NCBI RefSeq assembly: GCF_003076455.1
Contig: NZ_CP020918.1
Coordinates: 186,001-250,000, forward strand
Direction of reading: 5' to 3'
Length of the DNA: 64,000 nt
From: Flavobacterium faecale
GTDB taxonomy: Bacteria > Bacteroidota > Bacteroidia > Flavobacteriales > Flavobacteriaceae
Shown here piece after piece: positions 1 to 64,000 of the stretch (position 1 is the stretch's first letter; every line of letters begins with the position of its first letter). The position numbers and the translations under genes are program-made. Below the pieces are notes generated by a model that was given only the letters and a program-made list of their open reading frames with translations, did no database searches and was not told the DNA's origin.

Positions 1-322
1 CTGCACTCATACTAATCATGAGAACTAGAAAAAAAACAGCGTACAATACTAATGCAAATTTGATCATAGTGCACTCCTTAAAAACGATATAGATAAGCAG
101 TAAAGAAAAAACACTATTGAGCACGTACCTAAACGTGAGACTAAGGAACAACGAAAAAGAATCGTAAGTTGGTAATGGAATCCTATTGAACTCCAACTCA
201 AAATAGTGTAGAAAGGGATCATAAAACAAAACCCTCTCAAAGACACGAATCAAGATTAGCGCAAAAACAGCTAGACCACCCAAAAGGATTCTATATTTAT
301 ACTGGCGTATTTTTTTTAGCAT
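1..322 (-). CDS. Exosortase F system-associated membrane protein (3' end outside window)
   Basis: This minus-strand reading frame begins at the ATG at 322 and stays open to the window edge, about 107 residues, so the C-terminus is missing. It starts MLKKIRQYKYRILLGG and has three hydrophobic stretches, which indicates a small integral inner-membrane protein. It overlaps the 3' end of the exosortase gene by 26 bp in another frame, which suggests translational coupling. Flavobacterial XrtF genes are commonly followed by such a short membrane partner; its molecular role is unknown. The identification rests on position and topology, and the exact family is inferred. Confidence 0.75.
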   Translation of the reverse strand, partial: MLKKIRQYKYRILLGGLAVFALILIRVFERVLFYDPFLHYFELEFNRIPLPTYDSFSLFLSLTFRYVLNSVFSLLLIYIVFKECTMIKFALVLYAVFFLVLMISMSA

Positions 323-848
323 ATTTTGAAAAATTAGAAATCCACAGTATCCATAGTAGAAACACAAACCCGTATATAAAAAGCGGAAAAAAAATGCGAT
401 GTAAAAAGGCTTCTTGCTCCGGGAAATAAAACAGCAACACACAGAGTACCGCAATACGTACTGCATTTAGAATATAAATAAGTGCAACACCGCCAAAGAG
501 AAATAAAAGCGTTGCTTTTAATGTACCCGAAAATGACACTACAAAAGAAACGAAAAGAATAAGAACACTCACACTATTGCAACCTTCAATAATTCGGGCC
601 ACATATTTTCCATCATAAAACAGCCTCAAATAGGATTCGTTTTCATTTTTATCGAATGAAAAAGGAGCTCCAAAAAGATCCAGAAGTTGCTTTGTGTTGC
701 GCCCAACAGCCTGCGTAATGCCATCAATTTTATCAAACCCAAAACTATTTAAATAGCCTTGATACAAGAAGGTTAAAATTCCGTAGGTCAAAAAAAACTT
801 CAATAAGAACAATAGGAAGGGCTTATATTGTAGGAGATAATATTTCAA
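297..848 (-). CDS. xrtF: Exosortase family protein XrtF
   Basis: A 183-residue polytopic membrane protein. The three residues expected of exosortase/archaeosortase transpeptidases are visible: Cys90 in EGCNSVSV, Arg131 in NAVRI and His150 in FLHRIFF, each at the start of or within a hydrophobic helix. Exosortases are thought to cleave a C-terminal sorting signal and pass the protein on to a surface anchor. Length and motif spacing fit the short flavobacterial XrtF type, which lacks extra domains. It is followed by its small membrane partner with a 26-bp overlap. No sorting-signal substrate was noticed in this window. Divergent from the msrC-like gene. Confidence 0.85.
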   Translation of the reverse strand: MKYYLLQYKPFLLFLLKFFLTYGILTFLYQGYLNSFGFDKIDGITQAVGRNTKQLLDLFGAPFSFDKNENESYLRLFYDGKYVARIIEGCNSVSVLILFVSFVVSFSGTLKATLLFLFGGVALIYILNAVRIAVLCVLLFYFPEQEAFLHRIFFPLFIYGFVFLLWILWISNFSKYAKKNTPV

Positions 849-895
849 AGCTGATTTTTTAACAAATTTATGTAATTTATAATATGGAGTTTAAA

Positions 896-903
896 TACTT
901 TTG
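896..903 (+). promoter_or_regulatory. -7 box for msrC-like gene (TACTTTTG)
   Basis: TACTTTTG matches the Bacteroidota TAnnTTTG -7 element. It lies 19 bp before the ATG at 922 and overlaps the upstream in-frame TTG at 901, which shows that the longer reading frame is not the real start. No clear -33 TTG was seen. Confidence 0.6.
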
Positions 904-921
904 TATAAAAAACATAAAAAT

Positions 922-1380
922 ATGACATTTCAGGAATTAGAACCTAAAGTAATCGCTATTACGACAGATGCTACACATACAAGAGACGAAAAACTTTTGG
1001 CTATTTGCACACTTTTAAATGAGAATATTGATTACTACAACTGGGTTGGGTTTTATTTTGCAAATCACGAGACCAAAACTTTGCACCTAGGCCCGTATAT
1101 AGGAGCAGAAACAGATCATACGGTTATTCCGTTTGGAAAAGGGATTTGCGGACAGGTAGCAGAATCAAATGCAAACTTCGTTGTTCCAGACGTCGCAGCT
1201 CAAGACAATTACATCGCTTGCAGTTTTACAGTAAAGTCAGAAATTGTAGTTCCATTATTTGTAGACGGAAAAAACATAGGACAAATTGATATTGACAGCC
1301 ACGTAATTGATCCTTTTACCGCTGATGATGAACGTTTTTTGGAATTTGTAAACGTACAGGTAGCCCAACTTTTCGCTTAA
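922..1380 (+). CDS. msrC: GAF-domain free methionine-(R)-sulfoxide reductase
   Basis: A 152-residue single GAF-domain protein of the fRMsr (MsrC/YebR) type, which reduces free methionine-R-sulfoxide in the cytoplasm with thioredoxin as reductant. Motifs seen are PFGKGICG with Cys76 and YIACSFTVKSEIVVP with Cys100. Their spacing of 24 equals that of Cys94 and Cys118 in the E. coli enzyme. The position equivalent to E. coli Cys84 is not cysteine, so only one resolving cysteine is left. The ATG at 922 was chosen because a TTG seven codons upstream sits in the -7 promoter box. The gene looks monocistronic, with the next gene 23 bp downstream. Confidence 0.85.
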   Translation: MTFQELEPKVIAITTDATHTRDEKLLAICTLLNENIDYYNWVGFYFANHETKTLHLGPYIGAETDHTVIPFGKGICGQVAESNANFVVPDVAAQDNYIACSFTVKSEIVVPLFVDGKNIGQIDIDSHVIDPFTADDERFLEFVNVQVAQLFA

Positions 1381-1403
1381 AACCCCACCTATATTCCTTC
1401 TAT

Positions 1404-2339
1404 ATGAAAAAATTATTACTTGCACTTCTGTTTATTCCTACGCTCTTTTTTGCCCAAGATAAATTTGAAAACAAAATCTACTTGGACTCACTTTGGCATG
1501 AATCTACCGAAAGCAATTATAAATACTATAGAATTGTAGCAGATTATGATGCTTCAACGGAATTATACCTTATCAAAGACTATTACAAATCTGGCGTTTT
1601 ACAGATGGAAGGACATTCGAAAACTAAAAATAATGGTAGCAAAGAAGGCGAATTCACCTTTTACTATGAAAACGGTCAAAAAAAAACCGTTAATAACTTC
1701 CTTAAATCTAGAAAAACAGGAAAAGAAATCCAATGGCATGAGAATGGTCAAAAAAAATCAGAAGGAGAATATGCTGATTCTAAAAAAGGTTTCAGTAATC
1801 AATTTCGAATGAACCAATATTGGGACGTAGATGGTAATCACCTAATAATTGACGGAACGGGACTATACGAAAACAAAGGAGAGAACTTTTTTGACAAAGG
1901 CTGGTACAAAAACGGAATGAAGGATGGAGAATGGACCGGTCAATATAACAAAGATAAAACGTATACGGAAACATACAAAAAAGGCGAATTAGTATCCGGT
2001 GTTAGTAAGGACAAAAATGGGACAGCGTATCATTATACCGAACTCGAAAGTAGACCATTACCCCTGAGAGGAATAAACGACTTTTACAAACACATTGGAA
2101 AAAACTTCCATATTACAAAAGAATACGAATCATTAAACGGAAAAATATTCACCACCTTTATTGTAGATAAGGACGGCCAAATTGTAGAACCAAAAACTAT
2201 AAAATCATTAAATGAAACATTGGATGCAGAAGCTATTCGGGTAATTAGTAGTTATGAGCGATGGATTCCGGCCAAACAAAGGGGGCAATATGTGCGAGTC
2301 TTATACTCAATACCCATTACATTAATGGGAAGAAAGTAA
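1404..2339 (+). CDS. Secreted MORN-repeat protein with TonB C-terminal domain
   Basis: A 311-residue protein with a signal peptide (MKKLLLALLFIPTLFFAQ). Residues about 60-190 carry repeated G-x-x-x-x-Y-x-x-G-x-K units (YYENGQKK, WHENGQKK, WYKNGMKDGEW) typical of MORN/YwqK-type repeats. Residues about 235-305 look like a TonB C-terminal domain, with FTTFIVDKDGQIVEP and a final PITL strand. This architecture is common in Flavobacteria; the protein is probably periplasmic or envelope-associated. YwqK-like proteins are often labelled antitoxins, but nothing here supports that role. The substrate or partner is unknown. Confidence 0.75.
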   Translation: MKKLLLALLFIPTLFFAQDKFENKIYLDSLWHESTESNYKYYRIVADYDASTELYLIKDYYKSGVLQMEGHSKTKNNGSKEGEFTFYYENGQKKTVNNFLKSRKTGKEIQWHENGQKKSEGEYADSKKGFSNQFRMNQYWDVDGNHLIIDGTGLYENKGENFFDKGWYKNGMKDGEWTGQYNKDKTYTETYKKGELVSGVSKDKNGTAYHYTELESRPLPLRGINDFYKHIGKNFHITKEYESLNGKIFTTFIVDKDGQIVEPKTIKSLNETLDAEAIRVISSYERWIPAKQRGQYVRVLYSIPITLMGRK

Positions 2340-2398
2340 AAAACAGCAAACCCATAAAATAAATTGTATTTTTTACTTCAAATTATAAAATTATTATT

Positions 2399-2406
2399 TA
2401 CTTTTG
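2399..2406 (+). promoter_or_regulatory. -7 box for rpsO (TACTTTTG)
   Basis: Perfect TAnnTTTG match 56 bp before the rpsO start. It implies a leader of about 50 nt, where S15 autoregulation could act; no specific structure was resolved by eye. Confidence 0.55.
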
Positions 2407-2462
2407 CACCCGTCTTACAATACATGTAACGGCATACATAATAATCATTAAATAATATTGGA

Positions 2463-2729
2463 ATGTATTTAACTAAAGAAGTAAAAGAAGAAATCTTCGC
2501 ACAACACGGAGGAAAAACAAACACTGGAAAAGCAGAAGCACAAATCGCTTTGTTTACTTTCAGAATCTCTCACTTAACTGAGCACTTGAAAAAAAATCGT
2601 CATGATTATAACACAGAGCGTTCATTAGTATTACTAGTAGGTAAAAGAAGATCTTTACTAGATTACTTGAAAAAGAAAGAGATCAACAGATATCGTGAGA
2701 TTATCAAAGTATTGGGTATCAGAAAATAA
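2463..2729 (+). CDS. rpsO: 30S ribosomal protein S15
   Basis: An 88-residue protein of the usual S15 length. It shows the family features: an N-terminal helix (YLTKEVKEEIF), the GKAEAQIALFTFRISHLTEHLK segment read in parts, LVGKRRSLLDYL and a C-terminal YREIIKVLGIRK. S15 binds the central domain of 16S rRNA early in 30S assembly. It is followed by a strong terminator and then pnp, the classic rpsO-pnp order. The ATG at 2463 gives the family N-terminus. Confidence 0.97.
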   Translation: MYLTKEVKEEIFAQHGGKTNTGKAEAQIALFTFRISHLTEHLKKNRHDYNTERSLVLLVGKRRSLLDYLKKKEINRYREIIKVLGIRK

Positions 2730-2737
2730 TCAATATA

Positions 2738-2767
2738 AAAAAGAGGTGCGCAAGTACCTCTTTTTGT
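2738..2767 (+). terminator. Rho-independent terminator after rpsO
   Basis: A perfect 10-bp stem AAAAAGAGGT / ACCTCTTTTT with an 8-nt loop, followed by a T-rich run, 8 bp after the rpsO stop codon. Confidence 0.85.
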
Positions 2768-2915
2768 TTTTTTGGTCCGTACCGACGTACGATACCAACG
2801 TATAGTAGAATAAAAAAAGTTTTGGTTTTTCATTGGATTTTACGCATTAACTACGCGCAGCAACTACAACACAACTAGTTATCCATTTTTTTAATAACCA
2901 AAGAAAAAAAAATTT

Positions 2916-5057
2916 ATGATTCCACAATTATTTGTAGAAAACATCGATTTAGGTGATGGAAGAAACATCACAATCGAGACAGGTCGATTGGCTAAACAAG
3001 CTGACGGATCTGTAGTAATTAGAATTGGTAAAACTGTAATCTTAGGAACAGTAGTATCATCAAGAAAAGCAAGTCCTGGTATTGACTTTTTACCATTAAC
3101 GGTAGATTACCGCGAAAAATTTGCTGCCGCTGGACGTTTCCCTGGAGGTTTCTTCAAGAGAGAAGCTAGACCAAGCGACAACGAAGTATTAACAATGAGA
3201 CTAGTTGACCGTGTATTGCGTCCACTTTTCCCATCAGATTACCATGCAGAAGTTCAAGTTATGATTCAGTTAATGTCTTATGACGAAGATGTTATGCCAG
3301 ATGCACTTGCAGGTCTTGCAGCATCAGCAGCATTAGCTTTATCTGACATTCCTTTTGAAACACTAATCTCTGAAGCTAGAGTTGGTCGTATCGACGGACA
3401 ATTCATCATCAACCCAAGCCGTGCACAATTAGAATTATCAGACATCGATATGATGATTGGTGCTTCTATGGATTCTATCGCAATGGTAGAAGGAGAGATG
3501 AAAGAAATCTCAGAAGCTGAAATGGTTGAAGCAATTAAATTTGCTCACGGACATATCAAAAATCAAATTTCTGCTCAACTACGTTTACAAGCTGCTTTTG
3601 GTAAAAAAGAAGTTCGTACGTACGAGGGAGAAAGAGAAGATGAAGCAATTTACGCAAAAGTAAAAGCAGCATCTTACGATAAAATCTATGCAATTGCAAG
3701 CAAAGGTTCTTCTAAACAAGAACGTACAGCAGCATTTGACGAGGTAAAAGAAGAAGTTAAAGCTTTGTTTACAGAAGAAGAATTGGCTGTAGACGGAGAA
3801 TTAGTATCTAAATACTTCAAGAAAACAAACAAAGAAGCAGTTCGTAACGTAACCCTAGATTTAGGAACACGTTTGGACGGTAGAAAAACTAACGAAATCA
3901 GACCAATCTGGTGTGAAGTAGATTATTTACCATCTGTACACGGATCTGCATTGTTTACACGTGGAGAAACTCAAGCTTTGGCAACTGCAACTTTAGGAAC
4001 TTCTAGAGAAGCAAACCAAATCGATTCTCCATCACAACAAGGTGAAGAGAAATTCTACTTGCACTATAACTTCCCTCCTTTCTCTACAGGTGAAGCTCGT
4101 CCGTTGAGAGGAACTTCAAGAAGAGAAGTTGGTCACGGAAACTTAGCGCAAAGAGCATTAAAAAATATGATTCCTAGCGACTGTCCTTATACAATTCGTG
4201 TGGTTTCTGAAGTATTAGAATCGAATGGTTCTTCTTCTATGGCAACTGTTTGTGCTGGAACGCTATCTTTAATGGACGCTGGTATCCAAATGATTCGTCC
4301 AGTTTCTGGAATCGCTATGGGATTAATCACTGATGGTGACCGTTACGCTGTATTGTCTGATATTCTTGGTGATGAAGATCACTTAGGAGACATGGACTTT
4401 AAAGTTACTGGAACATCTGTAGGTATTACAGCTTGTCAAATGGACATCAAAATTGACGGTTTGAAATACGAGATTATGGAAGCAGCTTTGGCTCAAGCTA
4501 GAGACGGACGTTTACATATCCTTGGAAAACTAATCGAAACTTTGGCAACTCCAAAAGAAGATGTTAAAGCTTACGCTCCAAAAATTATTACAAGAAGAAT
4601 TCCTAATGCCTTTATTGGTGCATTGATCGGACCTGGTGGAAAAGTGATTCAAGAATTACAAAAAGCTACTGGAACTACAATTGTAATCAACGAAGACCCT
4701 ACTACAGAAGAAGGAGTTATCGAAATTCTAGGAACAGACCCTGCTGGAATTGAAGCAGTATTGGCTAAAATTAAGTCAATCACTTTCAAACCACAAATGA
4801 ACGAGTCATACGAAGTGAAAGTAATCAAAATGCTAGATTTTGGTGCAGTTGTAGAATATACATCAGCTCCAGGAAACGAAGTTTTATTACACGTATCTGA
4901 ATTGGCTTGGGAACGCACAGAAAATGTTTCTGATGTTGTGAACATGGGTGACGTTTTTGAAGTGAAATACTTAGGTATGGATCCAAAAACTAGAAAAGAA
5001 AAAGTGTCAAGAAAAGCACTTTTACCAAGACCTCCACGTGAGGAAAGAAAAGAGTAA
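2916..5057 (+). CDS. pnp: Polyribonucleotide nucleotidyltransferase (PNPase)
   Basis: A 713-residue protein of normal PNPase length: a phosphate-dependent 3'-5' exoribonuclease acting in mRNA decay. Domain order: first RNase PH-like domain (with [14 protein letters not shown]), all-helical linker at about 240-310, second RNase PH-like domain (with [19 protein letters not shown] and the catalytic-region [15 protein letters not shown]), KH domain ([14 protein letters not shown]) and C-terminal S1 domain ending near residue 700. It lies 186 bp after rpsO behind a separate terminator, so it probably has its own promoter, although no clear TAnnTTTG box was seen. Confidence 0.98.
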
Positions 5058-5090
5058 TCACATCTTAGTTTACTACAGGTTTAATTATAT

Positions 5091-5125
5091 AAAATCCCGT
5101 TTCATTAATTTGAAACGGGATTTTT
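5091..5125 (+). terminator. Rho-independent terminator after pnp
   Basis: A 14-bp stem AAAATCCCGTTTCA / TGAAACGGGATTTT with a 6-nt loop and trailing T run. Confidence 0.9.
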
Positions 5126-5135
5126 GCATTATTAG

Positions 5136-5305
5136 GGTATGCCGCCACCAAAGTACAAGGGGCTCACTTTCATAAGCGCTACAAGCCCTTTATCCTTGCT
5201 GCCGTCGGGCTTTGATATTTCGAGCGCACTACTTCAGTAGTTAGCTCCAAACGCAGTTTACTGAACACCTATAAAAAATAAAAGCTAGACGAAGTAATCC
5301 CTCAT
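5136..5305 (+). repeat. 170-bp degenerate intergenic repeat, copy A
   Basis: Aligns along its whole length, in the same orientation, with 7530-7699. Shared blocks include TTGCTGCCGT, GCGCACTAC, TAGCTCCAAACGCAG and TATAAAAAATAAAAGCTAG. Identity is clearly above chance but imperfect. A third, partial copy lies near 29584. It is non-coding and directly follows the pnp terminator. Copies A and B bracket the parDE/IS630 island. Confidence 0.75.
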
Positions 5306-5487
5306 GTGGACATGAGACAACCCAAAAACCACACAAAACCACTAACCACAAAGTTTGTAATACTAATTTATCTCAGAATTAATACTGGCCGCTACAACGA
5401 TTGACTCTACTCTTGAGAATGAGAGAAAAGATCTTGACTTTCCGAAACCATTCTGTTAGCAGTAACCGTGTACAAAAAACCAAAAAG

Positions 5488-5518
5488 TTGATTTAAATAC
5501 CAATTTTTGGTATCTTTG
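5488..5518 (+). promoter_or_regulatory. parDE promoter (TTG, 20 bp, TATCTTTG)
   Basis: A -33 TTG at 5488-5490 and a perfect TAnnTTTG -7 box at 5511-5518 are separated by 20 bp, the Bacteroidota spacing. It lies 12 bp before the parD ATG at 5531, which rules out the upstream in-frame start at 5507. Confidence 0.75.
5497..5513 (+). promoter_or_regulatory. Palindromic operator in parDE promoter
   Basis: A perfect inverted repeat ATACCAA-TTT-TTGGTAT fills the spacer and overlaps the -7 box. ParD-type ribbon-helix-helix antitoxins repress their own promoters through such palindromes, so this is the likely ParD site. The binding itself is inferred. Confidence 0.65.
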
Positions 5519-5530
5519 ATAAAAAAAATT

Positions 5531-5776
5531 ATGGCACGAAATACATCCATATTGTTAGGCGATTATTTTGAAAATTTTATCAATGATCAAATTGCTACGG
5601 GAAAATATAGCTCCGTAAGTGAAGTTGTTAGAACTGCTTTACGAATGTTCGAGCAGGAAGAATCTAAAACTAAATCTCTAATCAATGAATTAAAAATTGG
5701 TGAAAAGAGTCCTAAAATCAGAAACATTGATCGAAATAAAAATCTAGAAATGTTAAAAGCCAATATTCAAAAATAA
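5531..5776 (+). CDS. parD: ParD-family antitoxin (type II TA)
   Basis: An 81-residue protein starting MARNTSILLGDYFENFI. Its N-terminal half fits a ribbon-helix-helix DNA-binding fold (ISVRLGDYF-like strand, then YSSVSEVVRTALRMFE), and its charged C-terminal tail would wrap the toxin. The ATG at 5531 was preferred because the earlier start at 5507 lies within the promoter. The stop codon overlaps the parE ATG (TAATG), the usual coupling. The antitoxin is intact although its toxin partner is broken, so it can no longer be under selection to neutralise that toxin in cis. Confidence 0.9.
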   Translation: MARNTSILLGDYFENFINDQIATGKYSSVSEVVRTALRMFEQEESKTKSLINELKIGEKSPKIRNIDRNKNLEMLKANIQK

Positions 5777-5878
5777 TGTCAGAGTATATTATTAACGAAA
5801 AGGCATTAGAAGACATTAATAACATTTGGATTTATACAGCAGAAAATTGGTCCATTGAACAAGCAGATAGGTATTATA

Positions 5879-5908
5879 AGTAATAAGAATAAAATAATGT
5901 CGTATTTT
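5879..5908 (+). repeat. Left terminal inverted repeat of IS630 element
   Basis: Outer block AGTAAT and inner 14-bp block TAATGTCGTATTTT match the reverse complement of 6917-6946. Confidence 0.9.
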
Positions 5909-5947
5909 GTTGTTAATATATGAAAAATTTACTATATTTATCTCATT

Positions 5948-6340
5948 ATGAGATATGTAACACTAAAAGAAGAAGAGGTTTTGGTACTAGAGCACCTTTA
6001 CCAAAATAGCCCTAATAATACTGTTAGGAAACGTAGTCAATGCCTTGTTTTATCACATCAAAGACACAAGATTAAAGACTTGGCTTCTATTTTTAAAGTC
6101 AGTCGCAGAACGATTGAACGTTGGTTTGATAGTTGGGCTAGTATTGGGGTTGATTCTCTTGCTATATCAGAAGGAAGAGGAGCAAAAACTCTTTTAAAAG
6201 ACTATACGGAAGAAGTTTCCAAGCAATTAGAACTTCACAATAGAAATTTAAAAAATGTATTAATTTACTTTGAGGAGCAACACAATATTGTCATCTGCAA
6301 AAAGACTTTGCAGAATTTTTTAAAAGTTACTGGGCTATAA
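5948..6340 (+). CDS. IS630 transposase, N-terminal frame (helix-turn-helix)
   Basis: 130 residues. The helix-turn-helix segment (KIKDLASIFKVSRRTIERWF, about residues 41-60) is the DNA-binding part of IS630 transposases. The frame ends at TAA right after KVTGL. In the +1 frame the protein would continue naturally as YKWKRARLSLKGKRNEE, so a single-nucleotide shift at about 6334-6338 separates the two halves. This is either a programmed frameshift or an inactivating indel. Confidence 0.85.
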   Translation: MRYVTLKEEEVLVLEHLYQNSPNNTVRKRSQCLVLSHQRHKIKDLASIFKVSRRTIERWFDSWASIGVDSLAISEGRGAKTLLKDYTEEVSKQLELHNRNLKNVLIYFEEQHNIVICKKTLQNFLKVTGL

Positions 6341-6362
6341 GTGGAAAAGAGCTAGACTCTCT

Positions 6363-6938
6363 TTGAAAGGCAAACGCAACGAAGAACAATTTAGATTTAA
6401 ACAAGAGCAGATAGAAACATTAAAGAGTTTGGAAGATAGCGGTTATATTGATTTATATTTTGGAGACCAAAGTCATTTTGGACTCTCTCCTAATGTGCCT
6501 TATGCTTGGCAAACAAAGGATAATCCAATTTTGTTACCCGCTGCTAAAGGTAAATATCAGAATGTAGTTGGATTAATGACCCGTAAAAATAAACTCTATT
6601 TCGAAACACTTGAAACAACCTTTAATTCAGATAGAATCATCAGTTTTATGAATCGATTTGTGGAACAAACCATTAAAAAAACCATTGTAATTCTTGACAA
6701 TTCTCCCATACACAAATCAAAGAAGTTTATGGCTAAAATAGAACAATGGAAAGAAAAAGATGTTTTAATTTACTTTTTGCCACCTTATTCTCCAGAGTTA
6801 AACCTGATTGAAATTCTATGGCGGAGAATAAAATATCAATGGTTAGATTTTGATGCTTATAAATCATTCGAAAACCTCAAAGAAAAATTAAATTTTGTCC
6901 TGACTAATTTTGGAATAAAATACGACATTAAATTTTAA
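6363..6938 (+). CDS. IS630 transposase, catalytic DDE frame
   Basis: A reading frame of 191 residues from a TTG, although the natural coding sequence probably enters from the upstream frame near 6337. The DDE triad is visible: Asp in YFGDQSHFGL, Asp in IVILDNSPIHK and Glu in YSPELNLIEILWRR. It ends GIKYDIKF, and the stop codon lies within the right terminal repeat. The catalytic residues are intact, so activity depends on whether the ribosome can shift frame. Confidence 0.87.
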   Translation: MKGKRNEEQFRFKQEQIETLKSLEDSGYIDLYFGDQSHFGLSPNVPYAWQTKDNPILLPAAKGKYQNVVGLMTRKNKLYFETLETTFNSDRIISFMNRFVEQTIKKTIVILDNSPIHKSKKFMAKIEQWKEKDVLIYFLPPYSPELNLIEILWRRIKYQWLDFDAYKSFENLKEKLNFVLTNFGIKYDIKF

Positions 6939-6946
6939 CCATTACT
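6917..6946 (-). repeat. Right terminal inverted repeat of IS630 element
   Basis: Reverse complement of the left repeat apart from ten central bases. The TA at 6947-6948 is the target duplication. Confidence 0.9.
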
Positions 6947-7380
6947 TAACTTAATTTATGACGAAATTGAATATATCGTTAGAAATTTTGAAATGGCTCA
7001 TGATTTTGGAAAAATTCGAAAATCATATAGATACTCAAAAGTAAAATCACATCTAATATTCTTCAAAAAAGATAAAAATAACGAAATTGAAGTTGTTAGA
7101 GTTTTACACGAAAGAATGGATATTGAAAACAGATTAGCTGAATAAATAAAAAAGCTACTACTACAAGACATTTGCATTTTAGACTGAATTCAAAGATTAT
7201 TTTGTACTTGGAAAACTTGTGCATCATAGAAAAATCTCGCCTCTTTAACCGCAAACATGTTGTACCGTCAAGACGCTCAAAAAAATCAGGCAAAAGCTAC
7301 CGTTCCCTATTCCCCACTAACATACAGTTATATATTGGTAAAAATTAACCTATATTTGGCATTTATAAAAATGTAAAATA

Positions 7381-7551
7381 ATGGCTATACTTATATTTCT
7401 GATCATTGTCGTTGTTCTTTATTTATTCTTAGAATTAAATGGTTTAAAGAATGAGGCTAGAGAAACAAACTCTTTAGTACAAGACATTCAAATTGAAAAT
7501 AGCAAACTCAAAAAAGACCTAATAATCAAGGCATACCGCCAGCAAACATAA
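7381..7551 (+). CDS. Small membrane protein with coiled-coil tail
   Basis: A 56-codon frame, MAILIFLIIVVVLYLF followed by a charged helical segment (KNEARETNSLVQDI, ENSKLKKDL). It has one membrane helix at residues 2-18 and a possible coiled coil to about residue 47. A TATATTTG -7 box lies at 7351-7358, 22 bp before the ATG. The last seven codons run into repeat copy B, so the C-terminus may have been altered by the repeat. No family was recognised; it could be a chance frame. Confidence 0.4.
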   Translation: MAILIFLIIVVVLYLFLELNGLKNEARETNSLVQDIQIENSKLKKDLIIKAYRQQT

Positions 7552-7699
7552 GGGTTTCACTTTTATGAGCGCTATGACGCCCTTATCTTTGCTGCCGTTG
7601 AAGCCTAACGCTTCCGGGCGCACTACTCCGGTAGCTAGCTCCAAACGCAGGGCACTGAATACTTATAAAAAATAAAAGCTAGGTAAAGTAATCACTCAT
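7530..7699 (+). repeat. 170-bp degenerate intergenic repeat, copy B
   Basis: Direct copy of the repeat at 5136-5305, offset by 2394 bp, with matching ends (GG-ATACCGCC-like start, AGTAATC-CTCAT end). It overlaps the 3' end of the 56-codon frame. Confidence 0.75.
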
Positions 7700-7743
7700 A
7701 CGAGCTCGTAGTTCCTAAAACGCATTCTAATTCTCACCATAGC

Positions 7744-8003
7744 TTGTCATGCTGAAAGCATCTCACACAAGCCAAGAACTTTCTATTTGCTACTCTTAAA
7801 GGTGCCAACACTATTTTTAAAAGAATCCAAATGGTTAATTCGAGCGGAGTCGGGAACCACTATTGCTCCTCTACCGCGCTCGAGGCGACAAAAATTAGGT
7901 TACATTTCCAACTTTACTACAGATAAAATAATCACTTCTGGAGTAACTCTAAAAGACCCCAAGATGGCTGTGCAAATTTACTGAGATGCTTTCAGCGTAA
8001 CAA
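7744..8003. repeat. 260-bp element bounded by 22-bp inverted repeats
   Basis: TTGTCATGCTGAAAGCATCTCA at 7744-7765 (22 bases, read as TTGTCATGCTG and AAAGCATCTCA) pairs with 7982-8003 in 20 of 22 positions. The interior holds no convincing gene. It may be a MITE-like or structural repeat of the kind scattered through flavobacterial intergenic regions. No target duplication was recognised. Confidence 0.55.
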
Positions 8004-8061
8004 ACTGTTTCGAGTATTAGTCGCCAAAAACCATGGCTAACAAAATAGGTTAGAAACAAAA

Positions 8062-8083
8062 AACCCAGAGCAAAGTCTGGGTT
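8062..8083 (-). terminator. Terminator hairpin for the MscS operon (minus strand)
   Basis: 8-bp stem AACCCAGA / TCTGGGTT with a 6-nt loop. On the minus strand it is followed by TTTTTTG. It lies about 250 bp beyond the channel gene, with the 84-bp repeat in between. Confidence 0.6.
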
Positions 8084-8203
8084 CATGTATTTTTTAGTTC
8101 AAAACTAAAAATCAAATATCGTTTTCTAAATCAATTTTTAATCCTTTGATTAATTTGGAGTTTTCCATTTTTGACTGCAGATGCAATTTTTAATCTCAAA
8201 ACC

Positions 8204-8287
8204 GCATTAGGGATAGAAGCGGTATCCTTTGATGAAATGAAATGGAATCAAAGATATAGCGGATAGCCCGACCGTAGGGAATGCCCA
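8204..8287 (+). repeat. 84-bp dispersed repeat, copy 1
   Basis: Identical to 15642-15725 at 83 of 84 positions (single A/C difference at 8218). It has an internal inverted repeat CTTTGAT / ATCAAAG and ends in GCATT ... AATGC, consistent with a folded RNA or DNA element. Non-coding. Confidence 0.9.
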
Positions 8288-8334
8288 AATCATACAACTT
8301 CAAAATTCGGCAAGCCTCAACTAAAATGATCTAC

Positions 8335-9162
8335 TTATTCTATAACCTCAACCGTGCTTTCTACGATTTGCAAGATCGGAATAATGACTTTTCCTGTTGC
8401 AGTTTTCAAGCTGAGGCTAATGTTGTCAATTGCAACTATTTCGCCTTCTTGACCATTGACCTTAATGTATTCACCAACGGTATAGTTTTTTCTAGCATAA
8501 AATGTAAGGAGCAAATTGGTGATTACATCTTTTGATCCTAGTCCAAAAGCCAAGACAAAAGTGAGTAAAAAAGCACCCAAAATAATAGTCACATTATTAG
8601 TTATGATGGTCGTGTCAACGCCTGCTTGATTGAGCGCAGTGATGGTCACCAAAATTGCAATACCATAAAAAGCCATGCTACTGATCACTTTTCCTCCGCT
8701 CATGCTGAGTGAAGTAAACAAGCCAGAAATTGCTTTTCGAACAAAATTGGCAATATAAACGCCGATCATAAACAAGGCCAACGCACTAAATAATTTTGGT
8801 AAGTAACGCAATAGATTACTGATTTCGACAGAGATTATTGTCCATTGCATGACATCGGCAGCGATAATCATGAACACCAAAATTAAAATCCAGCGCACAA
8901 AACCAATAATTATTTCGGAAATATTGATCTTATACTCTGATTTTCCGAACAAATCAGATTCGTTTATTTTTTCGCCTACTTTATCAATACTCGATACATC
9001 AAGGGCTTTTCTTAGAATAAAAATTACTCCTTTTGAAATTGCCCAACCTATTACCAATACAAGAATGGCATAAATAAAGCTAATCAATCCCTCGCCAATT
9101 TTAAAGAAGAGCGTATTAATTGTGTTTAACGTATCGGATTGTAATTGATCTAAAACCTCCAT
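8335..9162 (-). CDS. MscS-type mechanosensitive ion channel
   Basis: 275 residues from the ATG at 9162 (MEVLDQLQSDTLNTI). A longer frame from 9219 would run over the preceding gene's end and is less likely. Four or five membrane helices are followed by an MscS core: the AFGLGSKDVITNLL pore-end motif, then a small beta domain (YTVGEYIKVNGQEGEIVAID). The N-terminal part resembles the conserved TM-helix subtype (CmpX-like) rather than E. coli MscS. It probably releases solutes on hypo-osmotic stress. It is the last gene of an operon with the 66-residue protein and the ECF sigma factor. Confidence 0.85.
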   Translation of the reverse strand: MEVLDQLQSDTLNTINTLFFKIGEGLISFIYAILVLVIGWAISKGVIFILRKALDVSSIDKVGEKINESDLFGKSEYKINISEIIIGFVRWILILVFMIIAADVMQWTIISVEISNLLRYLPKLFSALALFMIGVYIANFVRKAISGLFTSLSMSGGKVISSMAFYGIAILVTITALNQAGVDTTIITNNVTIILGAFLLTFVLAFGLGSKDVITNLLLTFYARKNYTVGEYIKVNGQEGEIVAIDNISLSLKTATGKVIIPILQIVESTVEVIE

Positions 9163-9166
9163 ATTC

Positions 9167-9367
9167 TTATTGTTTGGTATCGTTGTTAATTTTTGATTTT
9201 GTTTTAAACATACTCTCAATGGTTGAAGCGTAGTTTGACGAAAACAAGCTAGTAACTTCTAAAATGAATTTAACGGTATTTACGTCGTCCATCACTTTTT
9301 TCTTCAAGTCCTCCGGTACTTCTTGCTGCGGAAGGCCAATTTTTTTGAAAGGATTTTCGTTTTCCAT
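9167..9367 (-). CDS. Small protein between ECF sigma factor and MscS channel
   Basis: 66 residues, MENENPFKKIGLPQQEVPEDLK and onward, soluble, with no membrane helix. Its ATG overlaps the sigma-factor stop codon by one base and it ends 4 bp before the channel start, so the three genes are almost certainly cotranscribed. The position right after an ECF sigma gene is typical of an anti-sigma factor, but the protein lacks a zinc-binding or membrane anti-sigma signature. Function is unknown. Confidence 0.75.
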   Translation of the reverse strand: MENENPFKKIGLPQQEVPEDLKKKVMDDVNTVKFILEVTSLFSSNYASTIESMFKTKSKINNDTKQ

Positions 9368-9933
9368 TATACATCTATTTTATTATACAATTCGGCTATT
9401 TTTGTTTTGGCTCTCGAGAGGCGCATTTTCACGGCGCTTTCTGATAGTTCCAACACCTCTTGAAGTTCTTTGATCGAAGCTTCGTCTTGGTATTTCATTT
9501 GCAATATCATCCGGTCCTCGGGCGCAATTAATGTCAATGCTTTTTCAAGTTTATCCACTTGCATTTGCGACAGGCTGTAATCACTAACTTCGATAGCGAG
9601 ATCATATTGCTCTTCTATTTGGTTCGAATGAGAGGCCATTTGTCGTTCTTTATCGCGACTCAAATAATTGACACAAAAATTATAGGTAACAGAATACAAC
9701 CAAGTAGAAAATTTAGAATTCCCTTTGAAGGTGCCAATTTTGACAAAGACATGCAAAAACACATCTTGAGTCAAATCTTTGGCTTCATCAACAGATCGCA
9801 CAAAGCCATAACATTTATTATATACCAAATGTTCGTATCGATCGTACAGCACTCCAAATAGTACGGTATCATTTGTTCTTCCTATTTTTGAAGCTAATTC
9901 TTCATCAAGAATGCCATCGTAATTTTTGACCAT
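9367..9933 (-). CDS. ECF-type RNA polymerase sigma factor
   Basis: 188 residues. Region 2 is seen as YDRYEHLVYNKCYGF ... AKDLTQDVFLHVF ... FSTWLYSVTYNFCVNYL, and region 4 as APEDRMILQMKYQDEASIKE ... LSESAVKMRLSRAKTKI, which ends the protein with a helix-turn-helix. It directs RNA polymerase to a small regulon, unknown here. It is first in an operon with a 66-residue protein and an MscS channel, which suggests envelope or osmotic stress control. Confidence 0.92.
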   Translation of the reverse strand: MVKNYDGILDEELASKIGRTNDTVLFGVLYDRYEHLVYNKCYGFVRSVDEAKDLTQDVFLHVFVKIGTFKGNSKFSTWLYSVTYNFCVNYLSRDKERQMASHSNQIEEQYDLAIEVSDYSLSQMQVDKLEKALTLIAPEDRMILQMKYQDEASIKELQEVLELSESAVKMRLSRAKTKIAELYNKIDV

Positions 9934-9990
9934 ACACCTTCTTTACATCTTTTAACCAAAAAAGCACTTTTACCATACTAAATAAAGGTT

Positions 9991-10989
9991 TTAGTCTCGT
10001 ACGTCAAAGCTCACTTCTACTCTACGTGCTGCTGCAGCGTCAAGGCTTGTAGCATCTACACCGTGATATTCAGACGAAATTCTATTTGCAGGAACTCCTT
10101 CTTGTATCAAATATTGTTTGACAGCATCGTTTCGTAACATAGATAATTTGGTATTGTAGGCTACATTACCCGATTTACTAGCATAACCATCAAGAAAAAC
10201 TTGTAAACTTGGGTTCAAAGTCAAATCATCTAATAGTTGGTGCAAGCGAAGTGCATCTGTACCACTAATTTTGGCAGAATTATTATCGAAATAAACTCTG
10301 GCTTGTATTTTGGCAAATTTTTCTTTTAGCAATTGCGCAGCGGTAACAGTTGTGATTTCTGGTGTAATAACTATGCTTGTTGTTGGTGCTGCCGGTGTAT
10401 CAGTAAGGACAACCAAACTTTCTACAGGCGCTACAGTGACAACCTCTTTTGGTTGCGCTTTTGGTTGTGCCACAACAGCTACAGCAGCAGGAACCGCAAC
10501 TGTATTAACTGTTTGCAAAGTCAACAGTCGCTCTTGATTGCGTAAAATAGCATCGTATTTGGAATTTAAGTCACTTAACTGACGTTCATAATTACGACTA
10601 TCTTCGCTTACCACAGTTGGTTTTTGGTACGCGCTGTTAGCATTATAGACCGTGTCTCGGGTTACCACTGTTTTTAATGTAGACAAATATACTGTATCAC
10701 GCACTACAGCACGTTTTGAGACGGTATCTATTTTTGACCTCAAAGATTCTAATTCATTTTCTAGCACACGCATACGTTGCATCACGCTATCGTTGGCAAC
10801 TGTTTTTAATGCCAACAAAACTTGTGACGTTACTGCTTGTTTATCAAGTGTACTACTGTCTTGTTTTTTGAATTTTTGTAAAATCGAAATCAAATGTGCT
10901 TTTGATATTACGATTTCGCCTTCTTGTTGTGTTTGTCCATAAAAAGTAGAACAAACTAGAAATAAGATAAAAGATATTTTTGTTTTCAT
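9991..10989 (-). CDS. OmpA-family outer membrane/peptidoglycan-associated protein
   Basis: 332 residues from the ATG at 10989, which gives a good signal peptide (MKTKISFILFLVCSTFYGQ); the longer upstream frame adds a non-signal N-terminus. The middle part (about 60-200) is a helical, charged and Thr/Val/Ala/Pro-rich linker. Residues about 225-330 form an OmpA-like peptidoglycan-binding domain: VYFDNNSAKISG, LDGYASKSGN, YNTKLSMLRNDAVKQYL and a final ARRVEVSF. No beta-barrel precedes the domain, so it is probably periplasmic. Divergent from the lipoprotein at 11422. Confidence 0.85.
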   Translation of the reverse strand: MKTKISFILFLVCSTFYGQTQQEGEIVISKAHLISILQKFKKQDSSTLDKQAVTSQVLLALKTVANDSVMQRMRVLENELESLRSKIDTVSKRAVVRDTVYLSTLKTVVTRDTVYNANSAYQKPTVVSEDSRNYERQLSDLNSKYDAILRNQERLLTLQTVNTVAVPAAVAVVAQPKAQPKEVVTVAPVESLVVLTDTPAAPTTSIVITPEITTVTAAQLLKEKFAKIQARVYFDNNSAKISGTDALRLHQLLDDLTLNPSLQVFLDGYASKSGNVAYNTKLSMLRNDAVKQYLIQEGVPANRISSEYHGVDATSLDAAAARRVEVSFDVRD

Positions 10990-11421
10990 AGATAGTAATT
11001 TTAAAATTTTAATCGAAAGTGACTCGTCCTTAAGCAACATTCTTTTCGAATAACCAACGTATTGTGTAAGTCCGGAATTATTAGTCAAAGTAACAAAAGT
11101 AAAACGTATGACTTACATTATAAGGTATGTATTTTTTATCAAAACGCAGTTCTATTTACAGTACTTATCATTGAGACACATCAAAAAGCAAAAAGTCACC
11201 AACTTTTTTTTGAATAGCCGTTCTTTTGTAATTAAAAACACATTGGAGCATATTATTAGGTAGACGTAAATCAGAAATTCTTATTTTCTATACACCTATA
11301 TAGTCTATCCAATCATGACACGAATAGATCCATTAATGGTTTGTATTAAACTATTTTAAAAATAAATGTGACCTATCTGTTTTTTCTGTGTCTTAACTAT
11401 AGAACAGTTACTTTTTAGATT
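10990..11421. other. Divergent intergenic region (432 bp)
   Basis: Separates the minus-strand OmpA-like gene from the plus-strand lipoprotein gene. Apart from the minus-strand -7 box at 11094-11101 and a near match TACTTTTT at about 11410 before the lipoprotein start, nothing recognisable was found. Confidence 0.5.
11094..11101 (-). promoter_or_regulatory. -7 box for the OmpA-like gene (minus strand)
   Basis: CAAAAGTA on the plus strand reads TACTTTTG on the minus strand, about 105 bp before the chosen start. This gives a leader of roughly 95 nt. Confidence 0.5.
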
Positions 11422-12345
11422 ATGAAAAAAATTCTCGTATTAACCTTTTCGATCTTAGTTATGATTTCTTGTGATAAAAAGCAAGAAGCAAAACAAGCTG
11501 TTGTTCCTGAAAAAATAACTGAAGTTGATTCGACCCTGATACGCCAACAACAACAAATGGCTCAGGCTAAAAAGCAAGTTGATAGTTTGGTGCAAAAGAA
11601 AGATTCCTTGTTGCAGGTGGTTACAGGCACGCAACAAACACTTGCCCGATTAAACGATTCAAAAAACGAACAAGGAATTGCTAGTGAGACGTTAAAATTA
11701 AATCAACTATCGGGACAAAAATCTAATTATGAAGAAGAAATAAACTTTAGAAAAAAAGAAATTGAACTTACTGACAAAAAGTTGGAGCTTTACAATCAAG
11801 AAAAAGCAATGTATCAAGATCATAAAAAAGCAATGTATGCCAAAGGAGCAAAACCGCAAGCATTGGCAAAGATTGATACTTTACTCACAAGTGTAAACAC
11901 CAAAATTTCTAGATTAAATACAGTTTCAGAAGAAGCCAACAAAGCACTTGCGCAGGCAAAAGACGATGCTACTACTATTGACGATCAGCAGGATGCAATG
12001 AGTAAAAAAATTAGTACTGCTTATCTTTCTAAAGTTGTTTTTGAAGATTTTGCTAAACAAGAAAAAATTGCCGTTGATGCTCAAATACAAGAACTTGATT
12101 CTATAATCGACATCCGTAAGATTGCTATTAGCACTATGGCAGCGCCGTCTCCAATCGAGAAAGATAGCTTAACAATGGGACTACTAGCACCAGAAAAAAG
12201 TAAAAACACGATCGCAACTCAAAAAGAAACCAAAAACAGATTGTACTATGCCTTTGGCGCTGTTGGTATTGTTATCGTTGTTTTTGGCTTATTTAACTTT
12301 ATCGGAAAAAAGAAAAAAACATCCGGAACAGACTACTTTAATTAA
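11422..12345 (+). CDS. Coiled-coil lipoprotein with C-terminal membrane helix
   Basis: 307 residues. The lipoprotein signal MKKILVLTFSILVMISC places the acylated Cys at position 17. Residues about 45-240 are long charged helices with a heptad-like pattern (QQQQMAQAKKQVDSLVQKK and onward). Near the C-terminus a hydrophobic helix (YYAFGAVGIVIVVFGLFNFI) is followed by KKKK. Lipid anchoring at one end and a membrane helix at the other suggest a periplasm-spanning or inner-membrane-tethered spacer. No family was recognised. It shares context and composition with the neighbouring envelope genes. Confidence 0.75.
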   Translation: MKKILVLTFSILVMISCDKKQEAKQAVVPEKITEVDSTLIRQQQQMAQAKKQVDSLVQKKDSLLQVVTGTQQTLARLNDSKNEQGIASETLKLNQLSGQKSNYEEEINFRKKEIELTDKKLELYNQEKAMYQDHKKAMYAKGAKPQALAKIDTLLTSVNTKISRLNTVSEEANKALAQAKDDATTIDDQQDAMSKKISTAYLSKVVFEDFAKQEKIAVDAQIQELDSIIDIRKIAISTMAAPSPIEKDSLTMGLLAPEKSKNTIATQKETKNRLYYAFGAVGIVIVVFGLFNFIGKKKKTSGTDYFN

Positions 12346-12464
12346 AACCATTCTAGATAAAAAACGACTGTGTAGACCATGTTAATGAGTACCTTTATCC
12401 ACCAATTAACAGTTATAAACAAGTTGTTATTCTAACTTTTACAAACAAAAAGAAATAAAATAAC

Positions 12465-12791
12465 ATGAGAAATAGCTACTTACTCGGATATCTAATCATA
12501 ATTGTTTTTCTGGGCACTTTAAATTTTGAACTTATTCTGACTGAATTCCCGTTTGAATTTGGATTTGGTACGTATCAAACCTACCCTTTCTTACTACTGG
12601 CAACGATCGGATTTGTATTTTGCTTTTTATTCTTTCTATCCGATAAAAATAAACAGTATAAAAATGAAGCAATTATCGCAAAACTGCATAACGAAATTAC
12701 CATTCAGCAAAAAGATTTAGAAATAGCACAGCTACAAGCGAGTGAAAGCCAAAAGACTCCGCCCATGTTTAATACAGATGCGAAAGTATAA
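12465..12791 (+). CDS. Small two-helix membrane protein
   Basis: 108 residues: helix one about 5-24 (YLLGYLIIIVFLGTLNFELI), helix two about 40-63, then a charged helical tail (KLHNEITIQQKDLEIAQLQ) that may form a coiled coil. It sits between the coiled-coil lipoprotein (119 bp upstream) and the outer membrane protein (68 bp downstream) and is likely cotranscribed. Function unknown. Confidence 0.65.
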   Translation: MRNSYLLGYLIIIVFLGTLNFELILTEFPFEFGFGTYQTYPFLLLATIGFVFCFLFFLSDKNKQYKNEAIIAKLHNEITIQQKDLEIAQLQASESQKTPPMFNTDAKV

Positions 12792-12859
12792 AAGCTTTTT
12801 TCTCTTTCGAAAATAATAAAACGAACCGCTAGTCGGAAATAAAAATAAAACAAACAAAA

Positions 12860-14746
12860 ATGAAAAAAACAATACACATACTATTATTATCACTTTCTAC
12901 CTTAGGGTTTGCACAAGTGAAAGACATCAGTTTTACAGCCTCACCATTTGTTGATTATACATTTTATGACAGTCAATCAGGATTGGAAAACGCTACCTCT
13001 GTAGGAGGAAAAATCGGATTTGGTTTTGGCGAATATGTTGAGATCCGTGCTGTTTATTTGCAATCATTAGGATTGAAAACAAAATTTTCAAACTTTGGAC
13101 TAGCAGGATATAACGACGCTCTTTTTCAATCACAAGACATTAACCTAACTCGTTGGGGAGGTGAATTTAAAACCAACTTGGGTAGAGGACGTTTTATTCC
13201 GTATTTAACTTTGGGTTCAGGTGTTCAAAATATCGAAATCAAAGACGGAGCAGATTTTGACCAAATATATACTAGTGTAGGTTTGGGTTTCAAAACTAAA
13301 TTGACCGACCGAATTGTATTTACTGTTGAAGGAAAATACAATCGTTACAACTTTAATGCGGGAGCAAATTTATTGACAGACCAAAACAAAATTGATTTTG
13401 GCGTAACAGATAGTGATTTTGAATCAAAAGGTTTAAATAACTTTTCGGCTCAAGCCTCGTTACAATTTTACTTGGGAGGAAGAAAACCAGGGACTTTGAG
13501 CGCACTAGACAAAGCGTATTACAGCAAGTTTAGTAATGGTTTCAAAGGAATTCAGTGGATTGTAGAACCAAGTATTAACTACATTAAATTTGATGATAAG
13601 TCATTATTTAAAGATACTTACTTGGCTGGATTGTATGCTGGATTTGATTTCAATCAATACACAGGAATCCGTGCTTTTTACTTGCAAGGAATGGAAAACG
13701 AACAAATTTCGACTTCGTTTGACAAATTGTCTATGTACGGTTTAGAATTTAGAGCTCGTTTGAATGATGGTAACGGTGTTACACCTTACTTGATTTTGGG
13801 TGGTGGTTACTTAAACACACAAGACAATTACCTAGGAAAGACAAATACAGCAGTAGAAAGCGAAAAATTTGCAACAGCAGGTTTGGGATTAAACATTCCG
13901 TTGAGCAAACATATATTGATTACCGGTGGAGCAAGAGGAATGATTACCTCTGCAGCTGATGTTGCTGATTTGACAAGTCCAGACAATTTACAAACGCACA
14001 TTATGTACAATGTGGGAGTAAAACTGAGTTTTGGAGGAAAAAAAGCAGATCCTAATGCGGTGTACGATGCACAATTGAACGAACAATTGGACATTAAAGA
14101 CAAAGAAACACAAGTGTATATTAATGAGAAAATTGCGCAAAACAACGCAGACAACTCGGATAAAATTGCCAATTTAAAACAAGAATACCAAGATAAACTT
14201 AATGGACTTGAAGCCGATCTAGAAAAAGCGAAAGCAAATAATGATATCGACAAAGCGGTAGTAATATTAGAACAAAAGAAAAATGCACAAAATGCACTTG
14301 AAGAAGTCGCTCTAATCGAAAAGAAAGCAGTTAAAAATCAAGAAGCACAGCAAATTAAAGCAATTGCAATAAATAAAGAAGTGGCAAAACCAATTGCAAA
14401 GGATAGTATTGTGATTGTTCCTGTAGCTAAAGTTGTTACCGACAGCGTGGTTACGACAAAAGTAGTTGCTCCTGCAGCTGCTCCTACTGTTGTAGTTGTA
14501 AATGATACTACTGCTGCAAAAGTGGTTGCTCAAAAAACTGCCGTAGCAAAAACTACAACTAATACTGAAGTGGTAGAATACATTAAACTATCGCCAGCAG
14601 AATTGGAGAGTTTGATTGACAAAGTAATGGAAACGAACAAAACCAATTATAACAATGCTCTTGAAAACGAAAAACTTAAAAAGAGAGTTGAAACGATAGA
14701 AAAAGCATTACTGGAGAAATCCAAACCAGCGGTTATAAAAAAATAA
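12860..14746 (+). CDS. Outer membrane protein with two tandem beta-barrel-like modules and coiled-coil tail
   Basis: 628 residues with a signal peptide (MKKTIHILLLSLSTLGFAQ). Residues about 20-210 and 225-395 are homologous to each other: EYVEIRAVYLQSL matches QYTGIRAFYLQGM, and WGGEFKTNLGRG..IPYLTLGSG matches YGLEFRARLNDG..TPYLILGGG. Each is rich in alternating beta strands, like outer membrane barrel domains. Residues 400-500 form a charged coiled coil, 500-570 an Ala/Val/Thr/Lys-rich linker, and the end is again helical. The tail composition resembles that of the OmpA-like protein across the divergent region, so the cluster may build one envelope structure. No specific family name is certain. 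Confidence 0.75.
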   Translation: MKKTIHILLLSLSTLGFAQVKDISFTASPFVDYTFYDSQSGLENATSVGGKIGFGFGEYVEIRAVYLQSLGLKTKFSNFGLAGYNDALFQSQDINLTRWGGEFKTNLGRGRFIPYLTLGSGVQNIEIKDGADFDQIYTSVGLGFKTKLTDRIVFTVEGKYNRYNFNAGANLLTDQNKIDFGVTDSDFESKGLNNFSAQASLQFYLGGRKPGTLSALDKAYYSKFSNGFKGIQWIVEPSINYIKFDDKSLFKDTYLAGLYAGFDFNQYTGIRAFYLQGMENEQISTSFDKLSMYGLEFRARLNDGNGVTPYLILGGGYLNTQDNYLGKTNTAVESEKFATAGLGLNIPLSKHILITGGARGMITSAADVADLTSPDNLQTHIMYNVGVKLSFGGKKADPNAVYDAQLNEQLDIKDKETQVYINEKIAQNNADNSDKIANLKQEYQDKLNGLEADLEKAKANNDIDKAVVILEQKKNAQNALEEVALIEKKAVKNQEAQQIKAIAINKEVAKPIAKDSIVIVPVAKVVTDSVVTTKVVAPAAAPTVVVVNDTTAAKVVAQKTAVAKTTTNTEVVEYIKLSPAELESLIDKVMETNKTNYNNALENEKLKKRVETIEKALLEKSKPAVIKK

Positions 14747-14772
14747 CATTCAAATCCTTTACGCATAAGAAT

Positions 14773-14812
14773 AAAATGGAGTATGATTTTTTTAAATTAT
14801 ACTCCATTTTTT
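14773..14812 (+). terminator. Rho-independent terminator
   Basis: 12-bp stem AAAATGGAGTAT / ATACTCCATTTT, 14-nt T/A-rich loop, T run. It ends the envelope operon. Confidence 0.8.
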
Positions 14813-14838
14813 AGTTAACTTTATAAAAAACAAACAAC

Positions 14839-15492
14839 ATGAAATATAAAGTTACGATCGACAACATTCAAACAATTGATGAATCGAATACCTATTGGTC
14901 TGTTGAAGATTATGTAAACCTTTTGGGTTTATACGGTTTTCCGGATGCAAAAAGCAAGGACATAGCAGAATTGCGCGAATTGCTGTTTATGGCGATTAGT
15001 GACTACGAGCCAAATGAAGCTGCTGTGATTATCTTGACCTACAAATTATCGGATGAATTGACTGAAGGACAAATTGACCAAATATCAAATGATATGCTAT
15101 TGGACAAGGTTTGCGAGGAATATCCTGTGATCAAACTACATGCTCGTTTGTTTCATTGCAACCAAATGTTGCACCATGCTTTCAACGGGAAATTTCCGAA
15201 TGCGAAAGCTCTTGTGGTAAAATGTAAAATCACCGGCCAAGAAAAAGAAGTCTTAACCAAAGAACAATTCTTGAAAATCATGAACAATGGTTTGGCTGAA
15301 GCCACACTTATTAAACGTCTTTTTGACGAACCAATGACTACCGAGGCTCCGTTTCCTGATGCGGAAGGAATTGTATGGGAATTAAACACGGTAGACAATG
15401 AAAATTACGAAATGATGACCTCTGAATATTGGATGGAGCGCAATGACATTATCGCTGGAGAGTTTGAAGGTGAAGTGCTAGAAGAAGCATAA
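14839..15492 (+). CDS. Conserved hypothetical cytoplasmic protein
   Basis: 217 residues, acidic, with no signal peptide or membrane helix. It contains ESNTYWSVEDYVNLLGLYGF near the N-terminus and a C-terminal EYWMERNDIIAGEFEGEV. Codon use and AT content match the neighbours, and it is flanked by terminators on both sides, so it is a single-gene unit. No family was recognised. Confidence 0.75.
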   Translation: MKYKVTIDNIQTIDESNTYWSVEDYVNLLGLYGFPDAKSKDIAELRELLFMAISDYEPNEAAVIILTYKLSDELTEGQIDQISNDMLLDKVCEEYPVIKLHARLFHCNQMLHHAFNGKFPNAKALVVKCKITGQEKEVLTKEQFLKIMNNGLAEATLIKRLFDEPMTTEAPFPDAEGIVWELNTVDNENYEMMTSEYWMERNDIIAGEFEGEVLEEA

Positions 15493-15528
15493 TATCGTTT
15501 TAAAGTTCCATTTTGGACTTTTACATTT

Positions 15529-15595
15529 CAGCCACAGTTTGCTAACGTTTTCACTAAATTGTGAAAATGATTGTAAACTGTGGCTGTTTTTTTTT
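15529..15595 (+). terminator. Terminator with nested hairpin
   Basis: Outer 12-bp stem CAGCCACAGTTT / AAACTGTGGCTG followed by a run of ten T. The loop itself holds a second stem TTTTCAC / GTGAAAA. Unusually elaborate for a plain terminator. Confidence 0.85.
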
Positions 15596-15641
15596 GCTAA
15601 CTATCCTTTTTAAATATAAATATTCTGGTCGAACGGGTTTT

Positions 15642-15725
15642 GCATTAGGGATAGCAGCGGTATCCTTTGATGAAATGAAATGGAATCAAAGATATAGCGG
15701 ATAGCCCGACCGTAGGGAATGCCCA
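15642..15725 (+). repeat. 84-bp dispersed repeat, copy 2
   Basis: Same orientation as and nearly identical to 8204-8287 (one mismatch). It lies in the 346-bp gap before rpoD, downstream of the nested terminator. Confidence 0.9.
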
Positions 15726-15825
15726 CATTTGATTTAGCTTCGAATAAACTAAAATAAATTATTTTCATATTTTTTGTAACATTAAATGTACTTCGTACGT
15801 ATAACTATATGTACACTTAAAATTG

Positions 15826-15830
15826 AGGAG
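15826..15830 (+). promoter_or_regulatory. Shine-Dalgarno site before rpoD (AGGAG)
   Basis: GAGGAG ending 8 nt before the ATG at 15839 is at the ideal Shine-Dalgarno spacing. Most genes in this window lack such a site, as expected in Bacteroidota, where the anti-SD tail is sequestered on the 30S subunit. Confidence 0.7.
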
Positions 15831-15838
15831 ACAACACC

Positions 15839-16702
15839 ATGAGACAACTTAAAATTACCAAGCAGGTAACGAATCGTGAAACTGCATCGTTAGACAAATA
15901 TTTACAAGAAATAGGTAAAGTTGACCTTATTACTGCTGATGAAGAAGTAGAATTGGCACAAAAGATCAAGGCGGGAGACCAACGTGCTCTTGAGAAATTG
16001 ACAAAAGCAAATTTACGTTTTGTGGTTTCGGTTGCAAAACAATATCAAAATCAAGGTTTAACGCTTCCCGATTTAATTAATGAAGGAAACTTAGGTTTGA
16101 TCAAAGCAGCACAACGTTTTGATGAAACGCGTGGTTTTAAATTTATCTCTTATGCTGTATGGTGGATTCGTCAATCGATTTTGCAAGCACTTGCTGAACA
16201 ATCTCGTATTGTACGTTTGCCATTGAACAAAATTGGTTCTATCAACAAAATCAACAAGATGTACGCTTTGCTAGAGCAATCTAATGAGCGTCCGCCATCT
16301 GCTGAAGAAATTGCAAAAGAACTTGATATGACGGTAAATGATGTAAAAGAGTCTATGAAAAACTCTGGTCGTCACTTATCAATGGATGCACCTCTTGTTG
16401 AAGGAGAAGATTCTAACCTATATGACGTATTACGTTCTGGTGAGTCTCCTAACCCAGATAGAGAATTGATCCACGAATCTTTGCGTACTGAAATTGAGCG
16501 TTCTCTTGAAACATTGACGCCTCGTGAGGCTGATGTAGTTCGTTTGTATTTTGGTCTTGGTGACCAACACCCAATGACTCTTGAAGAAATTGGAGAAACT
16601 TTTGACTTAACTCGTGAGCGTGTTCGTCAAATTAAAGAAAAAGCAATCCGCAGATTGAAACATACTTCAAGAAGTAAAATCTTGAAAACATATTTAGGAT
16701 AA
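15839..16702 (+). CDS. rpoD: Primary RNA polymerase sigma-70 factor
   Basis: 287 residues, the short form typical of Bacteroidota. It has region 1.2 ([20 protein letters not shown]), region 2 ([34 protein letters not shown]), region 3 (GSINKINKM) and region 4 with the helix-turn-helix [20 protein letters not shown]. The acidic region 1.1 of proteobacterial RpoD is absent. It recognises the TAnnTTTG-type promoters seen throughout this window. It is one of few genes here with a clear Shine-Dalgarno sequence. Confidence 0.97.
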
Positions 16703-16721
16703 TCTCCGTATTCATCCTCTT

Positions 16722-16755
16722 AAAACTCCAGTCTTGTACTGGAGTTTTTTTTTTG
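16722..16755 (+). terminator. Rho-independent terminator after rpoD
   Basis: 11-bp stem AAAACTCCAGT / ACTGGAGTTTT with a 5-nt loop and trailing T run. Confidence 0.9.
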
Positions 16756-16855
16756 GATTAAAATGTTCAGTAATTATCGGTAAAGATAATTTAACATAAA
16801 AAACTGACAACAATAATATTATTTTCTATCTTTATTGCTACTAAAACCAAAAAAC

Positions 16856-17473
16856 ATGAAAAAGATTGTCGTAGCCCTATCGTTACTAGCCGTATTTGCT
16901 TGCAAAAACAAAGAAGAACAGAACGACGAGCCTGGTATTATGGATGCTGTTGAAAGTGTAAAAAGCATGAATAAAGGAGCTGACGCTATAAAAGATTACG
17001 AAAAAATTACTGAAGATTTAAAAAAACTCACGCCAGTTAAGAATGATGTTTATAAGGCCGTATTGGTAGAAACTTTGGGTGATCTTCCTCGTACTAAATT
17101 TAGCGCTGGAAATAATGCGGCGGCGGCAGGACTTAGTACTGCGGAAGCAACCTATAGTAATGCTGAAGGAAAAGCAGTAAAAGTAACTATATTTGATGGT
17201 GCAGGTGAAACAGGAAGTGCCTTAATTACGATACTACATATGACTATCGCTATGGGAATGGAATCAATTGAGGGAACAAAAACTATGCAAACTGAAGAAA
17301 TTGACGGGAACATGTGTTCTACCCAAAACGATACAAATCCAGATAGCTACAACAACTCTTCAATTAACTTCATTTATAACGATAGATTTCAAATTACCCT
17401 CGAAGGAACTAAAATTCAGTTGGAGGAACTAAAAAGTTATCTGGCAAAACTAGATTTATCCCACTTGAAATAA
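16856..17473 (+). CDS. Putative lipoprotein of unknown function
   Basis: 205 residues from the ATG at 16856 (MKKIVVALSLLAVFAC), which puts a lipobox-like VFAC at the signal-peptide end; the longer frame from 16835 adds a short non-signal extension. The rest is a compact mixed domain with VYKAVLVETLGDLPRTKFSAG and FQITLEGTKIQLEELKSYLAKL. No family was recognised. It is terminated by its own hairpin. Confidence 0.7.
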   Translation: MKKIVVALSLLAVFACKNKEEQNDEPGIMDAVESVKSMNKGADAIKDYEKITEDLKKLTPVKNDVYKAVLVETLGDLPRTKFSAGNNAAAAGLSTAEATYSNAEGKAVKVTIFDGAGETGSALITILHMTIAMGMESIEGTKTMQTEEIDGNMCSTQNDTNPDSYNNSSINFIYNDRFQITLEGTKIQLEELKSYLAKLDLSHLK

Positions 17474-17495
17474 GATACATTTTTCAATAAAACAG

Positions 17496-17529
17496 AAAAG
17501 GTATTCCGTAAAACGAATACCTTTTTCCT
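17496..17529 (+). terminator. Rho-independent terminator
   Basis: AAAAGGTATTC / GAATACCTTTT stem with an 8-nt loop and T run. Confidence 0.85.
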
Positions 17530-17588
17530 TTTTACAGAAAACGGTAAATTCTTTATTAAAAAGGCAAGTCCGTTTTTGTTTTAAAAAC

Positions 17589-17596
17589 TATCTTTG
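17589..17596 (+). promoter_or_regulatory. -7 box for rpe (TATCTTTG)
   Basis: Perfect TAnnTTTG 26 bp before the rpe ATG. No well-spaced -33 element was seen. Confidence 0.6.
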
Positions 17597-17622
17597 CAAA
17601 AACTACACACAACTCAACTATA

Positions 17623-18285
17623 ATGAAAAACACGCTTATTGCCCCATCGGTCCTAGCAGCTGACTTTGCTAATCTAGAACGCGACATTAAAATGATCAAC
17701 TCAAGTGCAGCCGATTGGTTTCACATTGATATTATGGACGGTGTATTTGTTCCCAATATTTCTTTTGGAATGCCCGTATTAGAGGCGATAAAAAGACATG
17801 CAACTAAAACGATCGACGTACACTTAATGATAGTTGATCCAGACCGCTACATTTCGACTTTCAAAAAATTGGGTGCAGATGTGCTTACTGTACATTATGA
17901 AGCATGCACGCACTTACACAGAACCCTACAAGCGATCAAAGCTGAAGGAATGCAAGCAGGTGTTGCACTTAACCCACACACAAGCGTAGATTTGCTGGAA
18001 GATGTAATCAACGACATTGACTTGGTTTGTATTATGAGTGTCAATCCTGGTTTTGGCGGACAATCTTTTATCGAAAATACCTATGCTAAAGTAGCAAAAC
18101 TAAAAGCATTGATTGAGAAAAAAGGCGCTTCGACTATTATCGAAATCGATGGTGGTGTCACGAATAAAAATGCGAAGCAACTAGTAGAAGCAGGTGCCGA
18201 TGTGCTTGTTGCCGGTAGTTATGTTTTTGGAGCACAAGACCCAATTGCAACTTTAGCAGGTCTTAAGGAAATGACCTGTTTTTAA
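17623..18285 (+). CDS. rpe: Ribulose-phosphate 3-epimerase
   Basis: 220 residues, the full family length. This TIM-barrel enzyme interconverts ribulose 5-phosphate and xylulose 5-phosphate in the pentose phosphate pathway. Motifs: IAPSVLAADFANL at the N-terminus, FHIDIMDGVFVPNISFG with metal-binding His and Asp, DVHLMIVDPDRYI, VNPGFGGQSFI phosphate loop, and IEIDGGVTNKN with the second catalytic Asp. Single-gene unit with its own promoter box and a strong terminator. Confidence 0.97.
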   Translation: MKNTLIAPSVLAADFANLERDIKMINSSAADWFHIDIMDGVFVPNISFGMPVLEAIKRHATKTIDVHLMIVDPDRYISTFKKLGADVLTVHYEACTHLHRTLQAIKAEGMQAGVALNPHTSVDLLEDVINDIDLVCIMSVNPGFGGQSFIENTYAKVAKLKALIEKKGASTIIEIDGGVTNKNAKQLVEAGADVLVAGSYVFGAQDPIATLAGLKEMTCF

Positions 18286-18304
18286 TATAAAAACCAAAAC
18301 ACTT

Positions 18305-18342
18305 AAAAAAGCTGTCACGATACCTATCGTGACAGCTTTTTT
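18305..18342 (+). terminator. Strong terminator after rpe
   Basis: 18-bp perfect stem (18305-18322 with 18325-18342) and a 2-nt nominal loop, flanked by A and T runs. It can work in both directions. Confidence 0.92.
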
Positions 18343-18776
18343 GGTTTATAACACTTTTAAAGTTAACCATACTGATTAACTGATTACATATTGCTTTGCC
18401 TATTCGCACTTTCAGGCTCTGGTCACTATAGCCCAACTACATTGGTCTCTTATCCTATTAGACCGACGGACTTTGAATTGAATATAGATTCATTTGTCAT
18501 GTCGCAAAAACATTACAAAACAATACTACTTTGTAGCGCATTTTATTTTATTTGTTTGTCTTCTACTCTCCTATTTAGCATACAATTAAAAAATTACTCC
18601 CATGAAATTGAAAATTTTTTAATTTTTGTAAAAGCACCCTCTTTTATCCATTTTAAAGGTGCCGTTTACACCCTCACCTTACTACCCATAGGAGCTAAGG
18701 ACGAATATGATAAAATATCATTTTATCAAAAAATCACACTAAAACCACTCGAAAAAGCCTTGAAATTAACTTTTCA
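18343..18776. other. Intergenic region upstream of the alginate locus
   Basis: About 430 bp in which no gene could be supported. A 148-codon frame runs 18391-18837, but its end covers the susC promoter and operator and it shows no recognisable domain. The region may carry distal regulatory sites. Confidence 0.5.
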
Positions 18777-18837
18777 TTTTGAATTACTTAAAAAAGTCTG
18801 TATATTGCAAACCCTTATTGGTAAACCAATTTGGTAA
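18777..18837 (+). promoter_or_regulatory. susC promoter with palindromic operator
   Basis: TTTTG at 18777-18781 and TATATTGC at 18801-18808 resemble -33 and -7 boxes with 19-bp spacing. Ten bases downstream, at 18818-18835, lies TTGGT-AA-ACCAA-T-TTGGT: two overlapping inverted repeats sharing the middle half-site. This is the form expected of a dimeric repressor site over the transcription start. The regulator is not in the window. Confidence 0.6.
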
Positions 18838-18877
18838 TCCACAATAACTAACAACTATTTTAACTAAAAAAACCATT

Positions 18878-21800
18878 ATGAATTTAAAAATTACATTATC
18901 ATTACTGGTCATTTTATTATTTAATTTGGCGGCCGTCGCCCAAGATAGATATAAATTGACAGGAACAGTATTAGCAGCCTCGGACAACTTGCCTATTCCG
19001 GGTGTTAATGTCAATATCGCAAAATCAAAAAAAGGAGTTTCAACAGACTTTGATGGTAAGTATACTATTGATGTAAAAAAAGGAGACATTCTTCGATTTT
19101 CATATTTAGGTTTTACTAGTCAAGTACAAATAATAAACAATCAACAAAACATAAATATTGTACTTAAAGAAAATGCAAACCTGTTGGATGACGTTGTAGT
19201 CATTGGATATGGTACACAAAAAAAATCACATTTAACGGGAGCTATATCCAAAGTAACCAATGATGACTTGGATCAAATTGCTGTATCAAGAGTTGATGAT
19301 GCATTGGTAGGACAAGTATCTGGTGTAAACATACAAGCCACAGATGGTGAAGCTGGAGCTGCACCAACCATTACCATTAGAGGTGTTGGTTCTATGGCTG
19401 GGGATTCTACACCACTGATTGTTGTAGATGGAATCATTGTTGATTCTAGTTTTCTTGGTTCTTTGAACATGAATAATGTGGAATCTTTTGAAATATTAAA
19501 AGATGCCGCATCCTCTTCTATATATGGATCTAAAGGTTCAAATGGTATTATTATGATTACCATGAAATCTGGTGTAGCAGGAAAAACTAAAATCAACTAC
19601 AGTACTTATACCGGAATAAAAACAGCTCGAAAAAGTGAGGCTTATGGCTACACCACTGCGGATTGGGCAAAAAAACAAACAGATGCAGGATTAACTCTTT
19701 CACCTTACACCGTTGCCCAATTGCAAATTGGAACCGATCGCTCTTGGCAAGATGTTTTTTTTGAAACAGGGGTAATTACCAATCATTCTATCTCTTTGAG
19801 AGGAGGTAATGACAAAACTAAGTTTGCTACTAGTTTAAACTACACAAATGATGAAGGTGTTTTATTATTAGATAATTATAAAAAATATGGTGCTAGACTA
19901 AAAGTAGATAGTAAAATAAGTGATAAAATTACTATTGGCGCAAATTTGAGTCCATCCTTTACTACTAGAAGAAGATTCTCTGAAAACATTCACAACGTAG
20001 CGAGACACCAACCATGGTTACCTATTTATCATACCGAAGAAACATTACGTTTTATTGATCCAAACGGTGTGTATGCAGGATTAGTTCCTGGAGATTATGC
20101 TAGAATGGTTCATTTTGAAATGTTTGATTTAGATGGAGATGGCCAAATTAACGACAAACTACAAAATATAGGTAATAGTAACAATCAGAATCCTTATGCT
20201 AGAGTTGCAGAACGTAACAGAACAGACAAGAAATTCCAGTTGTACGGGAGTTTTTATGGGCAATATAACATTTTAAAAGATTTGACTTTTAAATCTACAT
20301 TGGCAGGTTCTTATGACGATACAAAAAGAACAGACTATTTAGGAACTTTAGGAAAAGAAAGTCCAACAGATGCTTATATGACAGAGATTGCTCAAAAAGA
20401 AAACTATATAATTTTTGACAACTTTTTCAATTACAACAAATCAATAGGAAAACATGACATTGGTGTTACTGCTGGTGTATCTCTAGAAAGCAGAAATTAT
20501 TTTTTCTCGACCGTTACAGGAACCGGATACACAAATGATGTTGTACAACAGATTACCAATGCAACTACTATATCTGATGCAGATGCATTTGAATGGCAAA
20601 AAAGAGGAATCTCTTATGTATCGAGAGTTAACTATGCTTACAACGACAAGTACTTAGCATCTATAAGTATGCGACGTGACGGAAGTTCTATTTTTGGATC
20701 AAAATACAAATATGGTAATTTCCCTGCAGCATCTATTGGATGGAATATTGGAAAAGAAGAATTTTTAATAGATAATAATTTTATTAAAAACTTAAAATTC
20801 AGAGCTAGTTTCGGGGTTACCGGAAATGACAGATTGAACACTGGAGCAGTAGATCCAGATGCTCAAGGGAGTACATCTACCCTAAGCACCGGAAACATAC
20901 TTGTAGATTATTATCCGCATTTAGCTTTACTTACCGCAGACGGATCTAGTTACAGTGTAGATGGTGGTGTGCAAGCAGGTTTGTCACCTGCAAATATTGC
21001 TAACCCTGAATTGCGTTGGGAACGACTTATTGAGTTTAACCCAGGAATAGATTTTGGTATTTGGAACAATAGAATCACAGGATCTGTTGATTGGTATCAA
21101 CGAACAAGTGACCAATTATTATTACCAAATCCAATATCTGCTACTACAGGTTTTTCAAACGCCTTGGTAAATTTAGGAAAAGTTAAAAATACAGGTTGGG
21201 AATTTGAGTTGAGAACAAAAAATATCAGTACACGAGATTTTAAATGGAGTACTACATTAATAGCTACAACAAACAACAATACTTTAATTGATTTTGCTGA
21301 CTCGAACGGACAAATTACAAGTCTAGACCCTAGCCGTCCTGCTGAATGGATTAATCTTGAAGGACAACCTATTTCTTTGTTTTACGGTTATGTTGTAGAC
21401 AAAGAATTAGCATTTGAAGACAGAGACAGACCCTACAGACACGTTGGTGCACAAGCAGGTTTGGTTTATGTAAAAGATTTAAATGGGGATGGAGTTTTGG
21501 ATAGCGAAGATAAAACGGTTTTAGGTAACCCTTACCCGGAACTTATTTGGAGTATGACAAATGAATTTAGTATCGGTAATGTTGATGTTTCATTCATGTT
21601 CCAAGGTTCACATGGTGCCGAAGTGAGAAACATTGCGGATCACTATTTATTTAGCAACAATAACAATAGAACCTACTTGGATACTGCTGAAAACACAGAG
21701 TTTTTAGTTGATAAATTTTTCACAAATAGTATAGTGCAAGATGCGTCTTACATCGCATTAAGAAACGTAAGCATTGGATATAACTTTCCAAAAGATGTAT

Positions 21801-21991
21801 TGAAGAAAATTGGAGTTTCTGGATTAAAAGTATACGCTACAGGACAAAATTTAATGTACAAAACGGCTTCAAATTACACCGGATGGAACCCAGAAGCTGT
21901 AGACAAAACAAGTCCTACACAATATGGATACCAAAGAGGAGGATCCCCGATCTATAGTACAGTGTCTCTTGGTCTGAATCTAGACTTTTAA
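18878..21991 (+). CDS. susC: SusC/RagA-family TonB-linked outer membrane transporter
   Basis: 1037 residues. A signal peptide (LLVILLFNLAAVAQ) is followed by a carboxypeptidase-regulatory-like domain (GTVLAASDNLPIPGVNV ... STDFDGKYTI), the TonB box region (DDVVVIGYGTQKKS), plug domain (IRGVGSMAGDSTPLIVVDGI) and a long 22-strand-type barrel ending SLGLNLDF. It imports oligosaccharides across the outer membrane with the SusD partner encoded 29 bp downstream. The neighbouring PL7 lyase indicates alginate oligomers as substrate; this is inferred from context. Confidence 0.95.
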   Translation: MNLKITLSLLVILLFNLAAVAQDRYKLTGTVLAASDNLPIPGVNVNIAKSKKGVSTDFDGKYTIDVKKGDILRFSYLGFTSQVQIINNQQNINIVLKENANLLDDVVVIGYGTQKKSHLTGAISKVTNDDLDQIAVSRVDDALVGQVSGVNIQATDGEAGAAPTITIRGVGSMAGDSTPLIVVDGIIVDSSFLGSLNMNNVESFEILKDAASSSIYGSKGSNGIIMITMKSGVAGKTKINYSTYTGIKTARKSEAYGYTTADWAKKQTDAGLTLSPYTVAQLQIGTDRSWQDVFFETGVITNHSISLRGGNDKTKFATSLNYTNDEGVLLLDNYKKYGARLKVDSKISDKITIGANLSPSFTTRRRFSENIHNVARHQPWLPIYHTEETLRFIDPNGVYAGLVPGDYARMVHFEMFDLDGDGQINDKLQNIGNSNNQNPYARVAERNRTDKKFQLYGSFYGQYNILKDLTFKSTLAGSYDDTKRTDYLGTLGKESPTDAYMTEIAQKENYIIFDNFFNYNKSIGKHDIGVTAGVSLESRNYFFSTVTGTGYTNDVVQQITNATTISDADAFEWQKRGISYVSRVNYAYNDKYLASISMRRDGSSIFGSKYKYGNFPAASIGWNIGKEEFLIDNNFIKNLKFRASFGVTGNDRLNTGAVDPDAQGSTSTLSTGNILVDYYPHLALLTADGSSYSVDGGVQAGLSPANIANPELRWERLIEFNPGIDFGIWNNRITGSVDWYQRTSDQLLLPNPISATTGFSNALVNLGKVKNTGWEFELRTKNISTRDFKWSTTLIATTNNNTLIDFADSNGQITSLDPSRPAEWINLEGQPISLFYGYVVDKELAFEDRDRPYRHVGAQAGLVYVKDLNGDGVLDSEDKTVLGNPYPELIWSMTNEFSIGNVDVSFMFQGSHGAEVRNIADHYLFSNNNNRTYLDTAENTEFLVDKFFTNSIVQDASYIALRNVSIGYNFPKDVLKKIGVSGLKVYATGQNLMYKTASNYTGWNPEAVDKTSPTQYGYQRGGSPIYSTVSLGLNLDF

Positions 21992-22020
21992 TAATTTCTC
22001 TAAACGATAAAAAAAATATT

Positions 22021-23490
22021 ATGAAATATATAAAATATATAACCGTCATATTAACAATAGGTGTATTTACATCTTGTAGCGATTTCTTATCTCCCGCTCC
22101 AAGTTCTAGTATAACATCTGGAAATTACTACACTACGGCAGAAGAACTAGAAACAGGTTTGATAGGCGCTTATGCTGCTGTTAAGGGAATTAATGATTAT
22201 GACAAGGATAATAATCACGGCGTACAATATGAGTTTTATGTTACTGAAATGCGTAGTGATAACACGAGCACAAAAAGTCCAGACTCTGAAGATGCCTCAG
22301 ATGCAGGTCAACTAGAAAGCTTTAGTGTACTACCTACCAATAGTTTTGTTTTAAATTACTACTCCAGCTATTTTCAAATAATTTACAGAGCAAATGTTAT
22401 TTTAGAAAATCTTGGTGTAGTAACCGATACCAAAAAGGCTGCAGCGCTTGAAGGTGAAGCAAAATTTTTACGAGCATATGCGTATTTTAACCTTGTTAGA
22501 CTTTTTGGAGATTTACCGTTGATTGATCGTGTGATATCACCTGCTGAAACGGGCATTCAATACACAAGAGTTAGCACAAACGCTATATACGATCTCATTG
22601 TTGCCGATTTAGACAATGCTGTTACGGGTTTAGATCCTGAAATTACAGGGATTTCAAGTTATAAAACAAGAGCTTCAAAAGCAGCAGCACAAGCCCTGTT
22701 AGCAAAAGTACACTTGACAATAGGAACTCCAGAGTCTTACACCAAAGCGCAACTATTATGCGAAAGCATTATCAACAGTCAAAAGTATACGCTTAAAAAT
22801 GATTTTCATGATGTTTTTTATAGTGAGCTAAATTCTGAAATTATATTTGCAATAGGGTATGAAGGTGGTATTCAAAATAACAGCCAATTATTTTCATCAG
22901 AATGGATGAATGCTGTAGGTAGAACAAGTGGTGTTAATTATGCTACTTCAGATGTTATCACTGCTATAGATGCAAATGGAGGAAACAGAGTTGCCGATTC
23001 TTATAGAGAAGATCCTATTTCAACTGGAACAATTAGATACCAAGTAGCGAAGTTCTTCCCTAACGGCGAAAACGGAGGTAGTGACGGAAAAACTTTTACT
23101 GGCCTACCTAGATTAGCGGGTAACGACTGGATCATTTTACGCTATGCTGATGTTTTATTAATGCATACAGAGGCAATTATGGCTGGAGCAATTGAAACCT
23201 CTGCTTCCACAGCAGTCGCTTCCTTCAAATTAGTAAGAGATAGAGCTGGGTTAAATACTCCAAGCACAATTAAGAAATCAGATTTACTACTAGAAAGACG
23301 TGTCGAATTTGCTTTCGAAAACCAAAGATTTTTTGATTTAATACGATTTGGTGAAGCAGAATCAATACTACGAGCTTTTTCATTAGCAAATGATTTCACT
23401 TTTGATTCAACTGATTTGTTACTTCCTATTCCGCAAAACGAAATCAATTTGAGTAAAGGTACTATGAAACAAAATGCAGGTTATAACTAA
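22021..23490 (+). CDS. susD: SusD/RagB-family surface glycan-binding lipoprotein
   Basis: 489 residues with a lipoprotein signal (MKYIKYITVILTIGVFTSC). It has the SusD N-terminal region (YYTTAEELETGLIGAYAAV), TPR-like helices (EAKFLRAYAYFNLVRLFGDLPL) and the C-terminal family signature (LLLERRVEFAFENQRFFDLIRFG, LLPIPQNEI). It forms the lid on the SusC channel and captures oligosaccharide. It is followed 16 bp downstream by the PKD lipoprotein. Confidence 0.95.
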   Translation: MKYIKYITVILTIGVFTSCSDFLSPAPSSSITSGNYYTTAEELETGLIGAYAAVKGINDYDKDNNHGVQYEFYVTEMRSDNTSTKSPDSEDASDAGQLESFSVLPTNSFVLNYYSSYFQIIYRANVILENLGVVTDTKKAAALEGEAKFLRAYAYFNLVRLFGDLPLIDRVISPAETGIQYTRVSTNAIYDLIVADLDNAVTGLDPEITGISSYKTRASKAAAQALLAKVHLTIGTPESYTKAQLLCESIINSQKYTLKNDFHDVFYSELNSEIIFAIGYEGGIQNNSQLFSSEWMNAVGRTSGVNYATSDVITAIDANGGNRVADSYREDPISTGTIRYQVAKFFPNGENGGSDGKTFTGLPRLAGNDWIILRYADVLLMHTEAIMAGAIETSASTAVASFKLVRDRAGLNTPSTIKKSDLLLERRVEFAFENQRFFDLIRFGEAESILRAFSLANDFTFDSTDLLLPIPQNEINLSKGTMKQNAGYN

Positions 23491-23506
23491 GATAAAACAT
23501 ATAATT

Positions 23507-24466
23507 ATGAAAACGAATACTAGCATAATAAAACGAATCGCAAAATTCAGCAATAGTGCTCTAGCGATTATGACTTGCTTTTTAATTGCATCTTGTAATC
23601 CCACGATTGATTCACTTGCCTTTGAACTACCCGAAGCAAATTCTAAAGCCGATTTGAATCCTCCAATAGCTAAGTTTGCAGCAACAGAAACTGCTGATTA
23701 CCTAACGTATACTTTCTCTAACACTTCTACTAGTGCTACCAATTATACTTGGGATTACGGGGATGGTAAAACAAGTATAACCAAAGATGGAGAGAATACA
23801 TTCCCTGCCGAAGGTACCTATACTGTAACCTTAACAGCTAAGGACAAACTTGATAAAACAAGTGTTTTTTCAACTACAGTAACGGTAGTAAAACCAATTG
23901 TTCCGCCATCTATAATTCCGGATATTCTAAACGGAGACTTTAATGATGGACAAGACAATTGGAAATTTAGTAGCTTCTCTGGAGGGACCACGAGTCCATA
24001 CAATACAAGTGGTGATGGTTCTTGGTTGAATTATGATGAATCTGATAATGGTTCAAAAACTGCAGGTGCAAAATGGACCAAGTCCACGTCTGCAGGTGTA
24101 TATGTAAGTAGTAAAACACAATATGCCTATCAGGCAATCGATATTACTCCTAATACAAACTATATATTAGAATTTGAATATGCTATTAAAACAGAGGCAG
24201 AACAAGATGGTGTTGCTCCAGGCGGTAATCGAATTATAGGAGAAATTCTTAACGGACAATTTTCTGACGGAGCCGATGCAATTGCGAGCTCTACTGCAGG
24301 ACCATTAGCACAACACAATGGTACTATTGTTTTAGGAAAAACAACTTTCACAAAAGTGACAAAAGTTTTTACCTCAAATGCAACAGGAAAAGTTTCTATC
24401 TTGATTTACGGTGTGACGGATGTGGACGCTTATGTAGACAATGTAAAAGTATATCCTGCAAAATAA
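23507..24466 (+). CDS. PKD-domain surface lipoprotein, probable glycan-binding protein
   Basis: 319 residues from the ATG at 23507, which gives a lipoprotein signal ending LIASC (Cys30). Residues about 55-135 form a PKD domain (YTWDYGDGKTS ... FPAEGTYTVTLTAKD). Residues about 145-319 form a beta-sandwich domain like a carbohydrate-binding module (GDFNDGQDNWKF ... NTNYILEFEYAIKT ... DVDAYVDNVKVYP). It occupies the SusE/SusF position of the locus, so it probably binds alginate at the cell surface. Confidence 0.85.
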   Translation: MKTNTSIIKRIAKFSNSALAIMTCFLIASCNPTIDSLAFELPEANSKADLNPPIAKFAATETADYLTYTFSNTSTSATNYTWDYGDGKTSITKDGENTFPAEGTYTVTLTAKDKLDKTSVFSTTVTVVKPIVPPSIIPDILNGDFNDGQDNWKFSSFSGGTTSPYNTSGDGSWLNYDESDNGSKTAGAKWTKSTSAGVYVSSKTQYAYQAIDITPNTNYILEFEYAIKTEAEQDGVAPGGNRIIGEILNGQFSDGADAIASSTAGPLAQHNGTIVLGKTTFTKVTKVFTSNATGKVSILIYGVTDVDAYVDNVKVYPAK

Positions 24467-24471
24467 TCTAA

Positions 24472-25392
24472 ATGAGGAAAACACTAAAAATCACACTCTC
24501 AATTCTCTTAATGGTATTTATATCTGTTACTGCTACTTGTCAAGAAAAGGCAAGTAGCAATGCAGATAATATGATGAAAACAGAAAAAAGAGCAAAGAAA
24601 AAAAAGAGAAGAAAAAGGATCAGACTGCCTAATATCGATTTAAGCCATTGGAGTGTAACCATACCCGAGTTAAATCAAAAAGGGAGCGCGCTGAGTGTAC
24701 AACCACCAGAGATCTTAAATTATGCAAAAGACAAAAGACTTATTCCTTATATGTATAATGATTCTATACGTGGTACGCTAGTATTCTACTCCTTCCCTAG
24801 TGCTGCAACTACTGCAAACACCAAATATACCCGTTGTGAACTAAGAGAACAAATGGTGCCTGGTGACAACAAAACCAATTGGACATTTGCTCAAGGCGCA
24901 AAAATGAAAGGTGATCTTGCCATGGGAGAAGTTTCCAAAGACAGTGACGGTAAATATCACCGAGTAATTATTATGCAAATTCACGGCATATTGACCGATG
25001 AGCAACGTGATTTAATAGGTCAAAAAGATAATAATGCACCACCAATATTAAAAATTTATTGGCAAGATGGTAAAATTAGAGTTAAAACCAAAATCTTGAA
25101 AAACCTCAACGCTACCGGACCTGATCTATTGCACGAAGAGGCCTGGGACGATGACGATGGTTTTAATTTTGAACAAGAAGTTGGATTTGGTCGATTTACA
25201 CTCGAAGTAAAAGTATCTGACGGCGAAATGGTAATAATCTTGAATAACAGCGAGTACAAAGTTTACGACGGTATTCACATGAGGAAATGGGGAATATTCG
25301 AAAATTATTTTAAAGCCGGAAATTATTTTCAATCCAGAGATGAAGGCGCTTATGCAAGGGTTAAATATTACAAGCTAGAAGTAAGCCATTAA
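24472..25392 (+). CDS. Polysaccharide lyase family 7 alginate lyase
   Basis: 306 residues. All three PL7 signatures are present: RCELRE (Arg121-Arg125), QIH (169-171) and YFKAGNY (279-285), with His171 and Tyr285 as expected catalytic residues. The QIH form is usually linked to preference for guluronate-containing blocks. It cuts alginate by beta-elimination. The N-terminus is hydrophobic (ILLMVFISVTATC), but the lipobox is poor, so lipidation is uncertain. An odd polybasic segment (Lys36-Arg51, rich in KKKKRRKR) links it to the catalytic domain. Start 5 bp after the PKD gene. Confidence 0.93.
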   Translation: MRKTLKITLSILLMVFISVTATCQEKASSNADNMMKTEKRAKKKKRRKRIRLPNIDLSHWSVTIPELNQKGSALSVQPPEILNYAKDKRLIPYMYNDSIRGTLVFYSFPSAATTANTKYTRCELREQMVPGDNKTNWTFAQGAKMKGDLAMGEVSKDSDGKYHRVIIMQIHGILTDEQRDLIGQKDNNAPPILKIYWQDGKIRVKTKILKNLNATGPDLLHEEAWDDDDGFNFEQEVGFGRFTLEVKVSDGEMVIILNNSEYKVYDGIHMRKWGIFENYFKAGNYFQSRDEGAYARVKYYKLEVSH

Positions 25393-25426
25393 AAATCTGA
25401 TTATACCAAAATTAAGCACAAATAGT

Positions 25427-25470
25427 AAAGGAGAGATTGTTCATAACAAACAGTCTCTCCTTTTTTTTTT
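25427..25470 (+). terminator. Terminator of the alginate operon
   Basis: AAAGGAGAGA / TCTCTCCTTT stem with an extended loop that contains TTGTT..AACAA pairing, then ten T. Confidence 0.85.
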
Positions 25471-25557
25471 ATAATTGACAGTAATTGTCCTTACTCAAAT
25501 ATTCTTCCTTAACCAACATCAAAACAAAAAACATCTCAAAACGATGGCCAAAAAGAC

Positions 25558-25983
25558 CTAATCTTCGTATTGACGCAACAAATACTTAATCAAATCGGTA
25601 CTGGTAACGATACCCATCAAGGTATCGCCTTCACATATAGGTAAGGCATGAAAATCATTTTTAACCAAAATCTCAGCGGCTTCCTTAATTGTAGTATAGG
25701 GTTTGATAGCAACAACATTCTTAGTCATCACTTGTTGAATCGTGAACATATTATACACCACCGAAGACAAATCGACATCATCCTCGTCATCCACTTCTGT
25801 ACAGCAAACCCGTAACATATCGTTTAGACTCAGCATTCCCACAATTTTATTGTTGCTCAAAACAGGAATGTGTTTGATTCCGTTTTCTCTAAACAAAGCC
25901 TCGGCCTTGGTTAATTCATCAGTCAAATTTAGCTTCACTATGTTTTGTGTCATAATAGACGACACTGGCACTTGTTGTTTCAT
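25558..25983 (-). CDS. Tandem CBS-domain protein
   Basis: 141 residues from the ATG at 25983 (MKQQVPVSSIMTQNIV); the longer frame adds an unlikely extension. Two CBS motifs: VSSIMTQNIVKL ... IKHIPVLSNNKIVGMLSLNDML and IQQVMTKNVVAI ... FHALPICEGDTLMGIVTSTDLI. Stand-alone CBS pairs bind adenosine nucleotides and act as energy sensors or regulators. Similarity to IMP dehydrogenase is confined to the CBS part. Partner unknown. Confidence 0.88.
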   Translation of the reverse strand: MKQQVPVSSIMTQNIVKLNLTDELTKAEALFRENGIKHIPVLSNNKIVGMLSLNDMLRVCCTEVDDEDDVDLSSVVYNMFTIQQVMTKNVVAIKPYTTIKEAAEILVKNDFHALPICEGDTLMGIVTSTDLIKYLLRQYED

Positions 25984-26200
25984 GATTAATCTCTTATTAA
26001 TTAGAAAATAGTAACTCAAAATAATGATTCAAGTAAATTTACGATTATAAAACAACATAAAAAAAGAAAAACCACAGAAGTCTAAATACTTAAAAATCAT
26101 ATGTTTTATCATTTAAGACATATAAAACAAAATAACAGTTGTAAACAGATAACTTAGCTTAATAATTAAAAAAACCTTTTACCTTTTATAATTATTAACT

Positions 26201-29200
26201 ATGAAACACCTCTACCCTTTTTTATTTTTCCTATTCTTATCTTTTTCCAGTTGGAGCCAAACCATCCTTTTTAAAAGTGGATTTGAAGGCAATCTTGCGA
26301 CTGAATGGGGAGCCAATACAAATATTGGAACCATGCCAAAATTTGAAGTAAATTCTATCTCTAAGCGAATAGGGAATAATGGCTTTGAAATGGAGTTTAA
26401 TTCAGTTTCACAAAAGGGAAATCTAGAAACTCCCAGAAATATAAGTTGGGAAAACGGGATAAGTTATCGCATTACATTCTATTATAAAGCAGTAACGACA
26501 ATTGAAAACACCGATAGTAATATCAAAATTTTTGCCAATAATGGCGCAACAAAACTATTTCAAATAAATTTCCCTCTCACTTCAACGAGCTGGACAAAAT
26601 ACACCAGCGATTTTACCGCTACTGTCAATGACAACACTGGCTCTGTATTTTTCTCCATTAGACCTAACACAACAAATACTGGAAAGATCTATTTTGACGA
26701 CATTCAAATCGAAAAAATCCCTCCTATTTCCACCTTTTTTACAGATATAAAAACCAAAGATATCGTCTCTGATTCTTCCATCAAATGGATTCAATTTGGA
26801 CCTGGAATGAGTGGAAACAACACCTCCTTTTATACACATCCTACAGATAGCAATACGCATTTTACTTCGCCCAATATGGGGAATTCTTATCGTTCAATAG
26901 ACAGAGGTTTCACCTACGAAACCATCATGAACGAAGACGCTGCGGCATGGGATAGCGGTACGAGAGGACCTGTTGAAACTTATTCCATTGATTTTTCGCG
27001 TTCCAACGAAAATTTTGGATTTTCGACAGGAAAACGTTTAGGCGATTTATTCCAAACATCAGATAAAGGAAAATCATGGACACGAGTACTTTCTGTCCAA
27101 GGACAAGCCGGAAACGCTTATCTTGCTTGTGTAGCAGTTGACCCTCAGAATGAAAACATCTGGTACTTAGGTGCTGGACGTATGCGTGATTACGGCAGAG
27201 TAGATTTTCCTCTTTCGCAGCCCAACGGATCGTATATCCATAGTAACAGTCAAGGAAAAATATGGAAAACCACAGATAAAGGCGCTAATTGGACTTTGGT
27301 TAATTCAGGTTTACACCCAAATGCAGAAATTGAAACCATATATACAGACCCTACAGACTCAAATGTAATTTATGCGGGTACCAATTACGGCTTTTACAAA
27401 AGTATCAACGGAGGAACAACCTGGGCATTAAAATCAAATGGAATTACTAATAATGTAATTCGTTCCCTTAGGATGTATTACAACCCTAGCTTAAGTGGCA
27501 CTCAAGTTACTCTTTATGCATTGAGTAACATTATGTGGAAAGCAGACGGAAGCACACTAACTGATGACACTGGAGGGATTTACAAAAGCACTGACAAAGG
27601 AGAATCATGGACAAACATTAGCGGCAATCTAGCCTTAGACATGACACAATTCAGTAGCAATACAGGGGTGGTAAAATCATATTATAACACTGTTGCATTT
27701 TATTATGGAATACCATACGACGAAGCTGTATCTCTATACCCAAATATGCCTTCCAAAATTACCCAACGTTTCAATCAAATTATAGTAGACCCAAAAAATC
27801 CTGACAATATTTACTTGGTCAACAACTACTCCAATGCCTCTGGAAATAATTTCAAGCCTGGACAGTTATGGAGAACAACAAATGGAGGTTCCAAATGGTT
27901 TGTAACGCTTAGAAATGGTAAAAATTGGAACTCAGGAAGCCCAGATTTAACTTATTGGACAAATCGAGAAAACCCTTTAAACACAAATATTCAGATCAAA
28001 TACAAACATGATTGGGTAAATCGTGATGATTACGAGCAGAAATCATGTAATTTCATTCAGTTTAATGCTGATGGAACCGTATTATATACTCAAATGGCAA
28101 AAATTGGTTTTGTTTCCTATGACAATGGTGATAGTTGGCAAGATATAGATGACATTGAAACCTCACCCAATAGCGAAAGCTATGTTGGAGCAGGAAATAG
28201 CAATGTACCAGGTCATGGTTTTTACCAAAGTGAAAATGCCCCAAATAAAGTTCTTTGTCCATCGGGTGAAAACAGTTTATGGATCACCAATTCCGAAGGT
28301 TCACTGGTTCGTCCCAATGCTCAAGGTGCTTCAGTACGCAACTTAACATCAGGTGAACACTCTGTAAGCTCTGTAGCAATAGACCCTACGAATCCAAATA
28401 TTTGGTTTGCGACTTTCTTCCGTCAAGACAGAAGAGGACAATTACTAAAATCTATAGACAATGGTATCACATGGGCAACCGTAGGTACACCTGTACCTTT
28501 GCCTTGGCCTGTTAACACTGCAGGAGGTGATCAATCTGTACACCAAATGTGTTTATTAATAGATAAAAGCAACACCAACAACATGTATTTTTGTGTTCCA
28601 AGGTCATCGCTCAAATTAGAGTGGGTTGGCGACTCTGTAACAGGCTGGGGAATACACAAATCTTCAGATGCTGGTGTAACTTGGTCAGACAGCAATAACG
28701 GCCTGCCTTCTTCTCTAGACGTAGCCCGAATAGCTTTGGATCCGAATGACAACAACATTCTATATGCTGCAGTGATTGGCACAGGTGGAGGTTTATACAA
28801 ATCTATTGATAATGCAAATAATTGGACAAAAGTAAGCTCCACCACAGATATTTCTGGAACTTCTGGCATCAATGATATTCATTTTGACAAAGATGGAAAA
28901 TCATATATTACCGCTGGTTTTGACAATGTAGCAGCAAATGGTGGTGGTTTATGGGTAAGCGATGACAACATGCAAAATTGGACAAAACTTTTTGATTACC
29001 CATGGACCAATCGTGTGGAAGTAGCAAAATATGACACCCGAACAATATTGGTCTCTACTTTACCAAACAATACCATTGGAATGATTAATGGAGGTACCTA
29101 CATTTCTAAAGACTCTGGAGAAACCTGGGTAAAATTTAACAAAGGAAATGGACAATCCGACAGAATAAACGATATCGCAATTGACTACAATACACCCGGC

Positions 29201-29515
29201 AAATATTATGCTTCTACTAGAGGAAGTGGGTGGTATGCAGCTGTCGATTCAAGTCCAAACTTAAAAATAAAACCGAATAAAGTATCCACTGTAAGTGCTA
29301 TAGTATATCCAAATCCTGCAAGAGATCATATAAAAATTGTTGCAACACTTGATTTTCAAGAAATAAAAATTTACGCATTGAATGGTTCACTTGTTAAACA
29401 ATATGACAAAAAAGAATCCAATGAATATTCTATTTCAAATTTACCCGCAGGTACATATCTCTATATCATCAAGAATGAAACAGAGGTATATAAAGGAAAA
29501 TTTATCAAACTATAA
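26201..29515 (+). CDS. T9SS-secreted Asp-box (BNR) beta-propeller protein with N-terminal CBM-like domain
   Basis: 1104 residues. Signal peptide 1-20. Residues about 22-170 form a beta-sandwich like CBM4/9-type modules, ending YFDDIQIEKI. Residues about 175-1020 carry many Asp-box repeats (TSDKGKSWTRV, TTDKGANWTLV, STDKGESWTNI, SKDSGETWVKF), which suggest one or two seven-bladed propellers like GH74 or sortilin proteins. The last 75 residues are a type IX secretion sorting domain (VYPNPARDHIKIV ... LPAGTYLYIIKN). The glycan-active function is inferred from fold and neighbourhood; no catalytic acids were assigned. It is not obviously under the susC operator. Confidence 0.82.
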   Translation: MKHLYPFLFFLFLSFSSWSQTILFKSGFEGNLATEWGANTNIGTMPKFEVNSISKRIGNNGFEMEFNSVSQKGNLETPRNISWENGISYRITFYYKAVTTIENTDSNIKIFANNGATKLFQINFPLTSTSWTKYTSDFTATVNDNTGSVFFSIRPNTTNTGKIYFDDIQIEKIPPISTFFTDIKTKDIVSDSSIKWIQFGPGMSGNNTSFYTHPTDSNTHFTSPNMGNSYRSIDRGFTYETIMNEDAAAWDSGTRGPVETYSIDFSRSNENFGFSTGKRLGDLFQTSDKGKSWTRVLSVQGQAGNAYLACVAVDPQNENIWYLGAGRMRDYGRVDFPLSQPNGSYIHSNSQGKIWKTTDKGANWTLVNSGLHPNAEIETIYTDPTDSNVIYAGTNYGFYKSINGGTTWALKSNGITNNVIRSLRMYYNPSLSGTQVTLYALSNIMWKADGSTLTDDTGGIYKSTDKGESWTNISGNLALDMTQFSSNTGVVKSYYNTVAFYYGIPYDEAVSLYPNMPSKITQRFNQIIVDPKNPDNIYLVNNYSNASGNNFKPGQLWRTTNGGSKWFVTLRNGKNWNSGSPDLTYWTNRENPLNTNIQIKYKHDWVNRDDYEQKSCNFIQFNADGTVLYTQMAKIGFVSYDNGDSWQDIDDIETSPNSESYVGAGNSNVPGHGFYQSENAPNKVLCPSGENSLWITNSEGSLVRPNAQGASVRNLTSGEHSVSSVAIDPTNPNIWFATFFRQDRRGQLLKSIDNGITWATVGTPVPLPWPVNTAGGDQSVHQMCLLIDKSNTNNMYFCVPRSSLKLEWVGDSVTGWGIHKSSDAGVTWSDSNNGLPSSLDVARIALDPNDNNILYAAVIGTGGGLYKSIDNANNWTKVSSTTDISGTSGINDIHFDKDGKSYITAGFDNVAANGGGLWVSDDNMQNWTKLFDYPWTNRVEVAKYDTRTILVSTLPNNTIGMINGGTYISKDSGETWVKFNKGNGQSDRINDIAIDYNTPGKYYASTRGSGWYAAVDSSPNLKIKPNKVSTVSAIVYPNPARDHIKIVATLDFQEIKIYALNGSLVKQYDKKESNEYSISNLPAGTYLYIIKNETEVYKGKFIKL

Positions 29516-29528
29516 TTCAAAACCTAGC

Positions 29529-29556
29529 AAGGCTAACTCTCAAGGTTAGCCTTTTT
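29529..29556 (+). terminator. Rho-independent terminator
   Basis: 9-bp stem AAGGCTAAC / GTTAGCCTT with a 7-nt loop and T run. Confidence 0.85.
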
Positions 29557-29583
29557 GATTCGGTTTATTCAGGAGCTATTTCC

Positions 29584-29700
29584 AGCTATCATTCCAAACG
29601 AAGTTCACTGAACGCCAAAAAAAATGAGTATATGGTGAAGTAATCTTTTTCGGGCTGAAAAAAGCCCAAAAAAGGATTTTCCCTTCTATCTGGGCTATCT
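29584..29700 (+). repeat. Partial copies of two intergenic repeat families
   Basis: 29584-29646 matches the second half of the 170-bp repeat (TTCCAAACGAAGTTCACTGAACGCC, read in parts, and GAAGTAATC). 29650-29700 contains a GGGCT..AGCCC hairpin and an AAAAGGATTTTCCC..GGGCTA block that recurs at 58589-58617. Confidence 0.6.
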
Positions 29701-29919
29701 CATTTGTTCCTATTAAGAATTAGATTTTTTTTTATAAAATTAATACACTTAACCTATAGTTTACGTCTTAGTTATTCAACTCTTACTTAATCTCTTCACT
29801 TACACGAATGATCCCATGCATATAACTATGATCAAGACCACACGAACCTATTATCAAATCAAAATTCAGCTGCTTTATTAATGAATTCAATTTTAATATA
29901 GAATAATATCCGTTCACTT
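29701..29919. other. Remainder of intergenic gap 29516-29919
   Basis: The 404-bp gap holds the terminator at 29529 and the repeat remnants at 29584-29700. In the last 219 bp nothing recognisable was found. Confidence 0.5.
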
Positions 29920-30738
29920 CTATCCGAAAGCAGATTCTACCGCTCCACCATCTATTCTAATATTACTTCCGTTGATGTAGCTCGCTTGTTCTGAACATAA
30001 AAAAGCAACTACCGAAGCTACTTCTTCTGGTTTCCCTCGTCTTTGCATAGCAATATGTGGACGTTCATTTTTTACAAACCATTTAACCGCATCTTCCACA
30101 CTACAATCTCTCTCCTTTGCTAGTTCTTCCATCATTGCATCTGTCATAGGAGTTTCAATATAAGCCGGAGACACACAATTAAATAAGATGTTTTCTTTTG
30201 AATACGATCTTGACAAACACTTAGAAAGATTTATAATCGCCGCTTTACAAGCATTGTACGGGCTTTCTTCAACATAGGGCTGAAAAGCATTTTCAGATGA
30301 AACTAAGATCATTCTCCCCCATTTTAATTTTTGCATTTGTGGAATAAAAGCTCTTGCAATTCTCACAGATCCTAACAAATCAATATCAATTGTTTTCATC
30401 CAATCGTCATCTGTTAAACTTAAAAAATCACCCGCTGCGCCTCTAGCACCCGCAGAATGAAAGATAATGTGTGCTCCACCATAGTCCTTATCAATTTTAG
30501 CTGCTAAAGCTAGTACTTCATTATTATCTGATAAATCAGCAGCTATTCCTACTACTGTAGCGCCATCTTTTGCTTCTTTTTCAACTTCTGTTACAGCATC
30601 GGATAAATCTTTACCTTCTTTCCTATCTGATAAAATTATATTTACTCCTTCTCTCGCCAAAAATTTTGCTGTTTCTCTTCCTATACCCGAATCTCCTCCA
30701 GTTATTAAGGCTGTTTTTCCTTTAATATTTAAATCCAT
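29920..30738 (-). CDS. Short-chain dehydrogenase/reductase (SDR)
   Basis: 272 residues, classical SDR. Nucleotide-binding TGGDSGIG at 13-20, NAG-like HSAGARG, catalytic Ser147/Ser148, Tyr161 and Lys165 (YNACK), and a C-terminal INGSNIRIDGG. The unusual HSAGA replaces the common NNAG. Substrate is unknown. Alginate catabolism does use an SDR to reduce the unsaturated monosaccharide keto-acid, but this gene is separated from the locus and has no lyase or kinase neighbours, so that role is only a possibility. Confidence 0.88.
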   Translation of the reverse strand: MDLNIKGKTALITGGDSGIGRETAKFLAREGVNIILSDRKEGKDLSDAVTEVEKEAKDGATVVGIAADLSDNNEVLALAAKIDKDYGGAHIIFHSAGARGAAGDFLSLTDDDWMKTIDIDLLGSVRIARAFIPQMQKLKWGRMILVSSENAFQPYVEESPYNACKAAIINLSKCLSRSYSKENILFNCVSPAYIETPMTDAMMEELAKERDCSVEDAVKWFVKNERPHIAMQRRGKPEEVASVVAFLCSEQASYINGSNIRIDGGAVESAFG

Positions 30739-31010
30739 TTTTTTTATCTTTTAATTATGCAGTCGTAAATTGTAAGGCCACTAGAACTGAAAATTCCAAC
30801 TCATGCAACTCACTAAAGTACCCTTACTTTATCCTGCTTATATCGTTCAAATGTAAATCTACAGCTATTAAAAAGTGATTTAGAACGCAATACATTTTTA
30901 TTTTAACTCAAATGACTTTTGTTTATTTATTTTTTTGAGTTAATTTTTTATTTCTTAGGAGTACTACCCTTCAGATAATTAACGTTATTTTGGTTTAAAA
31001 ATTAATTACT

Positions 31011-31766
31011 ATGAATGCATTAAACAACTATAGCTATACAGATGTTGGACAAGGAGATGCTACGATAGTTTTTGTCCATTATTTTGGAGGAGACGCAGGT
31101 AGTTGGTCTTGGCTAATCGATTATTTAAAAAGCGACTACCGTTGTGTAGCACTAGATTTGCCTGGCTTTGGCAATTCAGAATCTTTAGAGCATCCATCTA
31201 TATCCTCATACAGTATTTACATCGCTAACTTTATTGAAGCTTTGGAATTAGAAAACTATTATCTATGCGGCCATTCTATGGGTGGCAAATTGGTGTTGTA
31301 TGTAAACACTCTTCTAAAAAAGAACCTGCCAAAAAAAATCATTTTGATTGCTCCCTCTCCTCCTACTATTGAAAACATGTCTCAAAAAGAAAAAGAACGC
31401 ATGCTTGATCATCCTAATAGGGTTGAAGCTATAACTACAGTAAACAACGCCATCAAAAAAGAGCTCGCCCATGACAGATTTGAATATGCGGTAGAATCAC
31501 AATTAAAAATTGAAGAAGGCGCATGGAAATGGTGGATTAACGACGGAATGAATGAATCTATAACCGATATAATTATCGAGAACTCCACTCCCGTATTACT
31601 AATTTATTCAACTGACGATCCTATTATTAAGGAGCATGACATAAACAAAGAAGTACTTCCTTATTTAAAGAAGGTAGAAACTGTCGCTTTATCCGGCATA
31701 GGACATTTAATTCCGATGGAGTCTCCAGAAGAACTAGCAGCACTATTAAGAGATAAGTTAAAATAA
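31011..31766 (+). CDS. Alpha/beta hydrolase
   Basis: 251 residues. Oxyanion-region VHYFGGDAGSW, strand-turn DLPGFGNSE, nucleophile elbow GHSMGG with Ser, acid region LIYSTDDPI and catalytic His in SGIGHLIPMESPEE. Typical esterase or haloalkane dehalogenase-like fold; the substrate is unknown. Divergent from the SDR gene with a 272-bp gap. It is followed by a strong terminator, then by the integrated element. Confidence 0.88.
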   Translation: MNALNNYSYTDVGQGDATIVFVHYFGGDAGSWSWLIDYLKSDYRCVALDLPGFGNSESLEHPSISSYSIYIANFIEALELENYYLCGHSMGGKLVLYVNTLLKKNLPKKIILIAPSPPTIENMSQKEKERMLDHPNRVEAITTVNNAIKKELAHDRFEYAVESQLKIEEGAWKWWINDGMNESITDIIIENSTPVLLIYSTDDPIIKEHDINKEVLPYLKKVETVALSGIGHLIPMESPEELAALLRDKLK

Positions 31767-31790
31767 TTGAGGTATGAATTGTAGATATAA

Positions 31791-31830
31791 AAAAAACGTA
31801 AATCATTATATAAATGATTTACGTTTTTTT
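31791..31830 (+). terminator. Strong terminator at the element boundary
   Basis: 17-bp perfect stem (31791-31807 with 31813-31829) and 5-nt loop. The left att repeat begins three bases after it. Confidence 0.92.
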
Positions 31831-31832
31831 TG

Positions 31833-31848
31833 TGTGGCCGCGACAGGG
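31833..31848 (+). repeat. attL: 16-bp tRNA-Arg 3'-end duplication
   Basis: TGTGGCCGCGACAGGG, identical to 39346-39361. After this block the sequence no longer matches the tRNA, so only the crossover segment was duplicated. Confidence 0.88.
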
Positions 31849-31964
31849 ACAAAACCCCCAAATCCGAACGAAACTATAATTTAAAAAAAAACCAATAAAA
31901 CCAATACTTAAGATGGTTTAAAGATTTAAAGTAGTTCGTAACAATTCGAACGAAAACACTAAAA

Positions 31965-31995
31965 GTGTAGCAAAGGTGTAGCAAGAGTGTAACAA
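31965..31995 (+). promoter_or_regulatory. Putative integrase arm-type sites, left end
   Basis: Three direct copies GTGTAGCAA (31965), GTGTAGCAA (31976) and GTGTAACAA (31987) at exact 11-bp intervals, between attL and the integrase promoter. The same motif and period recur at the right end. The last copy abuts the integrase -7 box, so binding could also repress int. Confidence 0.7.
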
Positions 31996-32001
31996 AAGAA
32001 T

Positions 32002-32009
32002 TATCTTTG
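32002..32009 (+). promoter_or_regulatory. -7 box for the integrase gene (TATCTTTG)
   Basis: Perfect TAnnTTTG 23 bp before the ATG at 32033. It rules out the upstream in-frame start at 32012, which would lie at the transcription start. Confidence 0.65.
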
Positions 32010-32032
32010 ATTTGTTCAAACACTTTATCACT

Positions 32033-33391
32033 ATGGCAACACTAAAATTAAAACTACGTAATGAACTAGATAACTCAAATATTTACGTTTACTACTCTAT
32101 CAGTAAAGACATAAGGCTTTGGAGAAAAACAGGCTTTATTGTAAATTATAAAGATTGGAATGCTAAGAAAGAACAAAGCAAATTATTAGATGAAGATTCT
32201 AAAAAAATAAATATTCGTCTTTCTGAATTAAAAACGCATTTAGAGAAACAACACAATATTGCAATAAGTACAGGGATTGAATTTACAGGCGATTGGTTAC
32301 AAAAGCAAATTGACGTATTCAACAATAAAACACCTGTAGTGGAATTGGACATTCTTACTAACTATATTCAAAAGTATATTGATGATGCACCCTACAAACA
32401 AAATCAAAAAAAAGAACTTGGTTTAAGTGCTGGCCGTGTAGCTAATATAAAGTTATTCAAAAAAACTATTTCAAAATATGAAACCGAAGCACTCAAAGGC
32501 AAAAGCATTATAATTAAAGACATTAATTTACAGTTTGTCGAAAAGTATAAAAGCTGGTTATTTAGTAAAAATTACTCTATTAATTACGTAGGTAAAAATA
32601 TTGCAAACATAAAAACTATTTGTAATGATGCTTATAAAAATGACATTCAAGTTTCTAACCAATTAAAAAATATTAAAGGAGTTTCCGAACGCAAAGAACC
32701 TGAGGAAATAGTCTATTTGTCCGAAGAAGAACAGCAACACATAAAAACTGTCCCCTTATTACGTGAAGCTCTTGAAAACGCTCGAAAATGGCTTTTGTTA
32801 GGGTGCTTAATAGGCCAGCGTGCTGGAGATTTATTGAGCATTACTGAAAATAATATTAAGAACTTAAACGGCATGATGTTAATTGAGATTAAGCAACAAA
32901 AAACAGGCAAACAAGTTGCAGTCCCACTACTACCCGATGCACTCGAAATAATAAAAAACGGTCTACCTTATAAAATATCTTTACCACGATTTAACGAATA
33001 CATAAAAGATATTTGTAAAATAGCTGGATTAACTCAAATGATTAAGGGCAAAAAACCTACCAGCGTAAAAACAGGGAATAAAATAACATCTCTAAAGACT
33101 GGTAAAAAGATTGATGAAAAAGTCAAATTAAATATTGCTGGAACGTACCAAAAATATGAATTAGTAACTTCACATATTTGTCGCAGAAGCTTCGCTACAA
33201 ATTTCTACGGACGTATTCCAACACCTGTTTTGATGAATATAACTGCTCACGGAACGGAAAGAATGTTTTTGTTCTATATCGGCAAAACTACGTATGACAA
33301 TGCCTACCAAATGCTAGAATATTTCAGTAAATTAGCACCTAAAGAAAAAATACCTCAATTGGAGGTAATACATAACACAGGCACTAAATGA
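32033..33391 (+). CDS. int: Tyrosine recombinase/integrase of the element
   Basis: 452 residues from the ATG at 32033 (MATLKLKLRNELDNSN). N-terminal arm-binding domain of the Bacteroidota type (about 1-95), SAM-like core-binding domain (about 105-210), C-terminal catalytic domain. Catalytic residues can be placed: Arg263 (GQRAGDLL), His381 and Arg384 (SHICRRSFATN), His406 (TAHGTERM) and nucleophile Tyr415 (FYIGKT). An insert at about 340-365 (KTGNKITSLKTGKKIDEK) is repetitive. It integrates and excises the element at the tRNA-Arg att site. It overlaps the next gene by 4 bp (ATGA). Confidence 0.94.
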   Translation: MATLKLKLRNELDNSNIYVYYSISKDIRLWRKTGFIVNYKDWNAKKEQSKLLDEDSKKINIRLSELKTHLEKQHNIAISTGIEFTGDWLQKQIDVFNNKTPVVELDILTNYIQKYIDDAPYKQNQKKELGLSAGRVANIKLFKKTISKYETEALKGKSIIIKDINLQFVEKYKSWLFSKNYSINYVGKNIANIKTICNDAYKNDIQVSNQLKNIKGVSERKEPEEIVYLSEEEQQHIKTVPLLREALENARKWLLLGCLIGQRAGDLLSITENNIKNLNGMMLIEIKQQKTGKQVAVPLLPDALEIIKNGLPYKISLPRFNEYIKDICKIAGLTQMIKGKKPTSVKTGNKITSLKTGKKIDEKVKLNIAGTYQKYELVTSHICRRSFATNFYGRIPTPVLMNITAHGTERMFLFYIGKTTYDNAYQMLEYFSKLAPKEKIPQLEVIHNTGTK

Positions 33392-34131
33392 AAAACTTAT
33401 TTAAAAGTCCAACAGTTTACAGTTTATCAGAATATGAAAGTCAATATGACAATTTATTAATAGAACATTTTACAATTAATTCTGATTATGATTTAAAACA
33501 CTTTTTAATGACTGAAATAGGTCTTTACAGAGAACGAATTGAATGTATAAATAACTTTGGAACTATTCCAGAGGATTTTTCTGAGGAGGATTCCAAATTA
33601 ATGAGAAATGTGACCTATACATTAGAAGACAATACAACTGTACAGTTGCAAAACATTTATGTAAGCGATAAAGAGTACTATTGTCAAGTGATTGATTTTG
33701 ATAAAGAAATAATAAAAAAATTAGCTTACCTAGACCACGAAGATACATGGCTGTTTTTGTACAACACTAAATTTTCATTTATTAGAATCATTGAATATTT
33801 AAAACTCAAAAAGAAAGAGATTAATATAAAAACAATTCCAACATTAGCCTTTGACTTAAGCGATTGCACTGCAACCGAAAAAATAATTTATTTACAAAAA
33901 TTAGGTATAATCGATTTTCTAAGAAAAAACAATCATGTTTCAATTAACGGTTTAGCTTCTGCTTTAAGTGCTATTACTGGAGAAAAACCAACAACGATAC
34001 AATCTGCTATAAATCCAATAATCAGCAGGGATGCTGGACAAAAAAACAATCCATTTAACAGTGAAAATACTGTTCAAAAAGTTGAAAAACAGCTTATAAA
34101 AATTGGTTTCAACATAGATGAAACGATTTAG
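33388..34131 (+). CDS. Element protein of unknown function (RteC-like tail)
   Basis: 247 residues, soluble, coupled to int by a 4-bp overlap. The N-terminal half (YSLSEYESQYDNLLIEHF) is of unknown fold. The C-terminal part (TATEKIIYLQKLGIIDFL ... LASALSAITGEKPTTIQSAI ... NTVQKVEKQLIKIGF) resembles a helical module in proteins of Bacteroidota mobile elements, and its layout recalls the C-terminus of the excision regulator RteC. That comparison is from memory and weak. A role in controlling excision is a guess from position. Confidence 0.65.
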   Translation: MKNLFKSPTVYSLSEYESQYDNLLIEHFTINSDYDLKHFLMTEIGLYRERIECINNFGTIPEDFSEEDSKLMRNVTYTLEDNTTVQLQNIYVSDKEYYCQVIDFDKEIIKKLAYLDHEDTWLFLYNTKFSFIRIIEYLKLKKKEINIKTIPTLAFDLSDCTATEKIIYLQKLGIIDFLRKNNHVSINGLASALSAITGEKPTTIQSAINPIISRDAGQKNNPFNSENTVQKVEKQLIKIGFNIDETI

Positions 34132-34187
34132 GGAATCCCTAAAAATACCCTAAGATTTATTTGTACTTCACTTTAACAGTAAGTACA

Positions 34188-34457
34188 ATGACTTCACAAA
34201 TTTTAATTCAAGGCTACACAATAGAGCAACTAGCCGAAGCTCTAAAACCATTGTTTGAAACCCAAACACCATTAAAACAACAGCAACTCGAAAATCCCTT
34301 ACTTACAAGGGATGAAGTTTGCAAATTACTGTCTTTCAATAAAACTTCACTTTGGAAGCACACTAAAAGCGGTAAGCTAAAAAGCTACGGCATAGGAAAC
34401 AAAGTATATTACAAGCGTTCTGAAGTATTGGAAGCCGTGAAACCTATTAATCATTAG
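34188..34457 (+). CDS. Excisionase-like helix-turn-helix protein
   Basis: 89 residues from the ATG at 34188; the frame from 34161 has no better start. The C-terminal half is an HTH_17/MerR-like winged helix: LLTRDEVCKLLSFNKTSLWK then SGKLKSYGIGNKVYYKRSEVLEA. Such proteins in Bacteroidota elements act as recombination directionality factors or local regulators. Gene order int - unknown - HTH supports that. Confidence 0.82.
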   Translation: MTSQILIQGYTIEQLAEALKPLFETQTPLKQQQLENPLLTRDEVCKLLSFNKTSLWKHTKSGKLKSYGIGNKVYYKRSEVLEAVKPINH

Positions 34458-34461
34458 CATT

Positions 34462-34791
34462 ATGAAAAATAGAAATACACAGGCACAACAGTACATCGAT
34501 TATGTAAGAACCAGCGTTTTGAAATTTTACATTAGTGATTATTTGGTTTTTAAAAATCTTCCTGAAACGGTTATTTTCTACAAAGCACTAAAAGTGCAAC
34601 CAGTCACAAAGAAAGCAATTTGCACCGCCTTTGATTTAAACATTGAGGCAATGTGTAGGTACAAACGCCAACTCGAGAAAGAAGGTTTGCTAGAGCAGTC
34701 AGATAAAAAGGAAATTTGTAAATACACAGGACACCTTGCACATTTATTGACCACCAATACATTTTTATTCAAAGTAAATAAAAGAGAATAG
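34462..34791 (+). CDS. Small winged-helix-like element protein
   Basis: 109 residues, basic. A central VTKKAICTAFDLNIEAMCRYKRQLEKEGLL reads (in parts) as a helix-turn-helix plus recognition helix. It lies 4 bp after the excisionase-like gene and 3 bp before the polymerase-like gene, so the three are cotranscribed. Likely a DNA-binding accessory for replication or regulation; no family recognised. Confidence 0.7.
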   Translation: MKNRNTQAQQYIDYVRTSVLKFYISDYLVFKNLPETVIFYKALKVQPVTKKAICTAFDLNIEAMCRYKRQLEKEGLLEQSDKKEICKYTGHLAHLLTTNTFLFKVNKRE

Positions 34792-34794
34792 GAA

Positions 34795-37197
34795 ATGGAC
34801 ACGGCAACTACACCAGCCGTGCCAAAAACCTATATTGCTGAATGGATTAAGTTAGATTTTTTCAATAATTCTAATTTAAAAACCGATATACAAAATCGTA
34901 TTTCGAATAATATCGAAGTTGAATTTATTACCTCTTTACAGGATATGAAAGGCGATAATAAAGACAACTTTGGTATTCCATTTTCAGACATTACACTTTT
35001 GGCAATGGCTTACTTTTATTCTGAGATATTCACGGATAAAATAAAAGATGAATATTACACGCTAGAAATGGTGAAAGGTTTTTTTGATGCAAATAACTTT
35101 ACACCATACACCGCAATTCACGAAATAGATGTAGTTTTTGTTTCAATGAAAGACGCACCTTATTTTAAACATTGCTGGTTAATTATACAAAGTGCATGGT
35201 TCTTTAATTCGTCGTATTTTGGACACCACCAGCATATTGACTACGTGAACCACTACATAAGCACAGGCGAAAAGCTACTAATTGAGAACTATAATTTTGA
35301 TCGAAATTATTTAGAAAAAAAATATGGTGACATTGACAGCAGAAAAAGCAAACGCATTCCAATAAATGGATTCACACTAGTAAACCAATGGTATTATGGA
35401 ATATTATTTTTAATATGTAGTGAACTAAAGCTTTCAACAAAACATTTTGTTATATCAACAAAACATGATAGAATTTACAATCCTTTAGTTAAAACTTCCC
35501 GACAATTGAGAATGTTAGCACCATTTAAAATTATCGAATGTGATATTAAAAGCGCCTTCCCTACTTTCTTAGACATAGAAGCTGGAGCAACCTTAAAAGA
35601 CCATGTTTATAACAATCTTATGAAAGCTAAAAAAATAACGAGAGGAGAAGCAAAAATTTTATTTAACAGCGTTTGTAATAGTGGAAAATACAAAAGCATA
35701 AAAGAAACAACCGCTTTTTTTATGGATTGCGGTTATACACCTGAACAATGTAAAATACTTATATCATTGACACATGACAGTAACAGAAAATTTATTTTTG
35801 CTATGACAGAATACGAATCATTGGCAATTAACAATTTTGCAACAATGAATGATTTAAAACATGGTGCAAGGCTTCACGATGCGATTATATTTATAGATGA
35901 TAAAAACAGACCTCAAATATTACAAGTTCCACCAAATTGTGACTTTGGAATTAAAGAACTAAACCGCCCAATTCTAAAAGAATATTTTAAAGTAAGTAAT
36001 AAAAGATTAAATTTTGCTTACATCAATTCTATTCCTAGAGGTTTAAATTTGATTAGCAAACTTGATTTTGCAAAACCTGAAGTAAAAGGAATTTCTAACG
36101 GTTTTAAGTTCTACAAATCAAAGTTTGAATACATAAGCGCAAGCTTTAATTTAAATGAATATAATATTGATTACTACCAATTTATAGGCAAGTGTACTAT
36201 TATGTTTAATACTTTGCTAGCTCTCAATAATAGCAGTTACTTAAACCCTGTTCATAGATTTTTGATACTACGCCATATTAGACAACATTCAAATTATATT
36301 TTTAATGTCCGTGCCTTACAATCAAAATTTAAAGCCATAAATCCTTCTTTGATAATATCAAAAAGTAGAGATTATGATATAACTGAAAACATGACTTTTA
36401 AAAAGAAAATTGACTTTCTCAATGCTATGAATGAAGCAAAAAAGCTAGTAACAATTAATTGCAATTATTTAGAATTATTTGATTTGATGCTAGAGCGATT
36501 AACCAACAATGATTTTTCATACATTGATAATACAGTATTTACAGGGCATAAAAAAAACAATTTATTGAGCTATGCAATAGTAAGAACATTTAATATTTTA
36601 TGCACAGGAAGAAGCAGAACCAAACGAAAAACAGTTAAGAGTGAACCTCTTTATTTAGCACCTATAAAGAGACTCACTCTAAAGTCAATATCGTTAAAAA
36701 AACAACAGCAAAACGCTTTTATAAAGAAAGGAATTGCAAAATATGAAAAAGAGTTAATAGCCTTGAATAAGTTAGTTTGTAACCGAGAGAAAGCAAAACA
36801 TTTATTTATAATTCTTTGCGATGTTGCTGGACAAAATACTGATTTAAATATCAAAAAGGATGCACAAATAATCACAGAATTAAAAATTGATTTATTGCGG
36901 TTAATTGACAAAACAGAATATTTGGATTGTAGCGCTGGAGAAATCGAATTTGATTCAAGATACAAATTCATTAAACCGAAAGAAATTCCAGTAATTTCAG
37001 ATATAGAAAATATATTTGAAACTGATTTAAGCAACAGTATTTTTAATCAAATAGACATAGAAGAAGCAAACGATAGAGGGGAAACGTTCTTTAATGAATA
37101 TTTAAAATTTCACGGATTAGAGAAGGTTTGTAAGACAGCTATATTAAGCGAAAAGCCAATAGAAAAATATAAACTTCCTGAAATTAATTTTGATTAA
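34795..37197 (+). CDS. Large element protein with polymerase-like palm motifs
   Basis: 800 residues with no signal peptide or membrane helix. Three ordered motifs recall family A DNA polymerases. Motif A-like: IIECDIKSAFPTF with Asp250. O-helix-like: RGEAKILFNSVCNSG with Arg283 and Lys287 in the R-xxx-K spacing of Pol I and Asn291 nearby. Motif C-like: ARLHDAIIFIDD with His361-Asp362. Spacing between motifs is shorter than in E. coli Pol I. No exonuclease or primase motifs were seen; about 240 residues precede the motifs and 430 follow. It may replicate the excised element. The assignment is an inference and could be wrong; the alternative is a replication initiator of unknown fold. Confidence 0.6.
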   Translation: MDTATTPAVPKTYIAEWIKLDFFNNSNLKTDIQNRISNNIEVEFITSLQDMKGDNKDNFGIPFSDITLLAMAYFYSEIFTDKIKDEYYTLEMVKGFFDANNFTPYTAIHEIDVVFVSMKDAPYFKHCWLIIQSAWFFNSSYFGHHQHIDYVNHYISTGEKLLIENYNFDRNYLEKKYGDIDSRKSKRIPINGFTLVNQWYYGILFLICSELKLSTKHFVISTKHDRIYNPLVKTSRQLRMLAPFKIIECDIKSAFPTFLDIEAGATLKDHVYNNLMKAKKITRGEAKILFNSVCNSGKYKSIKETTAFFMDCGYTPEQCKILISLTHDSNRKFIFAMTEYESLAINNFATMNDLKHGARLHDAIIFIDDKNRPQILQVPPNCDFGIKELNRPILKEYFKVSNKRLNFAYINSIPRGLNLISKLDFAKPEVKGISNGFKFYKSKFEYISASFNLNEYNIDYYQFIGKCTIMFNTLLALNNSSYLNPVHRFLILRHIRQHSNYIFNVRALQSKFKAINPSLIISKSRDYDITENMTFKKKIDFLNAMNEAKKLVTINCNYLELFDLMLERLTNNDFSYIDNTVFTGHKKNNLLSYAIVRTFNILCTGRSRTKRKTVKSEPLYLAPIKRLTLKSISLKKQQQNAFIKKGIAKYEKELIALNKLVCNREKAKHLFIILCDVAGQNTDLNIKKDAQIITELKIDLLRLIDKTEYLDCSAGEIEFDSRYKFIKPKEIPVISDIENIFETDLSNSIFNQIDIEEANDRGETFFNEYLKFHGLEKVCKTAILSEKPIEKYKLPEINFD

Positions 37198-37245
37198 TTT
37201 ACCCATAAGTACGGAAAGCCGTAAAATAGATTTAAAAGGTTTACT

Positions 37246-37253
37246 TACATTTG
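37246..37253 (+). promoter_or_regulatory. -7 box for the DUF4468 gene (TACATTTG)
   Basis: Perfect TAnnTTTG 24 bp before the ATG, so this cargo gene has its own promoter. Confidence 0.6.
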
Positions 37254-37277
37254 AAAAAAATTTAAAACTAAAAAATT

Positions 37278-37844
37278 ATGAAAAAAGTATTAATGCTATT
37301 CCTTTTATTGATTACTGGATTAATAACTGCACAGGAAACAGAATTTAAATTTACAAAAGATGGATTTACAGATTATGTTGTAGGGACTATTCCAAATAAA
37401 ACTGCAAATGAATTGTATAAAAAAGCACTAGATTGGGTTTCTGTAACTTATAACAATCCTAAAGAAGTAATTAAAGCACAAATTGAAAATGACTACATAA
37501 GGATTGAAGGTAGTGAATCAAATATGCTTTGTATTAAAACACTTGGAATGATGAACTGCAGTAATGGAAGATACCAAATTGAAATATCATTTAAAGACGG
37601 TAAATATAAGTTTGATGTAATAAAACTTGAACAGTATCTTAAACCATCACAATATTCAGTTATAAGTGGCTGGACTGAAGTAGGAATAGGACTTACCAAC
37701 CCCTATTATAAAGAAAACGGTGACTTAAGAAGTATTTATAAATTATACCCTGAGGCAATTGAAACTAAATTTAATAATTTAAACACATCATTAAATGAAT
37801 TTTTAAAAAGTGATAATATTCCAAGTAAAAAAAGTGAATGGTAA
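37278..37844 (+). CDS. Secreted DUF4468-type protein
   Basis: 188 residues with a signal peptide (MKKVLMLFLLLITGLITAQ). The mature part has the DUF4468 look, a TBP-like alpha/beta fold: FTKDGFTDYVVGTIPNKTANELYKKALDWV, read in parts, then SFKDGKYKFDVIKLEQY. Proteins of this family are common in Bacteroidetes and their role is unknown. Here it is probable cargo of the element. Confidence 0.78.
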   Translation: MKKVLMLFLLLITGLITAQETEFKFTKDGFTDYVVGTIPNKTANELYKKALDWVSVTYNNPKEVIKAQIENDYIRIEGSESNMLCIKTLGMMNCSNGRYQIEISFKDGKYKFDVIKLEQYLKPSQYSVISGWTEVGIGLTNPYYKENGDLRSIYKLYPEAIETKFNNLNTSLNEFLKSDNIPSKKSEW

Positions 37845-37865
37845 AATTCAATCAAAATAAACAAG

Positions 37866-37895
37866 AAAGGCGCACCATAACGGAGCGCCTTTTTT
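37866..37895 (+). terminator. Rho-independent terminator
   Basis: 8-bp GC-rich stem AAAGGCGC / GCGCCTTT with an 11-nt loop and T run. Confidence 0.8.
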
Positions 37896-38034
37896 GTTTG
37901 TTCAATAGTTCACACAGGCATTGCATAAAACCAAAACAAATATAACTAAAAACAATTGATTTTTAATAATTAATAGTTTATTTTTATAGTTCAGTATTCC
38001 TTAATAATTTAGGTTTCACAGAAAAGACAATACT

Positions 38035-38616
38035 ATGCCAAGACCAGCAAATTACAATAAAAAAGTTGATGATTGTTTGACAATAAGCACGACCAAATTA
38101 AAAGAATGGGAATATTTAAAAAGAGGCTCTAAGGCGGGCATTATTAGCTGGAGCAGAAACGGAGATACACATTCTAAAATAAATATCGAAGTTAATTTCT
38201 TAGAATTTGAAAAACACATTATCTTAAATTATAATGTAAATGGAGAACCCAAAAACTACAAAATAAAAATTATCGAAGTTCCTTCAAATTTAGGTAAAGG
38301 ATATTTATACTATTTTAAATGCCCAATAACACATAAACTTTGCAGAAAGCTATATTTAGATAGTGGAATGTTTTTGCACCGTACAGCGTTTAATATGATA
38401 TACGCAAAGCAAACGGAATCTAAGAAGTGGAGAAGCTTAACAGCCGTATTTGATAAAGCCTTTGTTCCTGATGCAGTCTACCAACAACGATACAAAAAAT
38501 ACTTTAAAACACATTATAACGGAATACCAACCAAAAGGTATTTAAAATTAGAACAACGGATAAGAACGGCAGATAATTACCCAGCAGGAACAATTGAAAG
38601 ATTAATGATGATGTAA
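38035..38616 (+). CDS. Element protein of unknown function
   Basis: 193 residues, basic, soluble. It contains FKCPITHKLCRKLYL, with two Cys and a His that could bind metal, and YAKQTESKKWRSL followed by a basic C-terminus (PTKRYLKLEQRIRTADNYP). The composition suggests nucleic-acid binding. No family was recognised. It is a single gene between two terminators, with its own upstream region. Confidence 0.68.
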   Translation: MPRPANYNKKVDDCLTISTTKLKEWEYLKRGSKAGIISWSRNGDTHSKINIEVNFLEFEKHIILNYNVNGEPKNYKIKIIEVPSNLGKGYLYYFKCPITHKLCRKLYLDSGMFLHRTAFNMIYAKQTESKKWRSLTAVFDKAFVPDAVYQQRYKKYFKTHYNGIPTKRYLKLEQRIRTADNYPAGTIERLMMM

Positions 38617-38635
38617 TAAAGGCTTCATTTAACTA

Positions 38636-38861
38636 TCAAAGCTTAATCCTATTGAGATACTTATCTAATAATTCACCTTGTTTAAAATGTTTTTTATAAA
38701 GTATTTTATTTGTTTTAGTATCGTAATAAACCTCTACAAAAAATTCATTAACAGCAAATAGATTTGCAACTGTAAATTCATTAAAATACTGGTCAACTAA
38801 TATTCCAAACGGTATCGTATTGTTGAATTTCTGTAAACTGACAAAATTCGTAAAGTTTCAT
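38636..38861 (-). pseudogene. Frameshifted small cytoplasmic protein gene
   Basis: The ATG at 38861 opens MKLYEFCQFTEIQQYDTVW and soon stops. The +1 frame continues FGILVDQYFNEFTVANLF ... FFVEVYYDTKTNKILYKK ... LDKYLNRIKL and stops at 38636. The total of 226 nt is one more than a multiple of three, so one inserted base near 38812 explains the break. MKLYEF..VEVYY small proteins occur in Bacteroidota accessory regions; the function is unknown. Confidence 0.65.
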
Positions 38862-39015
38862 TTATACAGATGTATTTTTTTTTTATATTTTTTCGTGCCT
38901 CTTTCCAACTATCATTATGATATTTATCACTGGGATGGCTTTGGAATTTATCCCAAACCAATTTTGCTACTAAAGCAAATACAACTACACTAATAAATGT
39001 ATCAAATATCCCCAT
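38797..39015 (-). CDS. Small membrane protein, 3' end uncertain
   Basis: 72 codons, MGIFDTFISVVVFALVAKLVWD and onward: one N-terminal membrane helix and a charged tail. The frame runs through a ten-A tract (about 38878-38887) into the next gene. One base fewer in that tract would make it stop at a TAA immediately before the ATG at 38861. The present C-terminus is therefore probably an artefact of slippage or sequencing. Function unknown. Confidence 0.45.
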   Translation of the reverse strand: MGIFDTFISVVVFALVAKLVWDKFQSHPSDKYHNDSWKEARKNIKKKYICINETLRILSVYRNSTIRYRLEY

Positions 39016-39194
39016 ATTTTACAAGAGTTAAAAAGTTGCATGTATAAATCAAATGTAAGAAATTATAAAAAAGGCCATAACTTGATTAATCAATTTTTTT
39101 CAAGAAATATTAAAACCTAATCGAGTGTATCAACTAATTTAAAAAATTAAAACAATACGCGCACGCGCGAGGCGTAAAACTTAATGAAATAAAA

Positions 39195-39223
39195 AAAACG
39201 GTAGCCTGCACAACTACCGTTTT
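39195..39223. terminator. Hairpin near the right end of the element
   Basis: 10-bp stem AAAACGGTAG / CTACCGTTTT with a 9-nt loop. It could insulate the element from the tRNA side. Confidence 0.65.
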
Positions 39224-39292
39224 AACTATTGTATAAAAATTGATTTAGAAAACACATAAAAACTATACTACATAAGGCATTTTTCAATCTAT

Positions 39293-39312
39293 GTGTAGCA
39301 AATGCGTAGCAA
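39293..39312 (+). promoter_or_regulatory. Putative integrase arm-type sites, right end
   Basis: GTGTAGCAA (39293) and GCGTAGCAA (39304), spaced by 11 bp and in the same orientation as the left-end set, 34 bp before the att repeat. Confidence 0.68.
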
Positions 39313-39345
39313 AATCTACGTTAAGCCTATTAAATAGGCACTTTT

Positions 39346-39361
39346 TGTGGCCGCGACAGGG
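39346..39361 (+). repeat. attR: 16-bp repeat within tRNA-Arg 3' end
   Basis: TGTGGCCGCGACAGGG; covers the acceptor 3' strand and the start of the T stem of the intact tRNA gene. Confidence 0.88.
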
Positions 39362-39421
39362 TTCGAACCTGCAACCCTCAGAGTCGAAATCTGATATTCT
39401 ATCCAGTTGAACTACACAGCC
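39348..39421 (-). tRNA. tRNA-Arg (anticodon TCG)
   Basis: On the minus strand a 74-nt cloverleaf can be drawn: acceptor GGCTGTG with CGCGGCC (with G-U pairs) and discriminator A, D arm with GTTCAACTGGATAGAAT, anticodon stem TCAGA/TCTGA with loop TTTCGAC giving TCG, and T arm GCAGG TTCGAAC CCTGT. CCA is not encoded. The gene is intact because the integrated element supplied an identical 3' end. Confidence 0.93.
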
Positions 39422-39501
39422 TTTACCATTGCAAATTTTAGATCAACGATTTTAGATTAAAAAATCTTAGCACCCTTACTCTAATTTAAGCAATTTATAT
39501 T

Positions 39502-39951
39502 TTAAACCAAAAGCTTCTTCACAATGGAAGAGATCGTCTTTCCTTCAGCAGTTCCTCCTAGTTGTGCAGATGCTAATCCCATTACTTTTCCCATAGAAGC
39601 GATTCCTGATGCTCCAGAGTCTGCGATGATTTTTGCGATGATTGTTTCAACTTCTTCTTCACTCAATTGTGCTGGTAAGAATTTTTCAATTACAGCTACT
39701 TGCGCCAATTCTGGTTCAGCAAGGTCTGGACGGTTTTGTTCTGTATAGATTCTTGCGCTTTCTTTTCTTGTTTTTACCAAACGTTGTAGCAATTTCACCT
39801 CTTCGTCTTCTGAAATTTCTTCTTTGGTACCTGTAGCGGTTTGCGCTAACAGTAATTCAGATTTGATGGCTCTTAATGCTTCTAATGCTACTGTATCTTT
39901 GGCTTTCATGGCAGTTTTGATATTGTCCATGATGTTTGCTGCTAAACTCAT
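39502..39951 (-). CDS. GatB/YqeY domain-containing protein
   Basis: 149 residues, the size of stand-alone YqeY proteins: IKTAMKAKDTVALEALRAIKSEL, RKESARIYTEQNRPDLAEPELAQ, LPAQLSEEEVE and the glycine-rich end MGKVMGLASAQLGGTAEG. The fold is related to the tail of GatB and may bind tRNA; the function is unproven. It lies downstream of ftsZ across a terminator and a 288-bp gap, so it is not strictly part of the dcw operon. Confidence 0.93.
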   Translation of the reverse strand: MSLAANIMDNIKTAMKAKDTVALEALRAIKSELLLAQTATGTKEEISEDEEVKLLQRLVKTRKESARIYTEQNRPDLAEPELAQVAVIEKFLPAQLSEEEVETIIAKIIADSGASGIASMGKVMGLASAQLGGTAEGKTISSIVKKLLV

Positions 39952-40186
39952 AATTATGATTTTTTATATTTTTTATATTGACTATTATGTACTGAATATT
40001 TATTATGCCCCAGATGGTAGTGAAAAGCATTTTGAGAGAAAATGGATTTTCTATAGGGTTTAAAAAGCGACCGAAGGAAGCTCTTTTAAAGACTAATAAA
40101 AAACCATTTTGCGATAAAATCTTGAAACGAACAGTTGGATTAGGCCCAAATAAACAGTACCAAACTGGCAACGAAGATAAAAAAAA

Positions 40187-40218
40187 TAACCCGAAAATTA
40201 ACTAAAATTTTCGGGTTA
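40187..40218 (-). terminator. Terminator of the dcw operon after ftsZ
   Basis: 13-bp stem TAACCCGAAAATT / AATTTTCGGGTTA. On the minus strand it is followed by a run of T. It lies 22 bp beyond the ftsZ stop. Confidence 0.87.
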
Positions 40219-40239
40219 GCTTTTAATAAACGTTACGTT

Positions 40240-42198
40240 TTAATCTACGTTATCGTGTAAAAACGAATTGTTTGATCGTAACTGTAAATCGTTGTTGCTG
40301 TCTCTCCCCACAGAGGTACGAGAGTTGGCATTATTGATTTGCTGATTCGAAATATCTATCCCTAATCTTTTGTAAGCAGGCTCTTTTTCAAACTCTTCTA
40401 CTTTTGAAACATTGTTATGAAACTTATAGTTGAATTCTTTTAATTTCTTACGTCTTTCGTCTGCTCTCATTCTCAAAGTTTCTTCGATTGTCATCTCCAT
40501 TGGAGAAATATCTTCGAATCTAACTTCTTCTTTTTGAGACAAATCTACTTGCTTCATCGTGATATTTAGTTCAGCTGGAATTTCTTCTACTGCAACTTTA
40601 GCCACTGGTTTTGAAGCCATCAATTCATTTTCGGCATCCATGTATTCTTCTAAAGAATATTTGATGATCCCGTTTTCAGCCACCTCAGTAACGGGTACAA
40701 ATTGTACTGGTTCGTTTACTTTGATTTCGCGTGTTTCTTGAGTCAATTCGAAAACTACATTTTCATCTGCCTCTTTAACCACATCTTTTACTACAGCTTT
40801 TGGTTTTTCTAATGGCAAGTCAAAAGTAAAAACAGCCTGTTCTTGTCTTTCAGTTGCTCTTGGTTGTACCGGTGCTGCAGCTCTTGGTTGTGTGAACGTG
40901 AATTCGATATCCTTTATTGGCGAAACGATTTCAAAAGTAACATCTAGATTTTTAATAAAATCTGACATTTCAACTAAATCATTATTTTCAGCAACTGGAG
41001 TTGGCACAGGTGCAACAAGTACCGGAGCTGGTTTTACTTCGTCATCAATTAAATCAAAAACGATTCTTTTATCTTCTTCTTTAGTAACAGGAACATCTGT
41101 GTTTAAATCAAAACTTGTCAATGTATTTTGAGACAAGTTGTACACACTTTTTTGTTCGTCTTCAAGTGTGTGAATGATCTTTTTTGGCTCCGTATTTACG
41201 ATTCCATTTTGTTGTTCGATATCAAAACCAGTTGCGATGATAGTTACAGCAATGGCATCACCTAGCGTGTCGTCTTCACCAACACCCATTATAATATTGG
41301 CATTGTGACCTGCTTCAGTTTGAATATGGTCATTGATTTCACCAATTTCGTCTAATGTGATTTCATTTGAGCCAGAAACGATGAGCAACAAAACGTTTTT
41401 GGCACCTGTAATTTTATTATCATTCAATAACGGAGAATCCAAAGCTGAAACGATTGCTTCTTTCGCTCTGTTTTCACCTTCAGAAATAGCAGATCCCATG
41501 ATTGCTGTTCCACTGTTTGACAAAACAGTTTTAGCATCACGTAAATCGATATTTTGCGTGTAGTGATGTGTAATTACTTCGGCAATTCCTCTAGAGGCCG
41601 TTGCCAACACTTCGTCTGCTTTGGAGAATCCAGCTTTGAAACCAAGATTACCATATACTTCTCTTAATTTGTTATTGTTGATAACGATAAGAGAATCGAC
41701 TTGTTTACGTAATTTTTCGATACCTAATAAGGCTTGCTCCAAACGCACTTTACCTTCAAAAGTAAATGGCAATGTCACAATTCCCACAGTCAAGATTTCT
41801 CTCTCTTTTGCCAATTGTGCAATTACTGGCGCAGCACCTGTACCGGTACCACCCCCCATACCTGCGGTAATGAAAACCATTTTGGTATTGCGATCCAACA
41901 TCTTCTCGATGTCTGCAATACTTTCAATAGCTGATTGTTGTCCTACATCTGGATTTGCTCCAGCTCCCAAACCTTCGGTAAGGTTTACCCCTAACTGAAT
42001 TTTGTTTGGCACTGAACTGTTTTGTAATGCCTGTGAATCGGTATTACAAACGATAAAATCCACTCCCTTAATTCCTTGTTGGAACATGTGATTGATAGCG
42101 TTGCTACCTCCACCACCTACACCAATTACTTTTATGACATTTGATTGATTTTTTGGTAAATCAAATGAAATACTTCCAAATTCTGAGTTGCTCATCAT
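40240..42198 (-). CDS. ftsZ: Cell division protein FtsZ
   Basis: 652 residues, longer than the 380-400 of typical FtsZ. The tubulin-like GTPase occupies about residues 20-330, with GGGGSNAINHM, the T4 loop GMGGGTGTGAAP, NNNKLREVYGN and the T7 region. The next 300 residues are an acidic, Pro/Val-rich linker (ending near EEVRFEDISPMEMTIEE) and a C-terminal part DERRKKLKEFNYKFHN. Long tails are normal in Flavobacteria. It polymerises into the division ring. Last gene of the dcw cluster, 58 bp after ftsA. Confidence 0.97.
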   Translation of the reverse strand: MMSNSEFGSISFDLPKNQSNVIKVIGVGGGGSNAINHMFQQGIKGVDFIVCNTDSQALQNSSVPNKIQLGVNLTEGLGAGANPDVGQQSAIESIADIEKMLDRNTKMVFITAGMGGGTGTGAAPVIAQLAKEREILTVGIVTLPFTFEGKVRLEQALLGIEKLRKQVDSLIVINNNKLREVYGNLGFKAGFSKADEVLATASRGIAEVITHHYTQNIDLRDAKTVLSNSGTAIMGSAISEGENRAKEAIVSALDSPLLNDNKITGAKNVLLLIVSGSNEITLDEIGEINDHIQTEAGHNANIIMGVGEDDTLGDAIAVTIIATGFDIEQQNGIVNTEPKKIIHTLEDEQKSVYNLSQNTLTSFDLNTDVPVTKEEDKRIVFDLIDDEVKPAPVLVAPVPTPVAENNDLVEMSDFIKNLDVTFEIVSPIKDIEFTFTQPRAAAPVQPRATERQEQAVFTFDLPLEKPKAVVKDVVKEADENVVFELTQETREIKVNEPVQFVPVTEVAENGIIKYSLEEYMDAENELMASKPVAKVAVEEIPAELNITMKQVDLSQKEEVRFEDISPMEMTIEETLRMRADERRKKLKEFNYKFHNNVSKVEEFEKEPAYKRLGIDISNQQINNANSRTSVGRDSNNDLQLRSNNSFLHDNVD

Positions 42199-42256
42199 TT
42201 TATTTGGTTTTTGATATTTATAACTATTATTGCTTTATTCTATTTTGGGCAAAGCC

Positions 42257-43651
42257 CTATTCTGCGTTGTCCAAAAAGTCTTTGATTTTGTCAACATATT
42301 TATCAAAAAATGATCTTTTGATTTTATCTCCTGTTGACTCGTCAGCTTTAGCTTTTGGAGCTACTCGTTGTTCTACTACTTCTTCTGGTCTTTCATATTC
42401 CTGAACAGCTACCGGAGCTACTTGTTCACGAAAAAAGGTTGGTCTTGCTGGAGGCGCCACTAACTCTTCCATGCGAACCGCACTTTGCGTTTTGTTCTCA
42501 ATGCTATTCATCACCAATCCTACTGCGGTTGCATATAAAGGACTAGAAAACTCTTCGTCTGAATCACCTGCCAAATGCTCGTTTGGATATCCAATTCTAG
42601 TATCCATTCCGGTGATGTATTCTACCAACTGTTTGATGTGTTTGAGTTGTGCTCCTCCACCAGTAAGTACAATTCCGGCAATTAACTTTTTGCGAGGATC
42701 CTCATGACCGTATGCTTTCACTTCATTAAAAACCTGCTCTATAATCTCCACTACTCTTGCATGGATAATTTTCGAAAGATTTTTCAACGAAATCTCTTTT
42801 GGTTCTCTACCTCTTAAACCTGGAATAGAAACGATTTCGTTATCTCTATTTTCACCTGGCCAAGCCGATCCAAATTTTACTTTCAGTAATTCTGCTTGTT
42901 TTTCGATAATCGAACAACCCTCTTTAATATCATCTGAAATCACATTACCTCCAAACGGAATTACTGCTGTATGACGAATGATTCCATCTTTAAAAATGGC
43001 TAAATCTGTTGTTCCACCACCGATATCGATAAGTGCTACACCTGCTTCTTTTTCTTCTTGACTTAAAACCGCATCTGACGACGCCAATGGCTCTAAGGTT
43101 AATCCAGACAACTCGATACCCGAACTTTGAATACAACGCCCTACGTTACGTATAGACGATGCTTGCCCAACTACCACGTGAAAACTAGATTCTAGTCTCC
43201 CACCATACATCCCGATTGGTTCTTTTATTTCCGATTGACCATCAATTTTAAATTCTTGAGGCAATACGTGAATAATTTCTTCACCAGGCAACATGGCTAA
43301 TTTATTGACTTGATCAATCAACATTTGTATATCGTCATTACCAATCACTTCTTCAGGATTGTTTCTGCTGATATAATCCGTATGCTGAATGCTTCGTATG
43401 TGTTGTCCGGCAATACCAACAACTACATCTTTTATTTTATACCCTGAATTGGTTTCAGCTTCTAGTACTGCTTGTTGAATAGATTGTATCGTTTGTGTAA
43501 TATTATTTACTACACCACGAGCTACACCTAAACTTTTAGATTTCCCTACTCCTAAAATCTCGAGTTTTCCATACTCGTTCTTTTTACCAATCATGGCAAC
43601 AATCTTGGTCGTCCCAATATCAAGACCTACTGCAATGTTCTCTTTTTCCAT
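42257..43651 (-). CDS. ftsA: Cell division protein FtsA
   Basis: 464 residues, actin-like ATPase that tethers FtsZ to the membrane. N-terminal phosphate-binding GLDIGTTKIVAMIG, SHS2-domain region (IDQVNKLAMLPGEEIIHVLPQEF, read in parts), phosphate loop LIDIGGGTTDLAIF and adenosine motif GIVLTGGGAQLKHI. The C-terminus FFDKYVDKIKDFLDN is a likely amphipathic membrane-targeting helix. Starts 7 bp after ftsQ. Confidence 0.97.
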   Translation of the reverse strand: MEKENIAVGLDIGTTKIVAMIGKKNEYGKLEILGVGKSKSLGVARGVVNNITQTIQSIQQAVLEAETNSGYKIKDVVVGIAGQHIRSIQHTDYISRNNPEEVIGNDDIQMLIDQVNKLAMLPGEEIIHVLPQEFKIDGQSEIKEPIGMYGGRLESSFHVVVGQASSIRNVGRCIQSSGIELSGLTLEPLASSDAVLSQEEKEAGVALIDIGGGTTDLAIFKDGIIRHTAVIPFGGNVISDDIKEGCSIIEKQAELLKVKFGSAWPGENRDNEIVSIPGLRGREPKEISLKNLSKIIHARVVEIIEQVFNEVKAYGHEDPRKKLIAGIVLTGGGAQLKHIKQLVEYITGMDTRIGYPNEHLAGDSDEEFSSPLYATAVGLVMNSIENKTQSAVRMEELVAPPARPTFFREQVAPVAVQEYERPEEVVEQRVAPKAKADESTGDKIKRSFFDKYVDKIKDFLDNAE

Positions 43652-43658
43652 TAATCTA

Positions 43659-44384
43659 TTATTTAGTACAAACTACTTGTTGTGTAAACCTAAGGTCAAT
43701 TTTCTTATAATTATACAATGAACTATCTAAAACAGCCTTTTGAAAAAAAGCTTTGTAATTTCTGAATTTTCGCTCAACATTTACCACACTTCCAAAATCT
43801 ATCAGATAATTAAAATCTCTATTCAGCATTTTTAGGCTACCATTGGGCATAATTTCAATTGCAATGATGTTCTTTTTCAAAAAATCATCGTCATAAATCA
43901 CACGAAATAAATCGGCTAATTTTTTCTTATTTTGGTCGGTAATTCGTCCAGAAACAAGAGGAACTCTAGCAGTAAAATTGTCAGACAAAGGCATCTTAGT
44001 ACCCTCATAATCAAGATAAAAAGAACGATTTCCATCGTAAACCCTTGCAACAGGAGTCTTTTGTTTTACCACCGCTTTTAGAACACCATCAACACTTACA
44101 AACACATCAGATTCTTCAATCATCTCGTTTGCATTCAAGATATTTTCTAACTTGTTCAAAGCTAAATCTTCTTTTTGAATACTTGAAGCATTATTCTTAT
44201 TTTCTATTAACAATTTATTAACCGATTCTTTATCGATAAAAAGTGTATTTTCACCGATAAAAACTACCGACGATTTGATTAAATTTCGACTACCGTTGCG
44301 ATTTGCAGTAAACGAATATAAAAAAATCACTACGATACTCATCACAATTAATCTTAAATTATCCCAATTAATTTTCCTTTTCAT
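43659..44384 (-). CDS. ftsQ: Cell division protein FtsQ
   Basis: 241 residues: short cytoplasmic tail, one membrane helix (LIVMSIVVIFLYSF) and a periplasmic POTRA/FtsQ-type region. Divisome scaffold linking FtsL/FtsI to the ring. Sequence similarity within the family is low, so the name rests mainly on topology and on the place between murC and ftsA. It overlaps the murC 3' end by 17 bp. Confidence 0.9.
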   Translation of the reverse strand: MKRKINWDNLRLIVMSIVVIFLYSFTANRNGSRNLIKSSVVFIGENTLFIDKESVNKLLIENKNNASSIQKEDLALNKLENILNANEMIEESDVFVSVDGVLKAVVKQKTPVARVYDGNRSFYLDYEGTKMPLSDNFTARVPLVSGRITDQNKKKLADLFRVIYDDDFLKKNIIAIEIMPNGSLKMLNRDFNYLIDFGSVVNVERKFRNYKAFFQKAVLDSSLYNYKKIDLRFTQQVVCTK

Positions 44385-45720
44385 TTAATGCTTTTTTGAT
44401 CGTTCCCACCATTTCTCCAATATCACCTGCACCAATTGTTACGATTATTGCGGCATCACTTTCTACAATAGCTGCTATTAAATTCTCCTTGGCAACCAGT
44501 TTTTTATTTCCTGACTCCATCTTTTCCATCAACCAGGTAGATGTAACTCCTTCCATCGGTAATTCTCTCGCGGGATATATTTCTAACAAAATAGTCTCAT
44601 CAAATGCAGATAAACTTTTTGCAAAATCATCTGCAAAGTCATTTGTTCTACTAAATAAATGCGGCTGAAAAATCGCCAAAACCTTTTTACCAGGATACAA
44701 TTCTCTTACCGCTTGATGCACGGCATTAATTTCTGTTGGATGATGTGCGTAATCGTCAATATAAACTAAATCATCCGTTTTGATTTGATATGAAAAACGT
44801 CTTCTAATTCCTTTAAAAGAAGCCAATGCAGACGCAATCGCAGCTGTAGATGTTCCGTATATATCTGCCATAGCGATAGCCATCAACGCATTCATCAAAT
44901 TGTGTCGTCCTGGCAATGCAAAATGAAAATCTTTCAAAGTCCCTTTTGGCGTAACAACATCAAATACATAGGCACTATTTTCAATTCGAACATTGACGGC
45001 ACTATAAGTAGCCGTTTCGTTTACCGCGACTGTAATTCCTTCAAGAGGTAAATCTTTGGTAACAATCAAATTGCGACTATCAGCTATTTTATCAGCAAAC
45101 TCCACAAATGATTTTTCGATCTCATCACTTGTACCGTATATATCCAAATGATCTGCATCCATAGACGTCACGCATGCAATGTTGGGATGCAGGTGTAAAA
45201 ACGAACGATCAAATTCATCTGCTTCAACCACAGTAACCGTTTTTCCGCTTCCGATCAAATTAGAATTGTAATTTTCAACAATTCCTCCAATGAAAGCTGT
45301 AACATCTGCACCACTTTCGAATAAAATATGTCCCAAAATGCTCGAAGTTGTGGTCTTGCCATGTGTACCCGCAACTGCAAAGCAGAAGGTATCTTTTGTA
45401 ATCAACCCTAATACTTCGGCACGTTTAAGTACTTTGTAATTACGTTCCAAGAAATAGTTCCATTGCGAATGTGCCTTGGGAACTGCTGGTGTAATAATTA
45501 CCAATGTATTCTCAGCATAGAAATTAGAAGGGATTAATGCGATACTGTCTTCAAAATGAATATCGATTCCGTTTTCGATTAATTCAGATGTCAAAATCGT
45601 TGGCGTTTTATCGTAACCCGAAACATTTTTGCCAATATTTTTAAAATATCGCGCTAATGCACTCATACCGATTCCTCCGATTCCAACAAAAAAGACATTA
45701 TGTATTTGATTTAAGTTCAT
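44368..45720 (-). CDS. murC: UDP-N-acetylmuramate--L-alanine ligase
   Basis: 450 residues. Adds L-Ala to UDP-MurNAc in the cytoplasm. N-terminal VFFVGIGGIGMSALA Rossmann motif, ATP-binding AGTHGKTTTSS, the central DADHLDIYG, and YIDDYAHHPTEI of the Mur ligases. Start at 45720 gives the family N-terminus (MNLNQIHNVFFVGI). A 94-bp gap separates it from murG upstream. Confidence 0.97.
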   Translation of the reverse strand: MNLNQIHNVFFVGIGGIGMSALARYFKNIGKNVSGYDKTPTILTSELIENGIDIHFEDSIALIPSNFYAENTLVIITPAVPKAHSQWNYFLERNYKVLKRAEVLGLITKDTFCFAVAGTHGKTTTSSILGHILFESGADVTAFIGGIVENYNSNLIGSGKTVTVVEADEFDRSFLHLHPNIACVTSMDADHLDIYGTSDEIEKSFVEFADKIADSRNLIVTKDLPLEGITVAVNETATYSAVNVRIENSAYVFDVVTPKGTLKDFHFALPGRHNLMNALMAIAMADIYGTSTAAIASALASFKGIRRRFSYQIKTDDLVYIDDYAHHPTEINAVHQAVRELYPGKKVLAIFQPHLFSRTNDFADDFAKSLSAFDETILLEIYPARELPMEGVTSTWLMEKMESGNKKLVAKENLIAAIVESDAAIIVTIGAGDIGEMVGTIKKALNEKEN

Positions 45721-45814
45721 ATCCTATTTCAATTTCAAAGTTCAAAAGTAAATTCAAGTTCAAACTTCAATTGTGATTTGCTTTTGAAATTTGCTTTTTG
45801 ATTTTTTAAATCCG

Positions 45815-46903
45815 TTATTTTAATAATTTTTCAATTCTATCTACAATCATTTTTGTAGCGTTTGGCAATGCCAATAGTTTTATATTTTGACTAAGCTGCT
45901 TTTGCTTCTCGGTATCCTTTAGTAAATTTTCGAAAGAAACTTCAAACAATTCATCAAGCTCATATTCCTTCAACAACAGAGCACCATTTTTGTCTACAAT
46001 TGCTTTTGCATTTTTAGTTTGGTGATCTTCGGCTACGTTTGGTGACGGAATAAAAATCACTGGTTTCCCAACAATGCACAATTCTGAAACCGATGAAGCT
46101 CCTGCACGTGATATGATCACATCTGCAGCTGCGTATACAAGATCCATTCGCTCTACAAAAGCCAATACTTGAACATAGGCCGAATTGTATTTTTTATATT
46201 CTTCGAAATATAATTTTCCGCATTGCCAGATAATTTGAATACCCTGCTCCAAGAAAAATTCTAATTCTTTCTCAATTAATTGATTTACTCGTCTAGCACC
46301 AAGACTACCACCAAGCACCAAAAGCGTTTTTTTATTTTTATCTAATTTAAAATGTGCGATACCTTCTTCTCTTTTATCATCAATCGAAATCAAATCTTGA
46401 CGAACAGGATTGCCTGTCAAAATCATTTTTTCAGATGGAAAAAAGCGTTCTAGATTTTCATACGCCACACATATTGCGCTAGCTTTTTTACTCAACAGCT
46501 TGTTGGTTATACCCGGAAACGAGTTCTGCTCTTGAATCACAGTTGGTATCCCCATTGAATTGGCCATTTGCAATAAAGGACCACTAGCAAAACCACCAGT
46601 ACCAATGGCTACATCGGGTTTGAATTCTTTGATAATCTTTCTGGATTTGATAAGACTATCTACAATTTTAATCGGAAACATCATGTTTTGCAACGTTATC
46701 TTACGCTGCAATCCAGCAATCCATAACCCCTTGATTGCATATCCTGCTTGGGGTACTTTTTGCATTTCCATTTTATCTTGAGCCCCAACAAAAAGGAATT
46801 CCGCATTAGGAAAACGCAATTTTAATTCATTTGCAATCGCAACCGCAGGATAAATATGTCCTCCAGTTCCTCCGCCACTTAATATGAATTTATAGGGTTT
46901 CAT
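45815..46903 (-). CDS. murG: UDP-GlcNAc:lipid I N-acetylglucosaminyltransferase
   Basis: 362 residues, GT28 enzyme forming lipid II at the inner membrane face. Donor/acceptor loops [16 protein letters not shown] and [12 protein letters not shown], plus the [13 protein letters not shown] and [13 protein letters not shown] motifs. Follows ftsW with a 17-bp gap. Confidence 0.97.
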
Positions 46904-46920
46904 TATCTATTATTTTTTTA

Positions 46921-48213
46921 TTATTTATTTGCTACTGCTGCCATCGGGTTTGCTGTTGTATCTTCTATCGAATAGGTTTCAGGTGCTACAGCTTCTTCGT
47001 CTTCCAAATGCTTATCGATCATTCTTTGCAAAGCTTCGTCTCTTTTGGCTGATGCTTTTTGTTCTTCTTCAATCTCTTCCTCTTTTTTGGTGACACCAAT
47101 TATAATACCCAAGGCAATACAAGTCATCCAAATTGAGGTTCCCCCACTACTTATCAACGGTAGCGTTTGACCTGTTACTGGCAATAATTCTACTGCTACT
47201 GCCATATTAATCATGGCCTGAAATATCATCGGAAAACCCAAACCAATTACCACCAACTTTCCAAATAACGTATTGGCTTTGTGTGCCGCGACTACAAATC
47301 GGAATAAGAGTAACAAATACAAAATCAGAACTCCAAAACCACCAACTAAGCCATATTCTTCAACTATAATCGCATAGATAAAATCGGAGGATGATTGTGG
47401 TAAAAAATTCTTTTGAACACTTTTACCTGGTCCTAACCCATAAATCTTACCAGAGGCAATAGCAATCTTAGCTTTTTCGATTTGGTAGTCATCTTCATCT
47501 GGCTTGTCTGTGGTAAAGTTTTCTATCCTGCTTTCCCATGTACTAACACGGCTAAAGAATTTGGACTCCGGAAAAGCTTTCGCTAATAAAACAAAGAAGG
47601 CCAAAAAAACGATTCCTGAACCGATGATATACATTAAATATTTCAACGGATATTTACCAATAAATACCAAGATTGAAATCATGGCAAAAATTAAAGCTGT
47701 TGTCGAAAAATTGGATGGCAATATAAACACCAATGTAAACCCAACGGGCAACCACAACTCCTTTAACGACTCCTTAAAATCAATAGGAACTTCTCGCTTT
47801 TTTGATAAATACCGCGCCACAAAAACATACAAAACCAGGGCAGCAAAAGCTGACGGTTGAAATGATATACCAACAAATGGAATTTGCAACCAACGACTTG
47901 CATTAGCTCCACCAATAACTGTTCCTTTTATCATGGTAATACCCAAAATCACCCATACTACGGGCAATAAAACTTTGGATATGGATCTAAAATATAAATA
48001 AGGCACTCTGTGGACAAAAAATATAATGGTGAATCCACACATAATATGACCAAAATGCTTGAGTAAATAACCTAATGTATTTCCGGTACCATGACCTAAA
48101 TACGCCAAATTACTACTGGCACTAAAAACAGGCATAAACGAAAACAACGCCAATAAAGCTACAAAGGACCAAATCCCCTTATCACCCTTTAAATAGTTTA
48201 AATATTGTTTCAT
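46921..48213 (-). CDS. ftsW: Lipid II polymerase FtsW (SEDS family)
   Basis: 430 residues with about ten membrane helices. SEDS features: a hydrophobic start (WSFVALLALFSFMPVFS), FQPSAFAALVLYVF, IIVEEYGLVGGFGVL, and the signature VTGQTLPLISSGGTSIW. The C-terminal 60 residues are an acidic cytoplasmic tail (KKEEEIEEEQKAS). Placement in the dcw cluster favours FtsW over RodA. Confidence 0.95.
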   Translation of the reverse strand: MKQYLNYLKGDKGIWSFVALLALFSFMPVFSASSNLAYLGHGTGNTLGYLLKHFGHIMCGFTIIFFVHRVPYLYFRSISKVLLPVVWVILGITMIKGTVIGGANASRWLQIPFVGISFQPSAFAALVLYVFVARYLSKKREVPIDFKESLKELWLPVGFTLVFILPSNFSTTALIFAMISILVFIGKYPLKYLMYIIGSGIVFLAFFVLLAKAFPESKFFSRVSTWESRIENFTTDKPDEDDYQIEKAKIAIASGKIYGLGPGKSVQKNFLPQSSSDFIYAIIVEEYGLVGGFGVLILYLLLLFRFVVAAHKANTLFGKLVVIGLGFPMIFQAMINMAVAVELLPVTGQTLPLISSGGTSIWMTCIALGIIIGVTKKEEEIEEEQKASAKRDEALQRMIDKHLEDEEAVAPETYSIEDTTANPMAAVANK

Positions 48214-48260
48214 TTTTTTACTCTAATTATTTTTAGTCTTTATTACTGCTATGCTTTCAA

Positions 48261-49592
48261 TTATAAATTTTGTACTGCACGTTTGAATTGATTCCCTCTG
48301 TCTTCATAACTTTCGAACAAATCAAAACTAGCGCAAGCAGGCGATAATAAAACGGTATCTCCTCTTTCTGTTAAGCGCTGTGACATGATAACTGCATCAC
48401 GCATTGTTGTTACCTCAACCATCATATCAACCACGTTACCAAAGGCGTCAATAATTTTTTTATTATCAACTCCCAAACACACGATTGCTTTTACTTTTTC
48501 GCGTACAAGTGGCATTAGTTCATTATAATCGTTTCCTTTATCAACACCACCTACTATCCAAACCGTTGGAGTAGTCATACTATCTAATGCAAAGAAAACT
48601 GCATTTACATTGGTAGCTTTTGAATCATTGATATATTGTACGTTTTGAATCTTTAATACTTTCTCCAAACGGTGTTCTACCCCTTGAAAATTTGACATAC
48701 TTTCACGAATTGTTGATTTTCGTATGTTCAAAATATTTGCAGCAGAACTTGATGCCATTGCATTTTTCGTATTATGTTTTCCCTCAAGCGCTATTTCTCT
48801 AGTTTCCATTTTAAACTCGTCTTGATTGATTCTTACTTCCATATTATTATTTAGTATAAAGGCTCCTTGTTCAAATGTTTGTGACAGTGAGAAAGGAATT
48901 AATTTTGCTTTTGTTTTATTATTCTGTAACCAGTTTGCTATTGCTTCATCATCTGCGTCATAAATCAAATAATCATCCTCAGTTTGATTCATTGTTATTC
49001 GAAACTTGGCAGCAATGTAATTTTCGTATTTGTAATCGTACCGATCTAAATGATCTGGACTAATATTGGTAATCACAGCAATGTGAGGTTTGTAATCTAC
49101 GATTCCGTCTAGCTGAAAACTACTTAATTCCAACACATAAAAATCATACTCTTCATCGGCCACTTGCCAAGCAAAACTTTTACCAATATTCCCACCCAAT
49201 CCTACATTCAATCCTGCCGACTTTAGCAGATGATAAGTAAGCATTGTTGTGGTCGTTTTTCCGTTACTACCGGTAATCCCAATGGTAACTGCTTTGGTAA
49301 AAGGAGCCGCAAATTCAATTTCAGAAATTACTGAAATTCCTTTTTCGTGTAGCTTCTTAATTATTGGCGCTTTGTCCGGAATCCCAGGACTCTTCATAAC
49401 TACATCGGCATTGAGAACTAAATCTTCTGTATGCTTTTCGTCTTCCCAAAGAATTTCATTATCTATTAGAACTTGTTTGTACTTCTCTTTTATTTTTCCG
49501 AAATCAGAAACGAAAACATCGTATCCTTTTTTCTTTCCTAAGATGGCTGTACCAACACCGCTTTCTCCTCCGCCTAAAACTACTAGCCTCAT
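48261..49592 (-). CDS. murD: UDP-MurNAc-L-alanine--D-glutamate ligase
   Basis: 443 residues. N-terminal VVLGGGESGVGTAIL, ATP site GITGSNGKTTTTMLTY, NISPDHLDRY, and the family end VLLSPACASFDLFESYEDRGNQF (read in parts). Adds D-Glu to the stem peptide. One bp separates it from mraY. Confidence 0.97.
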   Translation of the reverse strand: MRLVVLGGGESGVGTAILGKKKGYDVFVSDFGKIKEKYKQVLIDNEILWEDEKHTEDLVLNADVVMKSPGIPDKAPIIKKLHEKGISVISEIEFAAPFTKAVTIGITGSNGKTTTTMLTYHLLKSAGLNVGLGGNIGKSFAWQVADEEYDFYVLELSSFQLDGIVDYKPHIAVITNISPDHLDRYDYKYENYIAAKFRITMNQTEDDYLIYDADDEAIANWLQNNKTKAKLIPFSLSQTFEQGAFILNNNMEVRINQDEFKMETREIALEGKHNTKNAMASSSAANILNIRKSTIRESMSNFQGVEHRLEKVLKIQNVQYINDSKATNVNAVFFALDSMTTPTVWIVGGVDKGNDYNELMPLVREKVKAIVCLGVDNKKIIDAFGNVVDMMVEVTTMRDAVIMSQRLTERGDTVLLSPACASFDLFESYEDRGNQFKRAVQNL

Positions 49593-49593
49593 A

Positions 49594-50823
49594 TTATCTT
49601 AGTTTTAATGTCACAATTGATAAAATAGCGAGTAGAATAGCAACAATCCAAAAACGAGTTACGATCTTACTTTCATGATATCCCTTTTTTTGGTAATGGT
49701 GATGTAAGGGTGACATCAAAAATATTCGCCTTCCTTCACCAAATCGTTTCTTGGTATATTTAAAGTAACTCACTTGCAGTACTACTGAAAAATTTTCGAC
49801 CAAGAATATTCCGCACAATAACGGAATCAACATTTCCTTTCGAACTGCAATTGCTAGAACTGCAATAATTCCACCAATGGTTAAACTCCCAGTATCCCCC
49901 ATAAAAACCGATGCCGGATACGAGTTGTACCATAAAAATCCAACTAATGCACCTACAAAAGCCGCAATAAACACGGTCATCTCACCCGAGTTGGGTATAT
50001 ACATAATGTTTAGGTAGTTCGAAAAAATAATATTACCAGACAAAAAGGTAAAAATACCAAGTGCCAAGACCGATATCGCAGAGGTACCGGCAGCGAGGCC
50101 ATCAATACCATCAGTAAGATTTGCTCCATTGGAAACCGCCGTGATAATAAAAATAACTACTGGAATAAATACCAACCACGCCCATTTTTCATATCCTTCA
50201 CCTGTCCATGCAAGTACCTCAGCATAATCAAATTCGTTATTTTTAAAAAACGGAATTGTTGTAGCTGTTGATTTCTCTTCAACTGGAGCAGGATAAATTA
50301 CGTTTTCGGTACCTTGTGCAAAAACATCTCTTGTACCTGTATCTGTACGTACCACTACATCTGGGCTGAAGTACAATACATATCCAACAATCACTCCTAA
50401 TCCTACTTGTCCAAAAACTTTAAAAATTCCTTTTAAACCTTCTTTATCTTTTTTGAAGATCTTAATATAATCATCTACAAAGCCAATAGTCCCCATCCAT
50501 AAGGTGGTTACAATTAGTAATACGATGTAGATATTTTGCAACTTTGCAAACAAAAAAACAGGAATCAAAGTAGCAAATATGATAATTAAACCACCCATAG
50601 TTGGTGTACCGGCTTTTTCATTTTGACCTGCCAAACCCAACTCTCTTACCGTTTCACCTACTTGTTGTCTTTGTAAGAAAAGAATAATTCTTTTTCCGTA
50701 AATAGTAGACAATAGCAAAGACAAAATAAAGGCCAAAGCAGATCGAAAGGTGATGTACTGAAAAACTCCTGTTCCAGAAACATCTAAGGTTTTGTTTAAG
50801 TATTCAAATAAATAATATAGCAT
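49594..50823 (-). CDS. mraY: Phospho-N-acetylmuramoyl-pentapeptide transferase
   Basis: 409 residues, about 50 longer than E. coli MraY because of a loop insert (about residues 155-205, with [17 protein letters not shown]) seen in Bacteroidota enzymes. Motifs: [43 protein letters not shown] and [13 protein letters not shown]. Makes lipid I on undecaprenyl phosphate. Confidence 0.97.
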
Positions 50824-50856
50824 AGTCTATCGGTTGAATGTTGGTTTGATTCGCAA

Positions 50857-52323
50857 TTATTTACCTAATTGCTCTAAAATTTCTTTAACTGTTTTCATAT
50901 CATCAAAGTCGTGACGCACGCCGTTAACTTCTTGATAGGTTTCGTGTCCTTTGCCGGCAATCAATATAATATCGTTTGCTTGTGCCAGTTGGCAGGCTGT
51001 TTTAATAGCTTGCTTGCGATCTGTGATCGTTAATAATTTTTTATAATTGTGTGCCGCAACTCCTTTTTCCATTTCGACAATAATCGCTTCTGGATCTTCA
51101 TTACGTGGGTTATCTGCTGTAAAAATAGCTTTGTCACTAAATTCTGTTGCAATACCGCCCATGATTGGTCGCTTTGTAACATCTCTATTTCCACCACAAC
51201 CTACAACTGTAATTAGCTGTTCGTTTTTGGTACGAATGTCATTGATTGTTTTCAAAACATTATCAAGTGCATCTGGTGTGTGAGCATAATCTACAATGGC
51301 AGTAATATTATCTTTCGAAACAATAAATTCAAAACGCCCTGAAACACTTTCTAAATCTGACAACAATCGCAGGGCTTCCAAGCTATCCATCCCTAACTCA
51401 ATGGCAGCAGCATAAATAGCCAACAAATTGTAAGCGTTGAAAGTCCCAATTAATTTTACCCAAACTTCATTTTCATTGATTTTCAACAATAAACCTGATA
51501 ATTGGTTTTCTAAAATTTGAGCTCTATAGTTTGCATACGATTTTAACGCATACGTACATTTTTTTGAAACCGTATTTTGCAACATTACCGCTCCATTTTT
51601 ATCATCTAAATTGGTGATCGAAAAGGCTGTTGAAGGTAAATTATCAAAGAATGATTTTTTTACATCTCTATATTCTGCAAACGTTGCATGATAGTCAAGG
51701 TGATCGTGTGAAAGATTTGTGAATATTCCACCCGTAAAATGTAAAGCCTCTGTTCTTTTTTGATGAATCCCATGAGAACTCACCTCCATAAAACAATGCG
51801 TTACTCCCGCTGCTATCATTTCGGTCAAATAATGATTGATTGTGATAGAATCTGGAGTAGTATGTGTGGCTTTGTATTCTACTTGATCGACAACTATTTT
51901 TACAGTCGAAATCAAACCTACTTTATATCCTGCTTTTTGAAATAATTGAAACAATAAAGATGCTATGGTAGTCTTACCATTTGTACCAGTAATACCTACA
52001 AGCTTTAAATCTTTTGAAGGATCTTCAAAGTAATTTGCTGCCATAAAAGCCAATGCCGTATTGGTGTCTTTTACTTGTACATACGTTATTCCCGCGGTCA
52101 TAACTGTTGGCAAAGTATCACATACAACTACAGTAGCACCAAGATCAATTGCTTTTTGTATAAAATCGTGACCGTTTGAAACAGCACCACGAATAGCAAC
52201 AAAAACATCATGAGCTTCCAATTTTCTTGAATCGAATTCCAATTTATTGATCGCAACATCCGTTGAACCTGAAATAGATTCGATGGCTACCTTATATAAT
52301 ATGTCTTTTAATACTTTCTTCAT
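50857..52323 (-). CDS. murE: UDP-MurNAc-tripeptide synthetase MurE, probable meso-diaminopimelate type
   Basis: 488 residues. ATP site GITGTNGKTTIASLL, MEVSSHGIHQKR, VDYAHTPDAL, and the substrate-selective DNPRNEDP. The DNPR form is associated with meso-diaminopimelate as third residue. Between murE and mraY there is no murF, unlike in E. coli. Confidence 0.97.
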   Translation of the reverse strand: MKKVLKDILYKVAIESISGSTDVAINKLEFDSRKLEAHDVFVAIRGAVSNGHDFIQKAIDLGATVVVCDTLPTVMTAGITYVQVKDTNTALAFMAANYFEDPSKDLKLVGITGTNGKTTIASLLFQLFQKAGYKVGLISTVKIVVDQVEYKATHTTPDSITINHYLTEMIAAGVTHCFMEVSSHGIHQKRTEALHFTGGIFTNLSHDHLDYHATFAEYRDVKKSFFDNLPSTAFSITNLDDKNGAVMLQNTVSKKCTYALKSYANYRAQILENQLSGLLLKINENEVWVKLIGTFNAYNLLAIYAAAIELGMDSLEALRLLSDLESVSGRFEFIVSKDNITAIVDYAHTPDALDNVLKTINDIRTKNEQLITVVGCGGNRDVTKRPIMGGIATEFSDKAIFTADNPRNEDPEAIIVEMEKGVAAHNYKKLLTITDRKQAIKTACQLAQANDIILIAGKGHETYQEVNGVRHDFDDMKTVKEILEQLGK

Positions 52324-52365
52324 TTTTGTTTCTGTTACTTCTCAATTCTCAATAAATGATACTTG

Positions 52366-54369
52366 CTATAATAATTCGAGCGCTATCGTTGCATTTTTCA
52401 CAACCTCTTGACCCGCTAGTATGGATTGATTTTTTACTTTACCAATACCCTTTGCTCTCACTCGTAAACCTAAATTTTCTAATAATGCAACTGCATCCAT
52501 ACCCGGCATCCCTTTGACGTTGGGTACTTTTTCATTCTTTTTTTGTGCGCTAGTGTAGTATGCACCATAACTTGATTCTTGTTTTGGAATCTTTTTGTTA
52601 ATGTTCTTGATCTCATTTGTGGACGGAACATCGGTGAATATTTTTTGAGCAATACGTTTAAAAACTGGCCCTGCAACATCGGCACCATAATAATTATTAT
52701 TTTTTGTACTTGGCTTATGTACCACTACGATACACGAATATTTTGCATGGTCAGCAGGAAAGAATCCAACAAACGATGATGCGTAATATTTACCAGACCC
52801 ACCGTCTCTACCATAATTAACCTGCGCCGTCCCAGTTTTTCCAGCCATCGAGAACTCTTTCGAATACAACTTAGACCCTGTTCCTTTTTTGACTACATTT
52901 TTCAAAACTGCTTTCAGTTTCAAAATAGTTTCTGGCGAACATATTCTTGGATTAATCACTTCCGTTTCTATTTTTTTGATGGTTTTATTCCATTCTTTAA
53001 TTTCAGAAACGAAATACGGTTTTACCATCACTCCATTATTTGCAACAGCATTATAAAAAGCCAAAGTTTGCATCGGCGTCACCGAAACACCATATCCAAA
53101 GGCCATCCATGGCAAGGAGATATTGGACCAACTTTTATTTGATGGTTGCGGAATATAAGGACGTCCTTCACCTTTAAAATCCATATTCAATTTTTTGTTT
53201 AATCCGTATGAATTCACATGATTAACAAAACGAGATGGTTCATCTTTGTAGGCATTATAAACAGCTTGTACCATAACCGTGTTTGAAGACAATTCAAATC
53301 CACGAGCCAAAGAAATTTTTCCGTAACCACCTTCATGTGAATCACGTACCGATTTACCCGAATATTTAATTACACCACCTTTACTGTCATATACCGTACT
53401 AGTATCAGCCACTTTATCATCTAGCAAAGCCATCATATCTACTAGTTTAAAAGTAGAACCTGGCTCGTGCGACTCAGCAACAGCATAATTTGTAGTTTCA
53501 TAATAACTACCATCTTTTGCTCTTCCTAAATTAGAAATTGCTCTAACAGCTCCCGTCTCTGTTTCCATAACCACCACACAACCGTGATCGGCCTCAAATT
53601 CTTCCAACTGCTTCAATAAAGCATGGTGTGCGATATCTTGAATATATACATCTATTGTTGAGATCACATCGTATCCATCTTGAGGATCTACTTCATTCAA
53701 ATCACGAATAGGTTTCCATTGCCCTTTTGCGATTTTTTGTTTTAAAATATTTCCGTCTTTACCATTCAAGTAATCGCGGTAGGCCCATTCGATCCCTTTA
53801 CCTTCAAAAGAAGTTTCCCCCGTTTGACGTTCGTAACCAATCGTACGTTCTGCAATTTTACCAATTGGATGTTCTCTAACTGTTTTTTGTTCTACGATAA
53901 TTCCGCCTTTGTAAGCACCTAACTTAAACAATGGAAAACCTTTTATTTTGATATAATCCGTATAACTCAAATCGCGAGAAATCAAATAATAACGGTTATT
54001 ATTGGCTCTTGCACGACGCAATTCATTTTGATAATAACTACTTGGCTTGCCTAACATCAAGGCCAGAGAATCTGCTAGTGATCCAACATTTTTTTCGAAA
54101 GTTTCTGCTTTTGGTGCAACTGCATCAAAACGAATGGCATAATTCGGAATCGATGTTGCTAATAAACTCCCGTCAGACGAATAAATATTTCCTTTGTTGG
54201 CTGGGATTACAAAATTACGAACCGTTCTTTCTTTGGCTAATTTTCGATAATAATCACCCTCTACCCATTGAATATTAGTCAATTTCACAGCAATAGCAAT
54301 CGCCATCAAAAAGATGCCAAATGCTACTAGGTACATTCTATATGATATGTTTTTGTCCTCTACTGCCAT
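52366..54369 (-). CDS. ftsI: Division transpeptidase FtsI (PBP3) with C-terminal PASTA domain
   Basis: 667 residues. One N-terminal membrane helix (YLVAFGIFLMAIAIAVKL), PBP dimer domain, then the transpeptidase with active-site EPGSTFK (Ser-x-x-Lys), ELSSNTVM (Ser-x-Asn) and AGKTGTAQ (Lys-Thr-Gly). The last 65 residues are a PASTA domain (VPNVKGMPGMDAVALLENLG). Cross-links septal peptidoglycan with FtsW. Overlaps ftsL by 10 bp. Confidence 0.96.
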   Translation of the reverse strand: MAVEDKNISYRMYLVAFGIFLMAIAIAVKLTNIQWVEGDYYRKLAKERTVRNFVIPANKGNIYSSDGSLLATSIPNYAIRFDAVAPKAETFEKNVGSLADSLALMLGKPSSYYQNELRRARANNNRYYLISRDLSYTDYIKIKGFPLFKLGAYKGGIIVEQKTVREHPIGKIAERTIGYERQTGETSFEGKGIEWAYRDYLNGKDGNILKQKIAKGQWKPIRDLNEVDPQDGYDVISTIDVYIQDIAHHALLKQLEEFEADHGCVVVMETETGAVRAISNLGRAKDGSYYETTNYAVAESHEPGSTFKLVDMMALLDDKVADTSTVYDSKGGVIKYSGKSVRDSHEGGYGKISLARGFELSSNTVMVQAVYNAYKDEPSRFVNHVNSYGLNKKLNMDFKGEGRPYIPQPSNKSWSNISLPWMAFGYGVSVTPMQTLAFYNAVANNGVMVKPYFVSEIKEWNKTIKKIETEVINPRICSPETILKLKAVLKNVVKKGTGSKLYSKEFSMAGKTGTAQVNYGRDGGSGKYYASSFVGFFPADHAKYSCIVVVHKPSTKNNNYYGADVAGPVFKRIAQKIFTDVPSTNEIKNINKKIPKQESSYGAYYTSAQKKNEKVPNVKGMPGMDAVALLENLGLRVRAKGIGKVKNQSILAGQEVVKNATIALELL

Positions 54370-54707
54370 AATTTTTTCAAAAATCCTTTTTCTGCTTCTT
54401 TTTTAACTTTTATTTTTACTGGTGGTACCGTAGAAGGAAAAATTTCTTTGGCAACCATTTTTGCTGAAACCGTCGATTCCATTCGTAACTTCATCAATTG
54501 CGAACGTCTATCTACAAACTCAGATCGCAACTCTTTTACCTCGCTAGTAAGAGCGGCTATTTTAAAAACCTTTTGTTCGAATCGTTGTGTATTCGCAATC
54601 ATAAAAATTGCTAGAATGATAATAAAAACGATAAAGCGCCAATTTTTCATCGAATCATCATCGATAAGAAACTTAGCTTTTAAGAGACTATAAACTCCTT
54701 TTTTCAT
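54360..54707 (-). CDS. ftsL: FtsL-like division protein
   Basis: 115 residues, bitopic: one membrane helix (WRFIVFIIILAIFMIANT) followed by a short coiled coil (AALTSEVKELRSEFVDRRSQLMKLR, read in parts). This topology, with its location between rsmH and ftsI, identifies it as FtsL, which recruits FtsI and FtsW. Sequence conservation is low, as usual for FtsL. Confidence 0.87.
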   Translation of the reverse strand: MKKGVYSLLKAKFLIDDDSMKNWRFIVFIIILAIFMIANTQRFEQKVFKIAALTSEVKELRSEFVDRRSQLMKLRMESTVSAKMVAKEIFPSTVPPVKIKVKKEAEKGFLKKLWQ

Positions 54708-54715
54708 TTTTATTC

Positions 54716-55624
54716 TTATTTTTTTTCTGCAATTCTAAGCTTTGCTGATCGCGCTCTATTATTTATTTTGATTTCGGCATCATTTGGAATGATCAACTTA
54801 CCCACCGTTTTGAAAGGCACTGAAAAGTTTCCAAAAAAATCTTTTTCAGGTTCCCCTTCAAACATTCCGTTTTTCATAAAACGTTTCACCAAACGATCTT
54901 CTAGGGAGTGATACGAAATAATACTCAATCGCCCTTCGGGTTTTAAAATCTCAAGTGATTGTTCCAAAAACTCCTTTAAAACATCCATCTCTTGATTCAC
55001 TTCAATTCGAATGGCTTGATAAATCTGAGCTAATACTTTGTTTCGAACACGCTCAGGCAAATATTTTGCTAAAATCTCTTTTAAATCATCGGTTGTCTTG
55101 ATCGGTTGTTGTTCTCTAGCTTCGATAATGGTACGAGACAAAGCTGGTGCATTTTTCAACTCTCCATAGTCATAAAAAACCCTTCTTAGATTGGCGTCGT
55201 CATATTCATTTACCACTTTGTAAGCGCTCAACTCATTTTTCTGACTCATTCTCATATCTAGGTCAGCATCAAATCGAGTAGAGAAACCTCTTTCCGGAAC
55301 ATCAAATTGGTGCGATGAAACACCTAGATCACCCAAAATCCCATCTACTTCTTTTGCCCCATAAAAACGCAAAAACCGTTTTATAAAACGGAAATTCTCA
55401 TTTATCAAAACAAATCGACTATCGTCTATAGCATTTGCCAATGCATCTTCATCTTGATCAAAGGCAAACAGTTTTCCGTTTGGCCCTAGCCTATTCAAAA
55501 TTTCTCTTGAGTGACCTCCACCTCCAAAAGTTACATCTACATAAACCCCATCTGGCTTTATATCCAAACCATCAATTGATTGGTGTAGTAAAACTGGATT
55601 ATGATATTCCATTGTCGTCGTCAT
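54716..55624 (-). CDS. rsmH: 16S rRNA (cytosine-1402-N4)-methyltransferase
   Basis: 302 residues. N-terminal YHNPVLLHQSIDGL, SAM site VDVTFGGGGHSREIL, ILGDLGVSSHQFDVPERGFS (read in parts), and the SIISYHSLEDRLVKRFM motif. Methylates C1402 of 16S rRNA. Its start overlaps the mraZ end by 26 bp. Confidence 0.97.
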   Translation of the reverse strand: MTTTMEYHNPVLLHQSIDGLDIKPDGVYVDVTFGGGGHSREILNRLGPNGKLFAFDQDEDALANAIDDSRFVLINENFRFIKRFLRFYGAKEVDGILGDLGVSSHQFDVPERGFSTRFDADLDMRMSQKNELSAYKVVNEYDDANLRRVFYDYGELKNAPALSRTIIEAREQQPIKTTDDLKEILAKYLPERVRNKVLAQIYQAIRIEVNQEMDVLKEFLEQSLEILKPEGRLSIISYHSLEDRLVKRFMKNGMFEGEPEKDFFGNFSVPFKTVGKLIIPNDAEIKINNRARSAKLRIAEKK

Positions 55625-56072
55625 TTAAATTTCCCATTACCTCTTCTGCCAAATCTGCAAAATCAATATCTTCTCCATTTATCGATTGCTCGTATAAATC
55701 TTTGTCCCAAATTTCTACAATATTCACCGCTGATGAAAAAACAACATCTTTGGCAATATTCGCAAAACCCACTAAATCTTTGGGAACTAATAATCGCCCC
55801 AAAGAATCAATCTCAACAATCTTTACACCAGCGGTAAAACGTCTGATGAAGTCATTATTCTTCTTTACGAAGCGATTTAATTTGTTGATTTTTGCCATCA
55901 TCAAATTCCATTCTTCCATGGGATAAAGCTCTAAACAAGATTGAAACACAGAACGCTTCAAAACAAAACCGTCTTGAAGTGAGGTAGTTAACTGCTTTTT
56001 TAAAGGTGCAGGTAACATTACCCTCCCTTTAGCGTCAACTTTGCACTCATATGTTCCTACAATTGTATTCAA
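55599..56072 (-). CDS. mraZ: Transcriptional regulator MraZ (TTG start)
   Basis: 157 residues. Two AbrB-like SpoVT/MraZ domains: TIVGTYECKVDAKGRVMLP with LKRSVFQSCLELYPMEEW, and TAGVKIVEIDSLGRLLVP with SSAVNIVEIWDKDLYE. The TTG at 56072 gives MNTIVGTYECK, the usual MraZ N-terminus. The other candidate, TTG at 56102, lies inside the -7 promoter box and cannot be in the mRNA. MraZ represses the dcw promoter through phased direct repeats, which are visible upstream. Confidence 0.93.
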   Translation of the reverse strand: MNTIVGTYECKVDAKGRVMLPAPLKKQLTTSLQDGFVLKRSVFQSCLELYPMEEWNLMMAKINKLNRFVKKNNDFIRRFTAGVKIVEIDSLGRLLVPKDLVGFANIAKDVVFSSAVNIVEIWDKDLYEQSINGEDIDFADLAEEVMGNLNDDDNGIS

Positions 56073-56099
56073 TCTTTTCTGTTTAACTATTGATCTAAG

Positions 56100-56107
56100 C
56101 AAAAATA
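56100..56107 (-). promoter_or_regulatory. -7 box of the dcw operon (TATTTTTG, minus strand)
   Basis: CAAAAATA on the plus strand reads TATTTTTG, matching TAnnTTTG. Transcription would begin near 56093, about 20 nt before the TTG start of mraZ. Confidence 0.65.
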
Positions 56108-56117
56108 TAAAAAATTA

Positions 56118-56143
56118 TACCACATTATACCACTATCTACCAC
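56118..56143 (-). promoter_or_regulatory. MraZ operator: three GTGGTA repeats at 10-bp spacing
   Basis: TACCAC at 56118, 56128 and 56138 (GTGGTA on the transcribed orientation), with exactly one helical turn between copies, just upstream of the -7 box. Known MraZ operators are three or four direct repeats (TGGG-type in E. coli, AAAGTG-type in Mollicutes) with 10-bp period, so this is the likely autoregulatory site. Confidence 0.78.
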
Positions 56144-56414
56144 TTTGTTGATAAGTTTAACCACAATACTCCCGCAACCCCTAATTTATATACGATCAAC
56201 ACATTAGCCTAAAAAATGGTCCGTGGTAAGAATATTCACAGACCATAAAAGCACATTTAAATAATCCTTATCATTTTAACATTTTTAATCTTTTTTTGCT
56301 ATTTATACTGGTGTTTCATGTGTAGATAAAATGCAGTATTTTTACCACTATTCCTTTCGAAAAAGATTCTATTTAAAAAAGATATTCAAAAATTCGTTTT
56401 TACTTTATAAATCC
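56144..56414. other. Divergent region between dcw operon and hydrolase
   Basis: The full gap (56073-56449) holds the mraZ promoter/operator on one side and the hydrolase -7 box at 56415 on the other. Nothing else was recognised in the middle. Confidence 0.5.
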
Positions 56415-56422
56415 TATATTTG
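56415..56422 (+). promoter_or_regulatory. -7 box for the alpha/beta hydrolase gene (TATATTTG)
   Basis: Perfect TAnnTTTG 28 bp before the ATG at 56450. It rules out the upstream in-frame start at 56429. Confidence 0.65.
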
Positions 56423-56449
56423 TGAAAATTGAAATTCGCATTAAACAAA

Positions 56450-57214
56450 ATGGAAAAATACTACAAGAAAGAAGGTAGATACAGCTACTACGAAGCTGGA
56501 GAGGGAACGCCTATCGTAATTTTGCATGGCCTCATGGGAGGATTGAGCAATTTTGATGGTGTTGCGAGCTACTTTTCTGAGAAAGGATATAAAATTGTCA
56601 TTCCAGACTTGCCTATATATACCCAAAGCATACTTAAGACTAATGTGAAGAGTTTTGCCAAATACGTAAAAGATTTTATCACCTTCAAAGGATTTGATAG
56701 AGTAATTTTGTTAGGGAATTCTCTTGGCGGACATATTGCATTGTACCATACCAAAATGTATCCAGAAAAAGTGGCTGGATTGGTAATCACAGGAAGCTCG
56801 GGTTTGTACGAGAGTGCCATGGGCGACAGCTACCCAAAAAGAGGTGATTACGAATATATCAAGAAAAAAGCTGAAGATGTATTTTATGACCCAAAAATTG
56901 CAACGCCAGAATTGATTGACGAAGTATACGCTACTGTAAACGACCGTATCAAATTGATCAAAACGTTGACCATCGCCAAAAGTGCTATTCGTCACAATAT
57001 GGCAAAAGATTTACCAAAAATGCACGTGCAAACATGTATTATTTGGGGTAAAAACGACAAAGTTACACCTCCAGAGGTGGGAACAGAGTTTAATAAATTA
57101 CTACCCAACTCTACCTTATACTGGATTGATCATTGCGGACATGCTGCCATGATGGAGCATCCAGATGAGTTTAACAGGGTACTTGAAGAATGGTTGATCA
57201 AAACCAATATGTAA
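56450..57214 (+). CDS. Alpha/beta hydrolase
   Basis: 254 residues from the ATG at 56450 (MEKYYKKEGRYSYYEAGEG). Oxyanion motif ILHGLMGGLSNF, nucleophile elbow GNSLGG with Ser, acid in CIIWGKNDKVTP and His in DHCGHAAMMEHPDEF. Likely cytoplasmic esterase-like enzyme of unknown substrate. It lies 44 bp before engB and may share its transcript. Confidence 0.88.
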   Translation: MEKYYKKEGRYSYYEAGEGTPIVILHGLMGGLSNFDGVASYFSEKGYKIVIPDLPIYTQSILKTNVKSFAKYVKDFITFKGFDRVILLGNSLGGHIALYHTKMYPEKVAGLVITGSSGLYESAMGDSYPKRGDYEYIKKKAEDVFYDPKIATPELIDEVYATVNDRIKLIKTLTIAKSAIRHNMAKDLPKMHVQTCIIWGKNDKVTPPEVGTEFNKLLPNSTLYWIDHCGHAAMMEHPDEFNRVLEEWLIKTNM

Positions 57215-57258
57215 CTAAATACAAGTGAGGATAGCACCTTACATAAATACCATAGCGT

Positions 57259-57879
57259 ATGAAAATTAATACTGCCGAATTTATAATCAGTAACTCTGAT
57301 GCTGCCAAATGTCCAAAAGACTTTTTGCCAGAGTATGCATTTATAGGTAGATCAAATGTTGGAAAATCATCGTTAATTAACATGATAACCAACCAAAAAA
57401 AGCTTGCAAAAACCTCAGGAAGACCTGGGAAAACACAATTAATCAACCACTTTTTAATCAACAAAAACTGGTTTTTGGTCGATTTACCTGGTTACGGTTA
57501 TGCCAAAGTTTCAAAAAAAACAAAATCTGTATTCCAACAGTTTATTACCGACTATTTTGAAAACAGAGAACAATTAGTTTGCGCCTTTGTATTGATTGAC
57601 ATTCGTCATGAAGCACAAGCGATTGATGTTGAATTCATGTCGTATATGGGAGAAAGCGAGATTCCGTTTTGCATCATCTTTACCAAAGCAGATAAGATTA
57701 GTAAAACAAAGATAGACTCGCACATTGCCGCTTACAAAAAGAATATGTTTGCTAATAACTGGGCCGAGATGCCCCAATATTTTGTAACCTCAGCAACCGA
57801 AAGTATCGGTAAAGAGGAGTTACTAGGTTATATTGACGAAGTAAACCAAGAGATGTTTAAAAACGGAGACCAGTTTTAA
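57259..57879 (+). CDS. engB: Ribosome biogenesis GTP-binding protein EngB (YsxC/YihA)
   Basis: 206 residues, TRAFAC-class GTPase. G1 GRSNVGKSS, G2-region GRPGKTQLINHF, G3 DLPGYGYAKV, G4 TKADKISK and G5 TSAT. Required for 50S assembly in other bacteria. Followed by a bidirectional terminator. Confidence 0.97.
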   Translation: MKINTAEFIISNSDAAKCPKDFLPEYAFIGRSNVGKSSLINMITNQKKLAKTSGRPGKTQLINHFLINKNWFLVDLPGYGYAKVSKKTKSVFQQFITDYFENREQLVCAFVLIDIRHEAQAIDVEFMSYMGESEIPFCIIFTKADKISKTKIDSHIAAYKKNMFANNWAEMPQYFVTSATESIGKEELLGYIDEVNQEMFKNGDQF

Positions 57880-57900
57880 ACACCTAATTATACTCATACA

Positions 57901-57937
57901 AAAACCCCAAAAACAAGCTTTGTTTTTGGGGTTTTTT
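57901..57937. terminator. Bidirectional terminator
   Basis: 16-bp stem AAAACCCCAAAAACAA / TTGTTTTTGGGGTTTT around GCT, between the convergent engB and lipoprotein genes. Confidence 0.9.
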
Positions 57938-57958
57938 ATGTTGTTGAAGCAGATTTTG

Positions 57959-58327
57959 CTATTTATTCGAAAAGACAAATTTTATATCATCATTTTCCAA
58001 AACTAGTTGATCCTCGTCTATAGTACTTGTAAATGTAAACGGTGTTCCTGTCTCATCTTTTATAGTCACCGTTTTTCCTTTGTCTTTCAAATGATACACG
58101 CCATCAATAAAATCACGTTCCAAATGCCCATTCACAATCCCTTTATCAGCAAAAGTCAAATTTCCTTTTTCAAGAATATCCTTCTTTATTGAGTCTGACA
58201 GTGGCACTTTATCTACAACTTCGGTAACTTTCCAAGATTGTTCCAATTTGTTTCTTTTTTTATTACAAGAGGTCAGCATCAAAGAGAACAGTGCAAGTCC
58301 GAATAAAAGTAATTTTACGTTTTTCAT
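57959..58327 (-). CDS. Small lipoprotein, lipocalin-like
   Basis: 122 residues. Lipoprotein signal MKNVKLLLFGLALFSLMLTSC. The mature part is beta-rich with LEQSWKVTEVVDKVPLSD at the start, resembling lipocalin-like lipoproteins of Bacteroidetes (WKV..W-type start and successive strands). Function unknown. Confidence 0.75.
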   Translation of the reverse strand: MKNVKLLLFGLALFSLMLTSCNKKRNKLEQSWKVTEVVDKVPLSDSIKKDILEKGNLTFADKGIVNGHLERDFIDGVYHLKDKGKTVTIKDETGTPFTFTSTIDEDQLVLENDDIKFVFSNK

Positions 58328-58823
58328 GTTTTTATGGTATTAGTTTATATACTAGTAAGTTACAAAAAATTTATAAAAAAACCAAACAAAACATCTTACC
58401 AAAACACCATCCTCTACAATCCTAACCGTCACCACAACCTGTCATGGATACAAATGAAAAGCAGTGACAATAAAAATATGTTATAATTATTTTTTCTAGG
58501 AGCAGAATATTTAGCAGTATCAGGCATTATTGTTCCCGCTTTTCGTTTCAATCTTTTGGGGGCATCCCGAAAAATCGGGAGCTACCCCCAAAAGGATTTC
58601 CCCTACAATCGGGGCTAAAGAGAAAGATTTGATTTCCTATTTACAAATTCATCATAAAATAAAAAAGCACAACACAAGCTGTACTTTTTGGAACAAATGA
58701 CACTATTTTCATTGCTATGCAAAAGAGATTTGTGCTGAAAAGAATTGCAAGATGGCATGATCAAAACATTAGAATTTTTAGAAAAAAAAAAGAATACTGA
58801 TCAAGAGGATAAATTTTTTCTTT
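58328..58823. other. Intergenic gap of 496 bp
   Basis: No gene supported. It contains the long hairpin and repeat block at 58554-58618; the rest is AT-rich with no recognised signal. Confidence 0.55.
58554..58618 (+). repeat. Compound hairpin and dispersed repeat block
   Basis: Outer arms TTTTGGGGG / CCCCCAAAA enclose a second stem TCCCGA / TCGGGA. It is followed by AAAAGGATTTCCCC..GGGGCTA, which recurs in degenerate form near 29671-29697. Confidence 0.6.
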
Positions 58824-59501
58824 TTAAAGTTTAATTTTAAGTAATAAATTTGGATCAGGACAGTTTTTCAAATAAAACTGTTGATTTGTTGCGCTACAAA
58901 CACCAGGATAATCGCCACTGTAATCACCAATATCTGCTATAATTTGAAAGTGTAAATGTGGAGCATAATCCCCGTTTACACTAGCACCACCAAGCCTAGC
59001 TATTTTGTCGCCTTTTTTAAATTCTTGACCAACTTTAATATCCTCAATACTGTCTAGGGACAAATGACCATACAAAGTGTAAAAGGTGCAATTATCTATA
59101 CGATGTTTCAGGATAATGGTGGGACCATAATTCCCTAAGCTATCATTATTTTCAAAACTATGAACCTTTCCATCTAGTGCTGCTAAAACAGTTGTTCCTT
59201 TTTCTACCCAAAGATCTAGCCCAATATGAATATTGCGTTCTTCGGTTTGATCGTCCTTAAAATCAGTACTTCGCTTGTACAAATTACGTTTTTCATTGTA
59301 CCCGCCGTAGGCAACACTACCCTTGTTTGCCGCTAAATACGAATTGATGTAAGACTCAAATTCATCCGCATTAGTCAACGAAACCGTATCCAAATTAGCA
59401 TTTGTAACAGATAAATCTAAAGGATAATAAGAGTTGTAATCAAATTTTAAATCAATAACTTTTACGTTTTCTTGATTTTTTAAAATTGTTTCTAAAGTCA
59501 T
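58824..59501 (-). CDS. M23-family metallopeptidase without signal peptide
   Basis: 225 residues. LytM/M23 zinc ligands: NIHIGLDLWVEKGT (His-x3-Asp) and APHLHFQI (His-x-His), with YTLYGHLSLDSI between. Such enzymes cut peptidoglycan peptide bridges, yet the N-terminus (MTLETILKNQENVKVIDL) has no signal peptide or membrane helix and no upstream in-frame extension was found. It may use an unusual export route or act on another substrate. Confidence 0.87.
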   Translation of the reverse strand: MTLETILKNQENVKVIDLKFDYNSYYPLDLSVTNANLDTVSLTNADEFESYINSYLAANKGSVAYGGYNEKRNLYKRSTDFKDDQTEERNIHIGLDLWVEKGTTVLAALDGKVHSFENNDSLGNYGPTIILKHRIDNCTFYTLYGHLSLDSIEDIKVGQEFKKGDKIARLGGASVNGDYAPHLHFQIIADIGDYSGDYPGVCSATNQQFYLKNCPDPNLLLKIKL

Positions 59502-59542
59502 TTTGTACTTTATTTAGCGCATAAGGTTAGAAAATAAATTAA

Positions 59543-59573
59543 AAAACCAACATAAAATTTTCATGTTGGTTTT
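59543..59573 (-). terminator. Terminator after the monooxygenase gene (minus strand)
   Basis: 11-bp stem AAAACCAACAT / ATGTTGGTTTT with T-rich flanks, between the monooxygenase-like gene and the M23 gene. Confidence 0.75.
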
Positions 59574-59662
59574 CTAACTTCTAATGTAGGCATTTTTAAC
59601 TTATAAATAGTAAAAACAACTCTGGTTTAGATTAATGAATATAATTTGCTTGATGACAAATG

Positions 59663-59956
59663 TTATTTCACCGCAAGCAAATTCAAAAATTCAATTACAG
59701 GATCTTGAGATAATAAATCACCCGCATGTTTTGTTAATTCTGCTGCAATTTGACCAGCAAGGTGTGCCTGTCTTCCTTCTTCACTTTCAAATGTATCGAA
59801 AATTCCAAAAGTCGATGGTCCAATTTGCCATCCGTACCATTTTACAGTTTCTTGTTCTCCAATTGCAATGGGTAGTGCATTTTTTATAAAAGCAGCTACT
59901 TCATTTTCTTTACCTGGCTTAGCCTCTAAACGACCTAATAGCGCATATTTTTCCAT
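59663..59956 (-). CDS. ABM-fold putative quinol monooxygenase
   Basis: 97 residues. Single ABM (antibiotic biosynthesis monooxygenase-like) ferredoxin-type domain: YALLGRLEAKPGKENEVAAF, WYGWQIGPSTFGIFDTFESE, AHLAGQIAAELTKHAGDL. YgiN-like proteins of this size oxidise quinols or act in stress tolerance. Single-gene unit. Confidence 0.85.
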   Translation of the reverse strand: MEKYALLGRLEAKPGKENEVAAFIKNALPIAIGEQETVKWYGWQIGPSTFGIFDTFESEEGRQAHLAGQIAAELTKHAGDLLSQDPVIEFLNLLAVK

Positions 59957-60449
59957 ACTTTTTGAATTATTTAATTGTTGTGATAAATTTGAAAGTACAT
60001 CTTTCTCCTTACCATTTCTTCAAGCCAAATTACTTCATTAAAGTTTTCTGCTGTGTTAAACTAATCAAAAAAAATCTGGCATTATTAAAATTTTAATAGT
60101 TGTTTAAGTCATAAAAATCAATATGCAGTTACAAATCAGTACTTTACAAACACCATACTTCAACATACCTTTCAAACAATCAGATACATCAAACATACTT
60201 ACGATATTAATCAAAACTCTAGCGCTACATAACCGTTCATATACCGATCCAACTAACAAAGTTTACCTTTAAATGTACAAATATTATAAAACGCAAAAAA
60301 GCACAACTCTCGTTGTGCTTGTTGATATATACTGGGATGACTCTATTTTATTGAAACCACACAAAAGCTTTCCAATGCTATGCATGCCTATGCAACGGCA
60401 ATTGCAACATATTTTGCATGTTGTATTTCTACCTATATAGTAATAGAAA
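59957..60449. other. Intergenic gap of 493 bp
   Basis: No gene supported on either strand. The only clear signal is the minus-strand terminator at 60295-60321 that ends the gldB-gldC transcript. Confidence 0.55.
60295..60321 (-). terminator. Terminator after gldC (minus strand)
   Basis: GCACAA / TTGTGC stem extended by AA..TT pairs. On the minus strand it is followed by TTTTTTG. About 130 bp beyond the gldC stop. Confidence 0.7.
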
Positions 60450-60791
60450 CTATTCTTCTGCTTTTAATTCTAATTTTTCAGCAAAGTACTCACAGAAATC
60501 TTTCATGGTAGCGGTCATTTTCTCATCACCTGTGGCTCTGTGAAAAGTATCAGCCATCGCAACCAATGTTTGGTGAAAGAAGATTTTCATTTCGTCTACT
60601 GGCATATCTTTTGTCCACAAATCTATACGCATACTCTCTTTGACCTTACTGTCCCAAATGGAAAGCATAATCGCTTTCGTTTCTTCTAACTGAACCCCAC
60701 CGTCTTTGGCAGACCACATTAATTTTTCGGGTACACGATTATCGTCTAATTCAACAAGGAAATTTATTTCTGATCTATTTTTATTTGACAT
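60450..60791 (-). CDS. gldC: Gliding motility protein GldC
   Basis: 113 residues, soluble. MSNKNRSEINFLVELDDNRVP, LMWSAKDGGVQ and YFAEKLELKAEE fit GldC of Flavobacterium johnsoniae. Its start overlaps the gldB stop by one base. GldC stabilises or supports GldB; mutants of gldB lose gliding, and gldC is needed for full spreading. Confidence 0.93.
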   Translation of the reverse strand: MSNKNRSEINFLVELDDNRVPEKLMWSAKDGGVQLEETKAIMLSIWDSKVKESMRIDLWTKDMPVDEMKIFFHQTLVAMADTFHRATGDEKMTATMKDFCEYFAEKLELKAEE

Positions 60792-61747
60792 TATTTCTTA
60801 GGTTTATATTTCGATTTTTCAAATATTTCTTTGGCATTTAAATCAAAAAGAGTCGCCAAGTTACTCTCATTGTTATCCATATAGGCACGTACAATTTGCC
60901 ATCCTAACCAAGCCCCTACTCTTCCTGGGCTCTCATTGTCTATTTCTAGGTAAAATTTAGAAAACGGAGCTGGATTTACAAATCGACCGGCCAATTTTAC
61001 ATCATCATTATATAGGAGTTGTTTTTCTATAAAATATTCCCACATATATTGTTCGTTATCCTCACACCATTTCAATTGTTCTGGACTGTACCCCATTTTA
61101 TCAGCATCAGTAGCATTCGGAATTAATTTGTCTTTCAAATACAATTCTTTTCCTGCATATATCATTTTTGACAGCAAACTCTTTTCGGTATTAGGCTTCA
61201 CTTTCGATCTAAAAAAACTTGAGACTGCATCGGGCATGATTTGAGATGGTTCAAAATTTTGCTTGATATATTTTGGAAACTCATAAAAACGATGTTCTTT
61301 ACCTAAATACAATTCTAGTGCTACCACGACCAAACTATCAGCATAGATGACTTTGTTATTGTAATCCATCTCTCCTATAACGGTAATCACCTTTGGCGTT
61401 TTTGTCTCTGGAAAATAAAATTTGAGATGTTGAAATAATTGTTTAAATTCTTCCTGCTGCACATCAAAGTTAGCATACTTTTTTTCGACCTCTACAAACA
61501 GCTCTTTCCATAAAGGATTTTGCAACTTTTCAATCCAAACTGCATCCTCATTTCCTTCTGGAAAAAACAAAGGATACTGCTTTTTTAACTTTTCAAGATC
61601 ATTTGGAGTAGACTCAAAGAACGCTTTATCAAAACGTTCGACTTTTACATTGACAGAAATTTCATCAATTTCTCCTTCAATCTTGCTTTTTTTGTCGCAA
61701 GAAAGGAAAAAGAAACAGATAAGAATTGGAATACAATATAATTTCAT
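60791..61747 (-). CDS. gldB: Gliding motility lipoprotein GldB
   Basis: 318 residues. Lipoprotein signal MKLYCIPILICFFFLSC. The mature part (VKVERFDKAFFESTPNDLEKL, LKFYFPETKTPKVITVIGEMDYNN, WCEDNEQYMWEYFIEKQLLY, all read in parts, and PGRVGAWLGWQIVRAYM) matches GldB, essential for gliding and linked to the GldK-N/T9SS machinery. A HExxH motif is not seen, although the fold recalls a degenerate peptidase. Divergent from nadE with a 100-bp gap. Confidence 0.93.
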   Translation of the reverse strand: MKLYCIPILICFFFLSCDKKSKIEGEIDEISVNVKVERFDKAFFESTPNDLEKLKKQYPLFFPEGNEDAVWIEKLQNPLWKELFVEVEKKYANFDVQQEEFKQLFQHLKFYFPETKTPKVITVIGEMDYNNKVIYADSLVVVALELYLGKEHRFYEFPKYIKQNFEPSQIMPDAVSSFFRSKVKPNTEKSLLSKMIYAGKELYLKDKLIPNATDADKMGYSPEQLKWCEDNEQYMWEYFIEKQLLYNDDVKLAGRFVNPAPFSKFYLEIDNESPGRVGAWLGWQIVRAYMDNNESNLATLFDLNAKEIFEKSKYKPKK

Positions 61748-61847
61748 ATTTTTTTATTTAAATTTGTCACGAATAAACTACTATTTGTACCTAATTAGCA
61801 ATTGTTTGCAAATATACATATTCCTGCTTTTTAAAACTGAAACAATT

Positions 61848-62648
61848 ATGACTAAAAACAATGCCACTATAGTTGAAAAAGTAAATACACACATTGTCAA
61901 CTGGTTAAAGAATTATGCAACTGCAGCGAGAGTAAACGGATTTGTAATCGGGATTTCAGGAGGAGTTGACTCCGCCTTGACTTCTACTTTGTGTGCTCAA
62001 ACAGGACTACAAGTTTTGTGCGTAGAAATGCCAATACACCAACATAAAGACCACGTAAGCCGCGGTCGTGAACATATAACGCAGTTAAAGAATCGTTTCC
62101 CAAACGTTTCTAGTGTTGAAACCGATTTAACACCCGTATTTGAATCTTTTAAAAGTCAAGTACCTGCTGATTTTGATGATGCAAAATTACAACTTACATT
62201 AGCGAATACCCGTGCCCGTTTGCGCATGACAACCTTATACTACCATGCAGGAGTACATGGATTACTTGTTGCCGGAACTGGAAATAAAGTCGAAGATTTT
62301 GGTGTAGGATTCTATACTAAATACGGAGATGGTGGTGTAGACATCAGTCCAATTGCCGATTTAATGAAATCGGAAGTTTTTGAATTGGCCTCTTTCCTTG
62401 CTGTTCCCGACTCTATTTTAAAAGCACAACCCTCTGACGGACTATTTGGTGACGAAAAAACAGATGAACAACAATTGGGCGCAAGCTATGACGAGCTAGA
62501 ATGGGCTATGTTAGCCGCAGAAAACAACGAATCTCCGGCTAATTACAGCGATAGAGAAAAAGAAGTTTATGCTATCTACCAAAGACTTAATAAAGCTAAC
62601 CAACACAAAATGAACCCAATACCTGTGTGTTCCGTGAAAAATTTATAA
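61848..62648 (+). CDS. nadE: NAD(+) synthetase (ammonia-dependent type)
   Basis: 266 residues from the ATG at 61848; the long upstream extension runs antisense through gldB and is rejected. PP-loop GISGGVDSALTS, GTGNKVEDFGVGFYTKYGDGGVDI (read in parts), and ADLMKSEVFELA. No glutaminase domain, so it uses ammonia. Makes NAD from deamido-NAD. Confidence 0.95.
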   Translation: MTKNNATIVEKVNTHIVNWLKNYATAARVNGFVIGISGGVDSALTSTLCAQTGLQVLCVEMPIHQHKDHVSRGREHITQLKNRFPNVSSVETDLTPVFESFKSQVPADFDDAKLQLTLANTRARLRMTTLYYHAGVHGLLVAGTGNKVEDFGVGFYTKYGDGGVDISPIADLMKSEVFELASFLAVPDSILKAQPSDGLFGDEKTDEQQLGASYDELEWAMLAAENNESPANYSDREKEVYAIYQRLNKANQHKMNPIPVCSVKNL

Positions 62649-62770
62649 TTTTTTGTCCGAAAAATTTGCATAACAAATTTTTTTAATTAACTTTATAAAT
62701 ATAATCAACCATCTCATTGATAAACAATTACAAAATTAATATAAATTAAATACCACAAAAATTAAATACC

Positions 62771-63400
62771 ATGATAAAAGTTTGTTTAGCTGATAGCTTA
62801 CCCGTAGTGCATTTTGGAGTAAAATCGTATTTCAAAGACAATGCAGAAATTTCAATTACTGCCAATGTAGGTAGCTTTTTGATGATTAGAGATATTCTTC
62901 TTACAAAAGAGATAGATATCTTAATTCTTGACCTCGAATTGGAAGGTCTTGCAAGTATTTTTGAGATTAAATCAATCTTGAAAAACTTCCCAAAAACAAA
63001 AATTATGATTTTCAGTAATCTTTCTGAGCAAATCTACGCACCAAATGCTATTAAAGCTGGTGTATCTGGATATGTACACAAGAAAGAAAAATTGGAAACT
63101 CTTGGACAATCTATTATTAAAGTAAGCCAAGGAAAAGTAATTATGAACGAAACCGTTAAGAAAAACTTGGCTCTTATTGCTAAGCAAAGTAAAAGCGAAC
63201 GTTTGTACAGAAAACTTTCTAACCGTGAGGTTGAAGTATTGCGTTACTTAAGTGGAGGTAAAAAGAACCACGAAATCGCTACAATCTTAGGATTGAACGA
63301 AAAAACAATTAGTACTTACAAATTGAGATTATTGACAAAATTAAATGTTACCAATCTAGTTGATTTAGTTGAAAAAGCTAAAAAATTAGAGATCGTTTAG
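62771..63400 (+). CDS. NarL/FixJ-type response regulator
   Basis: 209 residues. Receiver domain with phospho-acceptor Asp54 (DILILDLELEG), although the acidic pair near residues 7-8 is A-D rather than the usual D-D, and Lys near 105 (GYVHKKEK). C-terminal LuxR helix-turn-helix: LSNREVEVLRYLSGGKKNHEIATILGL (read in parts) and TISTYKLRLLTKLNV. No sensor kinase lies nearby. Confidence 0.93.
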   Translation: MIKVCLADSLPVVHFGVKSYFKDNAEISITANVGSFLMIRDILLTKEIDILILDLELEGLASIFEIKSILKNFPKTKIMIFSNLSEQIYAPNAIKAGVSGYVHKKEKLETLGQSIIKVSQGKVIMNETVKKNLALIAKQSKSERLYRKLSNREVEVLRYLSGGKKNHEIATILGLNEKTISTYKLRLLTKLNVTNLVDLVEKAKKLEIV

Positions 63401-63401
63401 T

Positions 63402-64000
63402 CTAACTAAAACGAGACATTACCCTACCTAGTTTTTTTGAAAAAGCAGTTGTTAGGGTATTATAATCCATAATCATTGAAATAGACTCCGTATTATCTGT
63501 ATCAGGTAATATGGAGTTTTTTAATTCCTCTATAATGCTACCGACCAAGTACCAACGCATGGTCAAAATAGTTTCGGTTACATTTTGAGCTATTGTATCA
63601 TTCTTTGATTTCGGGAAGATGTTTTGGCCTTCCCAGTCGTGCATCACCAATTTTTCGTCTTCCATCAAGATATCTGTAACCTCTTGTGCATAATTTGACG
63701 GAAGGTGCATCAAATATTGCTCCAGACTAAAGGTTTCATTTTGCAAATAATGATTGATTAAATCATTATACACAGCCCTAAATAATGGGTTTGCCAACTC
63801 TACTTCATCTTCTTGCAAACTTAGATATATTCGATAAAAGACTTTTAATTTCTTTTTTTCAACAACATTTACGACATCACCTTCTTCATTGGTTTTAAAA
63901 AAAGTATCTTCAAATTCCTCTTCTTTATTACCATACAAAAGTAAAATTTCGATAATCTTGCGCTCTAAGCGGTACAAAATGTCTACTTTTTCTAAAGCTT
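63402..64000 (-). CDS. dnaG: DNA primase DnaG, C-terminal part (5' end outside window)
   Basis: Open from the stop at 63402 to the window edge, about 199 residues; an internal TTG at 63977 is not the start, since the frame continues upstream as ALEKVDIL. The segment (YRLERKIIEILLLYGNKEEEF, WEGQNIFPKSKNDTIAQNV, SIIEELKNSILPD) matches the helicase-binding C-terminal region of Bacteroidota DnaG. The catalytic TOPRIM and zinc domains lie beyond the window. Confidence 0.85.
   Translation of the reverse strand, partial: ALEKVDILYRLERKIIEILLLYGNKEEEFEDTFFKTNEEGDVVNVVEKKKLKVFYRIYLSLQEDEVELANPLFRAVYNDLINHYLQNETFSLEQYLMHLPSNYAQEVTDILMEDEKLVMHDWEGQNIFPKSKNDTIAQNVTETILTMRWYLVGSIIEELKNSILPDTDNTESISMIMDYNTLTTAFSKKLGRVMSRFS

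Follow-up and report, generated by a model that had tools for sequence, protein, structure and literature searches.

Introduction

Compact polymerases carried by mobile elements entered the literature in 2008 with the definition of the TV-Pols, which were predicted to be primase-polymerases (Iyer, Abhiman and Aravind, 2008; PMC2579912). They have two antiparallel thumb helices, a β-hairpin with an invariant Arg, and a conserved fingers Asp together with RxxxK, and they include members from Bacteroidetes (PMC2579912). Rice (2023; PMC10061031), citing Bebel (2020; PMC7581432), reports primase activity for CcPol-MP, a PolA-SSB primase complex of SCCmec.

Here we analyse a 64,000-nucleotide stretch of the Flavobacterium faecale genome (hereafter the window), in which a small integrative element encodes an 800-residue protein, P0001. 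With a probability of roughly 0.8, we read P0001 as the polymerase that replicates this 7.5-kb element, which is integrated at the 3′ end of a tRNA-Arg gene, residues 136–391 of the protein being a minimal family A-like core. Features in common with CcPol-MP are a catalytic core of family A type, an association with helicases and residence on a small integrative element that also encodes a site-specific recombinase; however, CcPol is described as close to the housekeeping Pol I whereas P0001 is missed by Pol I models, an OB-fold SSB partner is present there but not evident here, and the mostly large serine recombinases and rlmH of those elements contrast with a tyrosine integrase and a tRNA target (PMC10061031). 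Like pipolins, the element encodes its own DNA polymerase, but piPolB is assigned to family B where Rice (2023; PMC10061031) mentions it, whereas the fold matches listed for P0001 belong to family A.

Results

An integrative element at a tRNA-Arg gene

The host genome is a single contig of 4.62 Mb. The element spans about 7.5 kb and is bounded by 33-nt repeats at 31829–31861 and 39342–39374, which are 79% identical and share a 16-nt identical core. Its features, in window coordinates, are as follows.

31829..31861, no strand: left attachment repeat, a partial copy of the tRNA-Arg 3′ end (16 identical bases, 31833–31848)
31965..31995, no strand: two tandem GTGTAGCAA-type repeats (repeat comparison)
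32012..33391, +: tyrosine integrase, 459 aa (Phage_int_SAM_5, E 2.1e-10; Phage_integrase, E 1.3e-7)
33388..34131, +: orf247, overlapping the integrase stop (homologues in loci L005 and L086)
34161..34457, +: 98-aa HTH_17 protein, excisionase-like (HTH_17, E 4.6e-11; excisionase models)
34462..34791, +: orf109, 109 aa, possible winged-helix protein (weak matches, several to helix-turn-helix models)
34795..37197, +: 800-aa P0001 with a family A-like polymerase core (AF2 model, PDB comparisons, invariant residues)
37278..37844, +: DUF4468 protein, likely cargo (PF14730, E 2.5e-7)
38035..38616, +: orf193, placed towards the tRNA end in several related elements (homologues at related loci)
39293..39312, no strand: third GTGTAGCAA-type copy, near the other element end (repeat comparison)
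39342..39374, no strand: right attachment repeat, 3′ end of the intact tRNA (repeat comparison)
39347..39421, −: tRNA-Arg (tcg), the integration target (ARAGORN)

From integrase to polymerase, neighbouring genes overlap by 4 nt or lie 3–29 nt apart. An earlier note on this DNA had proposed cotranscription of the polymerase gene with two small DNA-binding proteins, which is plausible because the HTH gene and orf109 are separated by 4 nt, and orf109 and the polymerase gene by 3 nt; one of the two does encode an HTH_17 protein, but 'DNA-binding' is not firm for orf109, since its matches are weak. No Pfam, PHROGs or NCBIfam family matched orf247 at E ≤ 0.05, and its position varies among elements. 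The GTGTAGCAA-type repeats near both ends are possible integrase arm sites. A close homologue of the DUF4468 protein (E 1e-93) lies beyond orf193 at L082:5091–5684 (−), in an element whose polymerase core is SF3-fused (below).

Of 29 loci fetched from other genomes, 19 were examined; all 19 have an intact tRNA with YqeY and FtsZ next in order, and the ~1.5 kb on either side gave no integrase match. An empty-site proof was dropped: none of these 19 loci has the left-flank gene next to the tRNA, and the case for integration therefore rests on the attachment repeats and the intact tRNA. Among carrier contigs, 20 of the 90 listed under 20 kb measure 6.2–7.1 kb, where a fitted power law predicts 6.2; these are perhaps excised circles, a hint and no more because the bin was chosen after looking.

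Three motifs of P0001 are invariant in its close family

Translation of 34795–37197 (+) yields the 800 residues of P0001, with D250 in CDIKSAFPTF, R283-xxx-K287 in RGEAKILFNSVCNSG and H361-D362 in LHDAIIFID, all at the residues given in the earlier note, which had read them as motif A, O-helix and motif C of Pol I with compressed spacing. The spacing is indeed short, D250 and D362 being 112 residues apart, less than in Pol I, T7 gp5 or Pol theta. A counterpart in Flavobacterium sp. 7A is 97% identical.

A protein database search in which 8000 candidates were scored found 192 relatives at E ≤ 0.001, and a second database search, with an alignment, found 207 at E ≤ 0.01; the best 120 listed from each are named hypothetical or uncharacterized. 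The predicted conservation of D250, K287 and D362 was checked in the close-family alignment, where each residue is present in 121/121 sequences (the window protein counted among them), as are R283 and H361, while residue 363 is Ala or Ser in every row. In a wider core alignment of 139 rows (these 121, 11 SF3-fused proteins and seven other distant ones, with P0107 left out), D250, H361 and D362 are again invariant (139/139), together with R226, R239, P243, Y272, N295 and E341. R283, A286 and K287 occur in 128/139, the remaining 11 rows being gaps that all belong to the SF3-fused clade, where the fingers segment lacks some 10 residues; in a different alignment of 20 cores, one of the clade's Lys residues falls in the K287 column (Lys in 20/20). 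The motif pattern by itself is weak evidence: among 170 stop-to-stop ORFs of at least 300 aa, drawn from the window and 23 loci all picked for holding relatives, it matched 18, two of them non-relatives and 16 relatives, among which L046 is a weak one.

The predicted core resembles family A polymerases

Structure prediction and a fold search, the check proposed in the earlier note, found thumb, palm and fingers elements matching family A polymerases.

35200..35967, +: polymerase core, residues 136–391 (AF2 model, PDB comparison)
within the core (AF2 model): helices 170–185 and 194–210, the putative thumb; hairpin 221–228 with R226
within the core (AF2 model): palm strand with D250; fingers helix 283–295 with R283 and K287; palm hairpin with H361-D362
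35977..37194, +: C-terminal half, residues 395–800, mixed and then long-helical

In the AF2 model, D250 lies on strand 246–251, H361-D362 occupy the turn between strands 358–360 and 363–367, and RxxxK stands at the start of the predicted fingers helix, as in the O-helix of family A. The 50 matches listed in each PDB structure comparison were all family A polymerases, with modest absolute scores and 9–14% identity over structurally aligned residues. Klenow polymerase has D705, R754, K758 and D882 in its active site, the putative counterparts of D250, R283, K287 and D362. Pol I has the consensus SQIE in motif A and HDE in motif C, and both glutamates are absent from P0001 (CDIKSAFPTF, LHDAII). 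Predicted fold and catalytic motif order align P0001 with Pol I, T7 gp5 and Pol theta (PF00476), but it differs from them in lacking these glutamates, a PF00476 match and a recognised exonuclease domain, and in its shorter spacing.

Sequence and profile searches gave no connection of P0001 to Pol I or T7 polymerase. P0001 matched no family in Pfam, PHROGs or NCBIfam at E ≤ 1, PF00476 (DNA_pol_A) included, and nothing among PDB sequences at E ≤ 10, and the core profile gave no lead there either; tblastn of P0001 in phages and plasmids, and searches of IMG/VR viral contigs with A1, A4 and L046, were likewise fruitless. In hhalign, the core against Pol I plus T7 polymerase (21 of 31 fetched Pol I sequences, the 10 missed by a motif filter being left out) reached 9% with a score of 30.1, compared to 12.0–18.4 for two reversed and 10 column-shuffled controls, a result not counted as support because the alignment was out of register. 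No match was obtained against single T7 polymerase, T7 RNAP or Ma-LMM01 gp030.

The failed profile–profile match to Pol I would fit a palm-fold polymerase outside family A, either family B-like or from a new palm family, whose likeness to family A arose by convergence in a small helical-palm arrangement. Family B polymerases carry the motifs DxxSLYPS and KxxxNSxYG, which DIKSAFPTF and K287-xxx-N291-S of P0001 resemble. Yet the order of RxxxK, Arg hairpin and HD turn is consistent with family A, and every match listed in the PDB comparisons is family A, so that we consider this explanation unlikely. A family B reading from the motifs alone was dropped for want of fold support, and an AEP primase reading of E248-x-D250 because E248 is variable in the distant set. 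The family A-like assignment put forward in the earlier note, with its order of motif A, O-helix and motif C, is supported by the predicted structure together with the invariant residues, the motif order and the genomic context.

A candidate TV-Pol-like variant

The minimal thumb, Arg hairpin, two-Asp palm and RxxxK fingers that define TV-Pols (PMC2579912) are also present in the P0001 model, with helices 170–185 and 194–210 as the predicted thumb and hairpin 221–228 bearing R226, invariant in 139/139 rows. Further points of likeness are a location on integrase- or resolvase-bearing mobile elements and the lack of nuclease domains (PMC2579912). The C-terminal fusion of some TV-Pols to a D5-type helicase may have a parallel in a clade of P0001 relatives fused to an SF3-like ATPase. 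In contrast to TV-Pols, a fingers Asp is not clearly conserved among P0001 relatives: D269 occurs in 114/121 close-family rows, one of the seven other distant rows and none of the nine letters visible in the 11 SF3-fused rows, the equivalent column being uncertain. The 400-residue C-terminal half and the SF2-type fusions find no mention in the 2008 main text (PMC2579912).

One candidate TV-Pol, Ma-LMM01 gp030, was picked by motif and neighbours and gave no sequence match; it is a hypothetical protein (L095:22749–24266, −) that adjoins transposase genes and, by motifs and position, is probably the TV-Pol mentioned by Iyer et al. (2008). Two proteins of 520–525 aa from another Bacteroidota family, L046:346–1905 (found through the same core profile) and L113 (found by similarity to L046), have similar fingers and motif C regions; the stretch that follows a possible motif A is longer in them, and L113 has QD where HD would stand. 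About 3 kb away from L046 there is a gene for a serine recombinase. L046 plus L113 scored 91% against the core, 0.4% against gp030 and 1.6% against Pol I, and from their sequences could form a bridge to the TV-Pols. P0001 is best seen as a family A-like minimal polymerase and a candidate TV-Pol-like variant, a membership that sequence leaves unproven. The undescribed polymerase lineage suggested in the earlier note holds at subfamily level at most, because compact polymerases of TV-Pol type on mobile elements have been known since 2008. No Flavobacterium version was described in the titles and abstract openings of the open papers found, which weighs little.

One core, several helicase arrangements

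Against PDB structures, no family stands out for the C-terminal half of P0001, which does not demonstrate a new fold, and P0001 matched no helicase model in Pfam, PHROGs or NCBIfam. A Walker A pattern was negative for a P-loop in 122/122 P0001-type proteins, a result given no weight because the pattern also misses the SF3 variant.

Searches of genomes at genus, family and phylum level uncovered relatives that have the core alone in common with P0001. Matches occurred in 23 of 398 genus genomes by full-length alignment search (some partial), and by core profile search in 7 of 397 family genomes and 4 of 395 phylum genomes, the own genome being included in each count. Among these relatives, the 731-aa L022 shares the core and matches no Pfam family, and L023 has a C-terminal SF2-type helicase region (phage helicases, E down to 3e-25; DEAD, E 6.6e-4, below its cut-off). 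L024–L026, L042 and L043 carry the core at the C-terminus, preceded by a region without a significant model match that we read as helicase-like. Eleven (L027–L032, L035 and L038–L041) bear a C-terminal SF3-like ATPase; phrog_28855, of unknown function, was present in all six of the SF3-fused proteins scanned, and a Salinibacter protein is named 'primase-helicase family protein'. In 12 distant relatives the two Asp residues are 103–117 residues apart. A midpoint-rooted core tree of 30 rows places P0001, the SF3-fused type and the type with an N-terminal helicase-like region each on one side of a supported branch.

With the SF3 type as query, 303 proteins were recovered. In the best 120 of these, residues equivalent to the two Asp, the His and one fingers Lys are present in 120/120, as are the Walker A Lys, two Walker B Asp and the sensor Asn, and an Arg is conserved; the 183 beyond them may match by the helicase part alone. 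The SF3-type profile gave scattered matches only among PDB sequences (E 0.42 or worse).

A shared backbone with variable genes

Among 10 close loci, homologues of the HTH gene were found at all 10, of the integrase at eight, of orf193 at five and of orf109 at three, with a tRNA within the examined stretch at three. For 14 distant loci, all but L090 having the core at E ≤ 1e-3, the counts were seven for the integrase, seven for the HTH gene, four for orf109 and three for orf193, and a tRNA was present at eight. Pfam identified further integrases at L084 and L091, and one at L087 fell below the cut-off; L082:12798–14105 was rejected as an integrase candidate, being a GTPase. In a phmmer scan, the polymerase core was the only match to window genes at L087, L088 and L089.

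The complete order (integrase, variable gene, HTH gene, orf109, polymerase, optional cargo, orf193, tRNA) is found at L081, with an SF3-fused core, and at L085, with a core of the 731-aa type. The same backbone thus surrounds different core types, and where it is shared the polymerase core is constant and the helicase variable. Between polymerase and orf193, L009 carries a type IIG restriction-methylation enzyme (L009:10484–14098) and L007 an HD-CE plus HATPase protein (L007:11173–13848), which suggests a slot for anti-phage cargo. A type I restriction gene of L011 may lie outside that locus's element.

Discussion

From the conservation, predicted fold and context of P0001, we infer how the element would work. 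The integrase and the excisionase-like protein would release it as a circle, which the polymerase would then copy or prime. The two-helix thumb and Arg-bearing hairpin would hold template and primer, D250 and D362 would bind two catalytic metals, as their invariance and the predicted fold suggest, and R283 and K287, where the fingers helix begins, would bind the incoming triphosphate, as in Pol I. In some relatives the polypeptide itself includes an SF3-like or SF2-like helicase; the window version has no recognised helicase of its own and would therefore use a host enzyme.

The analogy with TV-Pol and CcPol makes a priming role for P0001 plausible, and there is a nearly even chance that the protein is mainly the element's primase, a PrimPol by function that would lay short primers on single-stranded DNA and leave bulk synthesis to host polymerases. 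TV-Pols are predicted to be primases, the CcPol-MP complex is reported to be one (PMC2579912; PMC10061031), and the SF3-fused palm lies N-terminal to an ATPase of the primase-helicase type, often the place of a primase (Iyer et al., 2008; PMC2579912). Against this, the weak matches of orf109 include several to helix-turn-helix models and none to SSB, so that a single-stranded DNA-binding partner as in CcPol is not evident.

The defence-type cargo of two related elements, and the RRM-like pseudo-polymerases with lost active sites noted on some SCC-like elements by Rice (2023; PMC10061031), raise the question of whether P0001 is a palm protein that has lost catalysis or plays no part in replication, for instance a regulator or defence protein carried by the element. 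This is very improbable, given that D250, H361 and D362 are kept in every row of the wider alignment and their equivalents in all of the best 120 of 303 SF3-type proteins, that the polymerase gene sits in the integrase–HTH backbone while variable genes lie downstream, and that no PADLOC model matched at E ≤ 0.01.

With the replication polymerase reading retained for P0001, we tentatively propose, at odds somewhat below even, a distinct, unannotated, minimal family A-like lineage, so far of Flavobacteriaceae, that serves as a small-element replicase. Its core would be paired with an SF3-like helicase, an SF2-like one or none (a C-terminal half of unrecognised fold), the unwinding module being swapped and the polymerase kept, and the window form may prime and copy alone. 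Such a lineage, large and unannotated (207 and 303 database matches), would enlarge the small set of mobile-element polymerases that do not belong to the standard primase and polymerase families, and its 103–117 residues between catalytic Asp would offer a natural test of the minimum family A-like active site and of priming ability. In Flavobacteriaceae, the polymerase core would also mark a class of small elements, of which at least two bear cargo of anti-phage type.
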